Below are positions 1 through 64,000 of a stretch of 64,000 bases of DNA, in pieces; the first letter of the stretch is position 1, and each line of letters opens with the position of its first letter. Under the pieces are notes generated by a model, which saw only the letters and a program-made list of their open reading frames with translations, did no database searches and was not told the origin of the DNA. Source of the DNA: Thalassovita gelatinovora (GTDB lineage Bacteria > Pseudomonadota > Alphaproteobacteria > Rhodobacterales > Rhodobacteraceae); NCBI RefSeq assembly GCF_001458355.1, contig NZ_CYSA01000026.1, forward strand, positions 372,001-436,000, written 5' to 3'. The position numbers and the translations under genes were made by a program.

Positions 1-261
1 GAATCGGGCCATGTCGCGGGGATCGTGAATCCGCCGTCAAAGAACAAATACGGCCATTACACCAATGAAGACCTCAGTCTGGATGCCGAAGGCTGGATGG
101 CCGGGGCCACCCGGCATGACGGTAGCTGGTGGCCGCGCTGGGAAACTTGGCTAAGCAAGCGGTCGGGCAAGATGGTGCCTGCGCGGGAACCGGGTGATTC
201 GGCTTATCCGTCGCTTGCCCCGGCCCCGGGAACCTATGTTGCCGTTAAGGCAAGTCACTGA
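1..261 (+). CDS. phaC: PHA synthase class I (PhaC), C-terminal part
   Basis: Only the last 86 codons are inside the window; the frame is open from base 1 to a TGA at 259-261. PhaC polymerises (R)-3-hydroxyacyl-CoA into polyhydroxyalkanoate on the granule surface. The fragment begins ESGHVAGIVNPP, which matches the conserved segment carrying the catalytic histidine of the Cys-Asp-His triad, followed by the typical NKYGHYTNE stretch and a W-rich C-terminus. The phasin and phaR genes directly downstream support the call. The cysteine and aspartate of the triad lie outside the window, so integrity cannot be judged. Confidence 0.93.
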   Translation, partial: ESGHVAGIVNPPSKNKYGHYTNEDLSLDAEGWMAGATRHDGSWWPRWETWLSKRSGKMVPAREPGDSAYPSLAPAPGTYVAVKASH

Positions 262-287
262 AATTTCAGTACAACCTAAAATTCTTT

Positions 288-298
288 CTGCAGTGCAG
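288..298. promoter_or_regulatory. PhaR-type operator 1 (CTGC-N3-GCAG)
   Basis: CTGCAGTGCAG fits exactly the CTGCN3GCAG element described for PhaR repressors of Rhodobacter and Paracoccus. It lies just upstream of the predicted -35 box of the phasin gene. Binding is inferred. Confidence 0.75.
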
Positions 299-306
299 CA
301 AATCAC

Positions 307-335
307 TTGATTTTCTGCACTGCAGCATGCATATT
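307..335 (+). promoter_or_regulatory. predicted phasin promoter
   Basis: A TTGATT box (307-312) and a CATATT box (330-335) are separated by 17 bases, close to the sigma-70 consensus. The second PhaR operator sits entirely in the spacer, so repressor binding would occlude RNA polymerase. The start site is inferred only. Confidence 0.5.
315..325. promoter_or_regulatory. PhaR-type operator 2 (CTGC-N3-GCAG)
   Basis: CTGCACTGCAG is the exact reverse complement of operator 1 and is offset from it by 27 bp. It overlaps the spacer of the predicted phasin promoter. A weaker TGCAG-A-TGCAG direct repeat follows at about 339-349. Confidence 0.75.
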
Positions 336-393
336 GTTTGCAGATGCAGAAACGCCGGGGTGGGCCCGGATGCACAAAAAGGAATTTAGACCA

Positions 394-837
394 ATGGCAA
401 ATGCACAAGATTTCACCGCCGTCATGAAAGACATGATGGGCGCATTCCCCGTCGACACCAAATCGGTTGAAGACGCTTTTAAAACCCAAGCGGCGCTGAA
501 CGAAAAGCTGAGCACTGCTGCTCTGTCGGCTGCTGAAAAATCGTCGGAACTGTCTGGCAAATGGGCCAAAGACACCCTGGCCAAACTGGGCGATTTCACC
601 AAGGTCAAAGAAGAACCTGCCGATTACGCCAAAGCGCTGAGCGATTTCGCTTCTGCCTCGGCCGAAACCGCTGCCGAAAATATGGCCGCCTTCGCCGAGA
701 TCGCCAAAAAGCTGCAAACCGAAACCGTTGAACTGCTGATGGCGGCTGGCAAAGACATGACCGAAGAAGCATCTTCGGCTGTTCAGAAAGCTGCCAAAGA
801 CGCCACCACTGCCGCCAAGAAAGCTGCAGCGAAGTAA
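394..837 (+). CDS. phaP: phasin, PHA granule-associated protein
   Basis: A 147-residue alanine- and lysine-rich, largely helical protein with no membrane segment, ending in an AAKKAAAK-type tail as phasins do. Phasins coat polyhydroxyalkanoate granules and control their size and number. The frame is open upstream to 307, but the ATG at 394 is preferred: it has an AAGGAA ribosome site 9 bases upstream and the protein then begins MANAQDF. It lies between phaC and phaR, downstream of two PhaR-type operators, and is followed by a strong terminator, so it is probably a highly expressed single-gene unit released from repression when polymer is present. Confidence 0.93.
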   Translation: MANAQDFTAVMKDMMGAFPVDTKSVEDAFKTQAALNEKLSTAALSAAEKSSELSGKWAKDTLAKLGDFTKVKEEPADYAKALSDFASASAETAAENMAAFAEIAKKLQTETVELLMAAGKDMTEEASSAVQKAAKDATTAAKKAAAK

Positions 838-886
838 TCGACACGAATTCGCCACATCATCTCCTCCCAATTAGATGTGTAGCGTT

Positions 887-920
887 GGGCGGGCTTGCAA
901 AAGCCCGCCCTTTCTTTTTT
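887..920 (+). terminator. rho-independent terminator after phaP
   Basis: A perfect 10-bp GC-rich stem (887-896 with 901-910) with a GCAA loop is followed by a T-rich run (911-920). It separates phaP from phaR. Confidence 0.9.
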
Positions 921-973
921 TTCTGCGCTAGCATAAGCTTTTTCGGTAATGCTGCATTTTGGGAGGACCACCC

Positions 974-1543
974 GTGGCTGACGACAAAAAACCGTTGTTG
1001 ATAAAGCGTTATGCAAGCCGTCGTTTGTACAACACTGAAACCAGCGACTATGTCACGCTGGAAGATATCGCCGGGTTTATTCGCGATGGCCGCGAGGTTC
1101 AGATTATCGATCTGAAATCGGGTGACGACCTGACCCGACAATATCTGCTGCAGATCATCGCGGAACACGAAAGCCGTGGCGAAAATGTTCTGCCTGTCAA
1201 CGTGCTGTCCGATCTGGTGCGCACCTATACCAATCAAACCGGGTCGATGGTGCCGCAATTCCTGCAAATGTCTTTTGACATGCTGCGCGATGGTCAGTCC
1301 AAGATGGTGGAAAACATGGCCAAGGCCAACCCGATCCCCACCATGCCTGGTTTCGAGGCATTGCAGGCACAGCAAGAAGCCTTCCTCAAGGCAATGACCG
1401 GCGGGCTTGCCGGGGCTTGGACCGGCGCCGAGCGCGGAGACACTAAGGCGCCCGCGGCAGCGACGGAAGAAGACGAAGATCTCGACGTCATCAAGAAGCA
1501 GTTGAGCGAACTGCAGGACAAGCTGACCAAAATGAGCAAGTAA
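974..1543 (+). CDS. phaR: PHA synthesis repressor PhaR
   Basis: 189 residues. The N-terminal half carries the PHB/PHA accumulation regulator DNA-binding motif (KRYASRRLYNTETSDYVTLEDI at about residues 10-31), followed by the PhaR family segment with QYLLQIIAEHE. The C-terminus is acidic and probably helical. PhaR represses phaP and its own gene and is released by binding to polymer. The start chosen is GTG at 974, with a GGGAGGA ribosome site at 961-967; a TTG at 959 overlaps that site and is unlikely. The LysR gene begins 4 bases after the stop, suggesting co-transcription. Confidence 0.92.
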   Translation: MADDKKPLLIKRYASRRLYNTETSDYVTLEDIAGFIRDGREVQIIDLKSGDDLTRQYLLQIIAEHESRGENVLPVNVLSDLVRTYTNQTGSMVPQFLQMSFDMLRDGQSKMVENMAKANPIPTMPGFEALQAQQEAFLKAMTGGLAGAWTGAERGDTKAPAAATEEDEDLDVIKKQLSELQDKLTKMSK

Positions 1544-1547
1544 CCCG

Positions 1548-2513
1548 ATGGTGGACAGCCCCGGTCGGATCACGCTTTGGGGCGTCGAAGTGTTCGTTGC
1601 CACGGCGGAAGAAGGCAGCATTTCTGCGGCCGCGCGCCGCTTGGGGGCCAGCGCTTCGGCGGTCAGCCAGCAACTGACCAATCTCGAAGCGGCGATCGGC
1701 GCCACCTTGCTCAATCGCAACACCCGTCCCGTTGCCCTGACCCCGGCGGGTGAAATATTCCGCCGCAGGGCTGGCAACATCCTGAACGAAGCGGCCTTGG
1801 CGCGGGCGGAATTGGCAATGGCCGATATGTCGGCGCTGACCCGGTTCCGGCTTGGCATGATCGAAGATTTCGAAACCGAAATTACACCGCGTCTGCTGAC
1901 CCGGCTGGCCGGGGATATGAAGGGCTGTCAGTTCCTGCTGGAAACCGGGGCCAGCCATTCGCTCTATGATCAGCTTGACGCGCGTGCGCTTGACGTGATT
2001 GTCGCCGCCGATATGGGCGGTGAAGCCGAATGGATGGAAGTCCATCCGCTGTTGTCCGAAGGGTTTGTGGTTGCCGCACAGAAAGGCGCGGTCGACCCGG
2101 CACAGCCGCTCTTGCCGCAGTTGCAGGCGCTGCCGCTGGTGCATTACACCACCCGTCACCATATGGGCCGGTTGTTGTCGTCGCATCTGGCGCGGCAGAA
2201 CCTGACCTTGGCGCATCGCTTCGAACTGGACAGCTACCACGCCATTCTGGCGCTGGTCGGGCAGGGGGCGGGCTGGACCATCCTGACACCGCTGGCGTTG
2301 ATGCGGGCACGGCGCTTCGCCGATCAGCTCGACGTGTTCGAGTTGCCGTTCGAACCGCTGTCGCGGCGAATTTCGCTGGTTGCACGCAAAGGGATATTGC
2401 AGGACATGCCCAAACGCGTCGCCAAAGAACTGAAACCGGTTCTAACCCGCCATGTGATCGATCCGGCGGTCGCCGCCTATCCGTTCATGGCCGGGGTTCT
2501 GGAAATTCTCTAG
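1548..2513 (+). CDS. LysR-family transcriptional regulator
   Basis: 321 residues. An N-terminal winged helix-turn-helix is visible (residues about 14-50, GSISAAARRLGASASAVSQQ), then the LTNLEAAIGATLLNR linker helix typical of LysR proteins, and a substrate-binding-type effector domain. It starts 4 bases after phaR, so it is probably in the same transcript; any role in PHA metabolism is inference from position. The target and the effector are unknown. Confidence 0.9.
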   Translation: MVDSPGRITLWGVEVFVATAEEGSISAAARRLGASASAVSQQLTNLEAAIGATLLNRNTRPVALTPAGEIFRRRAGNILNEAALARAELAMADMSALTRFRLGMIEDFETEITPRLLTRLAGDMKGCQFLLETGASHSLYDQLDARALDVIVAADMGGEAEWMEVHPLLSEGFVVAAQKGAVDPAQPLLPQLQALPLVHYTTRHHMGRLLSSHLARQNLTLAHRFELDSYHAILALVGQGAGWTILTPLALMRARRFADQLDVFELPFEPLSRRISLVARKGILQDMPKRVAKELKPVLTRHVIDPAVAAYPFMAGVLEIL

Positions 2514-2608
2514 CCCCGGTGCCCGTGGCGCAGAGGGATTTGAGTATTTTCAGCAAGATGAATAACAGAATTTTCCGCTTTCATCTTGCCAGAAAGAGTC
2601 CCGCCGGG

Positions 2609-3826
2609 TCAGTTGCCGAACGCGCGGCGATTGCCCATTACGTCCTGCGCCGCCTTGATCAGCGCCTCGGCGATCACGTCCAGTTCCGGCAGCGTCAGCC
2701 GCGCCGGCAGCCGTGCATCGCAGGCTTTCATCAGCATTGCCTTGGTCTGTGGCAGTGACGGCGCTTTGCCAAGGAATTCCCAATTCCAGAATGCGCGTGC
2801 ATTATCGGTGCTCAGCCCGAAAACCTGCACTTTCACGCCGCGCGCGGCCGAAGCGTCCTGAAACGCCCTCACCTCGTTTTCTTCCATACCGACCAGATTG
2901 AACTGGATCGAATCCGGCGCACGTTCTTCCGGGCCCAGCTTTTCGGGCACATCAATCCAGGGCGACAGGTTCAGCTTTTCAGCAACATAATCGTGGTTGC
3001 GACGACCATCGGTCACCCGGCGCGGCACTTCGGCAAGCTGTGATCGCACGATGGCGGCAGACAGGTTGCCCAGTCTCAGATTGTAAAGCGGCAACTTGTT
3101 CTGCCAGCGGCCAAAGGCTGCCTGCAGTTCGGCGGCATCTTCGTCGCTGCGCGCCAGATGCTTTTTCCAATTATGTTCATAGGCCCCCGACATGATCGTC
3201 GCCTGGGCCAGAACATCGGCATCGTCGGTGATCAGAATGCCGCCTTCGCCCGCATTCAGCAATTTGTAGCTTTGGAAGGAAAAGCAGCCGATCTTGCCGA
3301 TGGTGCCGATATTGCGTCCATGCCATTTGGTGCCCAGCGAATGCGCGGCATCTTCGATCAGCGGTACACCTCGGTCTTCGCAAAGCGTCACGATCGCATC
3401 CATATCCGAGGTATGACCGCGCATATGGCTGATCATCACGGCGCTGATCGTATCGTCCAGCTTGGCTTCGAAATCAGCGATGTTGAGCCGGTAATTTTCC
3501 CCCACCTCGGCCAAAACCGGTACGCAATCGGCATGCACGATCGATGACGGTACCGCGGCAAAGGTAAAGGCCGGGATCAGAACCCGCGCACCGCGCGGCA
3601 GGCCAAGCGATTTCAGCGACAAGAACAAAGCCGCAGAACAGGACGACACCGCCAGCGCGTATTTGCACCCCAAGGCATCGGCGAAATCGCGTTCCAGCAG
3701 GGACACCGGTGCGTTTTCCGGCGCGGTATAGCGGAACAGATCGCCCGATTGCAGCAGGCGTTCGATTTCGGCGCGGGCCGAGGCCGGGATCGGTTCTGCA
3801 TCATAAACGTTTGGCGGCAAATTCAT
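2609..3826 (-). CDS. DegT/DnrJ/EryC1/StrS aminotransferase
   Basis: 405 residues, the usual length of this fold-type I PLP aminotransferase family. The phosphate-binding and cofactor region includes VSSCSAALFLSL and IEDAAHSLG, and the Schiff-base lysine is in FSFQSYKLLNAGEGG. Family members commonly aminate sugar ketones, but some act in amine catabolism. It is the last gene of the leftward transporter/PuuA operon, which suggests transamination of an amine-derived aldehyde or keto product rather than cell-wall sugar synthesis. That role is inference; no sugar-nucleotide genes lie nearby. Confidence 0.85.
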   Translation of the reverse strand: MNLPPNVYDAEPIPASARAEIERLLQSGDLFRYTAPENAPVSLLERDFADALGCKYALAVSSCSAALFLSLKSLGLPRGARVLIPAFTFAAVPSSIVHADCVPVLAEVGENYRLNIADFEAKLDDTISAVMISHMRGHTSDMDAIVTLCEDRGVPLIEDAAHSLGTKWHGRNIGTIGKIGCFSFQSYKLLNAGEGGILITDDADVLAQATIMSGAYEHNWKKHLARSDEDAAELQAAFGRWQNKLPLYNLRLGNLSAAIVRSQLAEVPRRVTDGRRNHDYVAEKLNLSPWIDVPEKLGPEERAPDSIQFNLVGMEENEVRAFQDASAARGVKVQVFGLSTDNARAFWNWEFLGKAPSLPQTKAMLMKACDARLPARLTLPELDVIAEALIKAAQDVMGNRRAFGN

Positions 3827-3967
3827 TCTCTTCGGCTTTCCTGAAATTCACTTTCGGGAATTATTAAACAAGCGGACAGCAAAAGAAAATGAATTTGCGA
3901 TGACATTGGGGCATGTCTGGAAGTTTCGGCAAGATGTTGCAGCCGGGGCGCGCAATCCGGGCGGAAA

Positions 3968-5272
3968 TTACAGCCCCAACCGGTCGCGCAACGCGAACCA
4001 ACTCATCGCCAGCACCAACAGCGGCGACCGGAACGCGGGCCCACCGGGGAATCCCGGCGCCGGCAGCGCCGACATGGTGTCGAAGCCTTCCGCATCGCCC
4101 TGTATCGCCTTTGCCATCACCATGCCGCAATGGGTGGCGGTGCCCAAACCATGTCCGGAATAGCCCGACGCATTCAGGATATTGGGCGCCACCCGCGCCA
4201 CGAAGGGCAGTCGCTTCATGGTGATCGCCAGGGTGCCGCCCCAAGCGTAATCTATCCGCACATCTTTCAGATGCGGATAGATTTCGGTCATCGGCTTGTG
4301 CAATAGCGCTGTGATATCGCGCGGAAAGCGGTAGCCATAGCTTTCCCCGCCCCCGAACAACAGCCGCCCATCGGCCGACATCCGGTAATAATTCACCACG
4401 AATTTGCTGTCGCAGACCGCAATGTCGCGGGTCAGCACCTTGGCGCCTTCGGCCCCCAATGGTTCCGTCGCCGCCACGAAATTGTTGATCGGCATCACCC
4501 GCTTGGCCACGTCCCGATTCAACCCGCCCAAATAGCCGTTGCAGGCCAGAATCACATGATTGCAAGTCACTTTGCCATGTTCGGTCGTCAGTACCGGTTT
4601 GGTGCCTTGTTCAACATGTTGTACGGGGGTCTGTTCGTAGATCCGAACTCCGGCATTGATTGCTGCCCGCGCCAGCCCCAACGCGAAATTCAGCGGGTGC
4701 AAATGCCCCGCCCCCATATCCAGCATCGCGCCGTCATATGCGGGCGAGGGACAAATTTCGGACCATTCTTGCGGCGACAGCGCCGATACCTGATCGTAAC
4801 CGTAATCGCGCTGCAGCTTTTCGGCATAGTGATGCAGATGGGTCGTGTCGCGCTTGCCGAACCCGGTCCAGGCGACGCCGGGTTTCAGATCGCAATCGAT
4901 CCCGTGTTTTGCCACCAGATCGCGCACCAATTGCTTGGCTTCCTCGCCCAGATCCCACAAGCGATGCGCGGCATCCTGTCCCAGCATCGCTTCCAGTTCT
5001 TCCTGATCGCGGCGCTGACCGCTGCCCAATTGACCGCCATTGCGCCCCGATGCGCCGAAACCGACCCGTTGCGCCTCTAACAACACCACATCGAACCCAG
5101 CCTCGGCCAAGTGCAACGCTGCAGACAGTCCGGTAAACCCACCGCCAACGACGCAGACATCGGCCCGGGTTTCGCCCTTGAGCGCGGCAAGGGGATCCAG
5201 CGGCTTGGAGGTCGCGGCGTACCAGCTTTCGGGGTATTGTCCCATCTTGTCGTTCGAATAGAGCAGGTTCAT
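3968..5272 (-). CDS. FAD-dependent oxidoreductase, PuuB-like (DAO family)
   Basis: 434 residues. The N-terminal FAD-binding Rossmann motif VCVVGGGFTGLSAALHLAEAG is near residues 30-50, followed by GASGRNGGQLG, characteristic of gamma-glutamylputrescine oxidase (PuuB/OrdL) relatives. The expected reaction is oxidative deamination of a gamma-glutamyl amine to the aldehyde with peroxide release. The frame continues upstream to 5368, but the ATG at 5272 (MNLLYSNDKMGQYPESWYA) fits the family start. It follows a PuuA-like gene and precedes an aminotransferase in the same operon. No aldehyde dehydrogenase (PuuC) is present here. Confidence 0.88.
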   Translation of the reverse strand: MNLLYSNDKMGQYPESWYAATSKPLDPLAALKGETRADVCVVGGGFTGLSAALHLAEAGFDVVLLEAQRVGFGASGRNGGQLGSGQRRDQEELEAMLGQDAAHRLWDLGEEAKQLVRDLVAKHGIDCDLKPGVAWTGFGKRDTTHLHHYAEKLQRDYGYDQVSALSPQEWSEICPSPAYDGAMLDMGAGHLHPLNFALGLARAAINAGVRIYEQTPVQHVEQGTKPVLTTEHGKVTCNHVILACNGYLGGLNRDVAKRVMPINNFVAATEPLGAEGAKVLTRDIAVCDSKFVVNYYRMSADGRLLFGGGESYGYRFPRDITALLHKPMTEIYPHLKDVRIDYAWGGTLAITMKRLPFVARVAPNILNASGYSGHGLGTATHCGMVMAKAIQGDAEGFDTMSALPAPGFPGGPAFRSPLLVLAMSWFALRDRLGL

Positions 5273-5310
5273 GGTTTTTCTCTTCTTTTGTTCGCAAATA
5301 TCCCGAGAGA

Positions 5311-5341
5311 ATCGTTGAAAATCTTTTTGATTTTCAACGAT
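5311..5341 (-). repeat. 13-bp perfect stem-loop between operon genes
   Basis: ATCGTTGAAAATC (5311-5323) is perfectly inverted at 5329-5341 around five T. It lies between the PuuA-like and PuuB-like genes. There is no T-run downstream on the minus strand, so an mRNA-stabilising or processing hairpin is more likely than a terminator. Confidence 0.6.
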
Positions 5342-5394
5342 GAGGGCAGCGCCCCTTGGCCGTGCCATTCAGCGCGGCCCTATTTTACAGCGGG

Positions 5395-6753
5395 TCAGAC
5401 GTTCAACAGCAGATGTTCGCGTTCCCACGGGCTGATCACCTGCAGGAATTCTTCGTATTCCGTCCGCTTGATGATCGAATAGACCCGGGCGAAATCGGGA
5501 TGCATCACCTGATGCAGCGCCTCGGCTCCTTCGAACAGGTCCAGCGCGTCTCCCATGACCCGTGGCAGTTCGGTTTCGTCCTCATAGGCATCGCCCTTGA
5601 AACTCGGGCCTGCCCGTTTTTCCTCCATCAGCCCGAGATAGCCGCAGGCCAACGACGCCGCGATCCCCAGATAGGGGTTGCAATCCATCCCCGCCAGACG
5701 GTTTTCGACACGCCGTGCCTCGGGGTCTGAAATCGGGATGCGGATGCCGGTGGTACGGTTGTCGCGGCCCCAGGCCAGGTTGATCGGGGCGGCGTGATCG
5801 CGCACGTAGCGGCGATAGGAATTCACATAAGGGGCCAGCACGGCTATGGCCGACGGCAAATGCGTTTGCAGCCCGCCGATGAAATGGAAAAACGCGTCCG
5901 TTTCGCCGCCATGCGGTCCCGAAAACAGATTCTCGCCGGTTTCCATGTCGATCACCGAATGGTGGATATGCATGGCGCTGCCCGGTTCATCGGCGATCGG
6001 TTTCGCCATGAAGGTGGCGAAACAATCGTGGCGCAGCGCGGCTTCGCGGATCAGCCGTTTGAAAAAGAACACTTCGTCGGCCAGTTTCACCGGGTCGCCA
6101 TGGCGCAGGTTGATTTCCAATTGCCCGGCACCGCCTTCTTGGGTGATGCCGTCGATTTCGAACCCTTGGGCTTCGGCGAAATCATAGATATCGTCGATCA
6201 CCGGGCCGAATTCGTCGACGGCGGTCATCGAATAGGCCTGCCGCGCCGCTGCGGGGCGGCCCGACCGGCCCATCATTGGTTCGATCTTCTTGGCCGGATC
6301 GGTGTTCTTGGCGACCAGGAAAAATTCCATTTCCGGGGCAACCACCGGTTCCCAGCCTTGCTTGTGATACAGATCCACCACCCGTTTCAACACGTTGCGC
6401 GGCGCAAAGGGAATCGGGGCGCCCTTGCGGTCAAAAGCGTCATGGATCACCTGCAGCGTCCAGTCGCCGGTCCAGGGGGCGGCGGATGCGGTGGACATGT
6501 CCGGTCTCAGGATCATGTCGCGTTCGAGAAACCCTTCTTCGCCCGCCGCCTCACCCCAATCGCCGGTGATGGTCTGATAAAAAATCGAATCGGGCAGGTG
6601 AAAATAGTCCTGCTTGGCGAATTTCGAAGCGGGAACCGCCTTGCCGCGGGCAATCCCGGGCAGATCGGAAACAATGCATTCGACCTCATCCAGGCGGCGG
6701 CCTTCAAGATAGGTCTGGGCGGCCTCGGGCAGGGTTTTGATAAAGTCACTCAT
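5395..6753 (-). CDS. puuA: glutamine synthetase family protein, PuuA-like gamma-glutamyl ligase
   Basis: 452 residues with the GS beta-grasp and catalytic domains. Metal and glutamate-binding motifs are visible: PEMEFFL, ITQEGGAGQLEINL, GSAMHIHHSV, then the arginine-containing RTTGIRIP and ARRVENRL. PuuA-type enzymes ligate glutamate to an amine such as putrescine, protecting the amine before oxidation. It overlaps the amidotransferase gene upstream by 8 bases, so the two are translationally coupled, and is followed by the PuuB-like oxidase. The exact amine substrate cannot be read from sequence. It is one of two non-identical GS-family genes in this operon. Confidence 0.88.
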   Translation of the reverse strand: MSDFIKTLPEAAQTYLEGRRLDEVECIVSDLPGIARGKAVPASKFAKQDYFHLPDSIFYQTITGDWGEAAGEEGFLERDMILRPDMSTASAAPWTGDWTLQVIHDAFDRKGAPIPFAPRNVLKRVVDLYHKQGWEPVVAPEMEFFLVAKNTDPAKKIEPMMGRSGRPAAARQAYSMTAVDEFGPVIDDIYDFAEAQGFEIDGITQEGGAGQLEINLRHGDPVKLADEVFFFKRLIREAALRHDCFATFMAKPIADEPGSAMHIHHSVIDMETGENLFSGPHGGETDAFFHFIGGLQTHLPSAIAVLAPYVNSYRRYVRDHAAPINLAWGRDNRTTGIRIPISDPEARRVENRLAGMDCNPYLGIAASLACGYLGLMEEKRAGPSFKGDAYEDETELPRVMGDALDLFEGAEALHQVMHPDFARVYSIIKRTEYEEFLQVISPWEREHLLLNV

Positions 6754-7429
6754 TTGCGTTTCCTTTGAAAAAGGCGGCCATTTTATGCGCGAACCCGTGG
6801 TCGTTCTGCGGCTGGCCTAATTGGTCTGTAATCTGCTGGATCATCGTTTCAGGCAAAACGCCCGGTGCCCGGTGCTGCAGCAGACCCTCCATCATGCGGG
6901 TGGTGAATTCTGGATGTGGCTGCACCGTCAGGATGGTGTCGCCATAAAGCAGGGCGGCATTGGCGCAGCTGTCATTCGACGCCAAGACCTTTGCCCCTTC
7001 CGGTGGGGTGATGACCTGATCCTGATGCCAGGCGTTCAGCACCACCTCATCACCGCCGAAGCGATAGCTTTGCGGCCCGGCGATCCAGCCGCCGTCGAAT
7101 TTTTCGACCTGACCGCCAAGCGCCTGGGCGATGATCTGATGACCGAAACAGACGCCGATCATCGGTTTGCCCGAAGCTTTTACATCGCGGATGAAGCTTT
7201 CCAACGGTGCGATCCAGTCATGGTCTTCGTAAACTCCGTGTTTTGATCCGGTGATCAGCCAGCCATCGGCGGCGTCCACCGAGGTGGGGAATTCATTGTC
7301 CACCACGTTGAAGGTTTCATAGTCAAAACCATGTCCCTGAAGAAGCCGGGCGAACATGGTGGCATAATCGCCCAGTTCACCTTTCACTTCGTCGGGGGCA
7401 TGGCCGGTTTGCAGGATGCCGATTTTCAT
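6746..7429 (-). CDS. class I glutamine amidotransferase-like hydrolase (PuuD-like role)
   Basis: 227 residues. The nucleophile motif GVCFGHQIIAQALGG (cysteine near residue 93) and the histidine-glutamate end of the triad QPHPEF are present, so the enzyme looks active. It belongs to the stand-alone GATase class I family (GuaA-type amidotransferase domain). In a cluster with PuuA- and PuuB-like genes the likely role is hydrolysis of a gamma-glutamyl conjugate, as PuuD does, although sequence type differs from canonical peptidase C26 PuuD. It overlaps the next gene by 8 bases. Confidence 0.85.
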   Translation of the reverse strand: MKIGILQTGHAPDEVKGELGDYATMFARLLQGHGFDYETFNVVDNEFPTSVDAADGWLITGSKHGVYEDHDWIAPLESFIRDVKASGKPMIGVCFGHQIIAQALGGQVEKFDGGWIAGPQSYRFGGDEVVLNAWHQDQVITPPEGAKVLASNDSCANAALLYGDTILTVQPHPEFTTRMMEGLLQHRAPGVLPETMIQQITDQLGQPQNDHGFAHKMAAFFKGNANE

Positions 7430-7487
7430 GGGTCACCAGATTGTTCGATGTCTGCGTAGATATGTGCGGGGCGGGGCAGGGCGGCAA

Positions 7488-7503
7488 GGGGCGCATGCGC
7501 CCC
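7488..7503. repeat. 16-bp perfect GC palindrome
   Basis: GGGGCGCATGCGCCCC lies immediately after the second GS-family gene (stop at 7505-7507) in the leftward operon. As RNA it would form a 6-bp hairpin with a CAUG loop. It could act as an intercistronic processing or attenuation signal. Confidence 0.5.
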
Positions 7504-7504
7504 G

Positions 7505-8851
7505 TCACACCGTGTCGAGGTATATCTCCACCCGCTCTGTCGGGGTCAGTTCCGCCATGTAATGCAGTTCCTGCCGTTTGGTCAGGATGAAATTGCGGAT
7601 CAATTCTTCTGAATATATCCGCTTGATGATCTCGCTTTGTTCAAAAGCGTCGATCGCCGCCCCCCAGGTGTTGGGCACTTGTGGCAGGTCCAACGCATAG
7701 GCATTGCCGGTGATCGGGTCTGGCGGTTCAATCCCGTCTTCGATCCCGGTCAGCGCCGCGCCCAGAATCGCGGCCAGCATCAGATAGGGGTTCACATCGC
7801 CCCCCGCCAGCCGGTGTTCGATCCGTCGCGCTTTGTGGTTGCCGGATGGAATTCGGATCGCTGCGGTCCGGTTTTCATAGGCCCAGCTGATTCCGGTCGG
7901 CGCATGCGCCCCCGGCACCATGCGGTCATAGCTGTTCCAATGCGGCGCAAACACCAATGTGCTGTCGGCCATCGCATTCAAGCAGCCGGCCACCGCATGG
8001 CGCAACGTGTCGGTACCTTTCGGACCGCCATCGTCAAAGATGTTGTTACCGTCCTGATCCAGCACCGAAAAATGGGTGTGCAGCCCGGACCCGGCGTAAT
8101 CTTCGTACGGCTTGGCCATGAAGCTGGCGGCAAAACCGTGGCTACGGGCCAACCCCTTGACCAGCATCTTGAACAGCCAGGCATCATCTGCGGCGCGTAG
8201 CGCGTCATCGCAATGCATCAGGTTAATTTCGAACTGGCCCAGCCCCGCTTCGGAAATCGCGGTATCGGCAGGAATGTCCATTTCTTCACAGGCGTCATAG
8301 AGATCGGTAAAGAAACTGTCGAAACTGTCCAGCGCCCGGATCGACAGGGTTTCCGCCGCCTTGCGCCGCTTGCCCGATCGCGGGCTGATCGGGATTTGAA
8401 GGTTGCGACCCGAATCGTCGATCAGGAAGAATTCCAGTTCCACAGCAACAACCGGGGTCAATCCGCGCGCCTTGTAGCGGTCCAATACCGCGCGGAGGGC
8501 TTGGCGCGGGTCGGCTTCGTAGGGACGACCGTCTTCGCGGAACATCCAGATCGGCAACAGCGCGGTTGCTGACGATAACCAAGGCATTGGGGTGAAGCCG
8601 CGTTCGGTCGGTTTCAAAACCCCGTCCCGGTCGCCGCTTTCGAAGACCAGCGGGCTGTCTTCGATATCTTCGCCCCAGATATCGAGGTTCAGCACCGACA
8701 TCGGAAAGCGGGTCCCGTCTTCGACCACCTTGTCGGCAAAGCGGGTCGGGATACGCTTGCCGCGCGGCTGACCGTTCAGGTCGGCAGCGGCCACACGAAT
8801 GGTGCGCACTTCGGGATGCTTTCTCAGCCAGTTTTTCATATTCATCGTCAT
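7505..8851 (-). CDS. second glutamine synthetase family protein (gamma-glutamyl ligase type)
   Basis: About 448 residues. GS motifs are present: AVELEFFLIDD, SEAGLGQFEINL, GSGLHTHFSV, RTAAIRIP and ARRIEHRLAGG. It is clearly divergent from the neighbouring PuuA-like protein, so two ligases with different acceptors or a hetero-oligomer are possible. Family similarity starts at MTMNMKNWLRKHPEV (ATG 8851). A start at 8923, 24 codons earlier and with an AGGA site, remains possible. Two palindromes (8941, 9014) lie in the gap upstream, so it may have its own regulated promoter. Confidence 0.86.
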   Translation of the reverse strand: MTMNMKNWLRKHPEVRTIRVAAADLNGQPRGKRIPTRFADKVVEDGTRFPMSVLNLDIWGEDIEDSPLVFESGDRDGVLKPTERGFTPMPWLSSATALLPIWMFREDGRPYEADPRQALRAVLDRYKARGLTPVVAVELEFFLIDDSGRNLQIPISPRSGKRRKAAETLSIRALDSFDSFFTDLYDACEEMDIPADTAISEAGLGQFEINLMHCDDALRAADDAWLFKMLVKGLARSHGFAASFMAKPYEDYAGSGLHTHFSVLDQDGNNIFDDGGPKGTDTLRHAVAGCLNAMADSTLVFAPHWNSYDRMVPGAHAPTGISWAYENRTAAIRIPSGNHKARRIEHRLAGGDVNPYLMLAAILGAALTGIEDGIEPPDPITGNAYALDLPQVPNTWGAAIDAFEQSEIIKRIYSEELIRNFILTKRQELHYMAELTPTERVEIYLDTV

Positions 8852-8940
8852 ACGCCTGATGAGGCCGTGCCCGTACGGGAAACGCAAGCCCGGTAAACCG
8901 GGGCGTTCGTGCGTCAGGTCCATGCCCTTGGTCCTAGTTA

Positions 8941-8950
8941 TTTGATCAAA
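8941..8950. promoter_or_regulatory. TTTGATCAAA palindrome, candidate operator
   Basis: A perfect 10-bp palindrome upstream of the second GS-family gene. The same core recurs 73 bp away at 9014-9025. The regulator is unknown. Confidence 0.4.
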
Positions 8951-9013
8951 AAATCTGTGACGGGTTGTAGCGATCCAGTTTAACGGAGTTTTTCCGCAAA
9001 CAGCCTCCCAATA

Positions 9014-9025
9014 ATTTGATCAAAT
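9014..9025. promoter_or_regulatory. ATTTGATCAAAT palindrome, candidate operator
   Basis: A perfect 12-bp palindrome just after the permease stop and upstream of the GS-family gene, sharing the TTTGATCAAA core with 8941-8950. It is a pair suitable for cooperative repressor binding; no regulator gene is adjacent. Confidence 0.4.
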
Positions 9026-9033
9026 ATTGTCTA

Positions 9034-9840
9034 CTACCGGATCAGGTTCGGACGCAAGCGAATTTTTTGCCGCAATCCATGTGGCAAATGCCGGTTCAGG
9101 TGGCGGTTCATCAGGCCAAACAGCGTCACCACGACCAAGGTCAACAGGATAAAATAGCTCGCGAGAATCGGGTAGGGGATGAACGGATTGAAGGTCTTGT
9201 CGGCGAAATAGTTGGCGTAATACAGCGCGTCGCCTTTTTGCCGCCAGGCCGGGAAGCCGGAAAAATACACCAGAGTGGTGGCGTGAAACAGGAAAATCGC
9301 CTCATTGGTATAAGCCGGCCAAGCCAGCCTGAGCATGGTCGGCCAGGTGATCTTGCGGAATTTCTTCCAGCCCGAAAAGCCATAAGCGTCGGCGGCTTCC
9401 AGATCGCCTTTGGGCACCGAACGCAGGGCGCCATAGAAAATTTCGCCGGTATAGGCGGCGGTGTTGAAAAACAGCGTCACCAAGGCCCCCAGCCAAGCCG
9501 CGGTGAAGGGCGCGAAGACGGGGGCGACCTGTTTCAGGCTGAGAAACAGGAAATAGGCAAAGAAGAACTGAATGAACAAAGGCGAGCCGCGGAAGATGAA
9601 AATGAACCATTCCGACGGTTTGCGCAGCCACCGGTTTTCGGCGTTTTTGCCAAGCGCCAGCGCGGTGGCCAGAAAAAAACCTGCCAACAGTGCCAACGCG
9701 CCGAAATAGATATTCCAGATCATCCCCGACCCGATCAGGGTGAATTGCTGGCATAGGGTGAAATCTTCTTTCGGCAGCAGCCGCGCACCCACGCCGATGG
9801 ATCGCAGCGCGTAATCCTGAATGGTGATCCAGCAGCTCAT
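9034..9840 (-). CDS. polar amino-acid ABC transporter permease (HisM-like)
   Basis: 268 residues with about five hydrophobic membrane segments. The EAA loop that contacts the ATPase is visible (EAADAYGFSGWKKFRKITWP, mid-protein), as is the RGSPLFIQFFF motif of the His/Glu/Arg permease family. It overlaps the preceding permease gene by 4 bases, so both are translated together and form the heterodimeric channel. Substrate is probably a basic or polar amino acid or an opine-like compound; this cannot be refined from sequence. Confidence 0.9.
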   Translation of the reverse strand: MSCWITIQDYALRSIGVGARLLPKEDFTLCQQFTLIGSGMIWNIYFGALALLAGFFLATALALGKNAENRWLRKPSEWFIFIFRGSPLFIQFFFAYFLFLSLKQVAPVFAPFTAAWLGALVTLFFNTAAYTGEIFYGALRSVPKGDLEAADAYGFSGWKKFRKITWPTMLRLAWPAYTNEAIFLFHATTLVYFSGFPAWRQKGDALYYANYFADKTFNPFIPYPILASYFILLTLVVVTLFGLMNRHLNRHLPHGLRQKIRLRPNLIR

Positions 9841-10721
9841 GCGTTGGCCTTTCTCTGCTTTTCACCGCTCAGCGTCGCTTGCCCGTTGCTCAGCCTGACC
9901 ATCAGCCGTTCCAGCACGACCTCGGACAGTTTGGTAAAGGCCAGATAGAAAACCAGCAGCGCCAGGAAATACCACATGCGCCAATCACCATGCGGGTAGC
10001 TGGTGAATTTCGCGGTCTTCGCACCGCCCAGTTCGCGCGCCCAGTAGACGATGTCTTCGACGCCCAGCAGGAACAAAAGCGGCGTCGCCTTGATCAGCAC
10101 CATCCACAGGTTGGACAGGCCGGGCAGGGCAAAGACCCACATCTGTGGCACCATGATGCGCCAGAACGCCTGCCGGCGGTTCATGCCGTACGCTTCGGCG
10201 GTTTCCATCTGTGCATGCGGCACCGCCCGCATCGCACCATAAAGTACGTTGGCGGCAAAGGCCCCGAACACGATGGCAAAGGTGATCACCGCCAAGGTGA
10301 AGCCATAGACTTCGTGGACCCATTGCGCCGCGCTTGACAGCGGCATTTTCGCCGCGTCGCAGACCACGAAATCGTTGCCCTGCCGGATCGGATCGGTCCA
10401 GTCGCGACACAGCGTTTTATGTCTGGTCCATTCGATCGCCTGATCGAAGGCGATCACGAAGAACAGGAAGAAAGCAATGTCGGGGACGCCCCGGACAATC
10501 GCGATATAGGCTTTGCCGATCCAGGCGACCGGCCGCACCCGCGACCGTGCCAGCATCGCACCGACGAATCCGAACCCCAGCGACACCGGCGCGGTAATCG
10601 CCAGCAACAGCAGAACCGTGCCAAAGGACACATAGAAAGCCATGTGTTTGCCGGTGGTCAGGTAGCAAGACAGCCAGCTCAGGCCGGACAGCGTGTCGGG
10701 ATCTGCGCAATAGGAAAAAAT
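9837..10721 (-). CDS. polar amino-acid ABC transporter permease (HisQ-like), probable ATT start
   Basis: Permease with the family motif VRGVPDIAFFLFF and EAA loop ETAEAYGMNRRQAFWRIMVP. The first ATG is at 10643, but it lacks a ribosome site and the reading frame continues 26 codons upstream with family-like sequence (CADPDTLSGLSWLSCYLTTG). This stretch ends at an in-frame ATT at 10721 with GAGG 6 bases upstream, just after a stop codon. I therefore place the start at ATT (294 residues); the conservative alternative is 10643 (268 residues). An unusual insertion of about 40 residues with several cysteines precedes the core domain. Confidence 0.85.
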   Translation of the reverse strand: MFSYCADPDTLSGLSWLSCYLTTGKHMAFYVSFGTVLLLLAITAPVSLGFGFVGAMLARSRVRPVAWIGKAYIAIVRGVPDIAFFLFFVIAFDQAIEWTRHKTLCRDWTDPIRQGNDFVVCDAAKMPLSSAAQWVHEVYGFTLAVITFAIVFGAFAANVLYGAMRAVPHAQMETAEAYGMNRRQAFWRIMVPQMWVFALPGLSNLWMVLIKATPLLFLLGVEDIVYWARELGGAKTAKFTSYPHGDWRMWYFLALLVFYLAFTKLSEVVLERLMVRLSNGQATLSGEKQRKANA

Positions 10722-10776
10722 GGTGGGCCTCGCTTAGGCGGAGAGGGCGGATTTTAAGTATTTAAGGAACAGTGAA

Positions 10777-10800
10777 AGGGGGAAGACTGTGCTTCCCCCT
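10777..10800 (-). terminator. attenuating hairpin between binding-protein and permease genes
   Basis: A 9-bp stem (10777-10785 with 10792-10800) with a 6-base loop lies just past the stop of the binding-protein gene, followed on the minus strand by TTCACTG. Partial termination here would give more binding protein than permease, as is common in such operons. Confidence 0.6.
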
Positions 10801-10812
10801 GACAGCGGACGC

Positions 10813-11523
10813 CTAGAAGGTGGCGCCGATTTCCCATTTTTCGATCAGCGCGTTCAGGCTGCCGTCGTCTTTCATCGACTGAATGGCAGCATCGAACTTG
10901 GCTTTGAGTTCGCCATCGCTTTCGCGCACGCCCATACCGACGCCGCCACCGATCATTTCTTCCTTGCTCAGCAGCATCAGGTCGGCGTTTTCTTCGGCAA
11001 TCGGTGCCAGGTAGGATTTGTCGGCCAGAACCGCATCGGCTTCACCGTTGCGCACGGCGGCGATGGTTTCATCGGGGGAAGCGAATTCCACCAGAGTCGC
11101 ACCAGACGCTGCCACGAACGCGGCCTGAATGGTGCCGGTTTGCGCCGCGATTACGCCGGACAGGTCGACATCGTCCGACATCGCCAGATAGGCGGACGGA
11201 TCGGGCTGCGAATAGTTCTGGGTGAAATCGATCACCTCTTCGCGTTCGTCGGTGATCGACATGCCGGCGATGATGGTGTCGTAATTGCCCGAAACCAGAT
11301 TGGGGATGATCGAATCCCATTCGTTGGTGACCCATTCGCAGGTCAGTTCGGCGCGTTTGCACAGCTCGTCGCCCAATTCGCGTTCGAACCCGTCAACTTC
11401 ACCATTGTCGTTGATGAAGTTCCACGGGGGGTAAGCGCCTTCGGTGCCCATGCGGACGGTGTCGGCCATGGCCAAACCGGCGGTCAGCGCCAGAATGGCC
11501 GTGCTGAGGATCAGCTTTTTCAT
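10813..11523 (-). CDS. polar amino-acid ABC transporter periplasmic binding protein
   Basis: 236 residues with a cleavable signal peptide (MKKLILSTAILALTAGLAMA, cleavage near residue 20). The mature part is a family 3 solute-binding protein: GTEGAYPPWNFINDNGEVDGFERELGDELC and the hinge region GMSITDEREEVIDF are typical of Lys/Arg/Orn and histidine binding proteins. It delivers substrate to the two permeases downstream. It lies between the ATPase gene and a hairpin that may favour its expression. Confidence 0.92.
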   Translation of the reverse strand: MKKLILSTAILALTAGLAMADTVRMGTEGAYPPWNFINDNGEVDGFERELGDELCKRAELTCEWVTNEWDSIIPNLVSGNYDTIIAGMSITDEREEVIDFTQNYSQPDPSAYLAMSDDVDLSGVIAAQTGTIQAAFVAASGATLVEFASPDETIAAVRNGEADAVLADKSYLAPIAEENADLMLLSKEEMIGGGVGMGVRESDGELKAKFDAAIQSMKDDGSLNALIEKWEIGATF

Positions 11524-11574
11524 TCATGTTCTCCCAAATGATGAACTTCGGTTTATTCAGCCGGTCCGGTGCTT

Positions 11575-12351
11575 TTAGGCGTGCACCGTGGCCGACAGAA
11601 ACTGTTTGAGCCGCTCGCTGTCCGGCGTGCCGAACAACGTATCCGGCGGGCCTTCTTCTTCGACCAGACCCTGATGCAGGAACACAACATGGCTGGAAAT
11701 ATCCGATGCCATTTTCATGTCATGGGTCACGATCAGCATGGTGCGGCCTTCGGCGGCCAGATCCCGGATCACCTTGATCACTTCCTGTTCCAGTTCCGGG
11801 TCCAGCGCCGAGGTTGGTTCGTCGAACAAAAGCGCTTCGGGTTCCATGCACAGCGCCCGCGCGATCGCCGCACGCTGCTGTTGGCCGCCCGATAATTGCG
11901 CCGGAAACACATCGCATTTGTCGCCGATGCCAACCTTGTCAAGATAGCCGCGCGCCGCCTGTTCCACCTCGGCCCGGTCGCGGCCCAGCACGGTGACCGG
12001 GGCCTCCATCACGTTTTGCAGGATGGTCATATGCCCCCACAGGTTGAACTGCTGGAACACCATGCTCAGATTGGTGCGGATGCGCAGCACCTGTTTTGCA
12101 TCCGCCGGTTGCCGCGCCAGACCTTCTCCATGCCATTTCACCGGTTCGCCCTTGAACAGGATTTCACCCTGTTGGCTGTCTTCCAGCAGGTTGGCGCAGC
12201 GCAGAATGGTGGATTTACCCGACCCGGACGATCCGATCAGTGAAACCACATCCCCCTTGCGCGCGACGATATCGACACCCTTGATCACCTCAAGACTGCC
12301 ATAGGCCTTGTGCAGACCACGGATTTCAATGACTGGATCCTGCTCGGACAA
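11575..12351 (-). CDS. polar amino-acid ABC transporter ATP-binding protein
   Basis: About 258 residues. Walker A GSSGSGKST, Q-loop VFQQFNLW, signature LSGGQQQR, Walker B ALLFDEPTSALD and switch histidine VTHD are all intact, in the HisP/GlnQ subfamily. The frame is open to an ATG at 12474, but the first 41 residues are not family-like. A TTG at 12351 with AGGGG upstream gives the expected length. It is the first gene of the leftward operon running to about 2.6 kb. Confidence 0.9.
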   Translation of the reverse strand: MSEQDPVIEIRGLHKAYGSLEVIKGVDIVARKGDVVSLIGSSGSGKSTILRCANLLEDSQQGEILFKGEPVKWHGEGLARQPADAKQVLRIRTNLSMVFQQFNLWGHMTILQNVMEAPVTVLGRDRAEVEQAARGYLDKVGIGDKCDVFPAQLSGGQQQRAAIARALCMEPEALLFDEPTSALDPELEQEVIKVIRDLAAEGRTMLIVTHDMKMASDISSHVVFLHQGLVEEEGPPDTLFGTPDSERLKQFLSATVHA

Positions 12352-12521
12352 AGCCGCCCCTGTTCTTGTTAGCCCCGTTTGAAGCAAAGAATAGGGACGA
12401 AAAAAACGATCAGTGCAACTTTCAAAATGAAAAAAACGACGGAGAAACCGCCAAATTGACCTCGGGTCATCCACAAACTGTCAGAAATGCGTCAAAAATT
12501 ATCGCTGTGGTCGGGGTGCTT

Positions 12522-12962
12522 TCAGCCGGCTTTTTCCACCCGCTGCCGGGCCAGGGCGCTGTCGCGGTCATTGATGCCCAGCAAATTAGACACCATCCGC
12601 AACAATGCATCTTCGTGTTGATCGCGCACCCCGTCGGCCAGAACCACCGACCATAGCGCCTCGATCACACCGATGCGGTCGTCATAGGCGACAGCATCCT
12701 TGATTGCGCGGGTGAACCGCACGGTATCGGGTGCTTCGGCTTCCAACTGTTCGGCGCGGCCTCGAAGATCCTGCACCCCGGCCGAATCCAACCCGTATCG
12801 GGTGGCGGCAATCCGGTCGATCCGGGCGATTTCATCGGGGTCATAGCGGCCATCGGAACGGGCGACACGGACCAAAAGCGCGGTCAGCGCCAGCCGGGCG
12901 TCCGGGCCAGTCATCGGGGCGGGGGCCGGTTGCGCCAGCCGTTTCAGGAATTCTGCAAACAT
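12522..12962 (-). CDS. TerB-like (tellurite-resistance TerB family) protein, copy 1
   Basis: About 146 residues, all-helical, with the TerB pattern: LTALLVRVARSDGRYDPDEIARIDRI and, later, IEALWSVVLADG with an acidic DEx-type end (DQHEDALLRMVSNLLGI). TerB-like domains are thought to bind metal and sit at the inner membrane, but the function of these stand-alone versions is not known. The chosen start is MFAEFLKRL, which aligns with the paralogue next door; ATGs 3 and 10 codons upstream are alternatives. No other ter genes are present. Confidence 0.78.
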   Translation of the reverse strand: MFAEFLKRLAQPAPAPMTGPDARLALTALLVRVARSDGRYDPDEIARIDRIAATRYGLDSAGVQDLRGRAEQLEAEAPDTVRFTRAIKDAVAYDDRIGVIEALWSVVLADGVRDQHEDALLRMVSNLLGINDRDSALARQRVEKAG

Positions 12963-13004
12963 ACAGGCCATATAGACCCGGCACAGCCACAATCCAAGCC
13001 GGTA

Positions 13005-13448
13005 TCAGGGGCTTTCTTGTGCCCGGGTGCGGGCGGTCAGGTTGTCGGCCTCGCTCAATCCCAATGCGAGCTGCACCCGGGTGACGATCTCGATTTCCTC
13101 GCTCACCTGTATTCCGTCCGAAAGCGCCACCTGCCACAAGGCTTCCAATGCCATCAGCCGGTCTTCGAAATCGACGCCTTCGCGGATCAGTTCGGCAAAG
13201 ATTTCGGTCGGCGGCGCACGTTTTTCCAACTTTTCGCAGGTGGCCCGCATCTTGGCGGCCCCGACGATTGACAACCCGTTGATATGCGCCAACAGCCGGT
13301 CGATGCGGCGAATTTCCTCGACCTGATAGCTGTGGTCGGATTTCGCCACTCTGACCAAAAGCGCCCCCAATGCCAGTGCCGCATCCGGTTCTGGCAGGTC
13401 TTCGTGGACTTTGTGCCCGGTCAGGGCCTTGAGGATATTTGTGAACAT
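13005..13448 (-). CDS. TerB-like protein, copy 2
   Basis: About 147 residues, a clear paralogue of the gene at 12522-12962: ALGALLVRVAKSDHSYQVEEIRRIDRL and MALEALWQVALSDGIQVSEEIEIVTRVQLALGL align along the whole length. The start MFTNILKAL matches the MFAEFLKRL start of the paralogue. The two are tandem on the same strand with about 40 bases between them, so they arose by local duplication and probably are co-transcribed. Function unknown. Confidence 0.78.
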   Translation of the reverse strand: MFTNILKALTGHKVHEDLPEPDAALALGALLVRVAKSDHSYQVEEIRRIDRLLAHINGLSIVGAAKMRATCEKLEKRAPPTEIFAELIREGVDFEDRLMALEALWQVALSDGIQVSEEIEIVTRVQLALGLSEADNLTARTRAQESP

Positions 13449-13561
13449 GCCCACAAGATAGCGCATTTATGCCACGCGTACGAAACCGAAAATCGCCCGG
13501 ATCGCATCGGGCCGGAAAAATATGTCAGATTGGTAACAGCATTGTCCGACCAAGGCCGGTT

Positions 13562-13855
13562 TCAGCCGTCATAGCCTGCGACGATTACCATATCACCGGT
13601 GGAAATCGGATCGCGCAGCGCTTTGGCCCGTTGATAGCCGTCCGATTCGTAACAGGCTAATGCGGCTTCATAGCTGGGAAATTCGATCACCACGGTGCGG
13701 GCGCGTGTCGCGCCTTCCTTGGTTACACCGGGACCGCCCCGGACCAGAAATTTTGCACCGTATTCGGCAAAAGGCGCAGCATTCGCCCGTTTGTAGTCTT
13801 CGTAGCGCGCGGGATCGTCGACATCGACATGCGCCACCCAGTAACCTTTGCTCAT
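13562..13855 (-). CDS. DUF1330 family protein
   Basis: 97 residues, a ferredoxin-like dimeric alpha-beta barrel protein of the DUF1330 family (MSKGYWVAHVDVDDPARYEDYKRA; ARTVVIEFPSYEAALACYES). A strong AGGAGG ribosome site precedes the ATG. The family is widespread in proteobacteria but has no assigned reaction. It appears to be a single-gene unit. Confidence 0.88.
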   Translation of the reverse strand: MSKGYWVAHVDVDDPARYEDYKRANAAPFAEYGAKFLVRGGPGVTKEGATRARTVVIEFPSYEAALACYESDGYQRAKALRDPISTGDMVIVAGYDG

Positions 13856-14045
13856 TTTTGGTCCTCCTGTTGGCCGGGAAGGTGGAGCGTTTTTCTGGAA
13901 AAAGAAAGTGCGAAATAAAATTGATTAGCTTTCGACAGAGAAGTCACGAGTTTGCCTTTTTCAGACCCAAGTTTTTCCCCGGCGGTGCCTGCAAGTGGTG
14001 GTTGAATAGACGAACGGCCAACACGCAAACCGGCAGGAAAACGCC

Positions 14046-14585
14046 ATGATACGCATTCGATACCAGACCGAAAACAAGCCGTCAGAAAGCGGTCGATCAA
14101 TTGAAGCCCATGAGGACGGTCTTGATCCGATCCGGGTCGAAGCTTTGGCCTTCGACTGGGACGGCGGCGATCTGCGCCATCTGGGCTGTCTCATGGCCAA
14201 GCTGGGGCTGGACCTTGCCACTGCCATCCGCGTGTTTCTGAACGGTCAGCCCGAAAGGTTCAATTATCTGGACTGCTATGAGGTGCCGCTGGAACATACC
14301 GCGCGGGTTGCCTTGTTGGATTGTCTGCACAAAAAAATCAGCTGCGGCTTCTATTTACCCGACCCCAATATCGGTTTGGGGCCGGTCCGGGAAGAAGCGG
14401 GGTATTGGCTGGCCCGTCAGTCCGAAGATCGCAAACAGGGCCAGCAGGGCCGGTGGGTGTTCGATGAAACCCGGCTGGAAACAATTTCGGACGTCGCCCC
14501 GCGGCCCATCCTGATAGCCCCCAAGGCGCGACCGAAATCAAGCCTGCTGCGGACTCTGTTCGAACCGATCTGGCTGCACAGCTGA
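14046..14585 (+). CDS. uncharacterised protein, possibly DUF4274-related
   Basis: 179 residues, no signal peptide or membrane segment. The stretch around residues 33-60 (ALAFDWDGGDLRHLGCLMAK, then LATAIRVFLNG) resembles the DUF4274 pattern of an NWD-like motif followed by a TAL-type helix, but this is a weak match by eye. The C-terminal third is basic and proline-rich. A CAGGA ribosome site lies 8 bases before the ATG. It converges on pyrG with only 10 bases between the stops. No function can be proposed. Confidence 0.7.
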   Translation: MIRIRYQTENKPSESGRSIEAHEDGLDPIRVEALAFDWDGGDLRHLGCLMAKLGLDLATAIRVFLNGQPERFNYLDCYEVPLEHTARVALLDCLHKKISCGFYLPDPNIGLGPVREEAGYWLARQSEDRKQGQQGRWVFDETRLETISDVAPRPILIAPKARPKSSLLRTLFEPIWLHS

Positions 14586-14595
14586 ACCGTGCACC

Positions 14596-16239
14596 TTAGA
14601 CCAAACGCGATGTCGCCACCGCCGCACGTACAAAATCGGCGAATAGCGGATGCGGATCGAACGGTTTCGATTTCAGTTCGGGATGGAACTGAACCCCGAT
14701 GAACCACGGGTGATCGGTCCATTCCACGATTTCGGGCAACCGGCCATCGGGGGACATACCGGAAAAACTCAGCCCGCAGGCTTCAAGCTTGTCGCGGTAC
14801 TTGATGTCGACCTCGTAACGATGGCGATGGCGTTCGTCGATTTCGGTTCCTTGATAAACCTGTGCCACTTTCGACCCGGCTGACAGATGGGCGTGGTAGG
14901 CACCAAGTCGCATCGTGCCGCCCTTGTCGTCATCGGCCTTGCGCCGCACCTTGGCATTGCCCTGCACCCATTCTTTCAAGTGATACACAACCGGTTCAAA
15001 ACGTTTCTTGCCAGCTTCCTGATCGAATTCCTCGGACCCGGCTGTTTCGATCCCGGCAACATTGCGCGCCGCTTCGATCACTGCCAACTGCATGCCCAGA
15101 CAAATGCCCAGATAGGGCACTTTGCGTTCGCGGGCGAATTGCGCCGCCTTGATTTTACCTTCGGTGCCGCGTTCGCCGAAACCGCCGGGCACCAGGATCG
15201 CGTGGAACCCTTCCAGATAGGGGGCGGGGTCTTCGGTGTCGAAAATTTCGGCATCGACCCATTCTACATTCACCTTGACCCGGTTGGCCATGCCGCCATG
15301 GGTCAGCGCCTCTTTGATCGATTTGTAAGCGTCTTCAAGCTGCACGTATTTTCCGACGATGGCGATATTGACTTCGCCATCGGCATTGTGAATCCGGTCG
15401 ACCACGTCATCCCATTTGGTCATGTCGGGACGCGGGGCAGGGGCGATATCGAACGCATCCAGAACGGCCTGATCCAACCCTTCGCGGTGATAGGCCAGCG
15501 GTGCTTCGTAGATCGATTTCAGGTCATAGGCGGCGACCACGGCTTCTTTGCGCACGTTGCAAAACAGCGCGATCTTTTCGCGCTCTTTTTCCGGAATCGG
15601 ATGTTCGGACCGGCAGACAAGGATATCCGGAGCGATGCCGATCGATTGCAGTTCCTTGACGCTGTGCTGGGTCGGTTTGGTCTTCAATTCGCCGCTGGCG
15701 GCCAGATAGGGCAACAGCGTCAGATGCATGAATATGCACTGCCCGCGCGGTTTGTCATGGCTGAACTGGCGGATCGCTTCGAAAAACGGCAGACCCTCGA
15801 TATCGCCCACGGTGCCGCCGATTTCGCACAGCATGAAATCGACTTCGTCTTCACCGATGGCCAGGAAATCTTTGATTTCGTTGGTCACGTGCGGCACCAC
15901 CTGGATCGTTTTGCCCAGATAATCGCCACGCCGTTCGCGTTCCAGAACATTTGAATAAATCCGCCCCGAAGACACCGAGTCGGTCATCCGTGCTGGCACC
16001 CCGGTAAAGCGTTCGTAATGGCCCAGATCCAGATCGGTTTCGGCACCGTCATCGGTGACAAACACTTCGCCATGCTCGAACGGGCTCATCGTGCCGGGAT
16101 CGACATTCAGATACGGGTCCAGCTTGCGCAGGCGCACCGAATAGCCACGGGCTTGCAGCAATGCGCCCAAGGCAGCCGAGGCAAGCCCCTTGCCAAGCGA
16201 TGAAACAACACCACCGGTAATGAAGATGAAACGAGCCAT
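14596..16239 (-). CDS. pyrG: CTP synthase
   Basis: 547 residues, full length. It aminates UTP to CTP with ATP and glutamine. The N-terminal synthetase domain starts [22 protein letters not shown] with the P-loop, and the C-terminal amidotransferase domain has the nucleophile [16 protein letters not shown] and the triad end [16 protein letters not shown]. It follows secG on the same strand, the usual order in this bacterial group, with a terminator-like hairpin between them. Confidence 0.98.
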
Positions 16240-16360
16240 ATTGAAGGCATCCCCCGTGAATTTCGATTGGCGTCAGAGCACCAAAAACCAAGCCCCTACG
16301 GTTCCGAAAAACCGTAGCACCACGGGACTCGAGCCATACCAGATTCGTGAATATTTAGCA

Positions 16361-16391
16361 AGGAGACCGCAAGATGCTGTTGCGGTCTCCT
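16361..16391 (-). terminator. hairpin terminator downstream of secG
   Basis: A perfect 12-bp stem (16361-16372 with 16380-16391, AGGAGACCGCAA) with a 7-base loop lies just past the secG stop. A weaker hairpin (16296-16303 with 16310-16317) follows before pyrG. Confidence 0.75.
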
Positions 16392-16413
16392 TTCATGTCT
16401 CAATTGGTTGTGG

Positions 16414-16788
16414 TCAGTCGGCGCGCGGCACCAAAGGTGCATCGTCACTCGACGACGGCGGCAACAATCCGCTGCCCACGGCAGGGGCGGTCGGTTCCGC
16501 ATCGCTGCCGGTTTCTTGCGTCGTTGCGGCATCGGTGCCGACGCGGTCCAGAACCGAACTTCCGGCCGATTTTTCCGCCGCGATGACGGTCAGAGCGATC
16601 GAGGTGCAGATAAAGCCGATGGCCAGAACCCAAGTCACTTTGCCAAGTGCGGTTGCTGCTGCGCGACCGGTCACGGCCCCACCGCCGCCGCCCATGCCCA
16701 GACCGCCACCTTCAGAGCGTTGCATCAGCACGACACCGATCAGCGACAGCGCCAGAAGAAGGTGGATGATGAGAACGACGTTTTCCAT
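16414..16788 (-). CDS. secG: Sec translocon subunit SecG
   Basis: 124 residues. Two membrane helices (about residues 3-22 and 52-72) are separated by the conserved cytoplasmic loop LMQRSEGGGLGMGGGGG. The C-terminal tail is acidic and low in complexity, typical of alphaproteobacterial SecG. The protein assists SecYE-mediated preprotein export in the inner membrane. It lies upstream of pyrG, as is common in this group. Confidence 0.95.
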   Translation of the reverse strand: MENVVLIIHLLLALSLIGVVLMQRSEGGGLGMGGGGGAVTGRAAATALGKVTWVLAIGFICTSIALTVIAAEKSAGSSVLDRVGTDAATTQETGSDAEPTAPAVGSGLLPPSSSDDAPLVPRAD

Positions 16789-16922
16789 GGAGCAGCCTTC
16801 GGATTTGTTCGATGCGGCTACTTAAGGTCTATGGCCCGATGGCGCAACCCCGAAGCGCCGGGACAGACGCAATTCTGCAAGCTGGACTTGTTCCTGTGTG
16901 CGCAAGATATCACAAAGGCACC

Positions 16923-17468
16923 ATGAACACAGAATACCAGATTCGCCCGGCCATTTTCGACGACGCCTCCGGCATCGCGCAGGTTCAGGTCGCCAGTTGG
17001 AAAACCACCTATCGCGGCATCCTGCCCGACGCGCTGATCGACCGGATCGGGGTCGAGGATCGCACCAAATCATGGCAGAAAATCCTGACTACGTTTGACG
17101 AAACCGGGCAAGGTGGTGCGATGGTGGTTGAAACCGCTGGCAGGATCGTCGGGTTCGGGTCTTACGGTCAGCAACGGGATGCCGAACTTGCCGCCGCAGG
17201 ATTCGGCGGCGAATTCACCACGATCTATCTGGAACACGCGCATCAACGCGCCGGTCTGGGCCGTGCACTGATGGCCGCGATGGCGGCGGAACTGGTCAAA
17301 TCCGGCGAAACCGCTGCTGCACTTTGGGTGATTTCGGCCAATACAAACGCGGTGGCGTTTTACCGGGCGCTGGCAGGGGAAACCGTGGCAGAACGGGCCG
17401 ATCCGCAAGGCGGCGATATGGATGAATGCGCCTATGGCTGGCGCGATCTGTCCGGTCTGATCGGGTAA
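16923..17468 (+). CDS. GNAT family N-acetyltransferase
   Basis: 181 residues. The acetyl-CoA-binding motif A is visible (IYLEHAHQRAGLGRALMAAM, with the QxxGxG/A pattern), and motif B (ALWVISANTNAVAFYRALAG) is typical of GNAT enzymes. The frame is open upstream to 16812, but ATG 16923 has an AAAGG ribosome site and starts the fold (MNTEYQIRPAIFDDASGIAQ). Substrate unknown. It is divergent from secG and convergent with the membrane-protein gene downstream. Confidence 0.88.
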   Translation: MNTEYQIRPAIFDDASGIAQVQVASWKTTYRGILPDALIDRIGVEDRTKSWQKILTTFDETGQGGAMVVETAGRIVGFGSYGQQRDAELAAAGFGGEFTTIYLEHAHQRAGLGRALMAAMAAELVKSGETAAALWVISANTNAVAFYRALAGETVAERADPQGGDMDECAYGWRDLSGLIG

Positions 17469-17514
17469 GACGCGCCTGTTTCGGGGCGTCGACCTGCCTC
17501 AGTGATCTGCGTGA

Positions 17515-17910
17515 TCACTCGTCCACATCGTCGATATCATACTGGCCCGACAGCATCCTTCGGATATGGCTCCAACTCAGTCCGATGCCCAGAACGATCG
17601 ACAGGGCGAACAACCCGATCCAAGTGTTCACCGTCGGATTGTTCAAATCCAGCATTTTGTAATCATACAGAACCCAGATCAGCGCCGCGATCACCGCCAG
17701 AATCAAAAACATCCCGAATCCACCGATCGACCGCAATGTTGCACGCAGATAGACGATATAGCCGATGGTCAACAGCAGCCCCAACAGCACCGCCATCGGC
17801 AATTGTTCATTGTAATTCTTCATCGCCCAGGCGGTATAATTCCATTCCGTCGGGTTGAATGTGGCTGTCAATAATATGAAGACTACAACCCAGCGTAGCA
17901 ATAATCCCAT
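17515..17910 (-). CDS. small integral membrane protein (DUF6524-like)
   Basis: 131 residues with four hydrophobic segments (about residues 2-17, 33-53, 60-80 and 93-112) and a polar, acidic C-terminus (YDIDDVDE). The sequence [23 protein letters not shown] is characteristic of a conserved alphaproteobacterial family that I recall as DUF6524. A GAGGGACGAG ribosome site precedes ATG 17910. The frame stays open far upstream to 18387 but that part is antisense to purA. Function unknown. Confidence 0.8.
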
Positions 17911-18054
17911 CTCGTCCCTCATGCACGGCCCGGCGCGTCTGTCATGAATCGCGCAAACAGCCGCCCCTGTCCAGTGCTGCGGCGAATTTACGGTTTCCCT
18001 GTGGTATCGTGGGATATATACGGACGCGGGTTTGATCCAGAAAAGGAACCAGTA

Positions 18055-19347
18055 ATGGCAAACGTCGTCGTGGTCGGCGCCCAGTGGGGCGATGAAGGCA
18101 AAGGCAAGATCGTGGATTGGCTGTCGGAACGCGCCGATGTGATCGCACGCTTTCAAGGCGGCCATAATGCCGGCCATACCTTGGTGATCGATGGCAAGGT
18201 CTACAAGCTGAACGCGCTGCCCTCGGGCGTGGTGCGCGGTGGCAAGCTCAGCGTGATCGGCAACGGCGTGGTGCTGGACCCTTGGCATCTGGTGTCCGAA
18301 ATCGAAAAGATCCGCGAACAGGGTGTCGAAATCACCCCCGAAACCCTGATGGTCGCCGAAAACACGCCGCTGATCCTGCCGTTTCACGGCGAATTGGACC
18401 GCGCGCGCGAATCGCAGAATTCAGTTGCCAAGATCGGCACCACCGGGCGTGGCATCGGGCCGTGCTATGAAGACAAGGTCGGCCGCCGGGCGATCCGTGT
18501 CGCCGATCTGGCCGACAAGGCGACGCTTGAACTGCGCGTCGACCGCGCTTTGGTGCATCACAACGCGCTGCGCGCGGGCTTGGGGCTTGAAGCGATCGAC
18601 CGCGACGCGCTCATTGCCAAGCTGAACGAAATCGCGCCGGAAATCCTGCAATATGCTGCCCCGGTCTGGAAGGTGCTGACCGAAAAGCGCAAGGCGGGCA
18701 AACGAATCCTGTTCGAAGGGGCCCAAGGGGCGCTGCTGGACATCGATTTCGGCACTTATCCTTTTGTCACCTCTTCGAACGTGATCGCCGGGCAGGCCGC
18801 CACCGGCACCGGTATCGGGCCGGGATCGATCGATTATGTGCTTGGCATCGTCAAGGCCTATACCACCCGCGTCGGCGAAGGACCGTTCCCGACCGAACTG
18901 GACGATGACGACGGCCAGCGGCTGGGCGAACGGGGCCATGAATTCGGCACCGTGACCGGGCGCAAACGCCGCTGCGGTTGGTTCGATGCGGCGCTGGTGC
19001 GTCAAACTTGCGCCACCAGCGGGGTCAACGGCATTTCGCTGACCAAGCTCGACGTGCTGGACGGGTTCGAGACGCTGAAGATCTGCGTCGGCTATGAACT
19101 TGATGGTGAACGGCTGGATTATCTGCCCACCGCATCCGATCAGCAGGCGCGGTGCAAACCGATCTACGAAGAAATGCCCGGCTGGTCGGAATCGACCGAA
19201 GGGGCACGGTCGTGGAACGATCTGCCCGCCAACGCGATTAAATACGTGCGTCATATCGAAGAACTGATTGATTGCCCGGTCGCGCTCCTGTCGACATCGC
19301 CCGAACGCGATGACACCATCCTCGTCACCGACCCGTTCGCAGACTGA
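18055..19347 (+). CDS. purA: adenylosuccinate synthetase
   Basis: 430 residues, standard length. It makes adenylosuccinate from IMP, aspartate and GTP in AMP synthesis. [14 protein letters not shown] (phosphate loop with the catalytic Asp), [13 protein letters not shown] and [15 protein letters not shown] are all intact. The frame is open upstream to 17944, but ATG 18055 has an AAAGGAA site and is the canonical start MANVVVVG. The stop overlaps the DUF2842 start by 1 base (TGATG). Confidence 0.98.
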
Positions 19348-19580
19348 TGGCGCTTAGCTACAAAGCCCGTCGTCGCTGGTCCTTGGTGATCCTGCTGATC
19401 GGTCTGCCCGCCTATATCGTGGTGGCGGTCAGCGTCGTGAACATGATCGACCGTCCGCCGATCTGGCTGGAATTGCTGATCTATATCGGGCTTGGCATTG
19501 TCTGGGTGCTGCCGTTCAAAGCTGTGTTCAAAGGGGTCGGTCAAGCCGACCCCGACGCCCCGCACGACGATCAGAACTGA
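19347..19580 (+). CDS. DUF2842 family membrane protein
   Basis: 77 residues with a basic N-terminus and two membrane helices (about residues 12-32 and 40-62), matching the DUF2842 family (SYKARRRWSLVILLIGLPAYI). It is translationally coupled to purA through a 1-base overlap, an arrangement common in Rhodobacterales. Function unknown. Confidence 0.9.
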   Translation: MALSYKARRRWSLVILLIGLPAYIVVAVSVVNMIDRPPIWLELLIYIGLGIVWVLPFKAVFKGVGQADPDAPHDDQN

Positions 19581-19694
19581 TCCGGCGCCCGTTCAAGTTC
19601 TGGTGAGCTTGCGTTTCTATCCGTTGACCTTCCCGCGCTGGAAACTGGTTCAACCGGGTCTGGAACGTACTCAACAGGGCAAGGCAAAGGTCTT

Positions 19695-20135
19695 ATGAAC
19701 AAGAAAAATCTTGCGACAGTCACCATCGTGGCCGCCGCTGTCGCGGCATATTTTTTTAGAGAAAATGCACCGGGCGACCATCCCGGTTCAGCACAGGCAG
19801 ACCCGCCGCGCGGGGCCGCAATCGTACAAGTGGCCATGCCTGCAACCTTGTCAGAAACCGCCCGGATGGGGCAGCGCGCCTTCGACGCGAAATGCGCCAG
19901 CTGTCACGGTGCCGATGCGGCAGGTCAGAAAGGGGTCGCGCCGCCCCTGATTCACAAGATTTATGAACCGGGCCACCATGCGGACATGTCTTTCCTGATG
20001 GCGGCACAGCGCGGGGTAAGGTCACATCACTGGCCATTTGGCGATATGCCACCGGTCGAAGGTGTCACCGACGCGGATGTGAAAATGATCGTGCGCTATA
20101 TCCGCGAAGTCCAACAGGTAAACGGGATTTTCTGA
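19695..20135 (+). CDS. membrane-anchored or secreted c-type cytochrome
   Basis: 146 residues. An N-terminal hydrophobic segment (residues 6-20, poor cleavage site) probably anchors it to the inner membrane with the haem domain in the periplasm. The haem-binding CASCH is at about residues 72-76, and a methionine ligand is likely in GDMPPVEG. Class I cytochrome c of about 90 residues in the mature domain. An electron-carrier role is inferred. The partner is unknown; the flanking genes are not respiratory. Confidence 0.9.
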   Translation: MNKKNLATVTIVAAAVAAYFFRENAPGDHPGSAQADPPRGAAIVQVAMPATLSETARMGQRAFDAKCASCHGADAAGQKGVAPPLIHKIYEPGHHADMSFLMAAQRGVRSHHWPFGDMPPVEGVTDADVKMIVRYIREVQQVNGIF

Positions 20136-20171
20136 CTGACGGTCAGGCGGCAAATACCATTTTAAACAAAA

Positions 20172-20246
20172 TGGTATCCCGTAGGGGAATCGAACCCCTC
20201 TTTCCAGGTTGAAAACCTGGCGTCCTAACCGATAGACGAACGGGAC
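20172..20246 (-). tRNA. tRNA-Glu (anticodon UUC), copy 1
   Basis: The minus strand folds into a full cloverleaf. The acceptor stem GTCCCGT pairs with ACGGGAT (G-U at the end), the anticodon stem CCAGG/CCTGG encloses TTTTCAA (anticodon TTC), and the T-arm is GGGGTTCGATTCCCC. The 3' CCA is encoded (20172-20174). Confidence 0.97.
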
Positions 20247-20397
20247 ACGCTGTGGTGTGGAGCGCTTTCTAAGCAAAAGGCATTTTCAGCGCAAGTGCCA
20301 AAATGCGTCGTTTCGCGCAATTTTTTCACCTACGGCGCGGAGGGGAACACCGCCGCGAAACCGCCCCGGTCCGGGGCGATCCCGTCGGCGGACCCGG

Positions 20398-21249
20398 TTA
20401 AAGTGCCTTGCCGGCGAAATCCGCCGCCGAATGGCGTTCGGGGACTTGTTCGTTTTCGTCACCGCGCAGACGGTTGACCATCCCCCCGCGCTTGACCGCC
20501 GGACGCGCCGCGATTTTTTCGGCCCAAGCTTGAAGATGGCTGTAAATGCCAACATCCAGGAATTCCGCCCCACCGGGATAGGACTTGTCGCGGGCCAACT
20601 GTCCATACCACGGCCAGATGGCGATATCGGCGATGGTGTATTCATCGCCCGCGATATAAGGCCGTTCGGCCAATTGCCGTTCCAGAACGTCAAGTTGGCG
20701 TTTGACTTCCATCGCGTAGCGATTGATCGGATATTCGAATTTTTCCGGGGCATAGGCAAAGAAATGGCCAAAACCACCGCCCAGAAACGGCGCGCTGCCC
20801 ATCTGCCAGAATAACCAGTTCAGCGCCTCGGTCCGGCCCGGTCCTTGGGCGGGCAGGAAGGCCCCGAATTTGTCGGCCAGATGCAACAGCATCGCGCCGC
20901 TTTCGAACAGACGCAGCGGTTCGTCGCCGGTCAGGTCCAGCAATGCCGGGATCTTGGAATTGGGATTCACCTCGACGAATCCGGATCCGAATTGATCGCC
21001 GTCTCCGATCCGGATCGGCCATGCATCATATTCCGCGCCCGAATGCCCTGCTTCCAGCAGTTCCTCGAACATCACCGTGACCTTGACCCCGTTGGGTGTG
21101 GCCAGCGAATAAAGCTGAAAATCGTGGTCGCCACGCGGCAGCACGGCGTTATGGGTCGCCCCGGCGATGGGGCGGTTGATGCTGGCGAATTCGCCACCGT
21201 TTTCGTCGTCCCAGGTCCAGACCTTGGGCGGAACGTATTGCGTCGTCAT
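20398..21249 (-). CDS. yghU: GSH-dependent disulfide-bond oxidoreductase, YghU-type glutathione S-transferase
   Basis: 283 residues. The thioredoxin-like N-domain (DFQLYSLATPNGVKVTVMFEEL) with the glutathione contacts NPNSKIPALLD and LFESGAMLLHLADKFG is followed by the helical C-domain (WLFWQMGSAPFLGGGFGHFF). These features define the YghU/YfcG Nu-class, which reduces disulfides with glutathione. The chosen ATG 21249 (MTTQYVPPKVWTWDDENGG) has AAGGTG upstream; the frame is open to 21300. It sits between two identical tRNA-Glu genes. Confidence 0.93.
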   Translation of the reverse strand: MTTQYVPPKVWTWDDENGGEFASINRPIAGATHNAVLPRGDHDFQLYSLATPNGVKVTVMFEELLEAGHSGAEYDAWPIRIGDGDQFGSGFVEVNPNSKIPALLDLTGDEPLRLFESGAMLLHLADKFGAFLPAQGPGRTEALNWLFWQMGSAPFLGGGFGHFFAYAPEKFEYPINRYAMEVKRQLDVLERQLAERPYIAGDEYTIADIAIWPWYGQLARDKSYPGGAEFLDVGIYSHLQAWAEKIAARPAVKRGGMVNRLRGDENEQVPERHSAADFAGKAL

Positions 21250-21444
21250 GTAATCACCTTGAAGCGGGGTCAGAAACAGGGCCACAAGGCCCGACCTCAA
21301 GTTATAGCGGCGTTGTCACCGCTGTCATGACCCAAGACGAGCATGGTCTGTGTGCATAAATGCATGTTGACGCGCGATCCAGCGGCCAAACGAGACAAAT
21401 ATAGATGGGATGGGGGGAGGGAAACTGTGCGTTTCTGCTACGAA

Positions 21445-21519
21445 TGGTATCCCGTAGGGGAATCGAACCCCTCTTTCCAGGTTGAAAACCTGGCGTCCTA
21501 ACCGATAGACGAACGGGAC
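21445..21519 (-). tRNA. tRNA-Glu (anticodon UUC), copy 2
   Basis: Identical over all 75 bases to the copy at 20172-20246, including the encoded CCA (21445-21447). The flanking sequences differ. Confidence 0.97.
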
Positions 21520-21603
21520 ATGCCTGTCGTGTGCGCGGTATGTAGGCAAAGCCCGCCCCCGCCGCAAGCGGAAAATGTCGCCATGTTGCGGGAAATCCGG
21601 GGC

Positions 21604-23367
21604 TCAGCCCGGCGTGGCTTCGGCGGCGTCTTCCAGCCGCAGCTGAACCGATTGCCGCCCACCCCAGCTGTTGATTTCCAATCGCCCGGCCAGGTGGAAC
21701 CGCGCACCGCTGCGATCCGACAACCGTGGCCCCAGCGGCCCGTCGAAAGCCCCAAAGCAAATCGCGTCGATCCGCGCGCCCAGCCCATCGCCGAAACTCA
21801 GCTTGAGATGCGATTCGCCAACCCGTTTGGCAAAACTGATCTGAACATCGGGAAACACATAGCGCGGGGCAGGGGCACTGGCCCCGAATGGCCCGGCCTT
21901 TTCGATCTGTTCGACCAAGTCGACCTGCGCCGCACCCGGCATCAAAATCCCGTCGAGCTTCAGGTCGGCCGGCCCGGCATCGCCTGCACCCTGCCGCGCC
22001 AGCAAATCCGACAGCCGCGCCATCGCTGTGTCGACCTTGTCGCGCGCCACGGTCAGACCCGCGGCCATCTTGTGACCGCCGCCCTTGATCAATAGCCCCT
22101 CTGCGGCCAGCCTTTGAATGCTGGCTCCCAGATCGACACCGCTGATCGACCGGCCCGAACCCTTGCCTTCGTCGCCGTCAAGCCCGATCACGATGGCTGG
22201 ACGGTTGGTCATTTCCTTCAACCGGCTGGCCACGATCCCGACCACGCCGGGATGCCACCCTTCGCCCGCCGCCCAGACCAGCGGCGCGTCCAGCCCCCGG
22301 TTCTCGGCCTGTTCGATCGCTGCCGCGCGCACCGCGTTTTCGATCTCGCGCCGCTCGCTGTTCAATTCGTCCAGACGCTCCGCCATCGCCCGTGCCTCGA
22401 CCGGGTTTTGGGTCGACAGCAGCCGTGCGCCCAGATCAGCGGCCCCGATCCGCCCGCCTGCATTGACCCGCGGGCCCAGCACGAAGCCCAGATGATACGA
22501 TGTCGGGGCTTGATCGATCCGGCCTACGTCCGACAGAGCCACCAACCCGGGCCGCGATCGCCGCGCCATGATTTTTAACCCTTGCCGCACCAGCGCCCGG
22601 TTGACCCCGATCAAGGGCGCCACATCGGCCACCGTGGCCAGCGCGACCAGATCCAGCATCGCCATCAGGTCGGGGCCTTGCGCACCTTGTCCGCGCATCT
22701 GTCGGTTCGCCTCGACCAGCATCAAGAACACCACCGCCGCAGCGCAAAGATGCGCCAGATCGCCGGTTTCGTCCTGCCGATTGGGGTTCACCACAGCCAG
22801 ACAATCGGGCAGGGTTTCGCCACCCAGATGGTGATCCAGAACCACCACATCGGCCCCTTTGGCCGCCGCGATCGGCGCGTGGCTCAGGGTGCCGCAATCG
22901 ACACAGATGATCAGATCGTGATCGTGCGCCAAGGCGGCCATCGCAGGTTCATTGGGGCCGTAGCCTTCGTCGATCCGGTCGGGCACATACAGCGTCGCTT
23001 GCCGCCCCATCTGCCGCAACCAATCGATCAGCAGCGCTGCGGACGATCCGCCATCAACGTCGTAATCGGCGAAAATGGCAATCCTTTCGCGCGCCTTCAC
23101 CGCCCGCAGGAAACGCGCGGCGGCCTTTTCCATATCCTTCAGAATCCTAGGATTGGGCAACAGGTCGCGCAATTGCGGTTCCAGAAACCCGGCCACCGCA
23201 TCAGGGGCCACACCGCGCCGCGCCAAGGTCTGACACAGCGCAGCGGGCAAGTCGGTCTGCTGGTGCATCGCTTCGGCCATCCGCTCGACCTCGGACCCCG
23301 GCCCGATCCAGCGCCGCCCGCTCAACGACGCCTCAACCCCTAAATATGCTCGTTCATCCGTTTTCAA
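21604..23367 (-). CDS. recJ: single-stranded-DNA exonuclease RecJ
   Basis: 587 residues. The DHH phosphoesterase motifs are intact: FADYDVDGGSSAALL (motif I), ICVDCG (motif II) and VVVLDHHLGG (motif III), followed by the DHHA1 domain with KGGGHKMAAGLTV. RecJ degrades single-stranded DNA 5' to 3' in recombination and repair. The start is a TTG at 23367 (MKTDERAYLGVEASLSGRRW); the conserved ASLSGRRW begins about 13 residues in. It lies in a single-gene unit bounded by tRNA-Glu and a transposon scar. Confidence 0.95.
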   Translation of the reverse strand: MKTDERAYLGVEASLSGRRWIGPGSEVERMAEAMHQQTDLPAALCQTLARRGVAPDAVAGFLEPQLRDLLPNPRILKDMEKAAARFLRAVKARERIAIFADYDVDGGSSAALLIDWLRQMGRQATLYVPDRIDEGYGPNEPAMAALAHDHDLIICVDCGTLSHAPIAAAKGADVVVLDHHLGGETLPDCLAVVNPNRQDETGDLAHLCAAAVVFLMLVEANRQMRGQGAQGPDLMAMLDLVALATVADVAPLIGVNRALVRQGLKIMARRSRPGLVALSDVGRIDQAPTSYHLGFVLGPRVNAGGRIGAADLGARLLSTQNPVEARAMAERLDELNSERREIENAVRAAAIEQAENRGLDAPLVWAAGEGWHPGVVGIVASRLKEMTNRPAIVIGLDGDEGKGSGRSISGVDLGASIQRLAAEGLLIKGGGHKMAAGLTVARDKVDTAMARLSDLLARQGAGDAGPADLKLDGILMPGAAQVDLVEQIEKAGPFGASAPAPRYVFPDVQISFAKRVGESHLKLSFGDGLGARIDAICFGAFDGPLGPRLSDRSGARFHLAGRLEINSWGGRQSVQLRLEDAAEATPG

Positions 23368-23410
23368 AAACCCGTCCCGGCCTTTTCATCGTTCCAAAAA
23401 TGCTCCCGCC

Positions 23411-23600
23411 GGAGGCTAACTTCTCCGTATCAGCAGTTCCAGCGAATTCCCACGACTTTTAAAGCTGCTTTAATCCCAGTGGGTTAGGGGGTGCACGGCT
23501 GCCCACAAGGTTTCGGGAAACCCTGAAACTGTTTGTGGAAACGGAGGTAGATAAGTTTTGAGAGTCTCAAAGAGATTGACCGCAGCCGAAGTTAAGAGCC
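23411..23600. repeat. degenerate mobile-element repeat, copy A
   Basis: Starts GGAGGCTAACTTCTCCGTAT and ends near an ACTGTTTGTGGA block. It aligns over about 190 bp with 41207-41396 with scattered substitutions and small indels. On the minus strand both copies encode a similar peptide (here AAVNLFETLKTYLPPFPQTV). Together with the IS481 start at 23654 it fills most of the 23.37-23.84 kb gap; nothing else was recognised there. Confidence 0.7.
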
Positions 23601-23654
23601 TGGACGCTGGAAAATACGCAACTTGCGCTGGATCTCTCGTTTGTTCTTGTCCAT
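23592..23654 (-). pseudogene. IS481-type transposase, N-terminal remnant
   Basis: Begins MDKNKREIQRKLRIFQ, the typical start of IS481-type integrase-core transposases, then runs into an unrelated stretch and a stop after 20 codons. An intact AAGGAG ribosome site lies 6 bases before the ATG. The rest of the gene is missing. The C-terminal part of a related transposase is found at 40868-41004. Confidence 0.6.
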
Positions 23655-23835
23655 GAACATCTCCTTCTTCCCAGCTTCCCAGAACTGGGAGGTTAAAGGA
23701 AATGTCTCGCGAGTAACGGCATTACCGCCCGGCCACAAAGAAGTCATCCGCTCCCCCCATATTTGGTGAGGAGCGGTGGCCATGTCCGGACCAGCAGGGG
23801 CAACGGCGCTTTGGGCGTTGCCATCAAGGCCGGGA

Positions 23836-24489
23836 TCAGCAGCCTTGCGGGACAAACCCGTGCCGGGCGTGGAACCGGGTCAGGGCGCGGTCCGAAGGAA
23901 GCTGGCCGGTGAATGTTTTCACATAGTCGGGGATACGGGCCATACGGGTGCCGATATCTTCACGGACCTGCATCGAGATATATCCGATCTGCACCAGATA
24001 AACCGTCCGCGCACGCACATCCGCTTCACCCGGATCATAATCGAACCGTCCGAACATCCGCCGGATCGCATCCAGGCGGGTTTCGTCTGCAAGATGTACT
24101 CGGGTCGCAACCGGTTCGGAGCGATGCGCCCATCCGCGCACCGCGAGATCGAAGCGCGGTTCGAACGGTCCATCCTCGAGGAAAACGCCGATCAGGTTCA
24201 GCACCGCTTCGGTGATGGTTTCGGCATAGGCGTCGGTCGCGGCGACGAGGCTGCCGGTATTGGCCGTTTCCCAGTCATCCAGCAACGCGTCCAACAGCGC
24301 GTCACGGTCCTTGAAGAACCAGTAAAAACTGGTGCGCGACAGGCCTAACCTATTGGCCAGTGGTTGAATTTTCACCGCGTCCAAGCCGGCATCGACAAAG
24401 GCGTCGCGCGCCGCATCCAGCCAAAGCTGGCGCGATCCGCGCCATCCGGTCGTTTTGCCGGAGATATCGTTCTGATCCGCTACAGTCAT
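23836..24489 (-). CDS. TetR-family transcriptional regulator
   Basis: 217 residues. The N-terminal helix-turn-helix is clear (residues about 36-56, IQPLANRLGLSRTSFYWFFKDRDALLDALL). The C-terminal ligand domain is not assignable. It is divergently transcribed from the flavoenzyme gene at 24603 across a 113-bp gap with spaced direct repeats, so it probably controls that gene and itself. Similar TetR proteins accompany betaine or N-methylproline demethylases. Confidence 0.88.
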   Translation of the reverse strand: MTVADQNDISGKTTGWRGSRQLWLDAARDAFVDAGLDAVKIQPLANRLGLSRTSFYWFFKDRDALLDALLDDWETANTGSLVAATDAYAETITEAVLNLIGVFLEDGPFEPRFDLAVRGWAHRSEPVATRVHLADETRLDAIRRMFGRFDYDPGEADVRARTVYLVQIGYISMQVREDIGTRMARIPDYVKTFTGQLPSDRALTRFHARHGFVPQGC

Positions 24490-24531
24490 GGTCGGACCCT
24501 AGCCCGGTTCGGGGTCCGTGACAATGAAATC

Positions 24532-24575
24532 GACAGGAGTGAACCTTTTCTTGACAGGGGTGAACATTCTGTCAA
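24532..24575. promoter_or_regulatory. candidate TetR operator, direct and inverted repeats
   Basis: GACAGGAGTGAAC (24532-24544) and GACAGGGGTGAAC (24553-24565) repeat at a 21-bp interval, two helical turns. TTGACAG at 24551 is also inverted as CTGTCAA at 24569-24575. The repeats lie in the divergent gap between the TetR gene and its presumed target. Confidence 0.55.
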
Positions 24576-24602
24576 TCCTTTGGCTACAAATGGAGAGCCG
24601 TC

Positions 24603-26648
24603 ATGTCCACAGATCCCCTTCTTCAACCCTATCAGCTTAAGCATCTGACGCTTCGCAACCGGATCATGACGACCAGTCACGAACCGGCCTATCCCGAGGA
24701 CGGGATGCCCAAGGAACGCTATGCTGCCTATCACGCGGAACGGGCCAAAGCGGGGGTGGCGCTGGCGATGACGGCCGGGTCCGCTGCGGTTTCCAAGGAC
24801 AGCCCGCCGGTGTTCAACAACATCCTGGCCTACAAGGACGAGGTGGTGCCGTGGATCCGAAACCTGACGGATGCGTGCCATGACCATGGCTGCGCGGTGA
24901 TGATCCAGCTGACCCATCTTGGCCGCCGCACCGGCTGGGCCAAGGGCGATTGGCTGCCGTCAGTGTCGTCGTCGAAACATCGTGAACCGGCACACCGTAT
25001 GTTTCCCAAACTGGCCGAAGATTGGGACATCGAGCGGATCATCAGCGATTTTGCCGATGCCACCGAACGGATGCGGGCGGGTGGAATGGATGGGGTGGAA
25101 TTGCAGGTTTATGGCCACCTTCTCGATCAGTTCTGGTCGCCGCTGACCAACGATCTGGACGGCCCGTATGGCGGTCAGACGCTTGCAAGCCGGATGCAGC
25201 TGCTGAACGACGTGTTGGCGGGCATTCGCAACCGCGTTGGCGACGATTTCATCATCGGCCTGCGCTATACAGCAGACGAAGATCAAGTCGGCGGCATTAC
25301 CCCGCAGGACGGCATCGAGATGTCCAAGCTTCTGGCCGAAAGCGGCAAGGTCGATTTTCTCAACGTGGTACGCGGGCGGATCCATACCGATCCGGCAATG
25401 ACCGATCTCATTCCGGTGCAGGGTATGAAAAACGCGCCGCACTTGGATTTCGCGGGCGCGGTGAAGAAAGCCACCGGCATGCCGACCTTCCACGCCGCGA
25501 AAATCCCCGATGTGGCCACCGCCCGGCACGCCGTCGCCGCCGGGTTGCTGGATATGGTGGGGATGACCCGGGCCCATATGGCCGACCCGCATATCGTCAG
25601 GAAAATCATCGAAGGGCGCGAAGGTGACATCCGCCCCTGCGTCGGGGCCACGTTCTGTCTGGACCGGATTTATGCGGCGGGCGATGCCTTGTGCATTCAC
25701 AACGCCGCAACCGGGCGTGAATTGTCGATGCCGCATGACATCGCCGCCGCCGAGACCCGTAATAAAGTGGTGATCGTCGGGGCCGGCCCTGCCGGTCTGG
25801 AAGCGGCCCGCGTTGCCGCTGAGCGTGGTCATGCTGTCACCGTGTTCGAAGCCCAGCCCGATCCGGGCGGTCAGATCCGCTTGACGGCCAGAAACGACCG
25901 CCGCCGCGACATGATTTCGATCATCGACTGGCGGATGGCGCAATGCGCCGCCCGCGATGTGGAATTCCGTTTCAACAGCTGGGCCGAGGCTGCGGATGTT
26001 ACCGCGCTCGACCCGGATGTCGTGATCGTGGCCACCGGCGGTTTACCCAATACCGAACTGTACGAATCCGGCAAGCAACAGGACCTGGTTGTCACCGCGT
26101 GGGATCTCATCGCGGGGGATGTAAAACCGGGACAAAACGTTCTGATCTATGACGAAAGCGGCGATCACCCCGGCCTGATGGCCGCCGAAGTTGCGGCCAA
26201 GGCAGGCGCCAGCGTCGAGGTGATGACCCCCGACCGGATGTTCGCCCCCGACATCATGGCGATGAACCTTGTGCCCTATATGCGTGAATTGCAGGACCGG
26301 GACGTGACCTTTACGGTCGCGCGCCGACTTTTGGACGTGACCCGAGACGGCAATCAGCTCAGAGCAAAAATCGGCACGGATTACAGCGCTTTCACCAGTG
26401 AAAAGACCTTTGATCAGGTGGTCGTGAATTATGGCACCATGCCGCTGGACGATCTGTATTTCGATCTCAAGCCGGACTCTTCCAACGGTGGCGCGGTCGA
26501 TTACGATGCGTTGATCGCAGGTGAACGCCAACAGATCCTGCGCAACGCAGAAGGCCGGTTTCAACTGTTCCGCATTGGCGATGCGGTCAGCGCCCGAAAT
26601 ACCCATGCCGCGATTTATGACGCGTTGCGATTGATGAAAGACATCTAG
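24603..26648 (+). CDS. FMN/FAD/4Fe-4S demethylase, N-methylproline or dimethylglycine-type (OYE/TMADH family)
   Basis: 681 residues. The N-terminal TIM barrel of the Old Yellow Enzyme family (residues 1-360) binds FMN. Cysteines in CVGATFCLDRIYAAGDALC suggest a 4Fe-4S cluster, although spacing differs from trimethylamine dehydrogenase. The C-terminal half has two Rossmann motifs, starting KVVIVGAGPAGLEAARVAAERG. The roseobacter relatives I recall are annotated as N-methylproline (stachydrine) demethylases. Substrate is therefore probably a methylated amine, not proven. A TetR gene is divergent upstream. Confidence 0.87.
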   Translation: MSTDPLLQPYQLKHLTLRNRIMTTSHEPAYPEDGMPKERYAAYHAERAKAGVALAMTAGSAAVSKDSPPVFNNILAYKDEVVPWIRNLTDACHDHGCAVMIQLTHLGRRTGWAKGDWLPSVSSSKHREPAHRMFPKLAEDWDIERIISDFADATERMRAGGMDGVELQVYGHLLDQFWSPLTNDLDGPYGGQTLASRMQLLNDVLAGIRNRVGDDFIIGLRYTADEDQVGGITPQDGIEMSKLLAESGKVDFLNVVRGRIHTDPAMTDLIPVQGMKNAPHLDFAGAVKKATGMPTFHAAKIPDVATARHAVAAGLLDMVGMTRAHMADPHIVRKIIEGREGDIRPCVGATFCLDRIYAAGDALCIHNAATGRELSMPHDIAAAETRNKVVIVGAGPAGLEAARVAAERGHAVTVFEAQPDPGGQIRLTARNDRRRDMISIIDWRMAQCAARDVEFRFNSWAEAADVTALDPDVVIVATGGLPNTELYESGKQQDLVVTAWDLIAGDVKPGQNVLIYDESGDHPGLMAAEVAAKAGASVEVMTPDRMFAPDIMAMNLVPYMRELQDRDVTFTVARRLLDVTRDGNQLRAKIGTDYSAFTSEKTFDQVVVNYGTMPLDDLYFDLKPDSSNGGAVDYDALIAGERQQILRNAEGRFQLFRIGDAVSARNTHAAIYDALRLMKDI

Positions 26649-26857
26649 GGCGGCCACGATTTCCCGATGCCGGTCTGCGCCCCCCGCAACGCGACGGCGG
26701 AGGGCCGTTGTTCTTCAGCGGTGCAGTGATCGACGTCCACGAGCGAAAAATGAAGTTTGTCAGCGCGCCCGACACCTGTTGACAAAGCCTGAAGGTCCAG
26801 AACGCGGCTGTCCGAAACCAATTGACAGCCAAGTTTACCGCCTCTTAGGCTCATTCA

Positions 26858-27610
26858 ATGGCACGAAACGACAATACCTATCCAAGTCTTGTTCTGTCGG
26901 CTTTGAGTATCAACCTTGCCGTCCTCGTCGCTTTTGTTTTTCTTACAGTCCTGCAATTTGACCAATTGCGATCCGGGTTGGAGCAGGAACGTTTGAGAGT
27001 CGTGGCGGACCGTGCCGCGGAGCCTTTGGCATCAGCCGCGATGATTGGTTTGAACTTATCATCCGTGCGCAATCTTGATGCCGTGCTGGAACGTGCGCGG
27101 CAGGCAGATCAAGCGATCAATTCCCTGTATGTCATCGATCAGAACGGCACTATCGTTGTCAGCACGGCCGGCGATCACCCCGGCACCGTCGGCCCTGAGA
27201 CCCTGCGCCGCCTTGGTGACGGCGCGGCGACTGCCAGCTACAAGGAGAATGGCGATTATCGCTACCTCGTAACCTTCAAGCGCCTCAGCGGCGATGTCGC
27301 GGGCGGTTTGTTGATGGAATATTCCGGTGCGGCGGCAAACACATCCGTCTGGGCCATGACCGGGCGGCTTGCCACGGCAGCCTTGATTTTCTGCTTGATC
27401 AGCGGCGCATTCTTAGCCGTGTTGATCCAAAGGGTTTTGCGCGGCGAGAGCCGGATCGACCAAGTGTTTTTGTCCGGATATGCAACCGGGTTGCGCGGGC
27501 TTTGGCGAGGCGAAGACGGAATGCCTGTTGACCCGGATGGGGACGACATCGCACGCGCCATGCGCGAAGCCGACGAAAGGTATATGGTTGCGAAGGGTGT
27601 GGAATCTTGA
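26858..27610 (+). CDS. two-TM sensor-like membrane protein without output domain
   Basis: 250 residues. TM1 (about 11-33) and TM2 (about 167-190) enclose a 130-residue periplasmic region that looks like a single Cache/PAS-like sensor (NSLYVIDQNGTIVVSTAGDHPG is the typical strand pattern). The cytoplasmic tail of about 60 residues resembles a partial HAMP linker but carries no kinase, cyclase or chemotaxis domain. A TTGACA box at 26822-26827 with a weak -10 at 26846 would place transcription start close to the ATG. It overlaps the next gene by 4 bases (TTGA), so the two are translated together. Function unknown. Confidence 0.8.
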   Translation: MARNDNTYPSLVLSALSINLAVLVAFVFLTVLQFDQLRSGLEQERLRVVADRAAEPLASAAMIGLNLSSVRNLDAVLERARQADQAINSLYVIDQNGTIVVSTAGDHPGTVGPETLRRLGDGAATASYKENGDYRYLVTFKRLSGDVAGGLLMEYSGAAANTSVWAMTGRLATAALIFCLISGAFLAVLIQRVLRGESRIDQVFLSGYATGLRGLWRGEDGMPVDPDGDDIARAMREADERYMVAKGVES

Positions 27611-29502
27611 CGACACCCGGCATGCCCACCGCGAATGGTCTTCGTCTGCGCGTGACGATGGCCTTGGTGGTGATCATTGCCGTGACCGTGGCGGCGTTTT
27701 CGGTGGTGACGTTCCGCACCTTCGACGAGGCGATCGTGCCGGAGCTTCGGCAGCGAACAAAGATACTCGGGACGATGCTTCGGGACGATTTGCAGCGCAC
27801 GCTCGAACTGGGAATTCCAATCGAAGCGGTTGCCGGTTTCGGTGAAAAGGCCGCTGAAATCGTCGATGATTTCCCAGAGGTGCAGCGGGTTCGGATCGTG
27901 TCGTCTACTGGTGCGGTCCTTGTCGATATAAATCACGAAGAGGCAAATGCGCCTTTGAAAACCGATCCGGGCTTGCAGGTATGGAGCCATGATTTCCCGG
28001 TGCTTGTCGGCAATAAGATCGCAGCAGAAATCGAACTGACCGGCAACCCGCGCCTGATCGAAACACGCCTGCTGCGGGCCTTGATGGATATTGCCGTGAT
28101 CGCATTTGCGATCATTCTGCTTGGGGTCGAAATGATCCTTGCTCTCGCGGCGCGCACTATCTGGCTGCCGCGTGAAACGGTCACCCGATTGCTGGAGGAT
28201 CAGCGCCATGGCCGTTTTGACCGCGTGATCGAGGTGCCGCCCAACGGTCCATTGGCGCAGATGGCAGAGCGATTGAACGACCGCGCGATACATCTTGCGC
28301 AAAACGGCACCGCGCCGACGCGACTTCAGGTATCGTTGCCGGTGAGCGCGCGCCTGCCGGTGTTCCTGCTTGCGCTTGGCACCGAGACGACGGCTTCGTT
28401 TTTGCCGATCCTGGCCGGAAGCGTCGAACGCCCGGAGGCAATCACCGCACCCGTTGCCGCTGCGTTGCCCCTGGTCTTCTATCTTCTGAGCGCAGCGATT
28501 TTGGGACCGATTGCAGGACGTTTGGGGCGCAGGATCGGTCCGAAGCGAGCGTTTTCCTGGTCGGTCCTTCCGATCCTGGTGGGGCTTGTGGTGATGGCCT
28601 TTTCCGCGAACCTGCTGGGGATTGCGCTTGGCCGGATGGCCGTTGGTGGCGGCTACACCCTGGCTGTTTCTGCCTGTTCAGCCTTCATGCTACGCGCCGG
28701 AGGGCGCACGATTGCGACCCAGATGCAGGCGTCTCTCAACACGGCGCTGTTCGGCGGGGTTCTGGCCGGGTCGGTTATCGGGGGCATCGCCGCCTTTGAA
28801 GCGGGGTACGTGGTCGCGATCCTGCTTGGGGCCGGGGCGGTTCTGGCGGCTTATCCGGTGGCGCGCTGGGGCCTGTCCGGTCCGGCCGGACAGGTGCGCA
28901 AGCTTCAGCCTGTCGCGATAGACGATACCGCAAACCGCCGGGCGTTCGTGATGTTCGTCGCGTTTCTGGCAGTACCGGCAAGCGCAAGCACCGCGATGGT
29001 GATCTGGTATCTCGTGCCGCTGGTCCTGACGGCAGAGGGGTTCGACGCGGCCATGATCGCCCGGATCGTGATGCTGTATTATCTCGCTGCAATATTGATT
29101 GCTCCGCTTGCCAGCCATGTCTGCGCGGCGGCAAGGATCAGTGACCGGCTTGCCGCGATGGGCGGCGCGGGAGTGGCCGCGGGCACCCTGATCGGTGCCG
29201 GTGCCGACACACTGTCTCCGATCGCTATGGTCGCTTTGCTGGGCGTGGGACACGCGGTGCTGCGGGCACCGCTTTACGCTCTGGTGGTGCGGGCCATCGG
29301 ACAGCACACGGAATGGATCGACCATTTTCGCGTGGCTGAAAGACTTGGCGCGGTCGCGGCCTTCGCCACGGCAACGCTGTTTTTGGGGCGGGACAATCCT
29401 GCGGCCATCTATGCCGTTCTGGGAACACTATCATTGGCAGGGCTTGTCCTTATCGTCATACTTACCCCTACCACGACCAAACAAAGGGTATCACGAACAT
29501 GA
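27607..29502 (+). CDS. sensor-like module fused to MFS transporter
   Basis: 631 residues. TM1 (about 14-36), a 120-residue periplasmic Cache-like domain (with VQRVRIVSSTGAVLVDINHE), TM2 (about 161-186) and a HAMP-like cytoplasmic segment (187-238) are followed by a major facilitator domain from about 245 with around twelve helices. The MFS loop 2-3 motif is visible (GPIAGRLGRRIGPKRAF). The start is a TTG overlapping the upstream stop; ATG 27622 is an alternative. The architecture suggests transport gated by, or coupled to, periplasmic ligand binding. That is inference; I know of no characterised member. Confidence 0.82.
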   Translation: MTTPGMPTANGLRLRVTMALVVIIAVTVAAFSVVTFRTFDEAIVPELRQRTKILGTMLRDDLQRTLELGIPIEAVAGFGEKAAEIVDDFPEVQRVRIVSSTGAVLVDINHEEANAPLKTDPGLQVWSHDFPVLVGNKIAAEIELTGNPRLIETRLLRALMDIAVIAFAIILLGVEMILALAARTIWLPRETVTRLLEDQRHGRFDRVIEVPPNGPLAQMAERLNDRAIHLAQNGTAPTRLQVSLPVSARLPVFLLALGTETTASFLPILAGSVERPEAITAPVAAALPLVFYLLSAAILGPIAGRLGRRIGPKRAFSWSVLPILVGLVVMAFSANLLGIALGRMAVGGGYTLAVSACSAFMLRAGGRTIATQMQASLNTALFGGVLAGSVIGGIAAFEAGYVVAILLGAGAVLAAYPVARWGLSGPAGQVRKLQPVAIDDTANRRAFVMFVAFLAVPASASTAMVIWYLVPLVLTAEGFDAAMIARIVMLYYLAAILIAPLASHVCAAARISDRLAAMGGAGVAAGTLIGAGADTLSPIAMVALLGVGHAVLRAPLYALVVRAIGQHTEWIDHFRVAERLGAVAAFATATLFLGRDNPAAIYAVLGTLSLAGLVLIVILTPTTTKQRVSRT

Positions 29503-30497
29503 GAACCCCGAGATTGCTTCCCCTGATCCTGCCCCTTTTCATGGCGGTGTCCTGTCCTGCCCAAGCAAGTGAACAGACCGTTTTCTTCGCCACATGGCGC
29601 GGCTGCGAAGAAGCCTGTCAGGGGGCTAAAGACGCCCTTGCCAGCGCCGCGCCAGATGTCGAAATCCTGCAATTTGATGCCGGGGGCGACCGGAGCCGCT
29701 TGCAGGGGGTGGTCGAGGAAGCCCGGTCAAGGGATGTGGACCTGATTATTTCATGGGGCACCAGCGTCACCCTTGCAACCGCAGGAACGCTTGCCGATCT
29801 GGCAGACCCGTCCTTCAATCACGATATCCCGCAGGTTTTCATGATCGTTGCCGATCCGGTCGGGTCCGGGATTATTGAAAGCCTTGATGCGACGGGACGC
29901 GACAACCTTACCGGCACATATAACCGTGTGCCGGAACGCGTGACCGTTGAAACGCTCAGGCGGGTTTTGCCGAAAATGGACACATTGGGGCTGCTTTATA
30001 ATCCGAACGAAAAGAATTCGGCGCTCAAACGGGATGAACTGGCAGACCTGCTGCCCCGGTTGGGGGTGACTTTGATCGACCGCGCCTTCGCGCTGACCGA
30101 CGACGGGACGCCGACCGTCGAGGATATCGGCGATCAGATCAGACGGATCAAAGAGGCGGGTGCCGACGCGATATATGTCGGCAGTTCGTCTTTTCTTCGA
30201 TCCAATGCCGCAATTTTCGGGGCGGCAGCCAAGAGCGCGAAGCTTCCGGTGATCAGCCCATATGAGGAGATGGTGCAAAACGGCCATGCGCTTATTTCGG
30301 TCGCCGCGCGGTATTACGATGTAGGGCAGCTCGCCGGGCAACGGGCCGCGGCCATTCTGGTCGACGGTGCCCGCCCGGGATCGCTACCGGTTGCGAAAAT
30401 GGAAAATTTTGCGCTGACAATCAATCTGAGTTTCGCGCGCGAAATCGACGTTTGGCCCCCAGTTGACCTGCTCGACTTTGCCGATGTGGTCAAATGA
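29499..30497 (+). CDS. periplasmic binding protein, ABC_sub_bind (PF04392) type
   Basis: 332 residues with a signal peptide (cleavage after about residue 23, AQA-SEQ). The two-lobed fold resembles family PF04392 (TrpX-like): IISWGTSVTLATAGTLAD, FMIVADPVGSGIIESL and GLLYNPNEKNSALKRDEL are typical. No ABC permease or ATPase is nearby; instead it overlaps the sensor-MFS gene by 4 bases (ATGA). It may present a ligand to the Cache-like domains of the two upstream membrane proteins. That role is inferred from the operon. Confidence 0.87.
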   Translation: MRTPRLLPLILPLFMAVSCPAQASEQTVFFATWRGCEEACQGAKDALASAAPDVEILQFDAGGDRSRLQGVVEEARSRDVDLIISWGTSVTLATAGTLADLADPSFNHDIPQVFMIVADPVGSGIIESLDATGRDNLTGTYNRVPERVTVETLRRVLPKMDTLGLLYNPNEKNSALKRDELADLLPRLGVTLIDRAFALTDDGTPTVEDIGDQIRRIKEAGADAIYVGSSSFLRSNAAIFGAAAKSAKLPVISPYEEMVQNGHALISVAARYYDVGQLAGQRAAAILVDGARPGSLPVAKMENFALTINLSFAREIDVWPPVDLLDFADVVK

Positions 30498-30675
30498 AAA
30501 TGGCCGTTTGCAAGCACGCAGGTCGCCTTGACAAAATAACCTGATTTTTTCGGTATGGACGGTTTTGGGAAATATTGCAGCGGCTTGAAACCCTGCAAAT
30601 CCGGGCTTGGTTGAATGCCGTATAGATCGACAATTTGCCGTTATTTTTTTACCGAATGAACACGAAGGGCGCGCG

Positions 30676-31296
30676 TTACCGAGGGGAATTTTCGGTATCT
30701 GACGAAGCGCATTCAGACGAACCAGACAGAAGCCGTGATCCAGCAATTTGGCCCGCCCAGACCAAATCGAACGCCTTGGCAAGTGGAACGCTTTCGTCAT
30801 TTTCCCAAAGATGAATCGCCCGTGACATACAGCCGACCGCGTTGTCGGCAAGCGCCCCGGTGATGTGCGGGTCGTTCGCACGGTCGCACAGGCAAGCTAC
30901 CAGTTCATCGCGTTCCGCGATAAGGATGCGATCAAGCACACCGCTTGCTTTGTCATTCGAGTGAACGACCTTGCGCACCATGCGAAGGGTTGCTTCATCT
31001 TCGGCCAGTACCGCCATATGTCTGTCAAGAAACCGCTTCAGATCGACAGCGAGCGATGAAGTCCCCTCGCGCAGCGCCGCCTTGTCTGCTTCTTGGAACC
31101 CGGGCGGCACCCCGATGGCGGCCGCTTCCTTGTTGGGAAAATAGTTGAAAAAGGTGCGTGTGCTGATCCCTGCCGCCGCTGCGATCGCTTCGGTCGTTGT
31201 GTTTTCTAATCCCTGGGCGAGCGCCAAATTCAAAGTGGTTTTTTGGATATCGCGCGCAGTTTGCTGTCGCCGTCGCGTTCGTAACGGAAGTGTCAT
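30676..31296 (-). CDS. TetR-family repressor of the RND operon
   Basis: 206 residues. Helix-turn-helix at about residues 28-50 (TTTEAIAAAAGISTRTFFNYFPNKEAAA), followed by a helical ligand domain. It is divergent from the adaptor gene of the efflux operon with only 77 bases between starts, containing a spaced repeat. The likely job is repression of the pump, as with AcrR or NalC. Start chosen at ATG 31296; the frame is open to 31359 and no strong ribosome site distinguishes the two. Confidence 0.87.
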   Translation of the reverse strand: MTLPLRTRRRQQTARDIQKTTLNLALAQGLENTTTEAIAAAAGISTRTFFNYFPNKEAAAIGVPPGFQEADKAALREGTSSLAVDLKRFLDRHMAVLAEDEATLRMVRKVVHSNDKASGVLDRILIAERDELVACLCDRANDPHITGALADNAVGCMSRAIHLWENDESVPLAKAFDLVWAGQIAGSRLLSGSSECASSDTENSPR

Positions 31297-31305
31297 CGAA
31301 TAAAC

Positions 31306-31339
31306 TTTGCATACTGTGCAGTGTTTGCGTATTGAGCAG
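31306..31339. promoter_or_regulatory. candidate TetR operator, two 16-bp direct repeats
   Basis: TTTGCATACTGTGCAG (31306-31321) and TTTGCGTATTGAGCAG (31324-31339) match at 13 of 16 bases and are 18 bp apart, in the gap between the TetR and adaptor genes. Confidence 0.5.
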
Positions 31340-31373
31340 AATATAGGTGGGATAGTCAAGGGGCTTGAAGGCG

Positions 31374-32537
31374 ATGAAATCCGGCGTTTGGACGATTATT
31401 GGTGCCGTTGCTGCGTTTGCTGCATTCGCGTGTTCAGCGAACGCCCAAGGCGCACCTACGGGGCCGATTGAAGTAGGTGTCATTGAAACCATGATGCAGG
31501 ATGTGCCGCGGGTCGTGACCTTGCCGGGGCGTGCCGTCGCGTTTCAAGAAGTGGAAGTACGGCCCCGCGTGGGGGGCGTGATCGAAGAGATCCTTTACAC
31601 CCCGGGCCAGTCGCTTGCCGTTGGTGACCCGTTGTTCCGGATCGACGATTCGTCCTACCTCGCGGCTGTCGCTTCGGCGCGGGCGAATATGGCGACCGCG
31701 CAAGCCAATCTGCCGGTGGCGCAATCAGCGTCTGATCGTGCCGAAGAACTGTCTGGCCGTGGCTATACCGAAGCCGAAGTGGAATCCGCGCGGGCCAGTC
31801 TGGCTGAGGCCAAGGCGACAGTGGAATCCGTGAAGGCCGCGTTAGAATATGCGCAGACCGAACTGTCCTGGACGACAGTGACAAGCCCGATTTCGGGGCG
31901 CGCCGATGTTGCGACGGTTTCGGTCGGCGATCTGGTAACTGCCGGGCAGAGTGATGAGTTGACCACCATCGTTCGGGCGGACCCGATCTATGTCGACATG
32001 ATGGAAACCAGCGCCCGAATTCTGTCCAACCGCAAGGGTATCGACGAAGGCACCCTGACCCGGAACGACAACATTCAGGCGACCTTGCTTTTGGAAAACG
32101 GAGATGTGTATCGCGGCACCGGGCAGCTGGTGACGCCGGGGACCAGCGTATCGACAACCACCGGAACTGTGACTGTCCGGTTCCAGTTCGACAATCCCAA
32201 TCACATCGTCATTCCCGGCATGTTCCTGCGCGGCGAGATCATGATCGGCACCATGCGGGCCTATCTTGTACCGCAACGCGCTGCCACGCGCGGAAATTCC
32301 GGTCAGCTTACCGCATTCGTCGTTGGCGAAGACGGCACCGCGCAATCGGTGACCCTGACGGATGATGGCAGCTATCAGAATTCCTGGATCGTGCGGGAAG
32401 GGCTGAATGACGGCGACAAGCTGATCATCGACGGGCTGTCGTCCCTCAGGGCCGGGCAAGCGGTTATCCCGGTGGCCGCGACGATCGACGAAAACGGTAT
32501 CGCTCGCGACGCCACCACCAGCAGCGCAGAGAACTGA
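31374..32537 (+). CDS. RND efflux periplasmic adaptor (AcrA/MexA type)
   Basis: 387 residues. An export signal (MKSGVWTIIGAVAAFAAFAC, cleavage near SANA) precedes the barrel-sandwich start VVTLPGRAVAFQEVEVRPRVGG. A helical hairpin (ANMATAQANLPVAQSASDRAEEL) and the returning lipoyl half (SPISGRADVATVSVGDLV) follow. It links the inner-membrane pump to the outer-membrane channel. ATG 31374 is preferred over TTG 31365. The pump gene begins 4 bases after the stop. Confidence 0.93.
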   Translation: MKSGVWTIIGAVAAFAAFACSANAQGAPTGPIEVGVIETMMQDVPRVVTLPGRAVAFQEVEVRPRVGGVIEEILYTPGQSLAVGDPLFRIDDSSYLAAVASARANMATAQANLPVAQSASDRAEELSGRGYTEAEVESARASLAEAKATVESVKAALEYAQTELSWTTVTSPISGRADVATVSVGDLVTAGQSDELTTIVRADPIYVDMMETSARILSNRKGIDEGTLTRNDNIQATLLLENGDVYRGTGQLVTPGTSVSTTTGTVTVRFQFDNPNHIVIPGMFLRGEIMIGTMRAYLVPQRAATRGNSGQLTAFVVGEDGTAQSVTLTDDGSYQNSWIVREGLNDGDKLIIDGLSSLRAGQAVIPVAATIDENGIARDATTSSAEN

Positions 32538-32540
32538 GCC

Positions 32541-35500
32541 ATGGCATCGTTCTTCATTCACCGCCCCGTTTTCGCTTGGGTTCTTGCTATTGCTGTCATG
32601 CTGACCGGCGCGTTCAGCGTGATGAACCTTCCTATTTCACAGTATCCGGACATTGCACCGACAACGGTTCGGATCAGCGCGTCCTATACCGGGGCGTCTG
32701 CCGAAACCGTCGAAAATTCAGTCACTGCGGTCATTGAGGATGGTCTGACCGGGTTGGACGGGATGACCTATATGACGTCATCCTCAACGGAAGGCGCCGC
32801 CAGCGTATCGCTGATTTTCGATGACACGATTGACCCCGATATGGCGCAGGTCCAGGTGCAGAACAAGCTTCAGCTTGTGGAATCGCAGCTTCCCGACAGT
32901 GTCACCACTGCCGGTGTATCTGTCACCCGCTCGACCACCTCCATTCTGATGGTCGGAGCCTTGGTCAGCGAAGACGGCAGCTATTCTTCTTTGCAGCTCG
33001 GCGACATTTTGAGCAGCACCATTCTGGATCCGGTGCAGCGCACGGATGGTGTTGGATCGGTCAACATCTTTGGCACGGAATATGCGATGCGCATCTGGCT
33101 GAACCCGGAGCGCCTGTTCCAGTATCAGTTGACCCCGAACGACGTGACCTCGGCGGTGACCCAGCAGAATACCAATGTCACGGTTGGCAGTCTGGGCGAT
33201 CAACCCGTCACCAAGGGGCAGCAGTTTACCGTTTCCTTGTCCGCGCAGTCCCAGCTTGAGTCGGTTGTGGATTTCCAGAACATCCTGCTGAAAACGAACA
33301 CCGATGGGTCGGCGGTTTATCTTGCCGACGTGGCGACGGTCGAACTGGCAGAAGAAGACTATGGCAGCTTCAGCCGCTTTAATAGTCATCCGGCAGCGGG
33401 TTTTGGCGTCAATCTGTCCACTGGGGCCAACGCGGTGGACACTGCCGAAGCGGTGCGCGAGGTGATCAGCGACCTGTCGTCGGCCCTGCCCGCTGGCGTG
33501 GCGGTCGAATACCCCTATGACACATCGCCCTTCGTCGAAGAGTCGATCGAGCAGGTCTATCACACGCTGATCGAAGCCGTGGTTTTGGTGTTTCTGGTCA
33601 TTCTGCTGTTCCTGCAAAGCTGGCGGGCGACGATCATTCCAACCATTGCCGTGCCGGTGGTCTTGCTGGGGACGTTTGGGGTGCTGTCAGCCTTTGGGAT
33701 GTCGATCAACACCCTGTCGATGTTTGCGCTGGTGCTGGCCATTGGTCTGCTGGTGGATGACGCCATCGTGGTGGTCGAGAATGTCGAGCGCGTGATGGAA
33801 GAAGAAGGGCTTGATGCGGTGGCCGCGACCGAAAAAAGCATGGGGGAGATATCTACCGCGCTGATCGGGATCGTCATGGTCCTGTCGGCAGTGTTTCTGC
33901 CCATGGCGTTCATGTCCGGGTCGACCGGGGTGATTTACAAACAATTTTCGGTCACGATCATTTCGGCCATGGTACTGTCGCTGTTCGTGGCGCTGATCCT
34001 GACCCCGGCCATGTGTGCGCAGCTTCTCAAGCAGACCCACGACAAGCAACCCATCGCACCGCTGCGGTGGTTCAATACCGGGCTGGACCGTTTGACCGCA
34101 GGCTATGGCGGCATGATCGGACGGCTGGCCCTGCGCCCCTTGCGTATGGTGCTGGTGTTGGGTCTTGTCGGTGCCGGGGCCTGGTGGGTCTATGACCGTT
34201 TGCCGACATCGTTCCTGCCGACCGAAGATCAGGGCATGTTGATGGCGATCGTCGAATTGCCGCAAGGATCGACCGTGCAGCAGACCGAACATATGGTGTC
34301 GGTGATCGAGGATCATTTCCTGACCAACGAAGCCGATATGGTCGAGACCGTCTTTGCCACCGTCGGGTTCAGTTTTGGCGGAACCGGCCAGAACAACGCG
34401 ATGATGTTCATCCGGTTGAAAGATTACGATGATCGACCCGGCCAGGATACCGCCGATTTGATGAACCGGGTAAACCGCACGTTCTTTCAGTCCCGACTGG
34501 GCAGCGTGTTCGTTCTGCAACCGCCTGCGATCCCGGGGTTGGGGACGTCATCGGGCTTTACGATGTATCTTGTCGATCAGTCCGGGGCGGGACAGGAAGC
34601 GTTGAGCGCCGCGGCCGATCAGTTGGTGGCGCGCGGCAATGAGGATGGTCGGGTGACAAACCTGCGTGGCAATGACGATGCCACCGAACCGGCGTTGAAA
34701 TTGCAGATCGATCAGCAGAAAGCCGAAGCCCTTGGGGTATCCGTTTCGGATGTGAATTCGATGCTTTCCACTGTTTTTTCAGGATCGTATGTCAACGATT
34801 TTCCGCTTGGCAATGATCTGCGCGGGGTGATCGTGCAAGGCGGCGCGACGTGGCGGATGCAGCCAGAGGACGTTGATCAATGGTATGCACGCAATTCCGG
34901 TTCAGAAATGGTCCCGCTGTCAGCCTTTATCACACGGGAATGGGAAACGATTACGCCTAAGCTCGCCCGATATGGCGGAACCCGTGCGCTGGAGATTTCC
35001 GGCGCAGCCGCAGCGGGCCTGAGTTCCGGGGACGCAATGACAGCGATGGAGGAACTGACAGCCGGTCTTGACGGGTCCTTTGCGCCCGCCTGGACCGGGT
35101 TGAGTTATCAAGAAAGGCTGTCGGGCAATCAGGAAAGCATTCTTTACACCTTGTCGGCGCTGGTGGTCTTTCTCTGTCTAGCTGCCTTGTACGAAAGCTG
35201 GACCGTTCCCTTCGCGGTGATGCTGTCGGTTCCGGTCGGTATCCTGGGGGCGCTGACGGCGACCTGGTATTTCGGCCAGTCTAATGACGTGTATTTCAAG
35301 GTCGGATTGTTGACCACGATCGGTCTGGCCGCAAGAAACGCGATCTTGATCGTCGAATTCGCTGAATCCCAGCGTTCGGGTGGCATGGCCCTGTTGCAGG
35401 CGACGGTGTCGGCGGCGCAGCAACGGCTGCGTCCGATCCTGATGACCTCGCTGGCCTTTGGCTTCGGCGTCTTGCCGTTGGCCTTGGCCTCCGGAGCGGG

Positions 35501-35648
35501 TGCGAATGCACAAAAATCCATCGGCACCGGGATGTTGGGCGGGATCATCTTTTCTGCGGTGATCGGGATCGTTATGGTCCCGGTGTTCTATGTCGCCGTC
35601 ATCAAAGCCACGGGATTTTTCCGTGCCCGTGTGGAGACTACCCAGTGA
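32541..35648 (+). CDS. RND multidrug efflux pump (AcrB/MexB type, HAE1)
   Basis: 1035 residues, the normal length. It starts MASFFIHRPVFAWVLAIAVM, with the first helix, and has the proton-relay aspartate pair in GLLVDDAIVVVENVERVM (about residue 405). The second half has the repeated GLLTTIGLAARNAILIVEFAE motif. Twelve membrane helices and two large periplasmic loops are visible. The middle gene of the tripartite operon; the drug range cannot be predicted. Confidence 0.95.
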   Translation: MASFFIHRPVFAWVLAIAVMLTGAFSVMNLPISQYPDIAPTTVRISASYTGASAETVENSVTAVIEDGLTGLDGMTYMTSSSTEGAASVSLIFDDTIDPDMAQVQVQNKLQLVESQLPDSVTTAGVSVTRSTTSILMVGALVSEDGSYSSLQLGDILSSTILDPVQRTDGVGSVNIFGTEYAMRIWLNPERLFQYQLTPNDVTSAVTQQNTNVTVGSLGDQPVTKGQQFTVSLSAQSQLESVVDFQNILLKTNTDGSAVYLADVATVELAEEDYGSFSRFNSHPAAGFGVNLSTGANAVDTAEAVREVISDLSSALPAGVAVEYPYDTSPFVEESIEQVYHTLIEAVVLVFLVILLFLQSWRATIIPTIAVPVVLLGTFGVLSAFGMSINTLSMFALVLAIGLLVDDAIVVVENVERVMEEEGLDAVAATEKSMGEISTALIGIVMVLSAVFLPMAFMSGSTGVIYKQFSVTIISAMVLSLFVALILTPAMCAQLLKQTHDKQPIAPLRWFNTGLDRLTAGYGGMIGRLALRPLRMVLVLGLVGAGAWWVYDRLPTSFLPTEDQGMLMAIVELPQGSTVQQTEHMVSVIEDHFLTNEADMVETVFATVGFSFGGTGQNNAMMFIRLKDYDDRPGQDTADLMNRVNRTFFQSRLGSVFVLQPPAIPGLGTSSGFTMYLVDQSGAGQEALSAAADQLVARGNEDGRVTNLRGNDDATEPALKLQIDQQKAEALGVSVSDVNSMLSTVFSGSYVNDFPLGNDLRGVIVQGGATWRMQPEDVDQWYARNSGSEMVPLSAFITREWETITPKLARYGGTRALEISGAAAAGLSSGDAMTAMEELTAGLDGSFAPAWTGLSYQERLSGNQESILYTLSALVVFLCLAALYESWTVPFAVMLSVPVGILGALTATWYFGQSNDVYFKVGLLTTIGLAARNAILIVEFAESQRSGGMALLQATVSAAQQRLRPILMTSLAFGFGVLPLALASGAGANAQKSIGTGMLGGIIFSAVIGIVMVPVFYVAVIKATGFFRARVETTQ

Positions 35649-36988
35649 AACCCCAATTCCTTTTGATCGGCCTGCTTGTCGCCGGTTGTGCCGTCGGCCC
35701 TGACTACCAGCGTCCCGAAATCGCGATGCAGACCCGCTTTGTCGGCGGCAATGCAGAGGCCGTTGGAGCCCTCGCTTCTGAAACCTGGTGGCAGAGCTAT
35801 AACGATAGGATGCTCAGTCAGTTGGTAACGCGCGGGCTGGCGCAGAACCTTGATGTGATGTCGGCCACCGAAGCGATCCGGCAGGCGCAGGCCGAATTGC
35901 GGGCAACCGGCGTCAACGCGGCGCTGGACGGGGGCCTGTCGGGTTCGGTCAACCGATCCGGCGGAGACGGGTTAAGCCCCACCACGACCCATTCCGCCGA
36001 ATTGGGGGCGTCTTTTGTCGTCGATCTGTTCGGTGGTATCCGACGGGCGCGCGAAGGGGCCGCAGCGTCGCTGACTGCGGCGCGTGCCGATGCCGAAACC
36101 ACCCGGCTTGCCTGGTTGGCGGAACTGCTCTCATCTTATGCCGATGCGCGCTATTATCAGGAAGTGTTGGCGCTGACGCGTGACACCATCAATGCGCGGA
36201 AAGAAACCGTCGAAATTACCCGCAGCCAGTATGAAGCCGGCGCGGCGACGGAATACGAAGTCGCCGAGGCGCAGGCTTTGCTGTCCACGGCGCGCGCCGC
36301 TTTGCCCCAATATGCGGCGCTGTTTGACGCGAATGTTTATGCCATCGCAACATTGCTGAACGAACCGGCCGGCCCGATCATGACCCAGATGCAAAAAGGC
36401 GCGGCGCAGTTGCCCACGCCGCGCGGGCCAAAAAGCGGCGTTCCGGCGGATCTGTTGCGCAATCGCCCCGATCTGCGCAGCGCAGAAGCCGACCTGGCGG
36501 CTGCCGTGGCCAATGTTGGTGTTGCCGAAGCCGCGCTTTACCCGTCGCTGTCGCTGTCCGGCACGGTTGGGCGCACCGATGGTGTGGACGCCTGGAGCTT
36601 CGGACCGCAACTGTCGTTCCCGGTGTTCAACCAAGCGCAACTCAGAGCGAGCCGTGACGCCCAAGTGTCGGTTGCGAAACAGTCCGAAATCGCTTGGCGG
36701 GCCTCCGTCCTGGGGGCCGTGGAGGATGTGCAGGTGGCGCAGTCCAACCTGGCACGGTATCGTCAGCGCGCGGCACTGTTGCGAACTGCGGCGAACGATT
36801 ATGAACATGCGTTGACCCTCGCCCAGGAAAATTATCGAAATGGCGCGATCACGCTGCTGGCGCTGCTTGAAACCGACAGGAACGCAGCCTCGGCACGGAT
36901 CGCAGCGGCCTCTGCTGTCAATGATGCGGCACAAGCCTGGGCCACATTGAAGATCGCCACGGGCGCCGGAGCGGCGGTGACACGATAA
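35645..36988 (+). CDS. outer-membrane efflux channel lipoprotein (OprM/NodT family)
   Basis: 447 residues. A lipoprotein signal with lipobox LVAGC (cysteine at residue 15) is followed by VGPDYQRPE, the hallmark of OprM/CusC channels. Two outer-membrane efflux repeats are visible (LVTRGLAQNLDVMSATEAIRQAQ and DLLRNRPDLRSAEADLAAAVANVG). The start is a GTG overlapping the pump stop by 4 bases (GTGA). It completes the adaptor-pump-channel set. Confidence 0.94.
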   Translation: MKPQFLLIGLLVAGCAVGPDYQRPEIAMQTRFVGGNAEAVGALASETWWQSYNDRMLSQLVTRGLAQNLDVMSATEAIRQAQAELRATGVNAALDGGLSGSVNRSGGDGLSPTTTHSAELGASFVVDLFGGIRRAREGAAASLTAARADAETTRLAWLAELLSSYADARYYQEVLALTRDTINARKETVEITRSQYEAGAATEYEVAEAQALLSTARAALPQYAALFDANVYAIATLLNEPAGPIMTQMQKGAAQLPTPRGPKSGVPADLLRNRPDLRSAEADLAAAVANVGVAEAALYPSLSLSGTVGRTDGVDAWSFGPQLSFPVFNQAQLRASRDAQVSVAKQSEIAWRASVLGAVEDVQVAQSNLARYRQRAALLRTAANDYEHALTLAQENYRNGAITLLALLETDRNAASARIAAASAVNDAAQAWATLKIATGAGAAVTR

Positions 36989-37445
36989 TAAAATTCAGAC
37001 CAAGAAAGGGCCCTTCTTACTGGAATTTTCGGGTCTGCGCGACCTCACAAAACGGCCCGCAGACTATCTGAAAATCAGGGAAAGTCATAGGTGTCAGAAA
37101 ACGGTTGGGGTTCCCCCACATTCCGCTTCTGGCGGCGAACCACTTACTGGGATCGATTGGGAAAGACATGCCCCCCGATCAGCAGGAACAAAGAGGCGCC
37201 TAGATTACGCCAGATCCTGTTCAGAAGTTGGGGAGGAACTCAATCCGTCTCGTCCCGGTTCGTCTAAATCGCTGGAAAACAATGCGATCTTGTTCCCTTG
37301 CCCTGAAGTGGTCATTCATCGAGAGTGCCATATGCGGCTGGCTGGAACGTCAGTCAACGGCTGAATGCCATCATTATTTCATCTCAAATAACGACTGATC
37401 CCAACCCGAAACTTAAGTCGCAGATCGCAGGCGGAGAGCAAGAGC
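36989..37445. other. intergenic region of 457 bp, no gene recognised
   Basis: Immediately after the channel gene an AAGAAAGGGCCCTTCTT inverted sequence (about 37000-37017) may end transcription of the efflux operon. The rest has no convincing coding frame, tRNA or repeat. It marks the left boundary of the decaying island that runs to 41.56 kb. Confidence 0.5.
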
Positions 37446-38030
37446 CTACAAGGGAAGGGATAATTGGATTGGTTTGAACCGCAGTTCCTTTTTCGTCGTC
37501 AACCCCGACGATGCGGCCTGCGCTTTTAGCACGACCATCGCTGCAGCGCGGGCGTCTTCGCCTGCGTCGTGATGGTGGAAGTCGAGGTTCAACACCTGTT
37601 TCAAGTTGGCCAAACCATGGCCGCCGTTGCCCTTTAGCTCAGGCCACGCCGCCCGCGCGATTGTCACGCTGTCGTGCCACGTCAGGCGTGGACGTTGCAG
37701 ACCATGCGCTTTGCATGCAGCGTTGATTGCGTGTTCATCAAACCTGCTGTGCTGCACCATCGGATGACGGGTCAACAACGGCAGCATGTCGGGCCAAACC
37801 TGCGCAAAGTTCCCCGCGTTGCGCACGGTATCAGGACCGATCCCGTGCAGATCGATATTGAACGGCGCAAAGGGCATCTGCGGATCAACATATGTAGACC
37901 ATGTGTGAATGCTATTGTCATACCCGACACAGGCGATCCCGATTTGGCAGATGCTTGCACTGTCACCACATGCGGTTTCGACATCCAGCGCGATGAACTG
38001 GAATTCCCCATCTGGCAGGGGCGACCTCAT
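37446..38030 (-). CDS. 3'-5' exonuclease, DnaQ-like DEDD family
   Basis: 194 residues. Exo I FIALDVETA (DxE), Exo II MVQHSRFDEHAINAA and Exo III HHHDAGEDARAAAMV (HxxxxD) are all present, so the two-metal active site seems complete. Stand-alone exonucleases of this type act on DNA or RNA; which is unknown. It overlaps the TetR gene by 4 bases (ATGA) and is therefore co-transcribed with it, an odd pairing. Confidence 0.88.
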   Translation of the reverse strand: MRSPLPDGEFQFIALDVETACGDSASICQIGIACVGYDNSIHTWSTYVDPQMPFAPFNIDLHGIGPDTVRNAGNFAQVWPDMLPLLTRHPMVQHSRFDEHAINAACKAHGLQRPRLTWHDSVTIARAAWPELKGNGGHGLANLKQVLNLDFHHHDAGEDARAAAMVVLKAQAASSGLTTKKELRFKPIQLSLPL

Positions 38031-38635
38031 CGTGGCGCACCACGCAACTGGGATTTCAAAACCCTGATGAGCATGTCAGACGCCGCGCGTAATTCAGCGA
38101 CATCCTCGGTCAGTCGTGAATAGGACCAGATGCCCTGCACCGAAATCATGGTGTAGCGCGCAAGTTCGCCAATCTCGGCCGGTGTCAGCAGCCCGTGATC
38201 ATCGCTTTCATGGGTCAGCACCTTGTGAAAGCCGGCTGTCAGACGATCGCAATGGGCGCGCAGCTTTTGGCGGGTTTCCACGGCATCTTCGGGAATTTGA
38301 GTAAGCGTGTTCCCGACAAGGCACCCCACGCCAAAACCACCCGATTTCTCAAACCGTGTCAGAAGGTTGTTCAGGTAGGTCTCGATGCTGTCGATATCTG
38401 CCCCCTCGGCCTCCACCGGCGCAAAGGCAGGAGTCACCACGGTCTCTTGATATCTGTCGAGACAGGCATGGAACAGATCTTCTTTGCCGTTGAAGTCGCT
38501 ATAGATTCCTGCACGGCTGACACCAGTCTCGCGCACCAGATCCCCCATGGAAACAACATGATAGCCGATCTTCCAAAAGGCTTTCAGGGCACTGTCCAAC
38601 AGGTTCTCACGGGAGTGGGATTTTGGTCGGGGCAT
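38027..38635 (-). CDS. TetR-family regulator, divergent from haloalkane dehalogenase
   Basis: 202 residues. Helix-turn-helix at about residues 27-50 ([26 protein letters not shown]). The start [11 protein letters not shown] at 38635 has AAGG 8 bases upstream; the frame extends to 38686. It is divergent from the dehalogenase gene across 73 bases that contain an inverted repeat, so it is the probable repressor of that gene. Regulators of this kind control haloalkane dehalogenases elsewhere (DhaR). Confidence 0.87.
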
Positions 38636-38651
38636 TTTCTGGCCTTGTTTT

Positions 38652-38665
38652 AGAATGATCGTTCT
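38652..38665. promoter_or_regulatory. candidate TetR operator AGAATGATCGTTCT
   Basis: A 14-bp inverted repeat with one mismatched pair, centred in the gap between the TetR gene and the dehalogenase gene. Its form is typical of TetR sites. Confidence 0.5.
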
Positions 38666-38708
38666 TTTACATCTACCCCGACTCAACTACAAGCCCAAGG
38701 TGCCTGAC

Positions 38709-39609
38709 ATGACTACGTCCTTCCGCGATAAAAAGAAATTTGCCACCGTTCACGGCAAGCAGATGGCCTATATCGAGGAAGGCACCGGCGATCCGATTGT
38801 CTTCCTGCACGGCAACCCCACTTCCTCTTTCCTGTGGCGCAACGTGATGCCGCATCTGGCGGGCAAAGGTCGGCTGATCGCGCCTGACCTGATCGGTATG
38901 GGCGACAGTGACAAGCTCGATAACCCGGGGCCTGACAGCTATACCCCCGGGGCCTGACAGCTATACCTATGTGGAACAGCGCAGGTATCTGTTCGCACTG
39001 CTTGAACAGCTGGGTGTGACGGAAAACGTAACGCTGGTGATCCACGACTGGGGCTCCGGCCTTGGCTTCCACTGGGCGCATACGCACGCCGACGCCGTCA
39101 AAGGCATTGCGTTTATGGAGGCCATCATCGCCCCCGTTCCCAGCATGGACAGCTTTCCCGAAAAAAGCCGCGCGGTTTTTGAAGGACTTCGTTCGCCTGC
39201 GGGTGACGAGATGGTTTTGCAGAACAACATGTTTGTGGAAAACATCCTGCCCGCCTCGATCCTGCGCGATCTGAGCGAAGAAGAAATGAACGAATACCGC
39301 CGCCCCTTTGCCAATGCCGGTGAGGATCGTCGTCCGACCCTGACATGGCCGCGCCAGATCCCGATTGGCGGGGAGCCGGCAGATGTGGTTGAAATCGTCG
39401 GGGCTTATTCGCAATGGCTGACGCAGACACCCATCCCCAAGCTGTTCGTCAATGCTGACCCCGGTGTGATGGTTGCAGGTGCCGTGCGGGACTACGTCCG
39501 CAGCTGGCCCAATCTAACCGAGGTGACTGTGCCGGGCCTGCACTTCATGCAAGAAGACTCGCCCGATGAAATCGGCACGGCGGTGCATGACTGGCACGCA
39601 GGTCTGTAA
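38709..39609 (+). pseudogene. dhaA: haloalkane dehalogenase (DhaA/LinB type), frameshifted
   Basis: An alpha/beta-hydrolase that would hydrolyse haloalkanes to alcohol and halide. Frame 1 runs from ATG 38709 to a TGA at 38955-38957; the remainder is in another frame to 39609. The halide-binding asparagine ([10 protein letters not shown]), nucleophile aspartate ([11 protein letters not shown]), catalytic acid ([10 protein letters not shown]) and histidine ([14 protein letters not shown]) are all present once the frame is corrected, and the sequence reads like LinB through DADs of about 292 residues. The only lesion is a perfect 22-bp tandem duplication at 38924-38967. Removing one copy restores the whole frame. 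Confidence 0.9.
38924..38967 (+). repeat. perfect 22-bp tandem duplication inside dhaA
   Basis: Two adjacent identical 22-base units (38924-38945 and 38946-38967), each beginning CCCGGGGCCTGACAG. Twenty-two is not a multiple of three, so the second unit shifts the frame. No other damage is seen in the gene. Confidence 0.95.
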
Positions 39610-39626
39610 TCAGAGAGGGCACACCC

Positions 39627-40297
39627 ATGGCCACCAAAATCTCGGCATTCGAGCCGGTTCCAAACATGCCGGGGCTGTTCACGGCCACCAAGAATAACCT
39701 GCGCTGCACGGCCATCGTCTTGCCGCGCGGGGAAGTCTGCCTGTTCAGCCCGGTTTCCGGTTTGAGCGAGGCCGCCAAAGCCAGCCTCGCCGAAATTGGC
39801 AAGGTTGCCTTCCTCTTTGCACCGAATGGCTATCACAACGGAGGCTTGGTTGAGTATGCGGCGGCATACCCCGATGCCGCCTTGGTCGCGCCGCCGGTCA
39901 TACACGAACGGCTTCAGGGCCGTACCGGACTGACATTTGAGGGGCTGGAAGCGCTGCGGGCTGAACTGCCTGAGGGGATCGTCTGAAGTCTCCAGCAGGG
40001 CTGAAAAACGGAGAGACATGGCTGCTCGCGAAAACCGCCACGTGCTGCCTTTGGCATGTTGTCGACGCTTTTGGTGCACAGAAAAATAGTGAGGGGAAGG
40101 TTGGGAACAAGATTCGCGCAAACAAGGTCTTTCCCAGCTTTGGAATCAAAGACCGGGCAGAATATCTTGCCGACCTGAAAATGCTGGTCGCGTCTGACCC
40201 GCCAGACATGTTGCTACCCTGTCACGGAGCCATCACCTTCGCGTCTGATTTGCCAAATCAAATGCGGGAAATTTACTCCGAGCTGAAATACACATAG
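39627..40297 (+). pseudogene. metallo-beta-lactamase-like protein (DUF4336-like), frameshifted
   Basis: The first part (39627-39986, MATKISAFEPVPNMPGLF...) ends at a TGA. The coding sequence continues in the +2 frame from about 39980 to a TAG at 40295-40297, with WLLAKTATCCLWHVVDAFGA and LLPCHGAITF reading like the second half of the same fold. The pattern (LFAPNGYHNGGLVEYAAAYP, then a later HG) resembles DUF4336 proteins. It starts 17 bases after dhaA, so it was probably co-transcribed. A single indel near 39960-39985 explains the break. Confidence 0.72.
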
Positions 40298-40412
40298 GAT
40301 TTGGATACGTGCTTGATAACCGCGCAAAGCCCTAAGGCAGAACTAAGAACTCAGAACGCCCTCCTACTGCGTGCATTTACGAGGATTGTAGCGTCTGGCC
40401 GTTATCCGGTTT

Positions 40413-40800
40413 TCACCCAAGCGCGCGTGATCGCGCCGCGGCCGCATTCACCGCGTTCTCCACGGCTATCTGCAGGGCGTCGTTTTCGGCAAAGGTATCC
40501 AATGCGGCTGCTGTAGTACCCCCTTTTGAGCTCACGCTTTCTCGCAGTACAGATGGAGTTCTGTTTTCTTTCAGCAACTCTGCCGCCCGATCAGCGTGTC
40601 AATCGCCAGATCAAGAGAGAATTGACCGCCCAAGCCACCTTTTCGCCAGCGCCTCGACAAATGCAAAGAAATAGGCGGGGTCATTGCCTGAAACGGCTGT
40701 GGTTAGGTGTATCTCCTCCTCGGCGTCGATCCACCGAACCGGACCTGATCCTGAAAACAGCATCTCAAAATCACCCTTGCGGGCCGGGTTGGTGTCGAAG
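40413..40800 (-). pseudogene. proC: pyrroline-5-carboxylate reductase (proC) C-terminal fragment
   Basis: Minus-strand peptides in different frames match consecutive ProC segments. PVRWIDAEEEIHLTTAVSG with NDPAYFFAFVEALAK corresponds to the VTAVSGSGPAYFF region. SLDLAIDTLIG follows in another frame, and LRESVSSKGGTTAAALD with a final AAAARSRALG stop corresponds to the dimerisation helix and C-terminus. At least two frameshifts are needed, and the N-terminal NAD(P)-binding half is absent. Confidence 0.72.
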
Positions 40801-40867
40801 GCAACGTTGACAGATCGGCCCACAGCAGCTGCCTGTAAGATGCGGCTCCTTGTGAGACTTCCCGTCT

Positions 40868-41004
40868 GTTTTCTCTGAGGGATTCATAAGGTGTCTTTCC
40901 ATTGTGCGCGCCATGCGAACTATGGAAGTTGTAAAAGCGCTCCCAATCGTCCAGTTTCGCTTTGATATCGAGATCACCTTTGTCGCTAAACAGCAGGAAG
41001 CCTA
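40868..41004 (-). pseudogene. IS481-type transposase, C-terminal remnant
   Basis: The minus strand encodes KAKLDDWERFYNFHSSHG followed by AHNGKTPYESLRE, the characteristic end of IS481-type integrase-core transposases. It is cut off at 41005 where an hsdM fragment begins on the other strand, and on the other side it runs into proC sequence. Only about 45 codons survive. Confidence 0.7.
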
Positions 41005-41005
41005 G

Positions 41006-41209
41006 AAGCTGCCCGACGGGGCCAGCTTTGACGCCCTGCACAAACGGCGGCATGAAGCGGGCAATGGCGAACGCATCGACAATGCCCTGCATGTCATCGA
41101 AGAGGCCAATGGCGACAAGCTGCGTGACGTGTTTCAGGACATCAGCTTCAACTCCAACAAGCTCGGCAACGAAGAACTTACCTCCGACATCCTGCGGCGC
41201 CTGTCGGAG
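41006..41209 (+). pseudogene. hsdM: type I restriction-modification methylase subunit (hsdM) fragment
   Basis: About 68 codons in one frame: FDALHKRRHEAGNGERIDNA, then IEEANGDKLRDVFQDISFNS and NKLGNEELTSDILRRLSE. This reads like the N-terminal helical region of HsdM. It begins straight after an in-frame stop at 41003-41005 and ends at the repeat starting at 41207. No catalytic methylase motif, specificity or restriction subunit remains. Confidence 0.7.
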
Positions 41210-41220
41210 GTAAGTTCTTC
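41171..41220. repeat. perfect 19-bp inverted repeat at hsdM/repeat junction
   Basis: GAAGAACTTACCTCCGACA (41171-41189) is perfectly inverted at 41202-41220, with a 12-base spacer. The right arm is the start of repeat copy B; the left arm lies inside the hsdM fragment. Confidence 0.9.
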
Positions 41221-41396
41221 GTATCAGCAGTTCCAGCGAATTCCCACGCCTTTTAAATACGATTCAATTTCAATTGGTTAGGGTGTACATGAGGCCCCAT
41301 AAGGTCCCCAGATACTCTAAAACTGTTTGTGGATACGGAGGGTGATAAAATTCGAGACTTTCAAACAGGCTGACAGCGGCAGAGATGAAGATCCTA
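41207..41396. repeat. degenerate mobile-element repeat, copy B
   Basis: Aligns with copy A at 23411-23600: shared blocks include CGTATCAGCAGTTCCAGCGA, AATTCCCACG and ACTGTTTGTGGA. On the minus strand it encodes AAVSLFESLEFYHPPYPQTV, against AAVNLFETLKTYLPPFPQTV in copy A. Confidence 0.7.
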
Positions 41397-41426
41397 CCTT
41401 CAGGGAAGGACGTTCCGACCCTACAT

Positions 41427-41547
41427 TCAGCCAAATTGGGCAATGTGCCCGTTGATGAGATCGACCAGCATGATCGTGATCTTCTTTGCCGTTGAATACT
41501 GCTTGCGCGTGGCACAAGGGATGTCTTTGACAACCTTCTCGCCATGG
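41427..41547 (-). pseudogene. possible IS3-family OrfA remnant
   Basis: The minus strand encodes KVVKDIPCATRKQYSTAKKI followed by a stop after about 36 codons. This resembles the helix-turn-helix start of IS3-type OrfA proteins (RKQYSAEEKI pattern), but the match is short and made by eye only. Confidence 0.35.
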
Positions 41548-41564
41548 CTCCGCTCGGCCCCGGA

Positions 41565-42944
41565 TCAGTCAAGCGCCTTGAGCAGCGCTGCCACCAGCTT
41601 TTGCGGCCGATAGTTCAGGTCTGACGGTGTCAGCCCCATCCGCACCACCACCAGATCGGCCGAAGGGATCACCGCAACGGTTTGCCCGTCATGGCCTTCC
41701 AGCCAATAGGTATCGGCAGGCAGCCCATAGGCCTGATCGTCACCGGCCTTTTGATCGGGGGCCGGTCCGGCCAACCATGTCATCCCCTGTCCGTAAACCG
41801 CATCGGCTTGCGAGGGCGCGTGCATCATGGCCGCGAACCCTTCGGGCAGGATCTGGCGCCCGTTCCATGTGCCATCCTGCAACAGGAATTGCCCGAAACG
41901 CGCCCAGTCGCGTGCGGTCGCGTAAAGGTAAGAGCCGCCCACGAAGGTGCCTGCCGCATCGGTTTCAAAAACCGCGCTGCCCATCCCCAGGGGCGCGAAC
42001 AGCGCCTTGCGCGGCCAGTCAAGCGCGGCCTGGCGATCGCCAATCGCGTTTTGCCAGATCCGCGACAGGATCATCGCCGTGCCGGTGGAATAGTTGAAGA
42101 TCGTGCCCGGCTGATGATCGAGCGTTTGCGAGGCTGCGAACCCTGCCATGTCGGATTGCAGATAGAGCATCCGCGTCACATCCGAGACATCGCCGTAATC
42201 CTCGTTGAAATGCAGCCCGCTTGACATCGACAACAGCTGCGCCACGGTGATCGCGGCGCGCCCGTCATTGTCCCATTGCGTCAGCAGCCGGTCTTGATCC
42301 AGGCGCAGCTTGCCCGCCTTGATCACGGTCCCCGCAAGAGCGGCTGTCACCGTCTTGCTCATCGACCAGCCCAGCAGCGGCATCTGCGGGTCGAACCCCG
42401 CGCCATAGCTTTCCGCCACGATCCGGCCGTGATGGACAACGACGGTCGCGCGCATTCCCGGTCCGGCCAGAGCCGGGTCCGCGATGATCTGCGCCAGATC
42501 GCCATGTTGTCTCAGGTCCACCGCCGTGCCCTCGGGCCAAAGGGCTTGCGAGGTCCCCGGACCGGGCGCGGCAGGCGCTGCCTGATCACCGGCCTGTGCC
42601 AGATCGCCATCGGGCAACGCCGCGCAGCCAAGTCCCGGCCTGTGTTCGGAGGTCATCGGCGCGATCACCCAAAGAAAGGCCGACCGCACCCGTCCGGTCG
42701 CGCTGTCGTTGTTCACCTTGAAGGCGCGCAGCACCGGATTGCCCGGGGCCTGCACATCGGTTTCGAGAACCTCATTCGGGTCGCGACCCTGCAAATAGGT
42801 CGCGGAACAGACGATCTTGGAACTGTATCCGGCCCCCACCCGCAGCAAGGTGGGCGGCACCAGATAGAGGTAGAGCACTGCCCCAAATATCCCTGTGATG
42901 ACTAGGGCCAGCAGCCCAACCAATATTTTGCGCAAGTTCCACAT
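41565..42944 (-). CDS. membrane-anchored serine hydrolase, beta-lactamase/class C fold
   Basis: 459 residues. A single N-terminal membrane helix (about residues 7-30) anchors it with the enzyme domain in the periplasm. The SxxK motif is SMSK (about residue 220) and the YxN-equivalent is NYSTGTAMI. A HDGQ near the C-terminus may replace KTG. The fold is that of class C beta-lactamases, esterases and 6-aminohexanoate hydrolases; substrate unknown. The start is ATG 42944 with a GGGGAGG site; the frame is open to 43004. It is divergent from the polyamine-type transporter operon. Confidence 0.87.
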   Translation of the reverse strand: MWNLRKILVGLLALVITGIFGAVLYLYLVPPTLLRVGAGYSSKIVCSATYLQGRDPNEVLETDVQAPGNPVLRAFKVNNDSATGRVRSAFLWVIAPMTSEHRPGLGCAALPDGDLAQAGDQAAPAAPGPGTSQALWPEGTAVDLRQHGDLAQIIADPALAGPGMRATVVVHHGRIVAESYGAGFDPQMPLLGWSMSKTVTAALAGTVIKAGKLRLDQDRLLTQWDNDGRAAITVAQLLSMSSGLHFNEDYGDVSDVTRMLYLQSDMAGFAASQTLDHQPGTIFNYSTGTAMILSRIWQNAIGDRQAALDWPRKALFAPLGMGSAVFETDAAGTFVGGSYLYATARDWARFGQFLLQDGTWNGRQILPEGFAAMMHAPSQADAVYGQGMTWLAGPAPDQKAGDDQAYGLPADTYWLEGHDGQTVAVIPSADLVVVRMGLTPSDLNYRPQKLVAALLKALD

Positions 42945-43262
42945 GCTCGACCTCCCCAGCTTTTGCGTCAGTCTTGTCAAAGCGGACAGCACGCGCAAAG
43001 ACATTCTTGCCCAATTAACGTCAGGTCATCGGCGCGACGAAACGCGCCGGATCATGTCTGAGGGCATTGTTGCGCAAACCCTCTCTAGGGGAATTCTGCC
43101 CATCATCGGGTTTATGTAACAAAGCATGTTCACACATGTGCAGAGTGTGCGCTGTCCCGTTTGCATTTACCCCTTTGGGGGTAGATCGCACCCCCTTCTC
43201 TGGGGGTATTCCCAAGACGGTGTTCCCGGCCTTACTTTGAAACCCGACACCGCCAACAGAGA
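42945..43262. promoter_or_regulatory. 318-bp divergent control region
   Basis: Lies between the divergent serine hydrolase and transporter operons. Two short hairpins share the end GGGGGTA: TACCCC/GGGGTA near 43168-43184 and CCCCC/GGGGG near 43191-43206. A CACATGTG palindrome lies near 43132. No regulator gene is adjacent. Functional assignment is inferred from position. Confidence 0.35.
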
Positions 43263-44338
<1,076 letters not shown>

Positions 44339-44339
<1 letters not shown>

Positions 44340-45292
44340 TGGCGGATATTGTGCAACAGCCCGCGACAGGATCGCAAAACCTGCAACAGGCGGTGCAGGC
44401 CCGCGCTAAGGCCAAGCGCCGCGTCCGGCTGTTTTTGCTGCTTCCGGCTCTGGGGATCATCGGGATATTCGGGCTGGCCCCATTGTCGATTGCCTTGATC
44501 TATTCGTTTTTGGAACCGGGCACTTATGGCGGTGTTGAATGGTCCTTTTCGACCGATGCTTATGTCCAGTTCCTGTTCGAACGGGATATCTTCGACGATA
44601 CGCTGGGGTTCAACAGCGCCTATTTGCAGATTTTCGGGCGATCCTTCGGGTTGGCAATCCTGACGATGTGCGGCACCTTGATGTTGGGATTTCCGGTGGC
44701 CTATTTCATTGCCGCCCGCCCGCCCGAACAGCGCAACGCTTGGCTTTTCGCGATCACGTTGCCGTTCTGGACCAACCTGCTGATCCGCACCTATTCGATG
44801 CTTCTGATCGTGCGCGACGAAGGCTTTATCAACCTCGCCCTGATGAAACTCGGCGTGATCGGCGCACCGATGCAGATGCTCTATACCGACGGTGCCGTTC
44901 TGGCCGGGCTGGTCTATAGCTATCTGCCCTTCATGATCCTGCCGATCTATGCATCGCTGGAAAAATTCGACTTTGCTCTGCTTGAGGCCGGGCACGATCT
45001 TTATGCTTCGCGGATACAGGTGTTCCGCCACATCATCATCCCGATCAGCCGCCCGGGTATCGTGGCCGGCTGTGCTTTGGTGCTGATCCCCGCGCTGGGC
45101 GCTTATATCACGCCCGAACTTCTGGGCGGCGGTAAGAAACTGATGATCGGAAACCTGATTGCGATGCAGTTCGGGTCGGGGCGTAACTGGCCGTTTGGGT
45201 CCGCTGCGGCGCTGATCCTGATGGCGGTGGTGCTGATCGCGCTGCTGCTGTCGCTGCGTGCCGGTGCTGAAAAGGAAAATCGTCATGGCTGA
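44339..45292 (+). CDS. spermidine/putrescine-type ABC permease (PotB-like)
   Basis: 317 residues with six membrane helices. The EAA loop is present (LLEAGHDLYASRIQVFRHIIIPISRPG), and LPFWTNLLIRTYSM is typical of PotB/PotH. It is coupled to the ATPase gene by a TGATG overlap and to the next permease by 8 bases. Confidence 0.92.
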
Positions 45293-46127
45293 GCCCCTCC
45301 GCCACAAACCGACATTCCTGCGCCGTGCCACAGGCACCCGGGAATTGCGCCGCCAACCCTTGTTCACGGGCCTGTCATGGGTCGTTTTGCTGCTGCTTTA
45401 CGCGCCGATCGTGATCCTGATCGTGTTTTCGTTCAACGATAACCGTTCGGTGGTGCGCTGGACCGAATTCAGCCTGCGCTGGTACGCTGCGGCGCTCGAT
45501 AACGGGGATATCCGGCACGCGGCGGTGATCTCGATCCAAGTGGCGGCGACCGCGACGGTGATTTCGACGATGATCGCAACCATGGCCGCACTGGCGACGA
45601 CGCGCGGTGGCGGGTTTTTCGGCCGGTCGGCCGCGATTGCCCTGATCAATCAACCGCTGATGATCCCCGAAATCGTTACCGCGATCGCCACGCTGGCGTT
45701 CTTTTCAATGTTGCGGCAGTTGACCGGACTGTCCGGGCTGGGCTGGTTGATCCTGGCGCATACGGTGTTTTGCATTCCGTTTGCCTTCATGCCGGTCCGT
45801 GCCCGTCTTGCCGACATGTCCGAAACCTTCGAAACTGCTGCCGCCGATCTCTATGCGACGCCCTGGCAGGCATTCCGACATGTGACGCTTCCCTTGCTGA
45901 TGCCGGGGATTCTGGCCGGGGCGATGCTGGCTTTCGTGGTGTCGCTGGACGACGTGATCATCACGCTGCTGGTCGCAGGGCCGGGCGAGACGACTTTGCC
46001 GATTTACATTCTCGGCCAGATCCGGCGCGGCGTCACACCAGAGGTCAACGCGGTCTCGACCGTCCTGATCGTGCTGACGGTCGCAATGGTGGCGATGACC
46101 TTCCTGCTTCAACGCAACCGCAAATAA
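45285..46127 (+). CDS. spermidine/putrescine-type ABC permease (PotC-like)
   Basis: 280 residues with six membrane helices and the EAA-type loop ETAAADLYATPWQAFRHVTLP, plus LLLYAPIVILIVFSFND at the first helix as in PotC/PotI. The ATG at 45285 overlaps the preceding gene by 8 bases and has GGAAA upstream. The frame is open to 45258. It forms the heteromeric channel with the PotB-like protein. Confidence 0.92.
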   Translation: MAEPLRHKPTFLRRATGTRELRRQPLFTGLSWVVLLLLYAPIVILIVFSFNDNRSVVRWTEFSLRWYAAALDNGDIRHAAVISIQVAATATVISTMIATMAALATTRGGGFFGRSAAIALINQPLMIPEIVTAIATLAFFSMLRQLTGLSGLGWLILAHTVFCIPFAFMPVRARLADMSETFETAAADLYATPWQAFRHVTLPLLMPGILAGAMLAFVVSLDDVIITLLVAGPGETTLPIYILGQIRRGVTPEVNAVSTVLIVLTVAMVAMTFLLQRNRK

Positions 46128-46177
46128 CCAGAAGCCCGTGCGACACGGGCCAATCCCAACCAACGAGAGGACCTGAA

Positions 46178-47209
46178 ATGAACTCGAAACTATTCAAGGC
46201 GGCGGTCACATCCGTCATCGCCCTAACCGCTGTGCAGGCGCAGGCCGAAGGCAAGTTGAACATCTATAACTGGGGCAACTACACCAACCCCGAGATGATC
46301 AAGAAATTCGAAGCGCAATACGACATAGACGTCACGCTGGATGGCTATGACAGCAATGAAACCATGCTGGCCAAGGTCAAGGAAGGCGGCACCGGTTACG
46401 ACATCGTGGTGCCCGGCGATTACATGGTCGCCATCATGGTGGAAGAGGGGCTTCTGGCCGAAATCAACGCTTCGGAAATGGACAATTTCAAAAACCTCGA
46501 CCCGAACTGGATCGATGTCTATTGGGATCCGGGCCGCAAATATTCGGTGCCGTATCAGTGGGGAACCACCAGCTTCACCGTGGATGCGGACGTTTATGGC
46601 GGCGACATCAACACGCTTGAAATCGTGTTCAACCCGCCGGCCGAACTGAAAGGCCGCATCAACATGCTCAACGACATGAACGATGTGATCAATGCTGGTC
46701 TGCGCTATCTGGATTATCCGCGCTGCAATTCGAACCCGGAACAGATGAAGCAACTTCTCGACCTGTTGCTGAAGGCCAAGGACGACTGGCGCACGATGGA
46801 TTATGCGGTGATCGAAAAACTGACCTCGAAAGATGTCGATCTGTCGCAAAGCTGGAACGGTGCCGCGATGCGCGCGCGCAATGATCGCCCGACCCTGAAA
46901 TACGCCTATCCCAAAGAAGGTTTCACCGGCTGGATGGACAATGTAGCGGTGCTGGCCGATGCGCCCAACATGGAAAACGCGAAACTGTTCGTGAACTTCA
47001 TGATGGACCCGGAAAACGCGGCCCTGACGTCCAATTTTGCGCGCTATGCCAACGGTGTTCTGGGATCGGACAAATTCATGGATGCCGAAATGCTGGATGC
47101 CCCGGAAATCGTGATGCCTGCGGATGCACCGGCCCCCGATTTTGTCAAACCCTGCGATCAGGACGTGGTTGAGCTTTACAACAAGGTTTGGACCCGCCTG
47201 AAGCAATAA
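46178..47209 (+). CDS. spermidine/putrescine-type periplasmic binding protein (PotD/PotF-like)
   Basis: 343 residues with a signal peptide (cleavage after about residue 23, AQA-EGK). The mature start GKLNIYNWGNYTNPEMIKKF and the segments YDIVVPGDYMV and SWNGAAMRARND match PotD/PotF. Whether it binds a polyamine or an opine-like compound is open, because many relatives have changed specificity. ATG 46178 has an AGAGGA site. A strong hairpin follows the stop. Confidence 0.9.
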   Translation: MNSKLFKAAVTSVIALTAVQAQAEGKLNIYNWGNYTNPEMIKKFEAQYDIDVTLDGYDSNETMLAKVKEGGTGYDIVVPGDYMVAIMVEEGLLAEINASEMDNFKNLDPNWIDVYWDPGRKYSVPYQWGTTSFTVDADVYGGDINTLEIVFNPPAELKGRINMLNDMNDVINAGLRYLDYPRCNSNPEQMKQLLDLLLKAKDDWRTMDYAVIEKLTSKDVDLSQSWNGAAMRARNDRPTLKYAYPKEGFTGWMDNVAVLADAPNMENAKLFVNFMMDPENAALTSNFARYANGVLGSDKFMDAEMLDAPEIVMPADAPAPDFVKPCDQDVVELYNKVWTRLKQ

Positions 47210-47226
47210 TCCAGCCCGACAATGAC

Positions 47227-47249
47227 GTGGTGGCCCCTGCGGCCACCAC
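47227..47249 (+). terminator. hairpin after the binding-protein gene
   Basis: A 9-bp stem GTGGTGGCC/GGCCACCAC with a CCTGC loop is followed by GATTTTTG, a rho-independent terminator or attenuator. Confidence 0.7.
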
Positions 47250-47266
47250 TGCAACGATTTTTGACT

Positions 47267-47289
47267 GTGGTCCACCCCCGGTGGACCAC
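47267..47289 (+). promoter_or_regulatory. second hairpin before the serine hydrolase gene
   Basis: A 10-bp stem GTGGTCCACC/GGTGGACCAC with a CCC loop sits 18 bases before ATG 47308. It shares GTGGT and ACCAC with the first hairpin, so the two could pair alternatively. Confidence 0.45.
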
Positions 47290-47307
47290 CACGGGGGAGC
47301 CTGCCCA

Positions 47308-48528
47308 ATGCAGCGGACATCAAACAGCCTGAAGCCCAAAACGGCGCGGGAAATCGGCATCATGCAGGGCTTTCCGCCGCCGCCGGAAAAACGGCCGACG
47401 CTGGAAAACTGGGATCTGGCCCCGTTCAATCGCTGGTCCTTCCAAAACATGCGCAGCCTGTTTCCGACCGTGGATGTGCGGGCCGGGGGTGGCCCCGTTC
47501 GGGGATTTGAACAGGTTTCTCAGGATCTGTCTGGAATTCGGTTCACCACCTATGACGGGCGGTCCCTGCCGATCAGCGACTGGATCTGGGAAAGTTACAC
47601 CGACGGTTTGCTCGTTCTCAAAGGTGACGCGATCGTCACAGAATTTTATGGCAACGATTTTCACCCCGAAGCCGCACATCTGGGGCAATCGGTTTCAAAA
47701 TCGGTTATCGGGGCCTTGGCTGGTATCCTGCATGGCGAGGGCCTGTTGGATCTGGCCGCCCCGTTAGAACACATCATTCCCGAACTGACCGGCACCGGTT
47801 ATGCGACATGCACGGTAGATCAGGCGCTGGACATGCTGTCGGGCGCACGTTTCAGCGAAGATTACGGGCTGGCAGGCAGCGACATGACCCGGGTCGACGT
47901 GGCCTCTGGCTGGCGCCCGGTCCGCGACGGGGAAATCAAACCTACGATCCGCGACGTGATCCTGACCTTGCCGCAGGAACGTGCGCACGGGCTCAGCTTT
48001 TCTTATCGGTCGATCGAAACGGATGTGATTGCCTGGGCTTTGGAACGCGTGGGCGGTGCCGATCTTGCCACTTTGCTGTCCGACAGGATCTGGCGGCATA
48101 TCGGATGCGAACATGACGGTTTTTTTACGGTGGATGATGCCGGCACCGCTTTGGCCGATGGCGGTTTCAATGCGACGCTGCGCGATTACGCCCGGTTTGC
48201 AAAGATGATGCTGGACGGCGGCCGGGTGGGCGATCGGCAGATCGTGCCCGGCGCTTGGATCGACGGGATTTGCGGTGGTGCCGACGCGTCGAAATTCGGC
48301 ACCCCTTACGACCTGCTATCCCCCGAAGGCGCCTATCGGCGGTTCTGGTGGGTTCATAACCCGAAACGAGGCGTCTTCATGGCGCGCGGCGTGTTCGGGC
48401 AGATGATTTTCATCGACCGCAGCGCCGACACCGTGATCGTCAAACTGTCAAGCTGGCCCGACTACCTGATCCCTTCATTCGGTCAGGATGCGGTCCGCGC
48501 CTGCGAAGCCATTGTCGAATGCCTGTAG
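47308..48528 (+). CDS. serine hydrolase, 6-aminohexanoate-dimer hydrolase-like
   Basis: 406 residues, no signal peptide, so probably cytoplasmic. The SxxK motif is SVSK (HLGQSVSKSVIGALAG) and a tyrosine of the NylB type is in SYRSIETDVIAWALE. It has the class C beta-lactamase fold, most like 6-aminohexanoate-dimer hydrolases. ATG 47308 with GGGGGAG is used; ATG 47362 (MQGFPPPPEKRPTLENWD) is a good alternative. It follows the transporter genes on the same strand, suggesting hydrolysis of an imported amide or ester. Confidence 0.85.
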   Translation: MQRTSNSLKPKTAREIGIMQGFPPPPEKRPTLENWDLAPFNRWSFQNMRSLFPTVDVRAGGGPVRGFEQVSQDLSGIRFTTYDGRSLPISDWIWESYTDGLLVLKGDAIVTEFYGNDFHPEAAHLGQSVSKSVIGALAGILHGEGLLDLAAPLEHIIPELTGTGYATCTVDQALDMLSGARFSEDYGLAGSDMTRVDVASGWRPVRDGEIKPTIRDVILTLPQERAHGLSFSYRSIETDVIAWALERVGGADLATLLSDRIWRHIGCEHDGFFTVDDAGTALADGGFNATLRDYARFAKMMLDGGRVGDRQIVPGAWIDGICGGADASKFGTPYDLLSPEGAYRRFWWVHNPKRGVFMARGVFGQMIFIDRSADTVIVKLSSWPDYLIPSFGQDAVRACEAIVECL

Positions 48529-48556
48529 CCCGGCCGGTTTCAGGCCGGGCAATGGA

Positions 48557-49765
48557 TCACTGGTAGCGCAGTGCCTCGATTGGGTCCAGGCGGGCGGCGC
48601 GGCGGGCTGGGAAATAGCCGAACACAACCCCCACCGTCGCTGAAAACAGAAAGGCAATCAGCACGATCATGGGGTTTGGGCTGAAAGGGATGACCATGAT
48701 GTTCGAAGCCACCGCCGCCAACCCGAGACCCAACAGGATACCCACGATCCCGCCAATCGTGGACAACACGATGGCTTCTACCAAAAACTGCAACAGAACC
48801 TGATTGGCCGTGGCCCCAACTGCCAACCTGATGCCGATTTCGCGGGTGCGTTCGGTCACGGAAACGAGCATGATATTCATGATGCCGATCCCGCCAACCA
48901 ACAGGCTAACCGCTGCAACCGCAGACAAAAGCCCGGTCAGCACATTGGTGATGCCTGTCAACATCGACGCCAATTGTTTCATGTCGCGGACATTGAAATC
49001 GTCTTCTTCGCCGTCGCCGATCCGGCGGCGTTCGCGCATCAGCATTTCGATATCCACCACGGCGCGGTCAGTGGATACGCCATCCATCGCCGCGACATAG
49101 ATGATCGAAACGTCGCTCGACCCAACGATCCGGCGCTGAAACGCCTTGATCGGCATCATGACGATATCGTCCTGATCGGTGCCAAAACTTGACGCTCCTT
49201 TCGCTTCAAGCAAACCGATCACATCGCAGGATACGTTTTTCAACCGTATGGTTTCCCCGATCGGGTCGGTATTGCCGAACAAGTCCTGACGTACGGTTTC
49301 GCCGATGATGCAAACGGCCTTGCCCGAATTTTCCTCGGCTGGTAGGAACCCGCGCCCCAGCACCACCGGCCAGTCGACGACATCAAGGTATCGCGCATCC
49401 GTGCCCGCGACCGATGTACGTGTATCCTCGGCCCCATAGACCGCGTTCAGGCTGGTCTGGTTATAGGGCGCGGCGGTCCGCACGCTGGAAAGTTGATTAA
49501 TCAACGCGTCGACATCCTGCAATTCAAGTGCGGCGGAAATCGAATTGTTGCCCGGTCCCATTTGCCCAGCCCCGGGCAGGACCATCAAGACATTCGTCCC
49601 CAGTTTTTCGACATCTGCGGTGACCTGATCGGAACTGCCTTGCCCCACCGTGACCATGGCAATCACGGCTGCCACGCCGATGACGATGCCCAACACGGTC
49701 AGGATGGATCGCAAAGCGTTGCGAAAGATGGCTTGGATCGCCAGACGGACGGTTTGCCAGATCAT
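48557..49765 (-). CDS. MacB-type ABC permease (FtsX domain)
   Basis: 402 residues. One N-terminal helix (about 17-40, ILTVLGIVIGVAAVIAMVTVG), a 230-residue periplasmic domain, and three C-terminal helices starting with VSLLVGGIGIMNIMLVSVTERTREIGIRLAVGA define the MacB/LolCE permease type. It transmits ATP-driven motion to the periplasm rather than forming a channel. It overlaps the ATPase gene by 4 bases. Unlike Escherichia coli MacB the ATPase is a separate protein. Confidence 0.93.
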   Translation of the reverse strand: MIWQTVRLAIQAIFRNALRSILTVLGIVIGVAAVIAMVTVGQGSSDQVTADVEKLGTNVLMVLPGAGQMGPGNNSISAALELQDVDALINQLSSVRTAAPYNQTSLNAVYGAEDTRTSVAGTDARYLDVVDWPVVLGRGFLPAEENSGKAVCIIGETVRQDLFGNTDPIGETIRLKNVSCDVIGLLEAKGASSFGTDQDDIVMMPIKAFQRRIVGSSDVSIIYVAAMDGVSTDRAVVDIEMLMRERRRIGDGEEDDFNVRDMKQLASMLTGITNVLTGLLSAVAAVSLLVGGIGIMNIMLVSVTERTREIGIRLAVGATANQVLLQFLVEAIVLSTIGGIVGILLGLGLAAVASNIMVIPFSPNPMIVLIAFLFSATVGVVFGYFPARRAARLDPIEALRYQ

Positions 49766-50502
49766 GCGCTATGCCTTCCTTGTGCGAACACCTCTTCGGG
49801 CGTGCCGGTGCGTTCGACCTGACCGTCAACCATCCAGATCACCCGGTGGGCATAGGCGGCCATGTCTTCTTCATGTGTGACCATGACAATGGTTATGTGG
49901 TCACGCACGTTCAAATCGTTCAGCAAATCCATGATTTCCAATGACCGTTTGGTATCCAGATTGCCGGTGGGTTCATCCGCCAGAATGACCTGTGGATGGG
50001 CGACCAGCGCCCGAGCGATGGCGACACGCTGCTGCTGACCGCCGGACAGTTCCGAAGGATCGTGATGTTCGCGCCCTTTCAGTCCGACCTTTGCCAACGC
50101 ATCCAACGCCTGTTCTCGGCGTTGGGCCGGGGGTAGGCCCTTGTAGATCAGGGGAAGTTCCACGTTGTCCAAAGCCGTTGTTCGGGCCAGCAGGTTGAAG
50201 CCCTGAAACACGAAACCCAAGTAGTTTCGGCGCAACAGCGCACGCTGGTTCTGGGTAAGGGACCCGACCTGCACCCCGTTGAACAGATAGTCGCCGCTGG
50301 TGGGGGTGTCGAGACAACCGATCATGTTCATCGCTGTCGACTTTCCCGACCCCGATGGTCCCATCAGGGCCACGAATTCCCCGGGCGCTATGGTCAGATT
50401 GAAATCATTCAAGGCGCGCACTTCGGCGGCACCGTGGCCATATGTTTTGTCGACGTGGCGCAGTTCGATCACGGGCGGGTCGGATTGTGTGCCTCCGGCC
50501 AT
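49762..50502 (-). CDS. MacB-type ABC ATPase
   Basis: 246 residues. Walker A GPSGSGKST, signature LSGGQQQR, Walker B VILADEPTGNLD and VTHEEDMAAYA place it in the LolD/MacB ATPase subfamily. It lies 1 base after the adaptor gene and overlaps the permease gene by 4 bases, forming an adaptor-ATPase-permease operon. No outer-membrane channel gene is linked. Confidence 0.93.
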   Translation of the reverse strand: MAGGTQSDPPVIELRHVDKTYGHGAAEVRALNDFNLTIAPGEFVALMGPSGSGKSTAMNMIGCLDTPTSGDYLFNGVQVGSLTQNQRALLRRNYLGFVFQGFNLLARTTALDNVELPLIYKGLPPAQRREQALDALAKVGLKGREHHDPSELSGGQQQRVAIARALVAHPQVILADEPTGNLDTKRSLEIMDLLNDLNVRDHITIVMVTHEEDMAAYAHRVIWMVDGQVERTGTPEEVFAQGRHSA

Positions 50503-50503
50503 A

Positions 50504-51763
50504 TTACCGGCCCTCGATCATATCGGTGATGACCTGATCCCCATCGACAAGATCGCCCCCGGCAACGATGGTTTGCAGACCGTCGCTGTCGCCCTTTTCA
50601 ACCTCGATTTCGACAGGGATATCATTCCGAAGCACCCAAAGAGTACTGTCGGATCCCGCCCGGGTGGAATCCGCAGGACGGGAAGGCATGATAAGACCCA
50701 GCAAGCCGCCGCCACCGCTGTTCTTGTCTGACGCTTCAACTTCGACCACCTGCGGCGGCGCGAACCGCAAGGCCGCGTTGGGCACCAGCAACACGTCGTT
50801 ATATTGCGCCACCGAAATATCCGCCGTGGCCGTCATGCCGGGGCGCAGCAACAGGTTGTCATTCTCGACCGACAAGATCGCCTTGTAGGTGACCAACCCA
50901 TCCGTGCTGTCAGGGGCATAGCGCACCATGGATATTTGCGCTGGAAAAGGGTGATCATCATAGGCGTCTACGGTGAAGATCGCTTTGTCATCTACGTTGA
51001 TGCGGCCAATATCGGCCTCGGCAACATCGACCTGCAATTCCATCTGCGCCAGATCCTCGGCGATGGTGAACAGCTTGGGGGCAGACAGGCTGGCGGCCAC
51101 GATCTGACCCGCATCCACCGTGCGGTCCAATACGATACCATTGATCGGCGAAATGATCGTGGCCTTGCTCAGGACCGCTATTTGCGCCTCCAATTGTGCC
51201 TGTGCCAGATCCACATTGGCCTGAGCACTGGCCACATTGGCAAGCGCACGCCCCAATGCCGCTTCGGATACGGTCAGATTGGTGCGCGACGTCACCCCAC
51301 GTTCGTCCAACTGCCGCGCAATGTCGTAATTTGCTTCGGCTTCGACCAAGCTCGCGCGGGCATTGGCCAATTGTGCATCGGCGGCCGCATGATTGGCCTC
51401 TTGAACCGCCAACTGGGCGTCCAATTGGACCGTATCCATTCTGGCAAGGACCTGACCCGCCGTGACCGTGTCGTTGTAATCCACCAATACTTCGGCAATC
51501 GTTCCAGACAGCTCCGATGAAATCTCAACCTGATTGGTCGGTTCGATCGCGCCGGTTGCCGTGACGGTCACGGTCAGATCCCCTTGGCTTACCTTTTCGG
51601 TGATATAGGTCACCTTGGCGCGTTCTTCGGCGTCTTGCATCCACCACCAGCCGATTGCGCCCAAAACAACCGCCACGCCGATCCAAAGCAGCCATGTCTT
51701 CAGATGATGTTTCGTATCGCCGACACCAAGAGACGCTTCGATCTCGCTTTGAATTTCGCTCAT
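50504..51763 (-). CDS. MacA-type periplasmic adaptor
   Basis: 419 residues. One N-terminal membrane helix (about 27-43, WLLWIGVAVVLGAIGWWW) anchors it. The adaptor fold follows: GAIEPTNQVEISSELSGTI, a long helical hairpin of AQLANARASLVEAEA type, and SPINGIVLDRTVDAGQIV. A glycine-rich insert (NSGGGGLLGL) lies near residue 340. Start ATG 51763 has GGAG upstream; the frame is open to 51808. It bridges the MacB-type permease to an outer-membrane channel encoded elsewhere. Confidence 0.92.
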   Translation of the reverse strand: MSEIQSEIEASLGVGDTKHHLKTWLLWIGVAVVLGAIGWWWMQDAEERAKVTYITEKVSQGDLTVTVTATGAIEPTNQVEISSELSGTIAEVLVDYNDTVTAGQVLARMDTVQLDAQLAVQEANHAAADAQLANARASLVEAEANYDIARQLDERGVTSRTNLTVSEAALGRALANVASAQANVDLAQAQLEAQIAVLSKATIISPINGIVLDRTVDAGQIVAASLSAPKLFTIAEDLAQMELQVDVAEADIGRINVDDKAIFTVDAYDDHPFPAQISMVRYAPDSTDGLVTYKAILSVENDNLLLRPGMTATADISVAQYNDVLLVPNAALRFAPPQVVEVEASDKNSGGGGLLGLIMPSRPADSTRAGSDSTLWVLRNDIPVEIEVEKGDSDGLQTIVAGGDLVDGDQVITDMIEGR

Positions 51764-51886
51764 GTTGTGGCTCCGGACCGGATTGGATTTTCGCGTACTC
51801 TCCTGCAATTCACCGCAAAGAGCATTGATTCAAATCATCTACGGTCTGGAAAGATTTTTCCGTCGTATTTCTTGGTTCAGCACCGG

Positions 51887-51915
51887 GCGGGGCAGGGTAA
51901 ACGATTTTGCCCCGC
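51887..51915 (-). terminator. possible hairpin downstream of the BMP permease operon
   Basis: GCGGGGCA/TGCCCCGC stem (51887-51894 with 51908-51915) with a 13-base loop lies just past the last operon gene. No T-run follows. Confidence 0.4.
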
Positions 51916-51920
51916 GCGGT

Positions 51921-53189
51921 TCATTCCTTCACATAGGGTTTGCCGTCAGCAGCGGGCGGGCGCGCCCGGCCAATCAACCCGGCAACGACGATCATCGTCG
52001 CGATATAAGGCGCCATCGACAGGAATTCCGAAGGGATCGGCGTGTTTAGCAGCGCAAGCTTTTGCTGAAGCGAGTCGGCAAAGCCGAAAACCAGCGCCGC
52101 CATCAGAGCGCCAACCGGGTGCCAGCGGCCAAAAATCATCGCCGCCAACCCGATATAGCCGCGCCCGCCGGTCATGTTTTCATCGAAGCGCCCGACCGAC
52201 CCCAGCGTGAACCAAGCCCCCCCGAACCCGGCGACCATGCCGCCAAGCGTGACATGGATGTAGCGGGTGCGATACACGTTGATCCCCAGCGTATCGGCCG
52301 CACGGGGGTGTTCGCCCACCGCTCTTGCACGCAATCCGCTGCGGGTGTGAAACAGGTAATAGGTCGCAACCGCCACAAGGATCAGTGCGCCATAGACAAA
52401 GATGTTCTGGTTGAACAGCATTGGCCCGATCACCGGCAAGTCACCCAGAAACGGGATTTTCACCGCCCGGAAAACCGGCGCGTTGTTCAGTTGGCGCATT
52501 TCGGAAAAGACCTGCGAACTGACATAACTGGTCACGCCCAGAACGAAAAGGTTGATCACCACACCGGCCACGATCTGATCCATCCGGTAGGTCACCACGA
52601 GCGCCGCAAGGATAAGCCCGAAAGCCCCGCCGACCAGCACGGCTGCGACCAACCCGACCCAGCCGCCGAGCAGCGACCCGATCAGCGCCCCGGTGAACGC
52701 CCCGGCAAGCAGCATACCCTCGATGGCAATATTGACCACGGCCACGCGTTCACACAGCACCCCGGCAAGCCCGCCAAGCGCGATCGGCATGGCGCGCACG
52801 ACCGTGGCCTGCAACATGCCGGTCAGCGAAAACGATTTGCCGGTGGTTGCCCAGACGAGAAAGGCAAACACCAGAATTGCCAATCCAATACCCAGTGACA
52901 TCGAAGTCCAGCGGGTTCCGCCGCGGATAAGTTCGCGGGCACCCAGAAAGGCAAGCAGTGCCGCGGCAACATAGGTGAACGGTGCGGACGGAACGACGAG
53001 ATTGGGCAGCGCAAACGGATCTGTCGGGCGCGACAAGCGGAATGTCGCGTCCCCCGAAAGCCCCCAGCCAAAGACAACCACGACAAAAATCGCCAGCAGG
53101 ATCAGAAGGCCGCCAATGATCCGCGATTGGCGCTGCTTTCCGGTTTCGATATGTTGAGTAGCAATAGACACCTCGGTCACGTTGGTCAT
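51921..53189 (-). CDS. nucleoside-type ABC permease (BMP-associated, second)
   Basis: 422 residues with about ten hydrophobic segments. INIAIEGMLLAGAFTGALIG and GVTSYVSSQVF are typical of the YufQ/NupQ branch of branched-chain permeases (BPD_transp_2). The ATG at 53189 has a GGAGG site and overlaps the previous permease stop by 4 bases (ATGA). It is the last gene of the SBP-ATPase-permease-permease operon. Confidence 0.9.
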   Translation of the reverse strand: MTNVTEVSIATQHIETGKQRQSRIIGGLLILLAIFVVVVFGWGLSGDATFRLSRPTDPFALPNLVVPSAPFTYVAAALLAFLGARELIRGGTRWTSMSLGIGLAILVFAFLVWATTGKSFSLTGMLQATVVRAMPIALGGLAGVLCERVAVVNIAIEGMLLAGAFTGALIGSLLGGWVGLVAAVLVGGAFGLILAALVVTYRMDQIVAGVVINLFVLGVTSYVSSQVFSEMRQLNNAPVFRAVKIPFLGDLPVIGPMLFNQNIFVYGALILVAVATYYLFHTRSGLRARAVGEHPRAADTLGINVYRTRYIHVTLGGMVAGFGGAWFTLGSVGRFDENMTGGRGYIGLAAMIFGRWHPVGALMAALVFGFADSLQQKLALLNTPIPSEFLSMAPYIATMIVVAGLIGRARPPAADGKPYVKE

Positions 53190-54340
53190 TGCGAACCTCC
53201 AGACGCATTGTCGGATTTCCTGAAACCCCATGGAAAAATCGCGCGTACCAGCAGCGGTGCTGCGATGAACACGATGATCAGGGCCTGAATGATGGCGATC
53301 AGGTCGATCGACACGCCCGCATCCACCTGCATCTGTCGCCCGCCCGCTTCCAATCCGCCGAACAGCAGGCCGGCAAACAGGATGCCGACCGGATGCGACC
53401 GCCCCAGCAGGGCAAGCGCGATGGCGTCAAACCCGATTCCGGCTGAAAATCCGGGGCTTGCCCGGTCCAGAACGCCCAGAACCTGTGCTGCACCGGCAAG
53501 CCCTGCCAGTGCTCCGGCGGTGCCCATCGCGGCGACAATCACAAGGCCCGACTTGATCCCGGCATAGCGGGCCGCATCCGGGTTTTCACCGCTGGCACGG
53601 AACGCGAAACCGATCTTTGATCGGAACAAAAGCCACCAGACCAACGCGACAGCGCCAAGCATCAGGAACAACCCGGCATGCACCCTAAGATTGGGATCGA
53701 TCCAGTCCAGCAAGCGCGGCAATTGGCCCGCGTCGGGCACCGATTTCGAAATCGGATCGGACCGGCCTTCTTTCTGGATGAACGGTTGTCGCAGCAGGTA
53801 ATTCAGCAACTGGAACGAAATCAGGTTCAGCATGATCGTCGAAATTACCTCATGGGCCCCGGTGGTTGCTTTCAAAATCCCAGCAATCGAGGCGTAAAGC
53901 CCGCCCACCACCGCCCCCGCAAGAAGCGAAAGCGGCATCAGCAGCGCGAAGGGCAGACCGTCAAAGGTGAATGAAAACACCACCGCCGCCGTGCCGCCCA
54001 GCAAAAGCTGACCCTCGGCCCCGATATTGAACAGCCCGGCCCGGAACCCAAGCCCAAGCCCAAGCCCGGCCAATACCAGAGGTATCGCAGCCGTCAACGT
54101 TTCCGAAACGGCGCTGAGAGACCCCACCGATCCCTTGGCCAAGGCCACGAAACTTTTGCCGATCGTCGGCAAATCGACACCTGTGGCAAACATGATCAAG
54201 GCCCCAAGGATCAGGGCCACGATCACCGCAAAAACCGGCACGACAACCAGATCTTCAAAATCCTGCCGTCCCCGCGTCGAGCGATTGAGCAGCGCACGAC
54301 CAGCGTCGTCCAATTCGCGTTTTCCGATGGATGTGGTCAT
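53186..54340 (-). CDS. nucleoside-type ABC permease (BMP-associated, first)
   Basis: 384 residues with about nine hydrophobic segments. FNIGAEGQLLLGGTAAVV and KATTGAHEVISTIMLNLI are typical of the YufP/NupP branch. It overlaps the ATPase gene by 4 bases. Together with the other permease it makes the heterodimeric inner-membrane channel of the purine-nucleoside transporter type. Confidence 0.9.
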   Translation of the reverse strand: MTTSIGKRELDDAGRALLNRSTRGRQDFEDLVVVPVFAVIVALILGALIMFATGVDLPTIGKSFVALAKGSVGSLSAVSETLTAAIPLVLAGLGLGLGFRAGLFNIGAEGQLLLGGTAAVVFSFTFDGLPFALLMPLSLLAGAVVGGLYASIAGILKATTGAHEVISTIMLNLISFQLLNYLLRQPFIQKEGRSDPISKSVPDAGQLPRLLDWIDPNLRVHAGLFLMLGAVALVWWLLFRSKIGFAFRASGENPDAARYAGIKSGLVIVAAMGTAGALAGLAGAAQVLGVLDRASPGFSAGIGFDAIALALLGRSHPVGILFAGLLFGGLEAGGRQMQVDAGVSIDLIAIIQALIIVFIAAPLLVRAIFPWGFRKSDNASGGSQ

Positions 54341-55860
54341 GCCGCCGCACCTTCCGTGGCTCCGGCCATGGCCAGACCGATCGCGTTGCGATCCGCCTTG
54401 CCGCCGGTATTGTCAAACTGGGCCACGATCCGGCCCTTGTACATCACCACAATGCGGTCAGACAGCGCCATGATTTCATCCAGCTCGGACGACACGATGA
54501 GAACCCCATCGCCTTCGTCGCGGCTGCCGATCAGGCGCTTGTGGATGTATTCGATTGATCCCACGTCCAATCCCCGCGTCGGCTGCGCCGCGATGACAAG
54601 CTTGGTTTCGCGCTCAAGTTCCCGCGCCACGACCATCTTTTGCTGATTGCCACCCGACAGGTTGCCCGCCTGTAGAAATACACTTGGCGTGCGGATGTCG
54701 AAATCGACGCAAAACGCCGCGGCGGTTTCGGACACATGGGGCCAATCGATCGCGGCGCCGCGGGCATATTCATCATCATAATAGGAATTCAGCACCATGT
54801 TTTCGGCGATGGTGAAATTCGCGATCATGCCGGATTTGTGGCGATCCTCGGGGATATGCGCCATACCACGGCGGTGGCGTTCGCGGACCGACATGCGGGT
54901 AATGTCGTCGCCATCAAATACAATGGCCCCCGAAGACGTGTGCGTCAGCCCGGTTATGGCTTCGACCAAAGCGGTTTGACCATTGCCTTGTACACCGGCG
55001 ATGCCGACAACCTCGCCGGAATTGACCGTCAGACTCAGATGATTGACCGCGATTTCATCGTTGTCGCGCATGACCACAAGATCTTTGATATCCAGCATCG
55101 GCTGACCCGGCGTGGCCGGGGTCTTGTCCACGGTGAAGCTGACGGGCCGCCCCACCATCATTTCGGCAAGCTGTTCTTCGGTCAATTGGCGGGGGTCGCC
55201 TTCGCCGGTAATCCGCCCGGCGCGCAGCACGCTGATGCGGTCCGAGATCTCAAGAATTTCGTGCAGCTTGTGGGTAATGAAGACGATCGCCTTGCCGGCG
55301 TCGCGCAGCGATTTCACGATTTCAAAGAAATCGTCAACTTCCTGCGGGGTCAGCACGGCGGTGGGTTCGTCAAGGATCAGCACATCGGCTGACCGAAACA
55401 GGACTTTCAGGATTTCAACCCGCTGCTGGATGCCGACGGGCAAATCTTCAATCAGCGCGTCAGGATTGACCTCAAGACCGTATTTATCATTGATTTCACG
55501 GACTTGCGCGCGTGCGGTTTCAAGGTCGAGGCGGTCGAACCGCCCGGTGGGTTCGACGCCCAGCACAACATTTTCGGCGACAGTGAACACCGGAACCAAC
55601 ATGAAATGCTGGTGGACCATGCCGATCCCGGCGGCAATTGATGCGCCCGGCCCATCGAACTTCACCGGTTTGCCGTCGATCAGGATTTCACCTTCGTCCT
55701 GATGGTACAGGCCGCAAAGCACGTTCATCAGCGTCGACTTGCCCGCGCCGTTTTCGCCCAGCAGGCCCAGAACTTCACCGCCCTTTATTTCCAGATTCAC
55801 ACCGGCATTGGCCACCACAGGGCCGAAACGCTTGGTTATTCCTCTTAACTCGACGTCCAT
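54337..55860 (-). CDS. nucleoside-type ABC ATP-binding protein with two ABC domains
   Basis: 507 residues, two fused ATPase domains. The first has Walker A GENGAGKST, VGIQQRVEILK as signature region and LILDEPTAVLTPQE. The second has the degenerate Walker A GVQGNGQTAL and signature LSGGNQQK, with AAQPTRGLDVG in place of the usual Walker B. Such asymmetry is normal in the YufO/sugar subfamily. It is cytoplasmic and drives the two permeases encoded downstream. Confidence 0.93.
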   Translation of the reverse strand: MDVELRGITKRFGPVVANAGVNLEIKGGEVLGLLGENGAGKSTLMNVLCGLYHQDEGEILIDGKPVKFDGPGASIAAGIGMVHQHFMLVPVFTVAENVVLGVEPTGRFDRLDLETARAQVREINDKYGLEVNPDALIEDLPVGIQQRVEILKVLFRSADVLILDEPTAVLTPQEVDDFFEIVKSLRDAGKAIVFITHKLHEILEISDRISVLRAGRITGEGDPRQLTEEQLAEMMVGRPVSFTVDKTPATPGQPMLDIKDLVVMRDNDEIAVNHLSLTVNSGEVVGIAGVQGNGQTALVEAITGLTHTSSGAIVFDGDDITRMSVRERHRRGMAHIPEDRHKSGMIANFTIAENMVLNSYYDDEYARGAAIDWPHVSETAAAFCVDFDIRTPSVFLQAGNLSGGNQQKMVVARELERETKLVIAAQPTRGLDVGSIEYIHKRLIGSRDEGDGVLIVSSELDEIMALSDRIVVMYKGRIVAQFDNTGGKADRNAIGLAMAGATEGAAA

Positions 55861-55930
55861 TTAGGTCGCTCCCTGTCCGAAAGGGGCCGGCGCGCCGATG
55901 TCAAAACGGGCGCGCCGGATTGTCTTGGCC

Positions 55931-56959
55931 TTAGCCTCCGACTTTGATGGAACCGTCGATGATGCCTTGCTTGATTGCCTCGACTTCGGCTTTCAGGTCG
56001 GCGGGGATCATGTCTTCCATGTCATGATACGGGGCAAGACCGACACCTTCGTTTTCCAGTGTGCCGACGATCAAGCCGCCCTCGAATTCACCTTTCATGG
56101 TCGTTTCCGTCACTTGGTAGACGGTCGAATCCATGCGCTTCATGATCGAAGTGAGGTAGACATGCTTCTTCGCCGGATCGGTCAGGTAAAGGTCTGCATC
56201 CACGCCGACGATTTTGAGCGCCTCTGTGCCCAGCTCATCCGCCAGTGCCGCAGATCCAAGGCCAACAGGTCCTGCCACCGGCAGCACAATATCTGCACCT
56301 TCATCATACAGGTTTTGCGCAAAAGCGCGCCCGTCATCCAGCGAATCGAAGTTGTTGGTGAACAGCCCTTCGCGGCTTTCCGCATTCCAGCCGAGCACCT
56401 GCACCGTGGTGCCTTTCTGCTCGTTGTAATAGTCAACCCCGGCAGAAAAACCGTCCATGAAGATGGTCACCGGCGGGATGTTGATGCCGCCGAAGGTGCC
56501 GACGATTCCGGTCTTGCTCATCCCGGCCGACAGGTAACCGGCAAGGAACGCGGCCTGGTCGGTTGCGTAAACCTGGCCCAGCACGTTCGGGATGGTCGGA
56601 TCATAGGCAAAGTCGACGATGGAAAATTTCTGATCGGGATTCGCCTTGGCCGCGTTCGCGGTCGCGTCACCCAGCAGGAACCCAATGGTAAAGATGACAT
56701 CGCACTGACCACCCAGCAGCGAATTGACGTTCGCTTCGTAATCGGATTCGGCTTGCGATTCGAGGTAACGGCCCTCGACCCCCAGCTTTTCCTGTGCGTC
56801 CAGCACGCCCTTCCATGCTGTTTGGTTGAAACTGTTGTCGTCGATCCCGCCGGTGTCAGTGACTTGGCAAGCTGTAAAGGCCGAAGCTGCGGTCACAGTC
56901 GTGAGCATCAACGCCGAGGCGGCGATGCCGCGCAGGAAATGTCGTGTGAAAGAGGTCAT
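55931..56959 (-). CDS. BMP-family periplasmic binding protein (PnrA/Med type)
   Basis: 342 residues with a signal peptide (cleavage near residue 27, ASA-FTA). CQVTDTGGIDDNSFNQTAWKG is the hallmark start of PnrA/TmpC/Med nucleoside-binding proteins, and LPVAGPVGLGSAALADELG follows in the second lobe. It is not obviously a lipoprotein, unlike the Gram-positive members. The first gene of the operon, with a GGGAGAG ribosome site. Confidence 0.92.
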   Translation of the reverse strand: MTSFTRHFLRGIAASALMLTTVTAASAFTACQVTDTGGIDDNSFNQTAWKGVLDAQEKLGVEGRYLESQAESDYEANVNSLLGGQCDVIFTIGFLLGDATANAAKANPDQKFSIVDFAYDPTIPNVLGQVYATDQAAFLAGYLSAGMSKTGIVGTFGGINIPPVTIFMDGFSAGVDYYNEQKGTTVQVLGWNAESREGLFTNNFDSLDDGRAFAQNLYDEGADIVLPVAGPVGLGSAALADELGTEALKIVGVDADLYLTDPAKKHVYLTSIMKRMDSTVYQVTETTMKGEFEGGLIVGTLENEGVGLAPYHDMEDMIPADLKAEVEAIKQGIIDGSIKVGG

Positions 56960-57520
56960 TTTTTCTCTCCCTGTTGGAAACGGGCAGAACCTGTGTTCTG
57001 CAATTTCATGTGTCGGGATTTCTCCCTTTGAATTAGTATCATGGCCGCAATTTATTGTTCTTTGACCAAACAGTAAGTTAACTTAACGCGGTTGTTTTGT
57101 TGTGAGTCAATAGCCCTCTCGCGTGCAGACGCCGCCTTTGACAAAACCGAAACCGGCATCAAATCAACAATATCTGCGGGTTCGAAAAAGAAAACCCGCT
57201 GCAACAAATCTGGCTGCCCTGACGGAACCTTGGATCATCTATGTGCACCACCAATGTCTGGCGGTTTCGGTCTGTTCCACTCTCCGAGAGTTTTGGGCCC
57301 GTTGGCTGCGATGTTTGACTGACGGACGCAATCGTGCTGCGCCGGGGGGCTGCGCCAATTCCGGCATCCTGATCGTGGCGTTTTGATATCTATTTGGTTT
57401 GGCGAAAAGCGTCCTGCGCATCTTGAAGGTCATGTGGCGAAAAGCAACATTGGAACGCGACGGAACGCGTATATACGAACGAACAGGCTAGGGAATGACA
57501 GAAACCGGGAAACCACCCAG
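56960..57520. other. 560-bp intergenic control region
   Basis: Lies between the divergent BMP operon and the dehydrogenase gene. It contains the perfect palindrome TAAGTTAACTTA at 57074-57085 and a GCGGGTT/AACCCGC hairpin near 57176-57199. Short open frames here have no family-like sequence or ribosome sites. Nothing else was recognised. Confidence 0.45.
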
Positions 57521-58864
57521 ATGTCTGCCCCGGTCCGGCCATGGAAAGATGAGGCAATGGAAACCGACAAAACCGCCCCCGAAGGTACCGAAAAACCGCG
57601 CCGGGTCATGCTGGCAAATGCCCGCGAAAATCTGCGCAACGCCTGTGATCAGCTCAACATCCATCCCGATGTTTTCGAAGAACTGAAATGGCCGCGCGAA
57701 ACATTGGCCATCAGCCTGCTGATCCGGATGGATGACGGCAGCCGCCGCGCGTTCAAGGCCTGGCGGTGCCGATATAACGACCGGCGCGGCCCGACCAAGG
57801 GCGGCGTGCGTTTTCACCCCAATGTGTCACTCGATGAAATCGAAACCCTTTCATTCTGGATGACCTTCAAATGCGCAGTGGCCAACCTGCCATTCGGCGG
57901 CGGCAAGGGGGGCGTCTGCGTTGACACCAAACAGCTTTCGGCGAACGAACTCGAACGCCTCAGCCGCGCCTATATCGAAGCCTTCGCCCCGTTCATCGGT
58001 CCTGACCGCGATATTCTGGCACCAGACATGTACACCAACGGGATCGTCATCGCCTGGATGTCGGACGAATACAGTTCGATCACCGGGCAGGCCTCCCCTA
58101 CGGCCATCACCGGCAAACCGCTGGCTTTCGGCGGAACCGTCGGCCGCATCGATGCCACCGCGCGCGGTGGCTATATCGCGCTACGCCATCTGGAAGGCTC
58201 GCTCGGCCTTGAACCGGACAAATCCAGCGTCGTCATTCAAGGCTTCGGCAATGTCGGTTATCATTGCGCCAAGCTGTTGCATGCCGACGGTTACAAAATC
58301 GTCGGTATCAGCGATTCCAGCAGCGGAATTTACGACGCCAGCGGTCTCGATCCGTTGGCGGTGATGCAGCACAAGCACGAAACTGGCAGCGTCAAAGGTG
58401 CCAAAGGCCACGGCAAGACAAAGAACATTTCCAATGCCGATCTGTTGGAACTTGAGTGCGATGTTCTGGTGCCAGCCGCGCTTGAACGGCAGATCACCGC
58501 AGAAAACTGTGATCGGATCAAGGCCCGCATCATTCTGGAAATGGCCAATGGGCCGCTGTCGCCAGAAGCCGACAAGGCCTTGACCGAAGCCGGTCATATC
58601 ATCATCCCTGACATTCTTGCCAATGCCGGGGGCGTCACGGTTTCGCATCTGGAATGGGTGCAGAACCGGTCCGGGTTCTACTGGGATGAATCGCGGGTCC
58701 GCGATCACCTCAAGACCACGATGGAAACCGAAACCCAAGCGGTTTGGGCGCTGCATAATGAAATGAACCTGTCGATGCGCGAAGCCGCTTATGTTCACGG
58801 CCTGCGCCGCATCGCCGAATCCGTAGAAGCCCGCGGCACTCAGGCCTATTTCGAAGACACCTGA
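57521..58864 (+). CDS. Glu/Leu/Phe/Val dehydrogenase
   Basis: About 447 residues. The glutamate-dehydrogenase fold is clear: GPTKGGVRFHPNVSLDE, the catalytic lysine in LPFGGGKGGV, and the Rossmann motif VIQGFGNVGYHCAKLL near residue 230. NAD(P)-dependent oxidative deamination of glutamate or a related amino acid is expected. The start is uncertain: ATG 57521 (MSAPVRPWKDE) and ATG 57557 (METDKTAPEG) are both possible; the frame is open to 57383. Confidence 0.9.
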   Translation: MSAPVRPWKDEAMETDKTAPEGTEKPRRVMLANARENLRNACDQLNIHPDVFEELKWPRETLAISLLIRMDDGSRRAFKAWRCRYNDRRGPTKGGVRFHPNVSLDEIETLSFWMTFKCAVANLPFGGGKGGVCVDTKQLSANELERLSRAYIEAFAPFIGPDRDILAPDMYTNGIVIAWMSDEYSSITGQASPTAITGKPLAFGGTVGRIDATARGGYIALRHLEGSLGLEPDKSSVVIQGFGNVGYHCAKLLHADGYKIVGISDSSSGIYDASGLDPLAVMQHKHETGSVKGAKGHGKTKNISNADLLELECDVLVPAALERQITAENCDRIKARIILEMANGPLSPEADKALTEAGHIIIPDILANAGGVTVSHLEWVQNRSGFYWDESRVRDHLKTTMETETQAVWALHNEMNLSMREAAYVHGLRRIAESVEARGTQAYFEDT

Positions 58865-58944
58865 CCGCGCGGTTCAGCCGTTATGGGATACGGCCAGCGA
58901 TTGGCTGGAGGCGCAGACCATCGCGCCCCCAGCCAATCCCGATA

Positions 58945-60188
<1,244 letters not shown>

Positions 60189-60376
60189 ATCCTGTTCTCC
60201 TGTTTGCGCGTGGTCGGGTGCTTCCATGGGGCGGGTCTAACAGCCTGTTGGCCCGGCTTCCACGGCCCATTATAGCATGACGTCGAAAAGGATCGTGAAT
60301 GCCGGACCCGCAAAGACATACAGGGCCCGCCAGTCGAACACCGCGCGGCAGGTGGCAAATCGATCAGCCAAACCGC

Positions 60377-60408
60377 TTCCCCTGCGGGCCCCAAGGCCCG
60401 CAGGGGAA
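60377..60408 (-). terminator. 14-bp perfect stem-loop between ligA and RND pump genes
   Basis: TTCCCCTGCGGGCC (60377-60390) is perfectly inverted at 60395-60408 around a CCAA loop. It is downstream of the leftward pump gene and upstream of ligA, so it most likely ends the pump transcript. Confidence 0.65.
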
Positions 60409-60441
60409 ATTGGGTCGAACATGTCAACCGGTACGGATTGC

Positions 60442-63400
60442 CTAAGCGTCCGCTATGCGCCCGGTCTCGGCAATGCCATCCTGTGGCGCCGTTTCCTCTG
60501 TCTGGTTTTCGCGGCGGACCAACCCGAGGTCATAAAGGATCGCAAGAACCGCAGGTGTCACGAACAGCGCCAACAGCGTGGCCCCGGTCAAACCGAATGC
60601 CAGACTTGCCACGATGGGGCGCAGGAACTGGGCTTGGGTGCTTTGTTCCAGCAGCAACGGCCCAAGCCCCACAACCGTGGTCAGCGAGGTCAGGAAGATC
60701 GACCGGAACCGGTCGCGAACGGCTTCCTGTCCGGCGGCCAGCATGTCTTCACCTTGGGCAAAACGATCCTTCATGAACGCGGCCAGCAGGATTGAATCGT
60801 TCACCACGACACCGGCCAGCGTCGCCAGCCCGACAAGGCTGGGCAAGGAAATCTGAAGCCCCAGCGCCATATGCCCCCACATCACCCCGATCAAGCTGAG
60901 CGGGATCGCCGCGATCACCACCACCGGCTGAATGAAGCTGCGGAACTGGAACGACAGGATCAGGTAAACCCCGATCAACCCGATGATCATATTGCGGGCC
61001 AGCGATGACCCGGTGGTCGCGGTATCCTCGGCTTCACCCAGAATGCTGACGGACACGCCGGGGCGCTTTTCGGCCAGTCCGGGCAGGTAATCGGCCTGCA
61101 ACGCTTCCATCAATTCGCGCGAATTGGCCACGGCGGCATTGATCGCGCCCTGAACCGCGACGGTCCGCTGACCGTCTACGCGGTTGATCACGGCAAATCC
61201 GCGCCCCTGTTTGACGTCGGCAACCGCCGTCAACGGAACCAATGCACCACCGGCGCCGGGAATGCGCAGATCAAGGATGTCATCCATGCTCATCCGGTTC
61301 TCGGCCGCAAGCCGGGCCACCACATCCAGCGGTCCAAGCCCGTCGCGCACCTCCAGTGGGGTATCGCCGCGGAACCCTGCGCGCAACTGTGTCGCCACAT
61401 CCTGCGCCGACACCCCAAGCGCCGACGCCGCCACCGGACGCATCGTGATGATGTATTCGGATTTACCCGGCTGCAAATCGAAGGTCACGTCGCGCACGCC
61501 TTCGAAGTCGCGGAAAAATTTGCGCATTTCTTTTGCCGTGTCGCGCAACTGGTCCAGATCATCGCCCTGCAAACGGATATCGATCGGTTTGCCGCCAGCT
61601 CCGCGTTCCTTGTCCGTGATGCGAAACGCCGCCATGTCGGGCATCGGGCCGACCAGTTTCTTCCATTGATCGACGATCTGTCCGACATCCGTGCTGCGGG
61701 TGCCCGCAGGCAGCAGCTTGGCGCTGACCGTGGCCATATGGGCCCCGGTTTCCGGGGTGTCGGCATTGGCGCTGTACGTGACGGTATAGCTTTGGATCAG
61801 CGGCTGTCCCTCGGGCTGATCGGGGGTCAGTTGCGCATTCATCTTGTCCAAGGCCGCGACGACTTTGGCAACGCGCTGCTCGGTCCGGTCCAGCGGCGAT
61901 CCCTGCACCAGCAAAAGCCGCGCTTCGACCGTGTCGCTTTCAAGCGTAGGGAAGCTTTGATACTTGATGAAACCGCCGGTGTAAGGCGCCAGCGACAGCA
62001 GGATCAAAAACCCCGCCAGCCCCAGAGTGGCATAGCGATAGCGCAGGCTGAACCCCGACAGCGGCACCACCACGCGGTCGCGCAGCCCGTCAAAGATGCC
62101 ATTGACTGCGCGCGACACCCGGTTAGGACGCAGATCGCCTTTAAGGGAATGGCGCATGTGATGGGGCAGGATCAGGAACGCTTCGAACAGGCTGACGATT
62201 AAGGTGATCACCAGAACGATGGGAATGTATTTAAGCACCTCCCCGATCCGCCCATCCATGAAACTAAGCGGCCCCACGATCATCACCGTGGTCAGAAACG
62301 ACGCCACCACACCGGGGGCCACTTGCCGGGCACCGTTCACTGCCGCGTCGATCGCGCGTTCCCCCGCCTGACGGCGGCGCACGATGTTTTCGGAAATCAC
62401 GATGGAATCGTCCATCAACAACCCGATCGCCACCAACAGCGCGACCATCGTCATCATGTTGATGGTGTAGCCCAGAAGTTGCATCGCGAAAATTGTCCCG
62501 AGGAACGACACCGGCAGCCCCATCGCCACCCAGAAGGAAAAGCGAAAGCCAAAAAACAACCACATCACGACCAGCACCAGCACCAGACCCTGAATGCCGT
62601 TCACTCCGATGATCCGCAGACGGTCGCGGGTGTTCAGCGTGGAATCCTGTGAAATCGCCAGCGCGATATTGCCCGGCGCGGTGGCCTGGGCCTCGGTCAT
62701 GACCTTGTCCAGCGCTGCCTTGACCCGCAGCGAATCCTGCGTCGCGGTTTTGTTCACCTGCACGATCGCCGCGCGGTCGCCATTGTAATACGCGGCCTGG
62801 GCGAGATCGGAAAATTCTTCGCGGATCGTTGCCACTTCGCCCAGCCGAATCTCGGCACCGGTGGTTGATCCGGTCAGCAGGATGGCATCGAATTCACCGA
62901 CGCTGCGCTTTTCACCCAGAAAACGGATCGATGCTTCGCCCTGGCGCCCCACAAGCGTGCCCGCAGGCACGTCAAGACTGTCGCGGGTCAGGATCGGAAC
63001 AATATCGGCGATGCTCAGCCCGTGGCGTTGCAGCAGGGCGGCATCAAATTCGATGGCGATTTCGCGGTCCGAAAACCCATCGATGCTGACCTGTGAAATC
63101 TGCGGGTCGGCCTTCAATCGTTCCGCCAGCATATCGGCATAGGATAGCAGCGCCTTCGGGTCTTCCGGTCCGGTGACGGCAATCGATGCGACCGATGCCA
63201 CCCGTTCCACGATCCGGGTTACCGGATCATCGGCGCGGTCGGGAAATTGGCCGATCCCGTCCACTGCGGCTTTCAGGTCGTTGTGAAACCGGGTCATGTC
63301 CGCCCCTTCGACGATCATGGCGACAATCACGGCCATGTTGTCGCGCGACAGGCAGGACAGTTCATCAAGGTTGTCGACGGCGCGCAACGGATCTTCAGCC

Positions 63401-63591
63401 ACCTGACAGATGCCGGATTCCACCTCGGCGGGCGACGCACCGGGATAGGCAATGCGGATTTCCACTTCGGACGGCGGCGTCACCGGGAAGGTGTCGCGTT
63501 GCAACGTCGGCAGCGCCGCGATGCCCAACACCAGCAGCGCCAGCATCAGGATATTGGCAGCAGTAGGATGAACGGCAAACAGACGGATCAT
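60442..63591 (-). CDS. RND-family efflux pump, second system
   Basis: 1049 residues with twelve predicted helices and two large periplasmic loops. The proton-relay region GLLMDDSIVISENIVRR has one D-D pair as expected, and GLATLAGVVVNDSILLAAF repeats in the second half. It is distant from the AcrB-type pump at 32.5 kb and resembles the heterogeneous RND group common in marine alphaproteobacteria. It overlaps the adaptor gene by 4 bases. No channel gene is adjacent. Confidence 0.93.
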   Translation of the reverse strand: MIRLFAVHPTAANILMLALLVLGIAALPTLQRDTFPVTPPSEVEIRIAYPGASPAEVESGICQVAEDPLRAVDNLDELSCLSRDNMAVIVAMIVEGADMTRFHNDLKAAVDGIGQFPDRADDPVTRIVERVASVASIAVTGPEDPKALLSYADMLAERLKADPQISQVSIDGFSDREIAIEFDAALLQRHGLSIADIVPILTRDSLDVPAGTLVGRQGEASIRFLGEKRSVGEFDAILLTGSTTGAEIRLGEVATIREEFSDLAQAAYYNGDRAAIVQVNKTATQDSLRVKAALDKVMTEAQATAPGNIALAISQDSTLNTRDRLRIIGVNGIQGLVLVLVVMWLFFGFRFSFWVAMGLPVSFLGTIFAMQLLGYTINMMTMVALLVAIGLLMDDSIVISENIVRRRQAGERAIDAAVNGARQVAPGVVASFLTTVMIVGPLSFMDGRIGEVLKYIPIVLVITLIVSLFEAFLILPHHMRHSLKGDLRPNRVSRAVNGIFDGLRDRVVVPLSGFSLRYRYATLGLAGFLILLSLAPYTGGFIKYQSFPTLESDTVEARLLLVQGSPLDRTEQRVAKVVAALDKMNAQLTPDQPEGQPLIQSYTVTYSANADTPETGAHMATVSAKLLPAGTRSTDVGQIVDQWKKLVGPMPDMAAFRITDKERGAGGKPIDIRLQGDDLDQLRDTAKEMRKFFRDFEGVRDVTFDLQPGKSEYIITMRPVAASALGVSAQDVATQLRAGFRGDTPLEVRDGLGPLDVVARLAAENRMSMDDILDLRIPGAGGALVPLTAVADVKQGRGFAVINRVDGQRTVAVQGAINAAVANSRELMEALQADYLPGLAEKRPGVSVSILGEAEDTATTGSSLARNMIIGLIGVYLILSFQFRSFIQPVVVIAAIPLSLIGVMWGHMALGLQISLPSLVGLATLAGVVVNDSILLAAFMKDRFAQGEDMLAAGQEAVRDRFRSIFLTSLTTVVGLGPLLLEQSTQAQFLRPIVASLAFGLTGATLLALFVTPAVLAILYDLGLVRRENQTEETAPQDGIAETGRIADA

Positions 63592-64000
63592 TGCTTGGAA
63601 CCCTTACTCTGGCCACCTGCGGCCGCCACGATCTGGGCCAACAGCTTGCTGTCTTCCATCGGCTTGACGGCCATGCCCGGTACGGCGATGGCAGGATCGG
63701 TCACGACCAGCTTGTCACCCTCCGCCAACCCGGCGCTGATGACCGCGATATCGCCGATGGTATAGCCAATCGTGACCTCACGTTTTTCAAGTGTGCTTTC
63801 GGGTGACACGATCAATGCCTTGCCACCCCGGACCGCATCCAGCGGCGCGATCAGCGCGGGACGTTTCGGGGCCGTCAGGATGACTTCGACAAAGGTGTTG
63901 CGCCGCAGCGGCGGGCGGGCACCGGCTTCGGCCTGGGCATAGGGGTCTTCGACACGAACGACGATGGCGGTGCTTTGGGTCCGCGGATCGATCTCTTCAC
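63588..64000 (-). CDS. RND efflux periplasmic adaptor, C-terminal part
   Basis: The minus-strand frame is open from the right edge of the window to a stop at 63588-63590: 137 codons are visible. AIVVRVEDPYAQAEAGARPP and LRRNTFVEVILTAPKR are the beta-barrel part, and REVTIGYTIGDIAVISAGLA with EGDKLVVTDPAIAVPGM the membrane-proximal part of an RND adaptor. The N-terminus lies outside the window. The overlap with the pump start (ATGA) shows the two are one operon. Confidence 0.88.
   Translation of the reverse strand, partial: EEIDPRTQSTAIVVRVEDPYAQAEAGARPPLRRNTFVEVILTAPKRPALIAPLDAVRGGKALIVSPESTLEKREVTIGYTIGDIAVISAGLAEGDKLVVTDPAIAVPGMAVKPMEDSKLLAQIVAAAGGQSKGSKQ

Follow-up and report, generated by a model that had tools for sequence, protein, structure and literature searches.

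Three overlapping genes of Thalassovita gelatinovora—a small membrane sensor (gene 1), a sensor fused to an MFS transporter (gene 2), and a secreted solute-binding protein of family PF04392 (gene 3)—are a real unit, kept together across distant bacteria. This conservation excludes chance juxtaposition, and it suggests that the transporter is controlled by an outside signal. Whether the three proteins assemble in the membrane into a single complex, an MFS transporter under the control of a binding protein, we regard as evenly balanced. More tentatively, and with rather less belief than doubt, we propose that the MFS protein is an antiporter gated allosterically from outside, the binding protein exerting its effect by way of a hetero-paired Cache sensor and, beyond it, a HAMP-type linker; that such sets constitute a new transporter family, part of which is built into type VI secretion (T6SS) clusters; and that divergent branches have peptide-bond ligases (ATP-grasp or GCS2) as partners and would export their product on demand.

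The genes occupy the forward strand of the window—the whole 64,000-nucleotide stretch analysed—and in the ORF list each neighbouring pair shares 4 bases, as the preliminary description had it. Gene 1 (26858–27610) starts with ATG and encodes 250 aa; gene 2 (27607–29502; 631 aa) starts with the TTG of a TTGA; and gene 3 (29499–30497; 332 aa) with the ATG of an ATGA. Profile searches in the window covered these three genes and the gene at 24603–26648. The ORFs at 20–38 kb were read by eye, and no ABC permease or ATPase was recognised among them, in keeping with the same description. An ABC importer that has lost its permease was rejected as an explanation, because the pairing with the MFS protein is near-obligate.

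As modeled, gene 1 is a TM–Cache–TM sensor, and so is the N-terminal part of gene 2: in each, a TM helix leads into a Cache/PAS-type sheet, which a second long helix follows. In gene 1 (pLDDT 87.9) the periplasmic Cache-type region (27044–27325, approximately residues 63–156) consists of strands and helices between long helices 7–62 and 157–216, and a short cytoplasmic helix follows the second TM segment. In gene 2 (pLDDT 88.4, pTM 0.86) the N-terminal sensor (27607–28047) comprises a long helix, 9–67, and a Cache-type sheet, 92–146. Foldseek matches gene 1 to single-Cache/PAS sensors in the PDB, including WalK, KinD and CitA, with 25 matches at E≤0.001 and low TM-scores by query length (0.26–0.60). 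Pfam support for Cache is weak: sCache_4 alone in the window's gene 1, below threshold (E=0.049); dCache_1 in 17 of 70 gene 1 homologues at E≤0.1 (best E 8e-5); and nothing in the N-terminal 248 residues of gene 2. The gene 2 sensor-region profile also picks up some gene 1 ORFs. We recognised no cytoplasmic output domain in gene 1, and none of the known ones in gene 2. The view of gene 1 as two TM helices around a Cache/PAS-like region, lacking an output domain, thus fits both model and Foldseek, and the first 240 residues of gene 2, on whose likeness to a sensor the preliminary description staked its reading, do resemble one by fold.

That description also placed a HAMP-like linker between this sensor and the MFS domain, and here the outcome is mixed. 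The region (28159–28302, approximately residues 185–232) is laid out after TM2 as helix–connector–helix, with helices at 148–200 and 217–230, in a model of the monomer, in which a parallel dimer is invisible. P188 is kept in 69 of 73 aligned gene 2 proteins and G202 in 68; we take these to be the AS1 proline and the connector glycine of the HAMP motif. Layout and conservation are compatible with a HAMP-type linker. The Pfam HAMP profile, in contrast, matches just one of the 73 proteins, at E=0.079, and makes no call in the window's linker, which counts against the complex we favour. Of the three parts assigned to gene 2, the sensor stands by fold and the MFS domain by profile as well; the HAMP label goes unsupported by profile and is only partly confirmed.

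The MFS domain itself (28339–29463, residues 245–619) belongs to the superfamily by profile and by fold: MFS_1 covers residues 253–566 (E=2.2e-11) and is present in all 73 homologues, and the model has 12 helices. The nearest structures found by Foldseek are MdfA, VMAT2 and NorA. Gene 2 shares with these DHA1-type H+ antiporters the MFS fold, an acidic residue in TM1 and an arginine in TM4, presumably the DHA1 motifs, but differs from them at the proline position of motif C, where 64 of 73 proteins have Thr or Ser. MdfA, NorA and VMAT2 are not known to have a Cache module or a binding protein. E260 in TM1 (66/73), R343 in TM4 (67/73), and R575, E578 and R579 (73/73 each) look functional; we assume that they are residues linked to proton-coupled transport. 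Because the domain most resembles H+-coupled antiporters, export seems slightly more likely than uptake. The lean is weak, since uptake carriers—PfHT1, GLUT1, PepT and a folate transporter—are also within the 50 best structural matches. The window's own copy may have drifted, for it carries S247 where 68 of 73 have D, S358 where 69 have Q, and R308 where 34 have D, and it sits in a four-member clade with a long stem on the MFS tree.

Gene 3 is a PF04392-type binding protein, as had been proposed: it scores 115 bits against that family (E=4.4e-33; curated cut-off 25.9), and is the sole match in its genome at E≤0.001. Its export signal was read by eye, and its solved relatives are 6hni, 3lkv and 3lft. 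The motif WRGCEEAC (29595–29618, residues 33–40), typical of the subfamily, holds a Cys-x3-Cys pair, C36 and C40, present in 80 of 81 alignment rows and gapped in the other. Family and overall alignment relate the protein to TrpX, CD0873 and VC_1101, which bind aromatic amino acids, but its ligand is probably a different one: the stretch aligned to their GxSD is GxNR here (R143 present in 81/81), and Y255 (77/81) takes the place of CD0873 E263. TrpX and CD0873 differ, too, in being described as parts of uptake systems. A Rhizobium relative (profile E=2e-17) is encoded by a gene that overlaps one for a dCache-HAMP-adenylate cyclase, which fits the idea that proteins of this type can feed Cache-HAMP receptors.

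How might such a set work? The gene 3 protein would capture a small ligand in the periplasm. The two related Cache sensors, one in gene 1 and one at the start of gene 2, would pair with each other and offer a docking site for the loaded binding protein. Docking would displace the TM helices, the HAMP-like linker would relay the shift directly to the first MFS helix, and transport would thereby be turned on or off. There are precedents for the first half of this scheme. LuxP docks on LuxQ; BctC, according to PMC9602780, docks on BctE. In these pairs, as in the triad, a binding protein probably docks on a periplasmic Cache/PAS sensor domain; their sensors end in a kinase, however, whereas ours ends in a transporter.

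Conservation was surveyed in 80 loci, the best 80 of 116 relatives from a gene 3 profile search, five of which (L028, L035, L046, L076, L082), on the same contigs, are the seed loci of that profile. In 79 of the 80, and in 74 of the 75 that are not seeds, gene 3 adjoins gene 2 or, at minimum, the MFS portion of it. Gene 1 is visible in 73. It is fused to gene 2 in 19 of these and separate in 54, of which a script recognised 51 and inspection by eye the remaining three (L031, L084 and L070, the last with a broken frame); in six more loci its region is lost at a contig end. Searches with the MFS domain alone point the same way: a gene 3-type protein lies near 41 of 43 matches at E<1e-30—a set that includes the window itself and may otherwise coincide in part with the gene 3 rows—and the other two are at contig ends. 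Of 41 loci from these searches, 38 carry an N-terminal extension. The outcome that would have told against the preliminary description, MFS homologues mostly lacking module and neighbours, did not occur, and the co-occurrence survey it called for supports its account in part, docking and the opening or closing of the transporter being a further, putative step. The closest other genome drawn from the window's genus (G076) gave no match. An initial genome scan that used only gene 2 as query, to which we attach little weight, likewise found nothing. Two loci depart from the usual arrangement: L075 has gene 3 but not gene 2, and in L033 gene 2 is on the opposite strand.

The fused or split state of genes 1 and 2 changes five times on the MFS tree, about four of these being real and one due to the contig-cut L039. 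The pairwise distances measured for one gene track those of the other two, with correlations of 0.85–0.90 (70 sets, window included; the maximum of 500 permutations was 0.10), and certain pairs from different classes (L062/L089, L022/L024, L027/L032) are close in all three genes. The set therefore seems to move as a unit. Correlated distances are also what simple co-inheritance would produce. The three proteins might instead be merely co-regulated, one part sensing uptake and another pumping out something toxic, for example, and form no complex; that the genes are almost always adjacent, even in different classes, and that gene 1 has repeatedly been fused to gene 2 makes this very improbable.

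A different possibility is that gene 3 hands its ligand directly to the MFS domain, or takes it from there, with the Cache domains no more than a docking frame. TRAP (TC 2.A.56) and TTT (2.A.80) transporters work with binding proteins of the DctP and TctC types. Like the triad, they combine a binding protein with one small and one large membrane protein, lack an ATPase, and, in the case of TRAP, are sometimes fused; the small and large layout and the repeated fusion recall the TRAP Q/M fusions described in PMC5812351. The triad is not a member of either family, and was rejected as such, since its membrane parts are MFS and Cache sensors rather than DctQM or TctAB and its binding protein is PF04392; no TRAP or TTT family appears when gene 1 or gene 2 is scanned against Pfam (for gene 1 homologues, among 25 of 30 families). 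Two MFS relatives, L158 and L165, adjoin a PF04392 protein and have no sensor module, so the sensor is not always required for the pairing—a point for direct delivery and against the gated complex—but both lie within signalling gene groups. In L042, from a Rhizobiaceae MAG, one ORF covers both the MFS protein and the binding protein, but this is at a contig start and a lost stop is conceivable. Moreover, a Cache module in nearly all relatives (the extensions counted above) exceeds what a docking frame needs, and it is H+ antiporters that the MFS domain matches best in structure, although the top 50 also contain those uptake carriers. On balance, we think direct delivery rather unlikely.

The neighbours of the set in other genomes bear on what it might do. 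T6SS-type genes lie near 27 of the best 80 loci. The window's triad is not in such a cluster and, its genome lacking VipB, was rejected as a T6SS part there. Where type VI genes are absent (53 loci), the most frequent other neighbours, judged by eye from crude clusters of ORFs, are a LysR-like regulator (in 11), then an ABC-ATPase-like ORF (10) and a DctM-like ORF (7), figures too low to reveal a constant extra partner. Over all 80 loci the ABC-ATPase-like cluster occurs in 12, at a median of about 5 kb, and the DctM-like ORF in the flanks of 7. Among the 60 largest ORF clusters, those in at least four loci, we saw no dedicated enzyme that would reveal the cargo of the core branch, and ATP-grasp and GCS2 queries matched none of the 80. 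In the divergent branches ATP-grasp occurs in 7 and GCS2 in 4 of 28 wider regions, a sample to which one genus contributes near-duplicates and in which five regions are of the generic-MFS kind.

Some neighbours invite another reading, in which the MFS protein mainly senses, and signals to a SpoIIE phosphatase or to kinases to control traits such as secretion. UhpC is an MFS sensor of this sort, acting with the kinase UhpB and having no fused Cache module, in which it differs from gene 2. SpoIIE-like genes occur in five core loci (L077, L085, L093, L096, L097) and in 12 of the same 28 regions, five of the 17 cases being confirmed by Pfam (L077, L097, L158, L164, L165). Judging from their ORFs, L158 and L165 have hybrid kinases as well; type III/flagellar export genes lie near L150 and L077; and a histidine kinase and an HD-domain response regulator stand upstream of the Vibrio set L018. 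Together with the type VI genes these neighbours would suit a signalling protein, and SpoIIE beside divergent relatives, with the hybrid kinases, would allow a purely signalling role at the expense of the complex. Against this, no SpoIIE match lies within the flanks covered for 75 of the 80 core loci and none was recognised near the window, neither gene 1 nor gene 2 has a known cytoplasmic output domain, and the residues we associate with proton-coupled transport are mostly kept. We judge a mainly sensory role unlikely.

We found no published description of the three-gene set in those parts of the open-access literature that were searched. The transporter families said there to work with binding proteins are ABC, TRAP and TTT (PMC9602780, PMC5812351), and a survey of Cache domains (PMC4822843) places these domains in signal transduction proteins, its main text using neither ‘transporter’ nor ‘MFS’. 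If direct delivery is correct, the triad would add a third class to the secondary transporters that depend on a binding protein, less of a departure. If the gated complex is correct, a bacterial sensor input would act straight on a secondary transporter, with no gene regulation in between, and the genes for an ‘MFS transporter’ and an ‘ABC substrate-binding protein’ inside some type VI secretion clusters would acquire a candidate role.

Three genes on the forward strand, a small membrane sensor (gene 1, 26858-27610), a sensor-MFS fusion (gene 2, 27607-29502) and a binding protein (gene 3, 29499-30497), overlap successively by 4 bases, and so bear out the operon proposed in the preliminary description. 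Gene 3 belongs, as proposed there, to PF04392 (Pfam, E=4.4e-33), and a profile search found no second match in this genome. Pfam places MFS_1 at residues 253-566 of gene 2 (E=2.2e-11), finds nothing in the N-terminal 248 residues, and gives only a sub-threshold match for gene 1. AlphaFold2 models, built on alignments of 70 (gene 1) and 73 (gene 2) sequences with the window's own included, are confident for both proteins (pLDDT 87.9 and 88.4; pTM 0.69 and 0.86). Gene 1 is predicted to run from a long helix (7-62) through a Cache-type sheet to a second long helix (157-216) and a short one, and its model finds WalK, KinD, CitA and similar sensors as top PDB matches. The same layout appears to recur at the start of gene 2; next come helices 148-200 and 217-230, modeled in a HAMP-linker-like arrangement, and then 12 predicted MFS helices (245-619). 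Profile scans support these domains in part: MFS_1 matches all 73 gene 2 proteins and HAMP just one of them (E=0.079), and dCache_1 matches 17 of the 70 for gene 1.

Upstream (24603-26648) lies a gene for an Old-yellow-enzyme-type flavoprotein, whose top NCBIfam match, mycofactocin OYE 2, falls far under the model's cut-off (442 versus 793 bits). Just downstream (30676-36988) we read a three-gene RND efflux operon with a divergent TetR-type regulator gene.

The set seems to travel as a unit. Gene 2, used as query against 295 genomes of the window's family, matched in seven, the window's own counted. The gene order is kept in eight more regions, of which seven, L011-L017, come from the remaining six genomes and L018 comes from a Vibrio plasmid; the exceptions are L016, which begins at the end of a contig, and L017, with genes 1 and 2 in a single ORF. 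A gene 3 profile from eight of these loci, run against 84,980 species genomes, returned 116 relatives; among the best 80, gene 2 adjoins gene 3 in 79, or in 74 of 75 without the five seed loci (L028, L035, L046, L076, L082). Counted among the 79 are two loci at contig ends with only the MFS part of gene 2 (L029, L041), one with gene 2 on the opposite strand (L033), and one with gene 2 in several frames (L070). Gene 1 is separate in 54 of the 80 (51 by script, three by eye); in another 19 it is fused with gene 2, and in six it lies past the contig end. The sole gene 3 homologue of the 80 without gene 2 (Marinomonas gallaica, L075:9959-10978) follows genes that resemble, by eye, a glycine-betaine-type ABC operon. 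A single gene 3 stands between two sensor-MFS genes at L084:7927-12999, and in Aliamphritea (L070) gene 1, too, is split over several frames, with VgrG matches spread over two ORFs.

The MFS domain without its sensor, searched against 398 and 385 genomes, matched at E<=1e-20 in 14 and 36 of them, at 49 distinct places including the window. At 41 of the 43 places with E<1e-30, a gene 3-type protein lies within ~3 kb (profile E no worse than 7e-10), the other two being cut by contig ends; the same holds for one of the six weaker places. An N-terminal extension is present in 38 of the 41 loci first inspected (absent in L117, L118 and L135); one of the 38 (L141) has no sensor profile match, and several others match weakly. 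It is therefore not the case that most MFS homologues lack the module and the neighbors, the outcome that the preliminary description had set against its own proposal.

The most economical reading is that the loaded binding protein gates the transporter: gene 3 protein would act through the paired Cache domains, and the HAMP-like linker would relay from these to the MFS transporter. In most core loci (the 80) we recognized no sensor output other than the MFS domain. Likeness of the gene 2 model to MdfA and VMAT2, which with NorA are its top PDB matches (uptake carriers come lower in the top 50), may weakly favor export. Alternatively, gene 3 protein may exchange ligand with the MFS domain itself. 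Such direct delivery is favored by two pairs of sensor-less MFS and PF04392 genes (L158:4687-8492, L165:7596-9961), and by a 946 aa ORF at the contig start of a Rhizobiaceae MAG (L042:1-2841) that spans MFS and a PF04392-type binding protein, with a signal-peptide-like stretch inside; this ORF could be a natural fusion or reflect a lost stop.

A second alternative is a transceptor role, in which the MFS protein would serve in signaling, and for which SpoIIE and kinase neighbors speak. Of 28 regions chosen, non-randomly, from the MFS-only hits, 12 hold SpoIIE phosphatases. The neighbors of the two sensor-less pairs include RR-SpoIIE (Pfam), and what we read as a hybrid kinase and an alpha/beta hydrolase. 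A second module adjoins the triad at L077:3097-7063, L093:10884-14697, L155:10356-15296 and L157:514-5439; its sensors, which resemble gene 1 or the N-terminal part of gene 2, are joined to a region of multi-helix appearance (judged by eye) for which Pfam gives nothing above cut-off, and a SpoIIE-type gene comes next. Type III/flagellar export genes (FlhB/YscU, Bac_export_1, FliP; YscJ/FliF) adjoin the triad at L150:8353-11181 and L077:19575-20357.

Of the relatives of gene 3 protein, CD0873, VC_1101 and SP1069 are described as binding tyrosine, phenylalanine and tryptophan (PMC6816091). When CD0873 numbering is mapped by alignment (with an offset of 21 inferred from named residues), its E263 corresponds to Y255 of gene 3 protein (77 of 81 rows), and the GxSD stretch reads GxNR in gene 3 protein, with R143 in 81 of 81 rows. 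Provided that the replaced Asp contacts ligand, an acidic ligand would be more likely than a plain amino acid. In divergent branches, an MFS protein that bears a long N-terminal extension is accompanied by an ATP-grasp ligase in seven of the 28 regions and by a GCS2 ligase in four, plus Aureimonas (L103). The ATP-grasp gene directly precedes the extended MFS gene (L151, L152, L153, L154, L160, L161, L163, and plasmids L101 and L104), with a gene 3-type gene also present, an arrangement that suggests an exported dipeptide-like product; the assignment is by a D-Ala-D-Ala ligase C-terminal match in L101, and by BLAST likeness or annotation elsewhere. The GCS2-type gene adjoins the extended MFS gene (L146, L147, L148, L162 and plasmid L103), and a SpoIIE phosphatase and a gene 3-type protein are present as well.

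BLAST finds T6SS-type genes in the 10 kb flanks of 27 of the 80 loci; in four (L085, L093, L096, L097) the signal is a VgrG-type gene only, ~4 kb upstream, and the firm number is therefore 23. Pfam confirms VgrG, TssA, VipA and VipB in L082, VgrG and TssA in L018, and the VgrG-type gene in L097. The set lies between VgrG/PAAR and TssA in four Rhodobacterales loci (L082, L088, L091, L095), and directly before VgrG in twelve loci of Vibrio, Photobacterium and Marinomonas. VipB, searched for in the window's genome, is absent there. Divergent relatives on plasmids of V. tubiashii and V. crassostreae sit inside T6SS clusters. Present there are an ATP-grasp gene, a PF04392 protein, another protein that matches SBP_bac_3 weakly, and an MFS protein, whose V. 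tubiashii copy has two sensor-like stretches.

In 70 sets, the distances measured for each of the three genes correlate with one another at 0.85-0.90, and all three have near relatives across different classes. On an MFS tree made by a quick method, with SH-aLRT support only, the window groups on a long stem with one Frigidibacter and two Celeribacter; the fused or split state requires five changes, one of them a contig artefact, and T6SS linkage also requires five. The window's MFS protein differs at S247 and S358, conserved elsewhere, and at R308, a less conserved position.

We found no published description of the three-gene set in the open-access literature that our search covered. The passages of PMC9602780 and PMC5812351 on families that use binding proteins name ABC, TRAP and TTT, and a term search of the main text of the Cache survey (PMC4822843) finds neither 'transporter' nor 'MFS'. 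We rate the set as new in kind because MFS protein and binding protein are partners in all three of its likeliest readings; direct delivery, if proven, would make it less novel.
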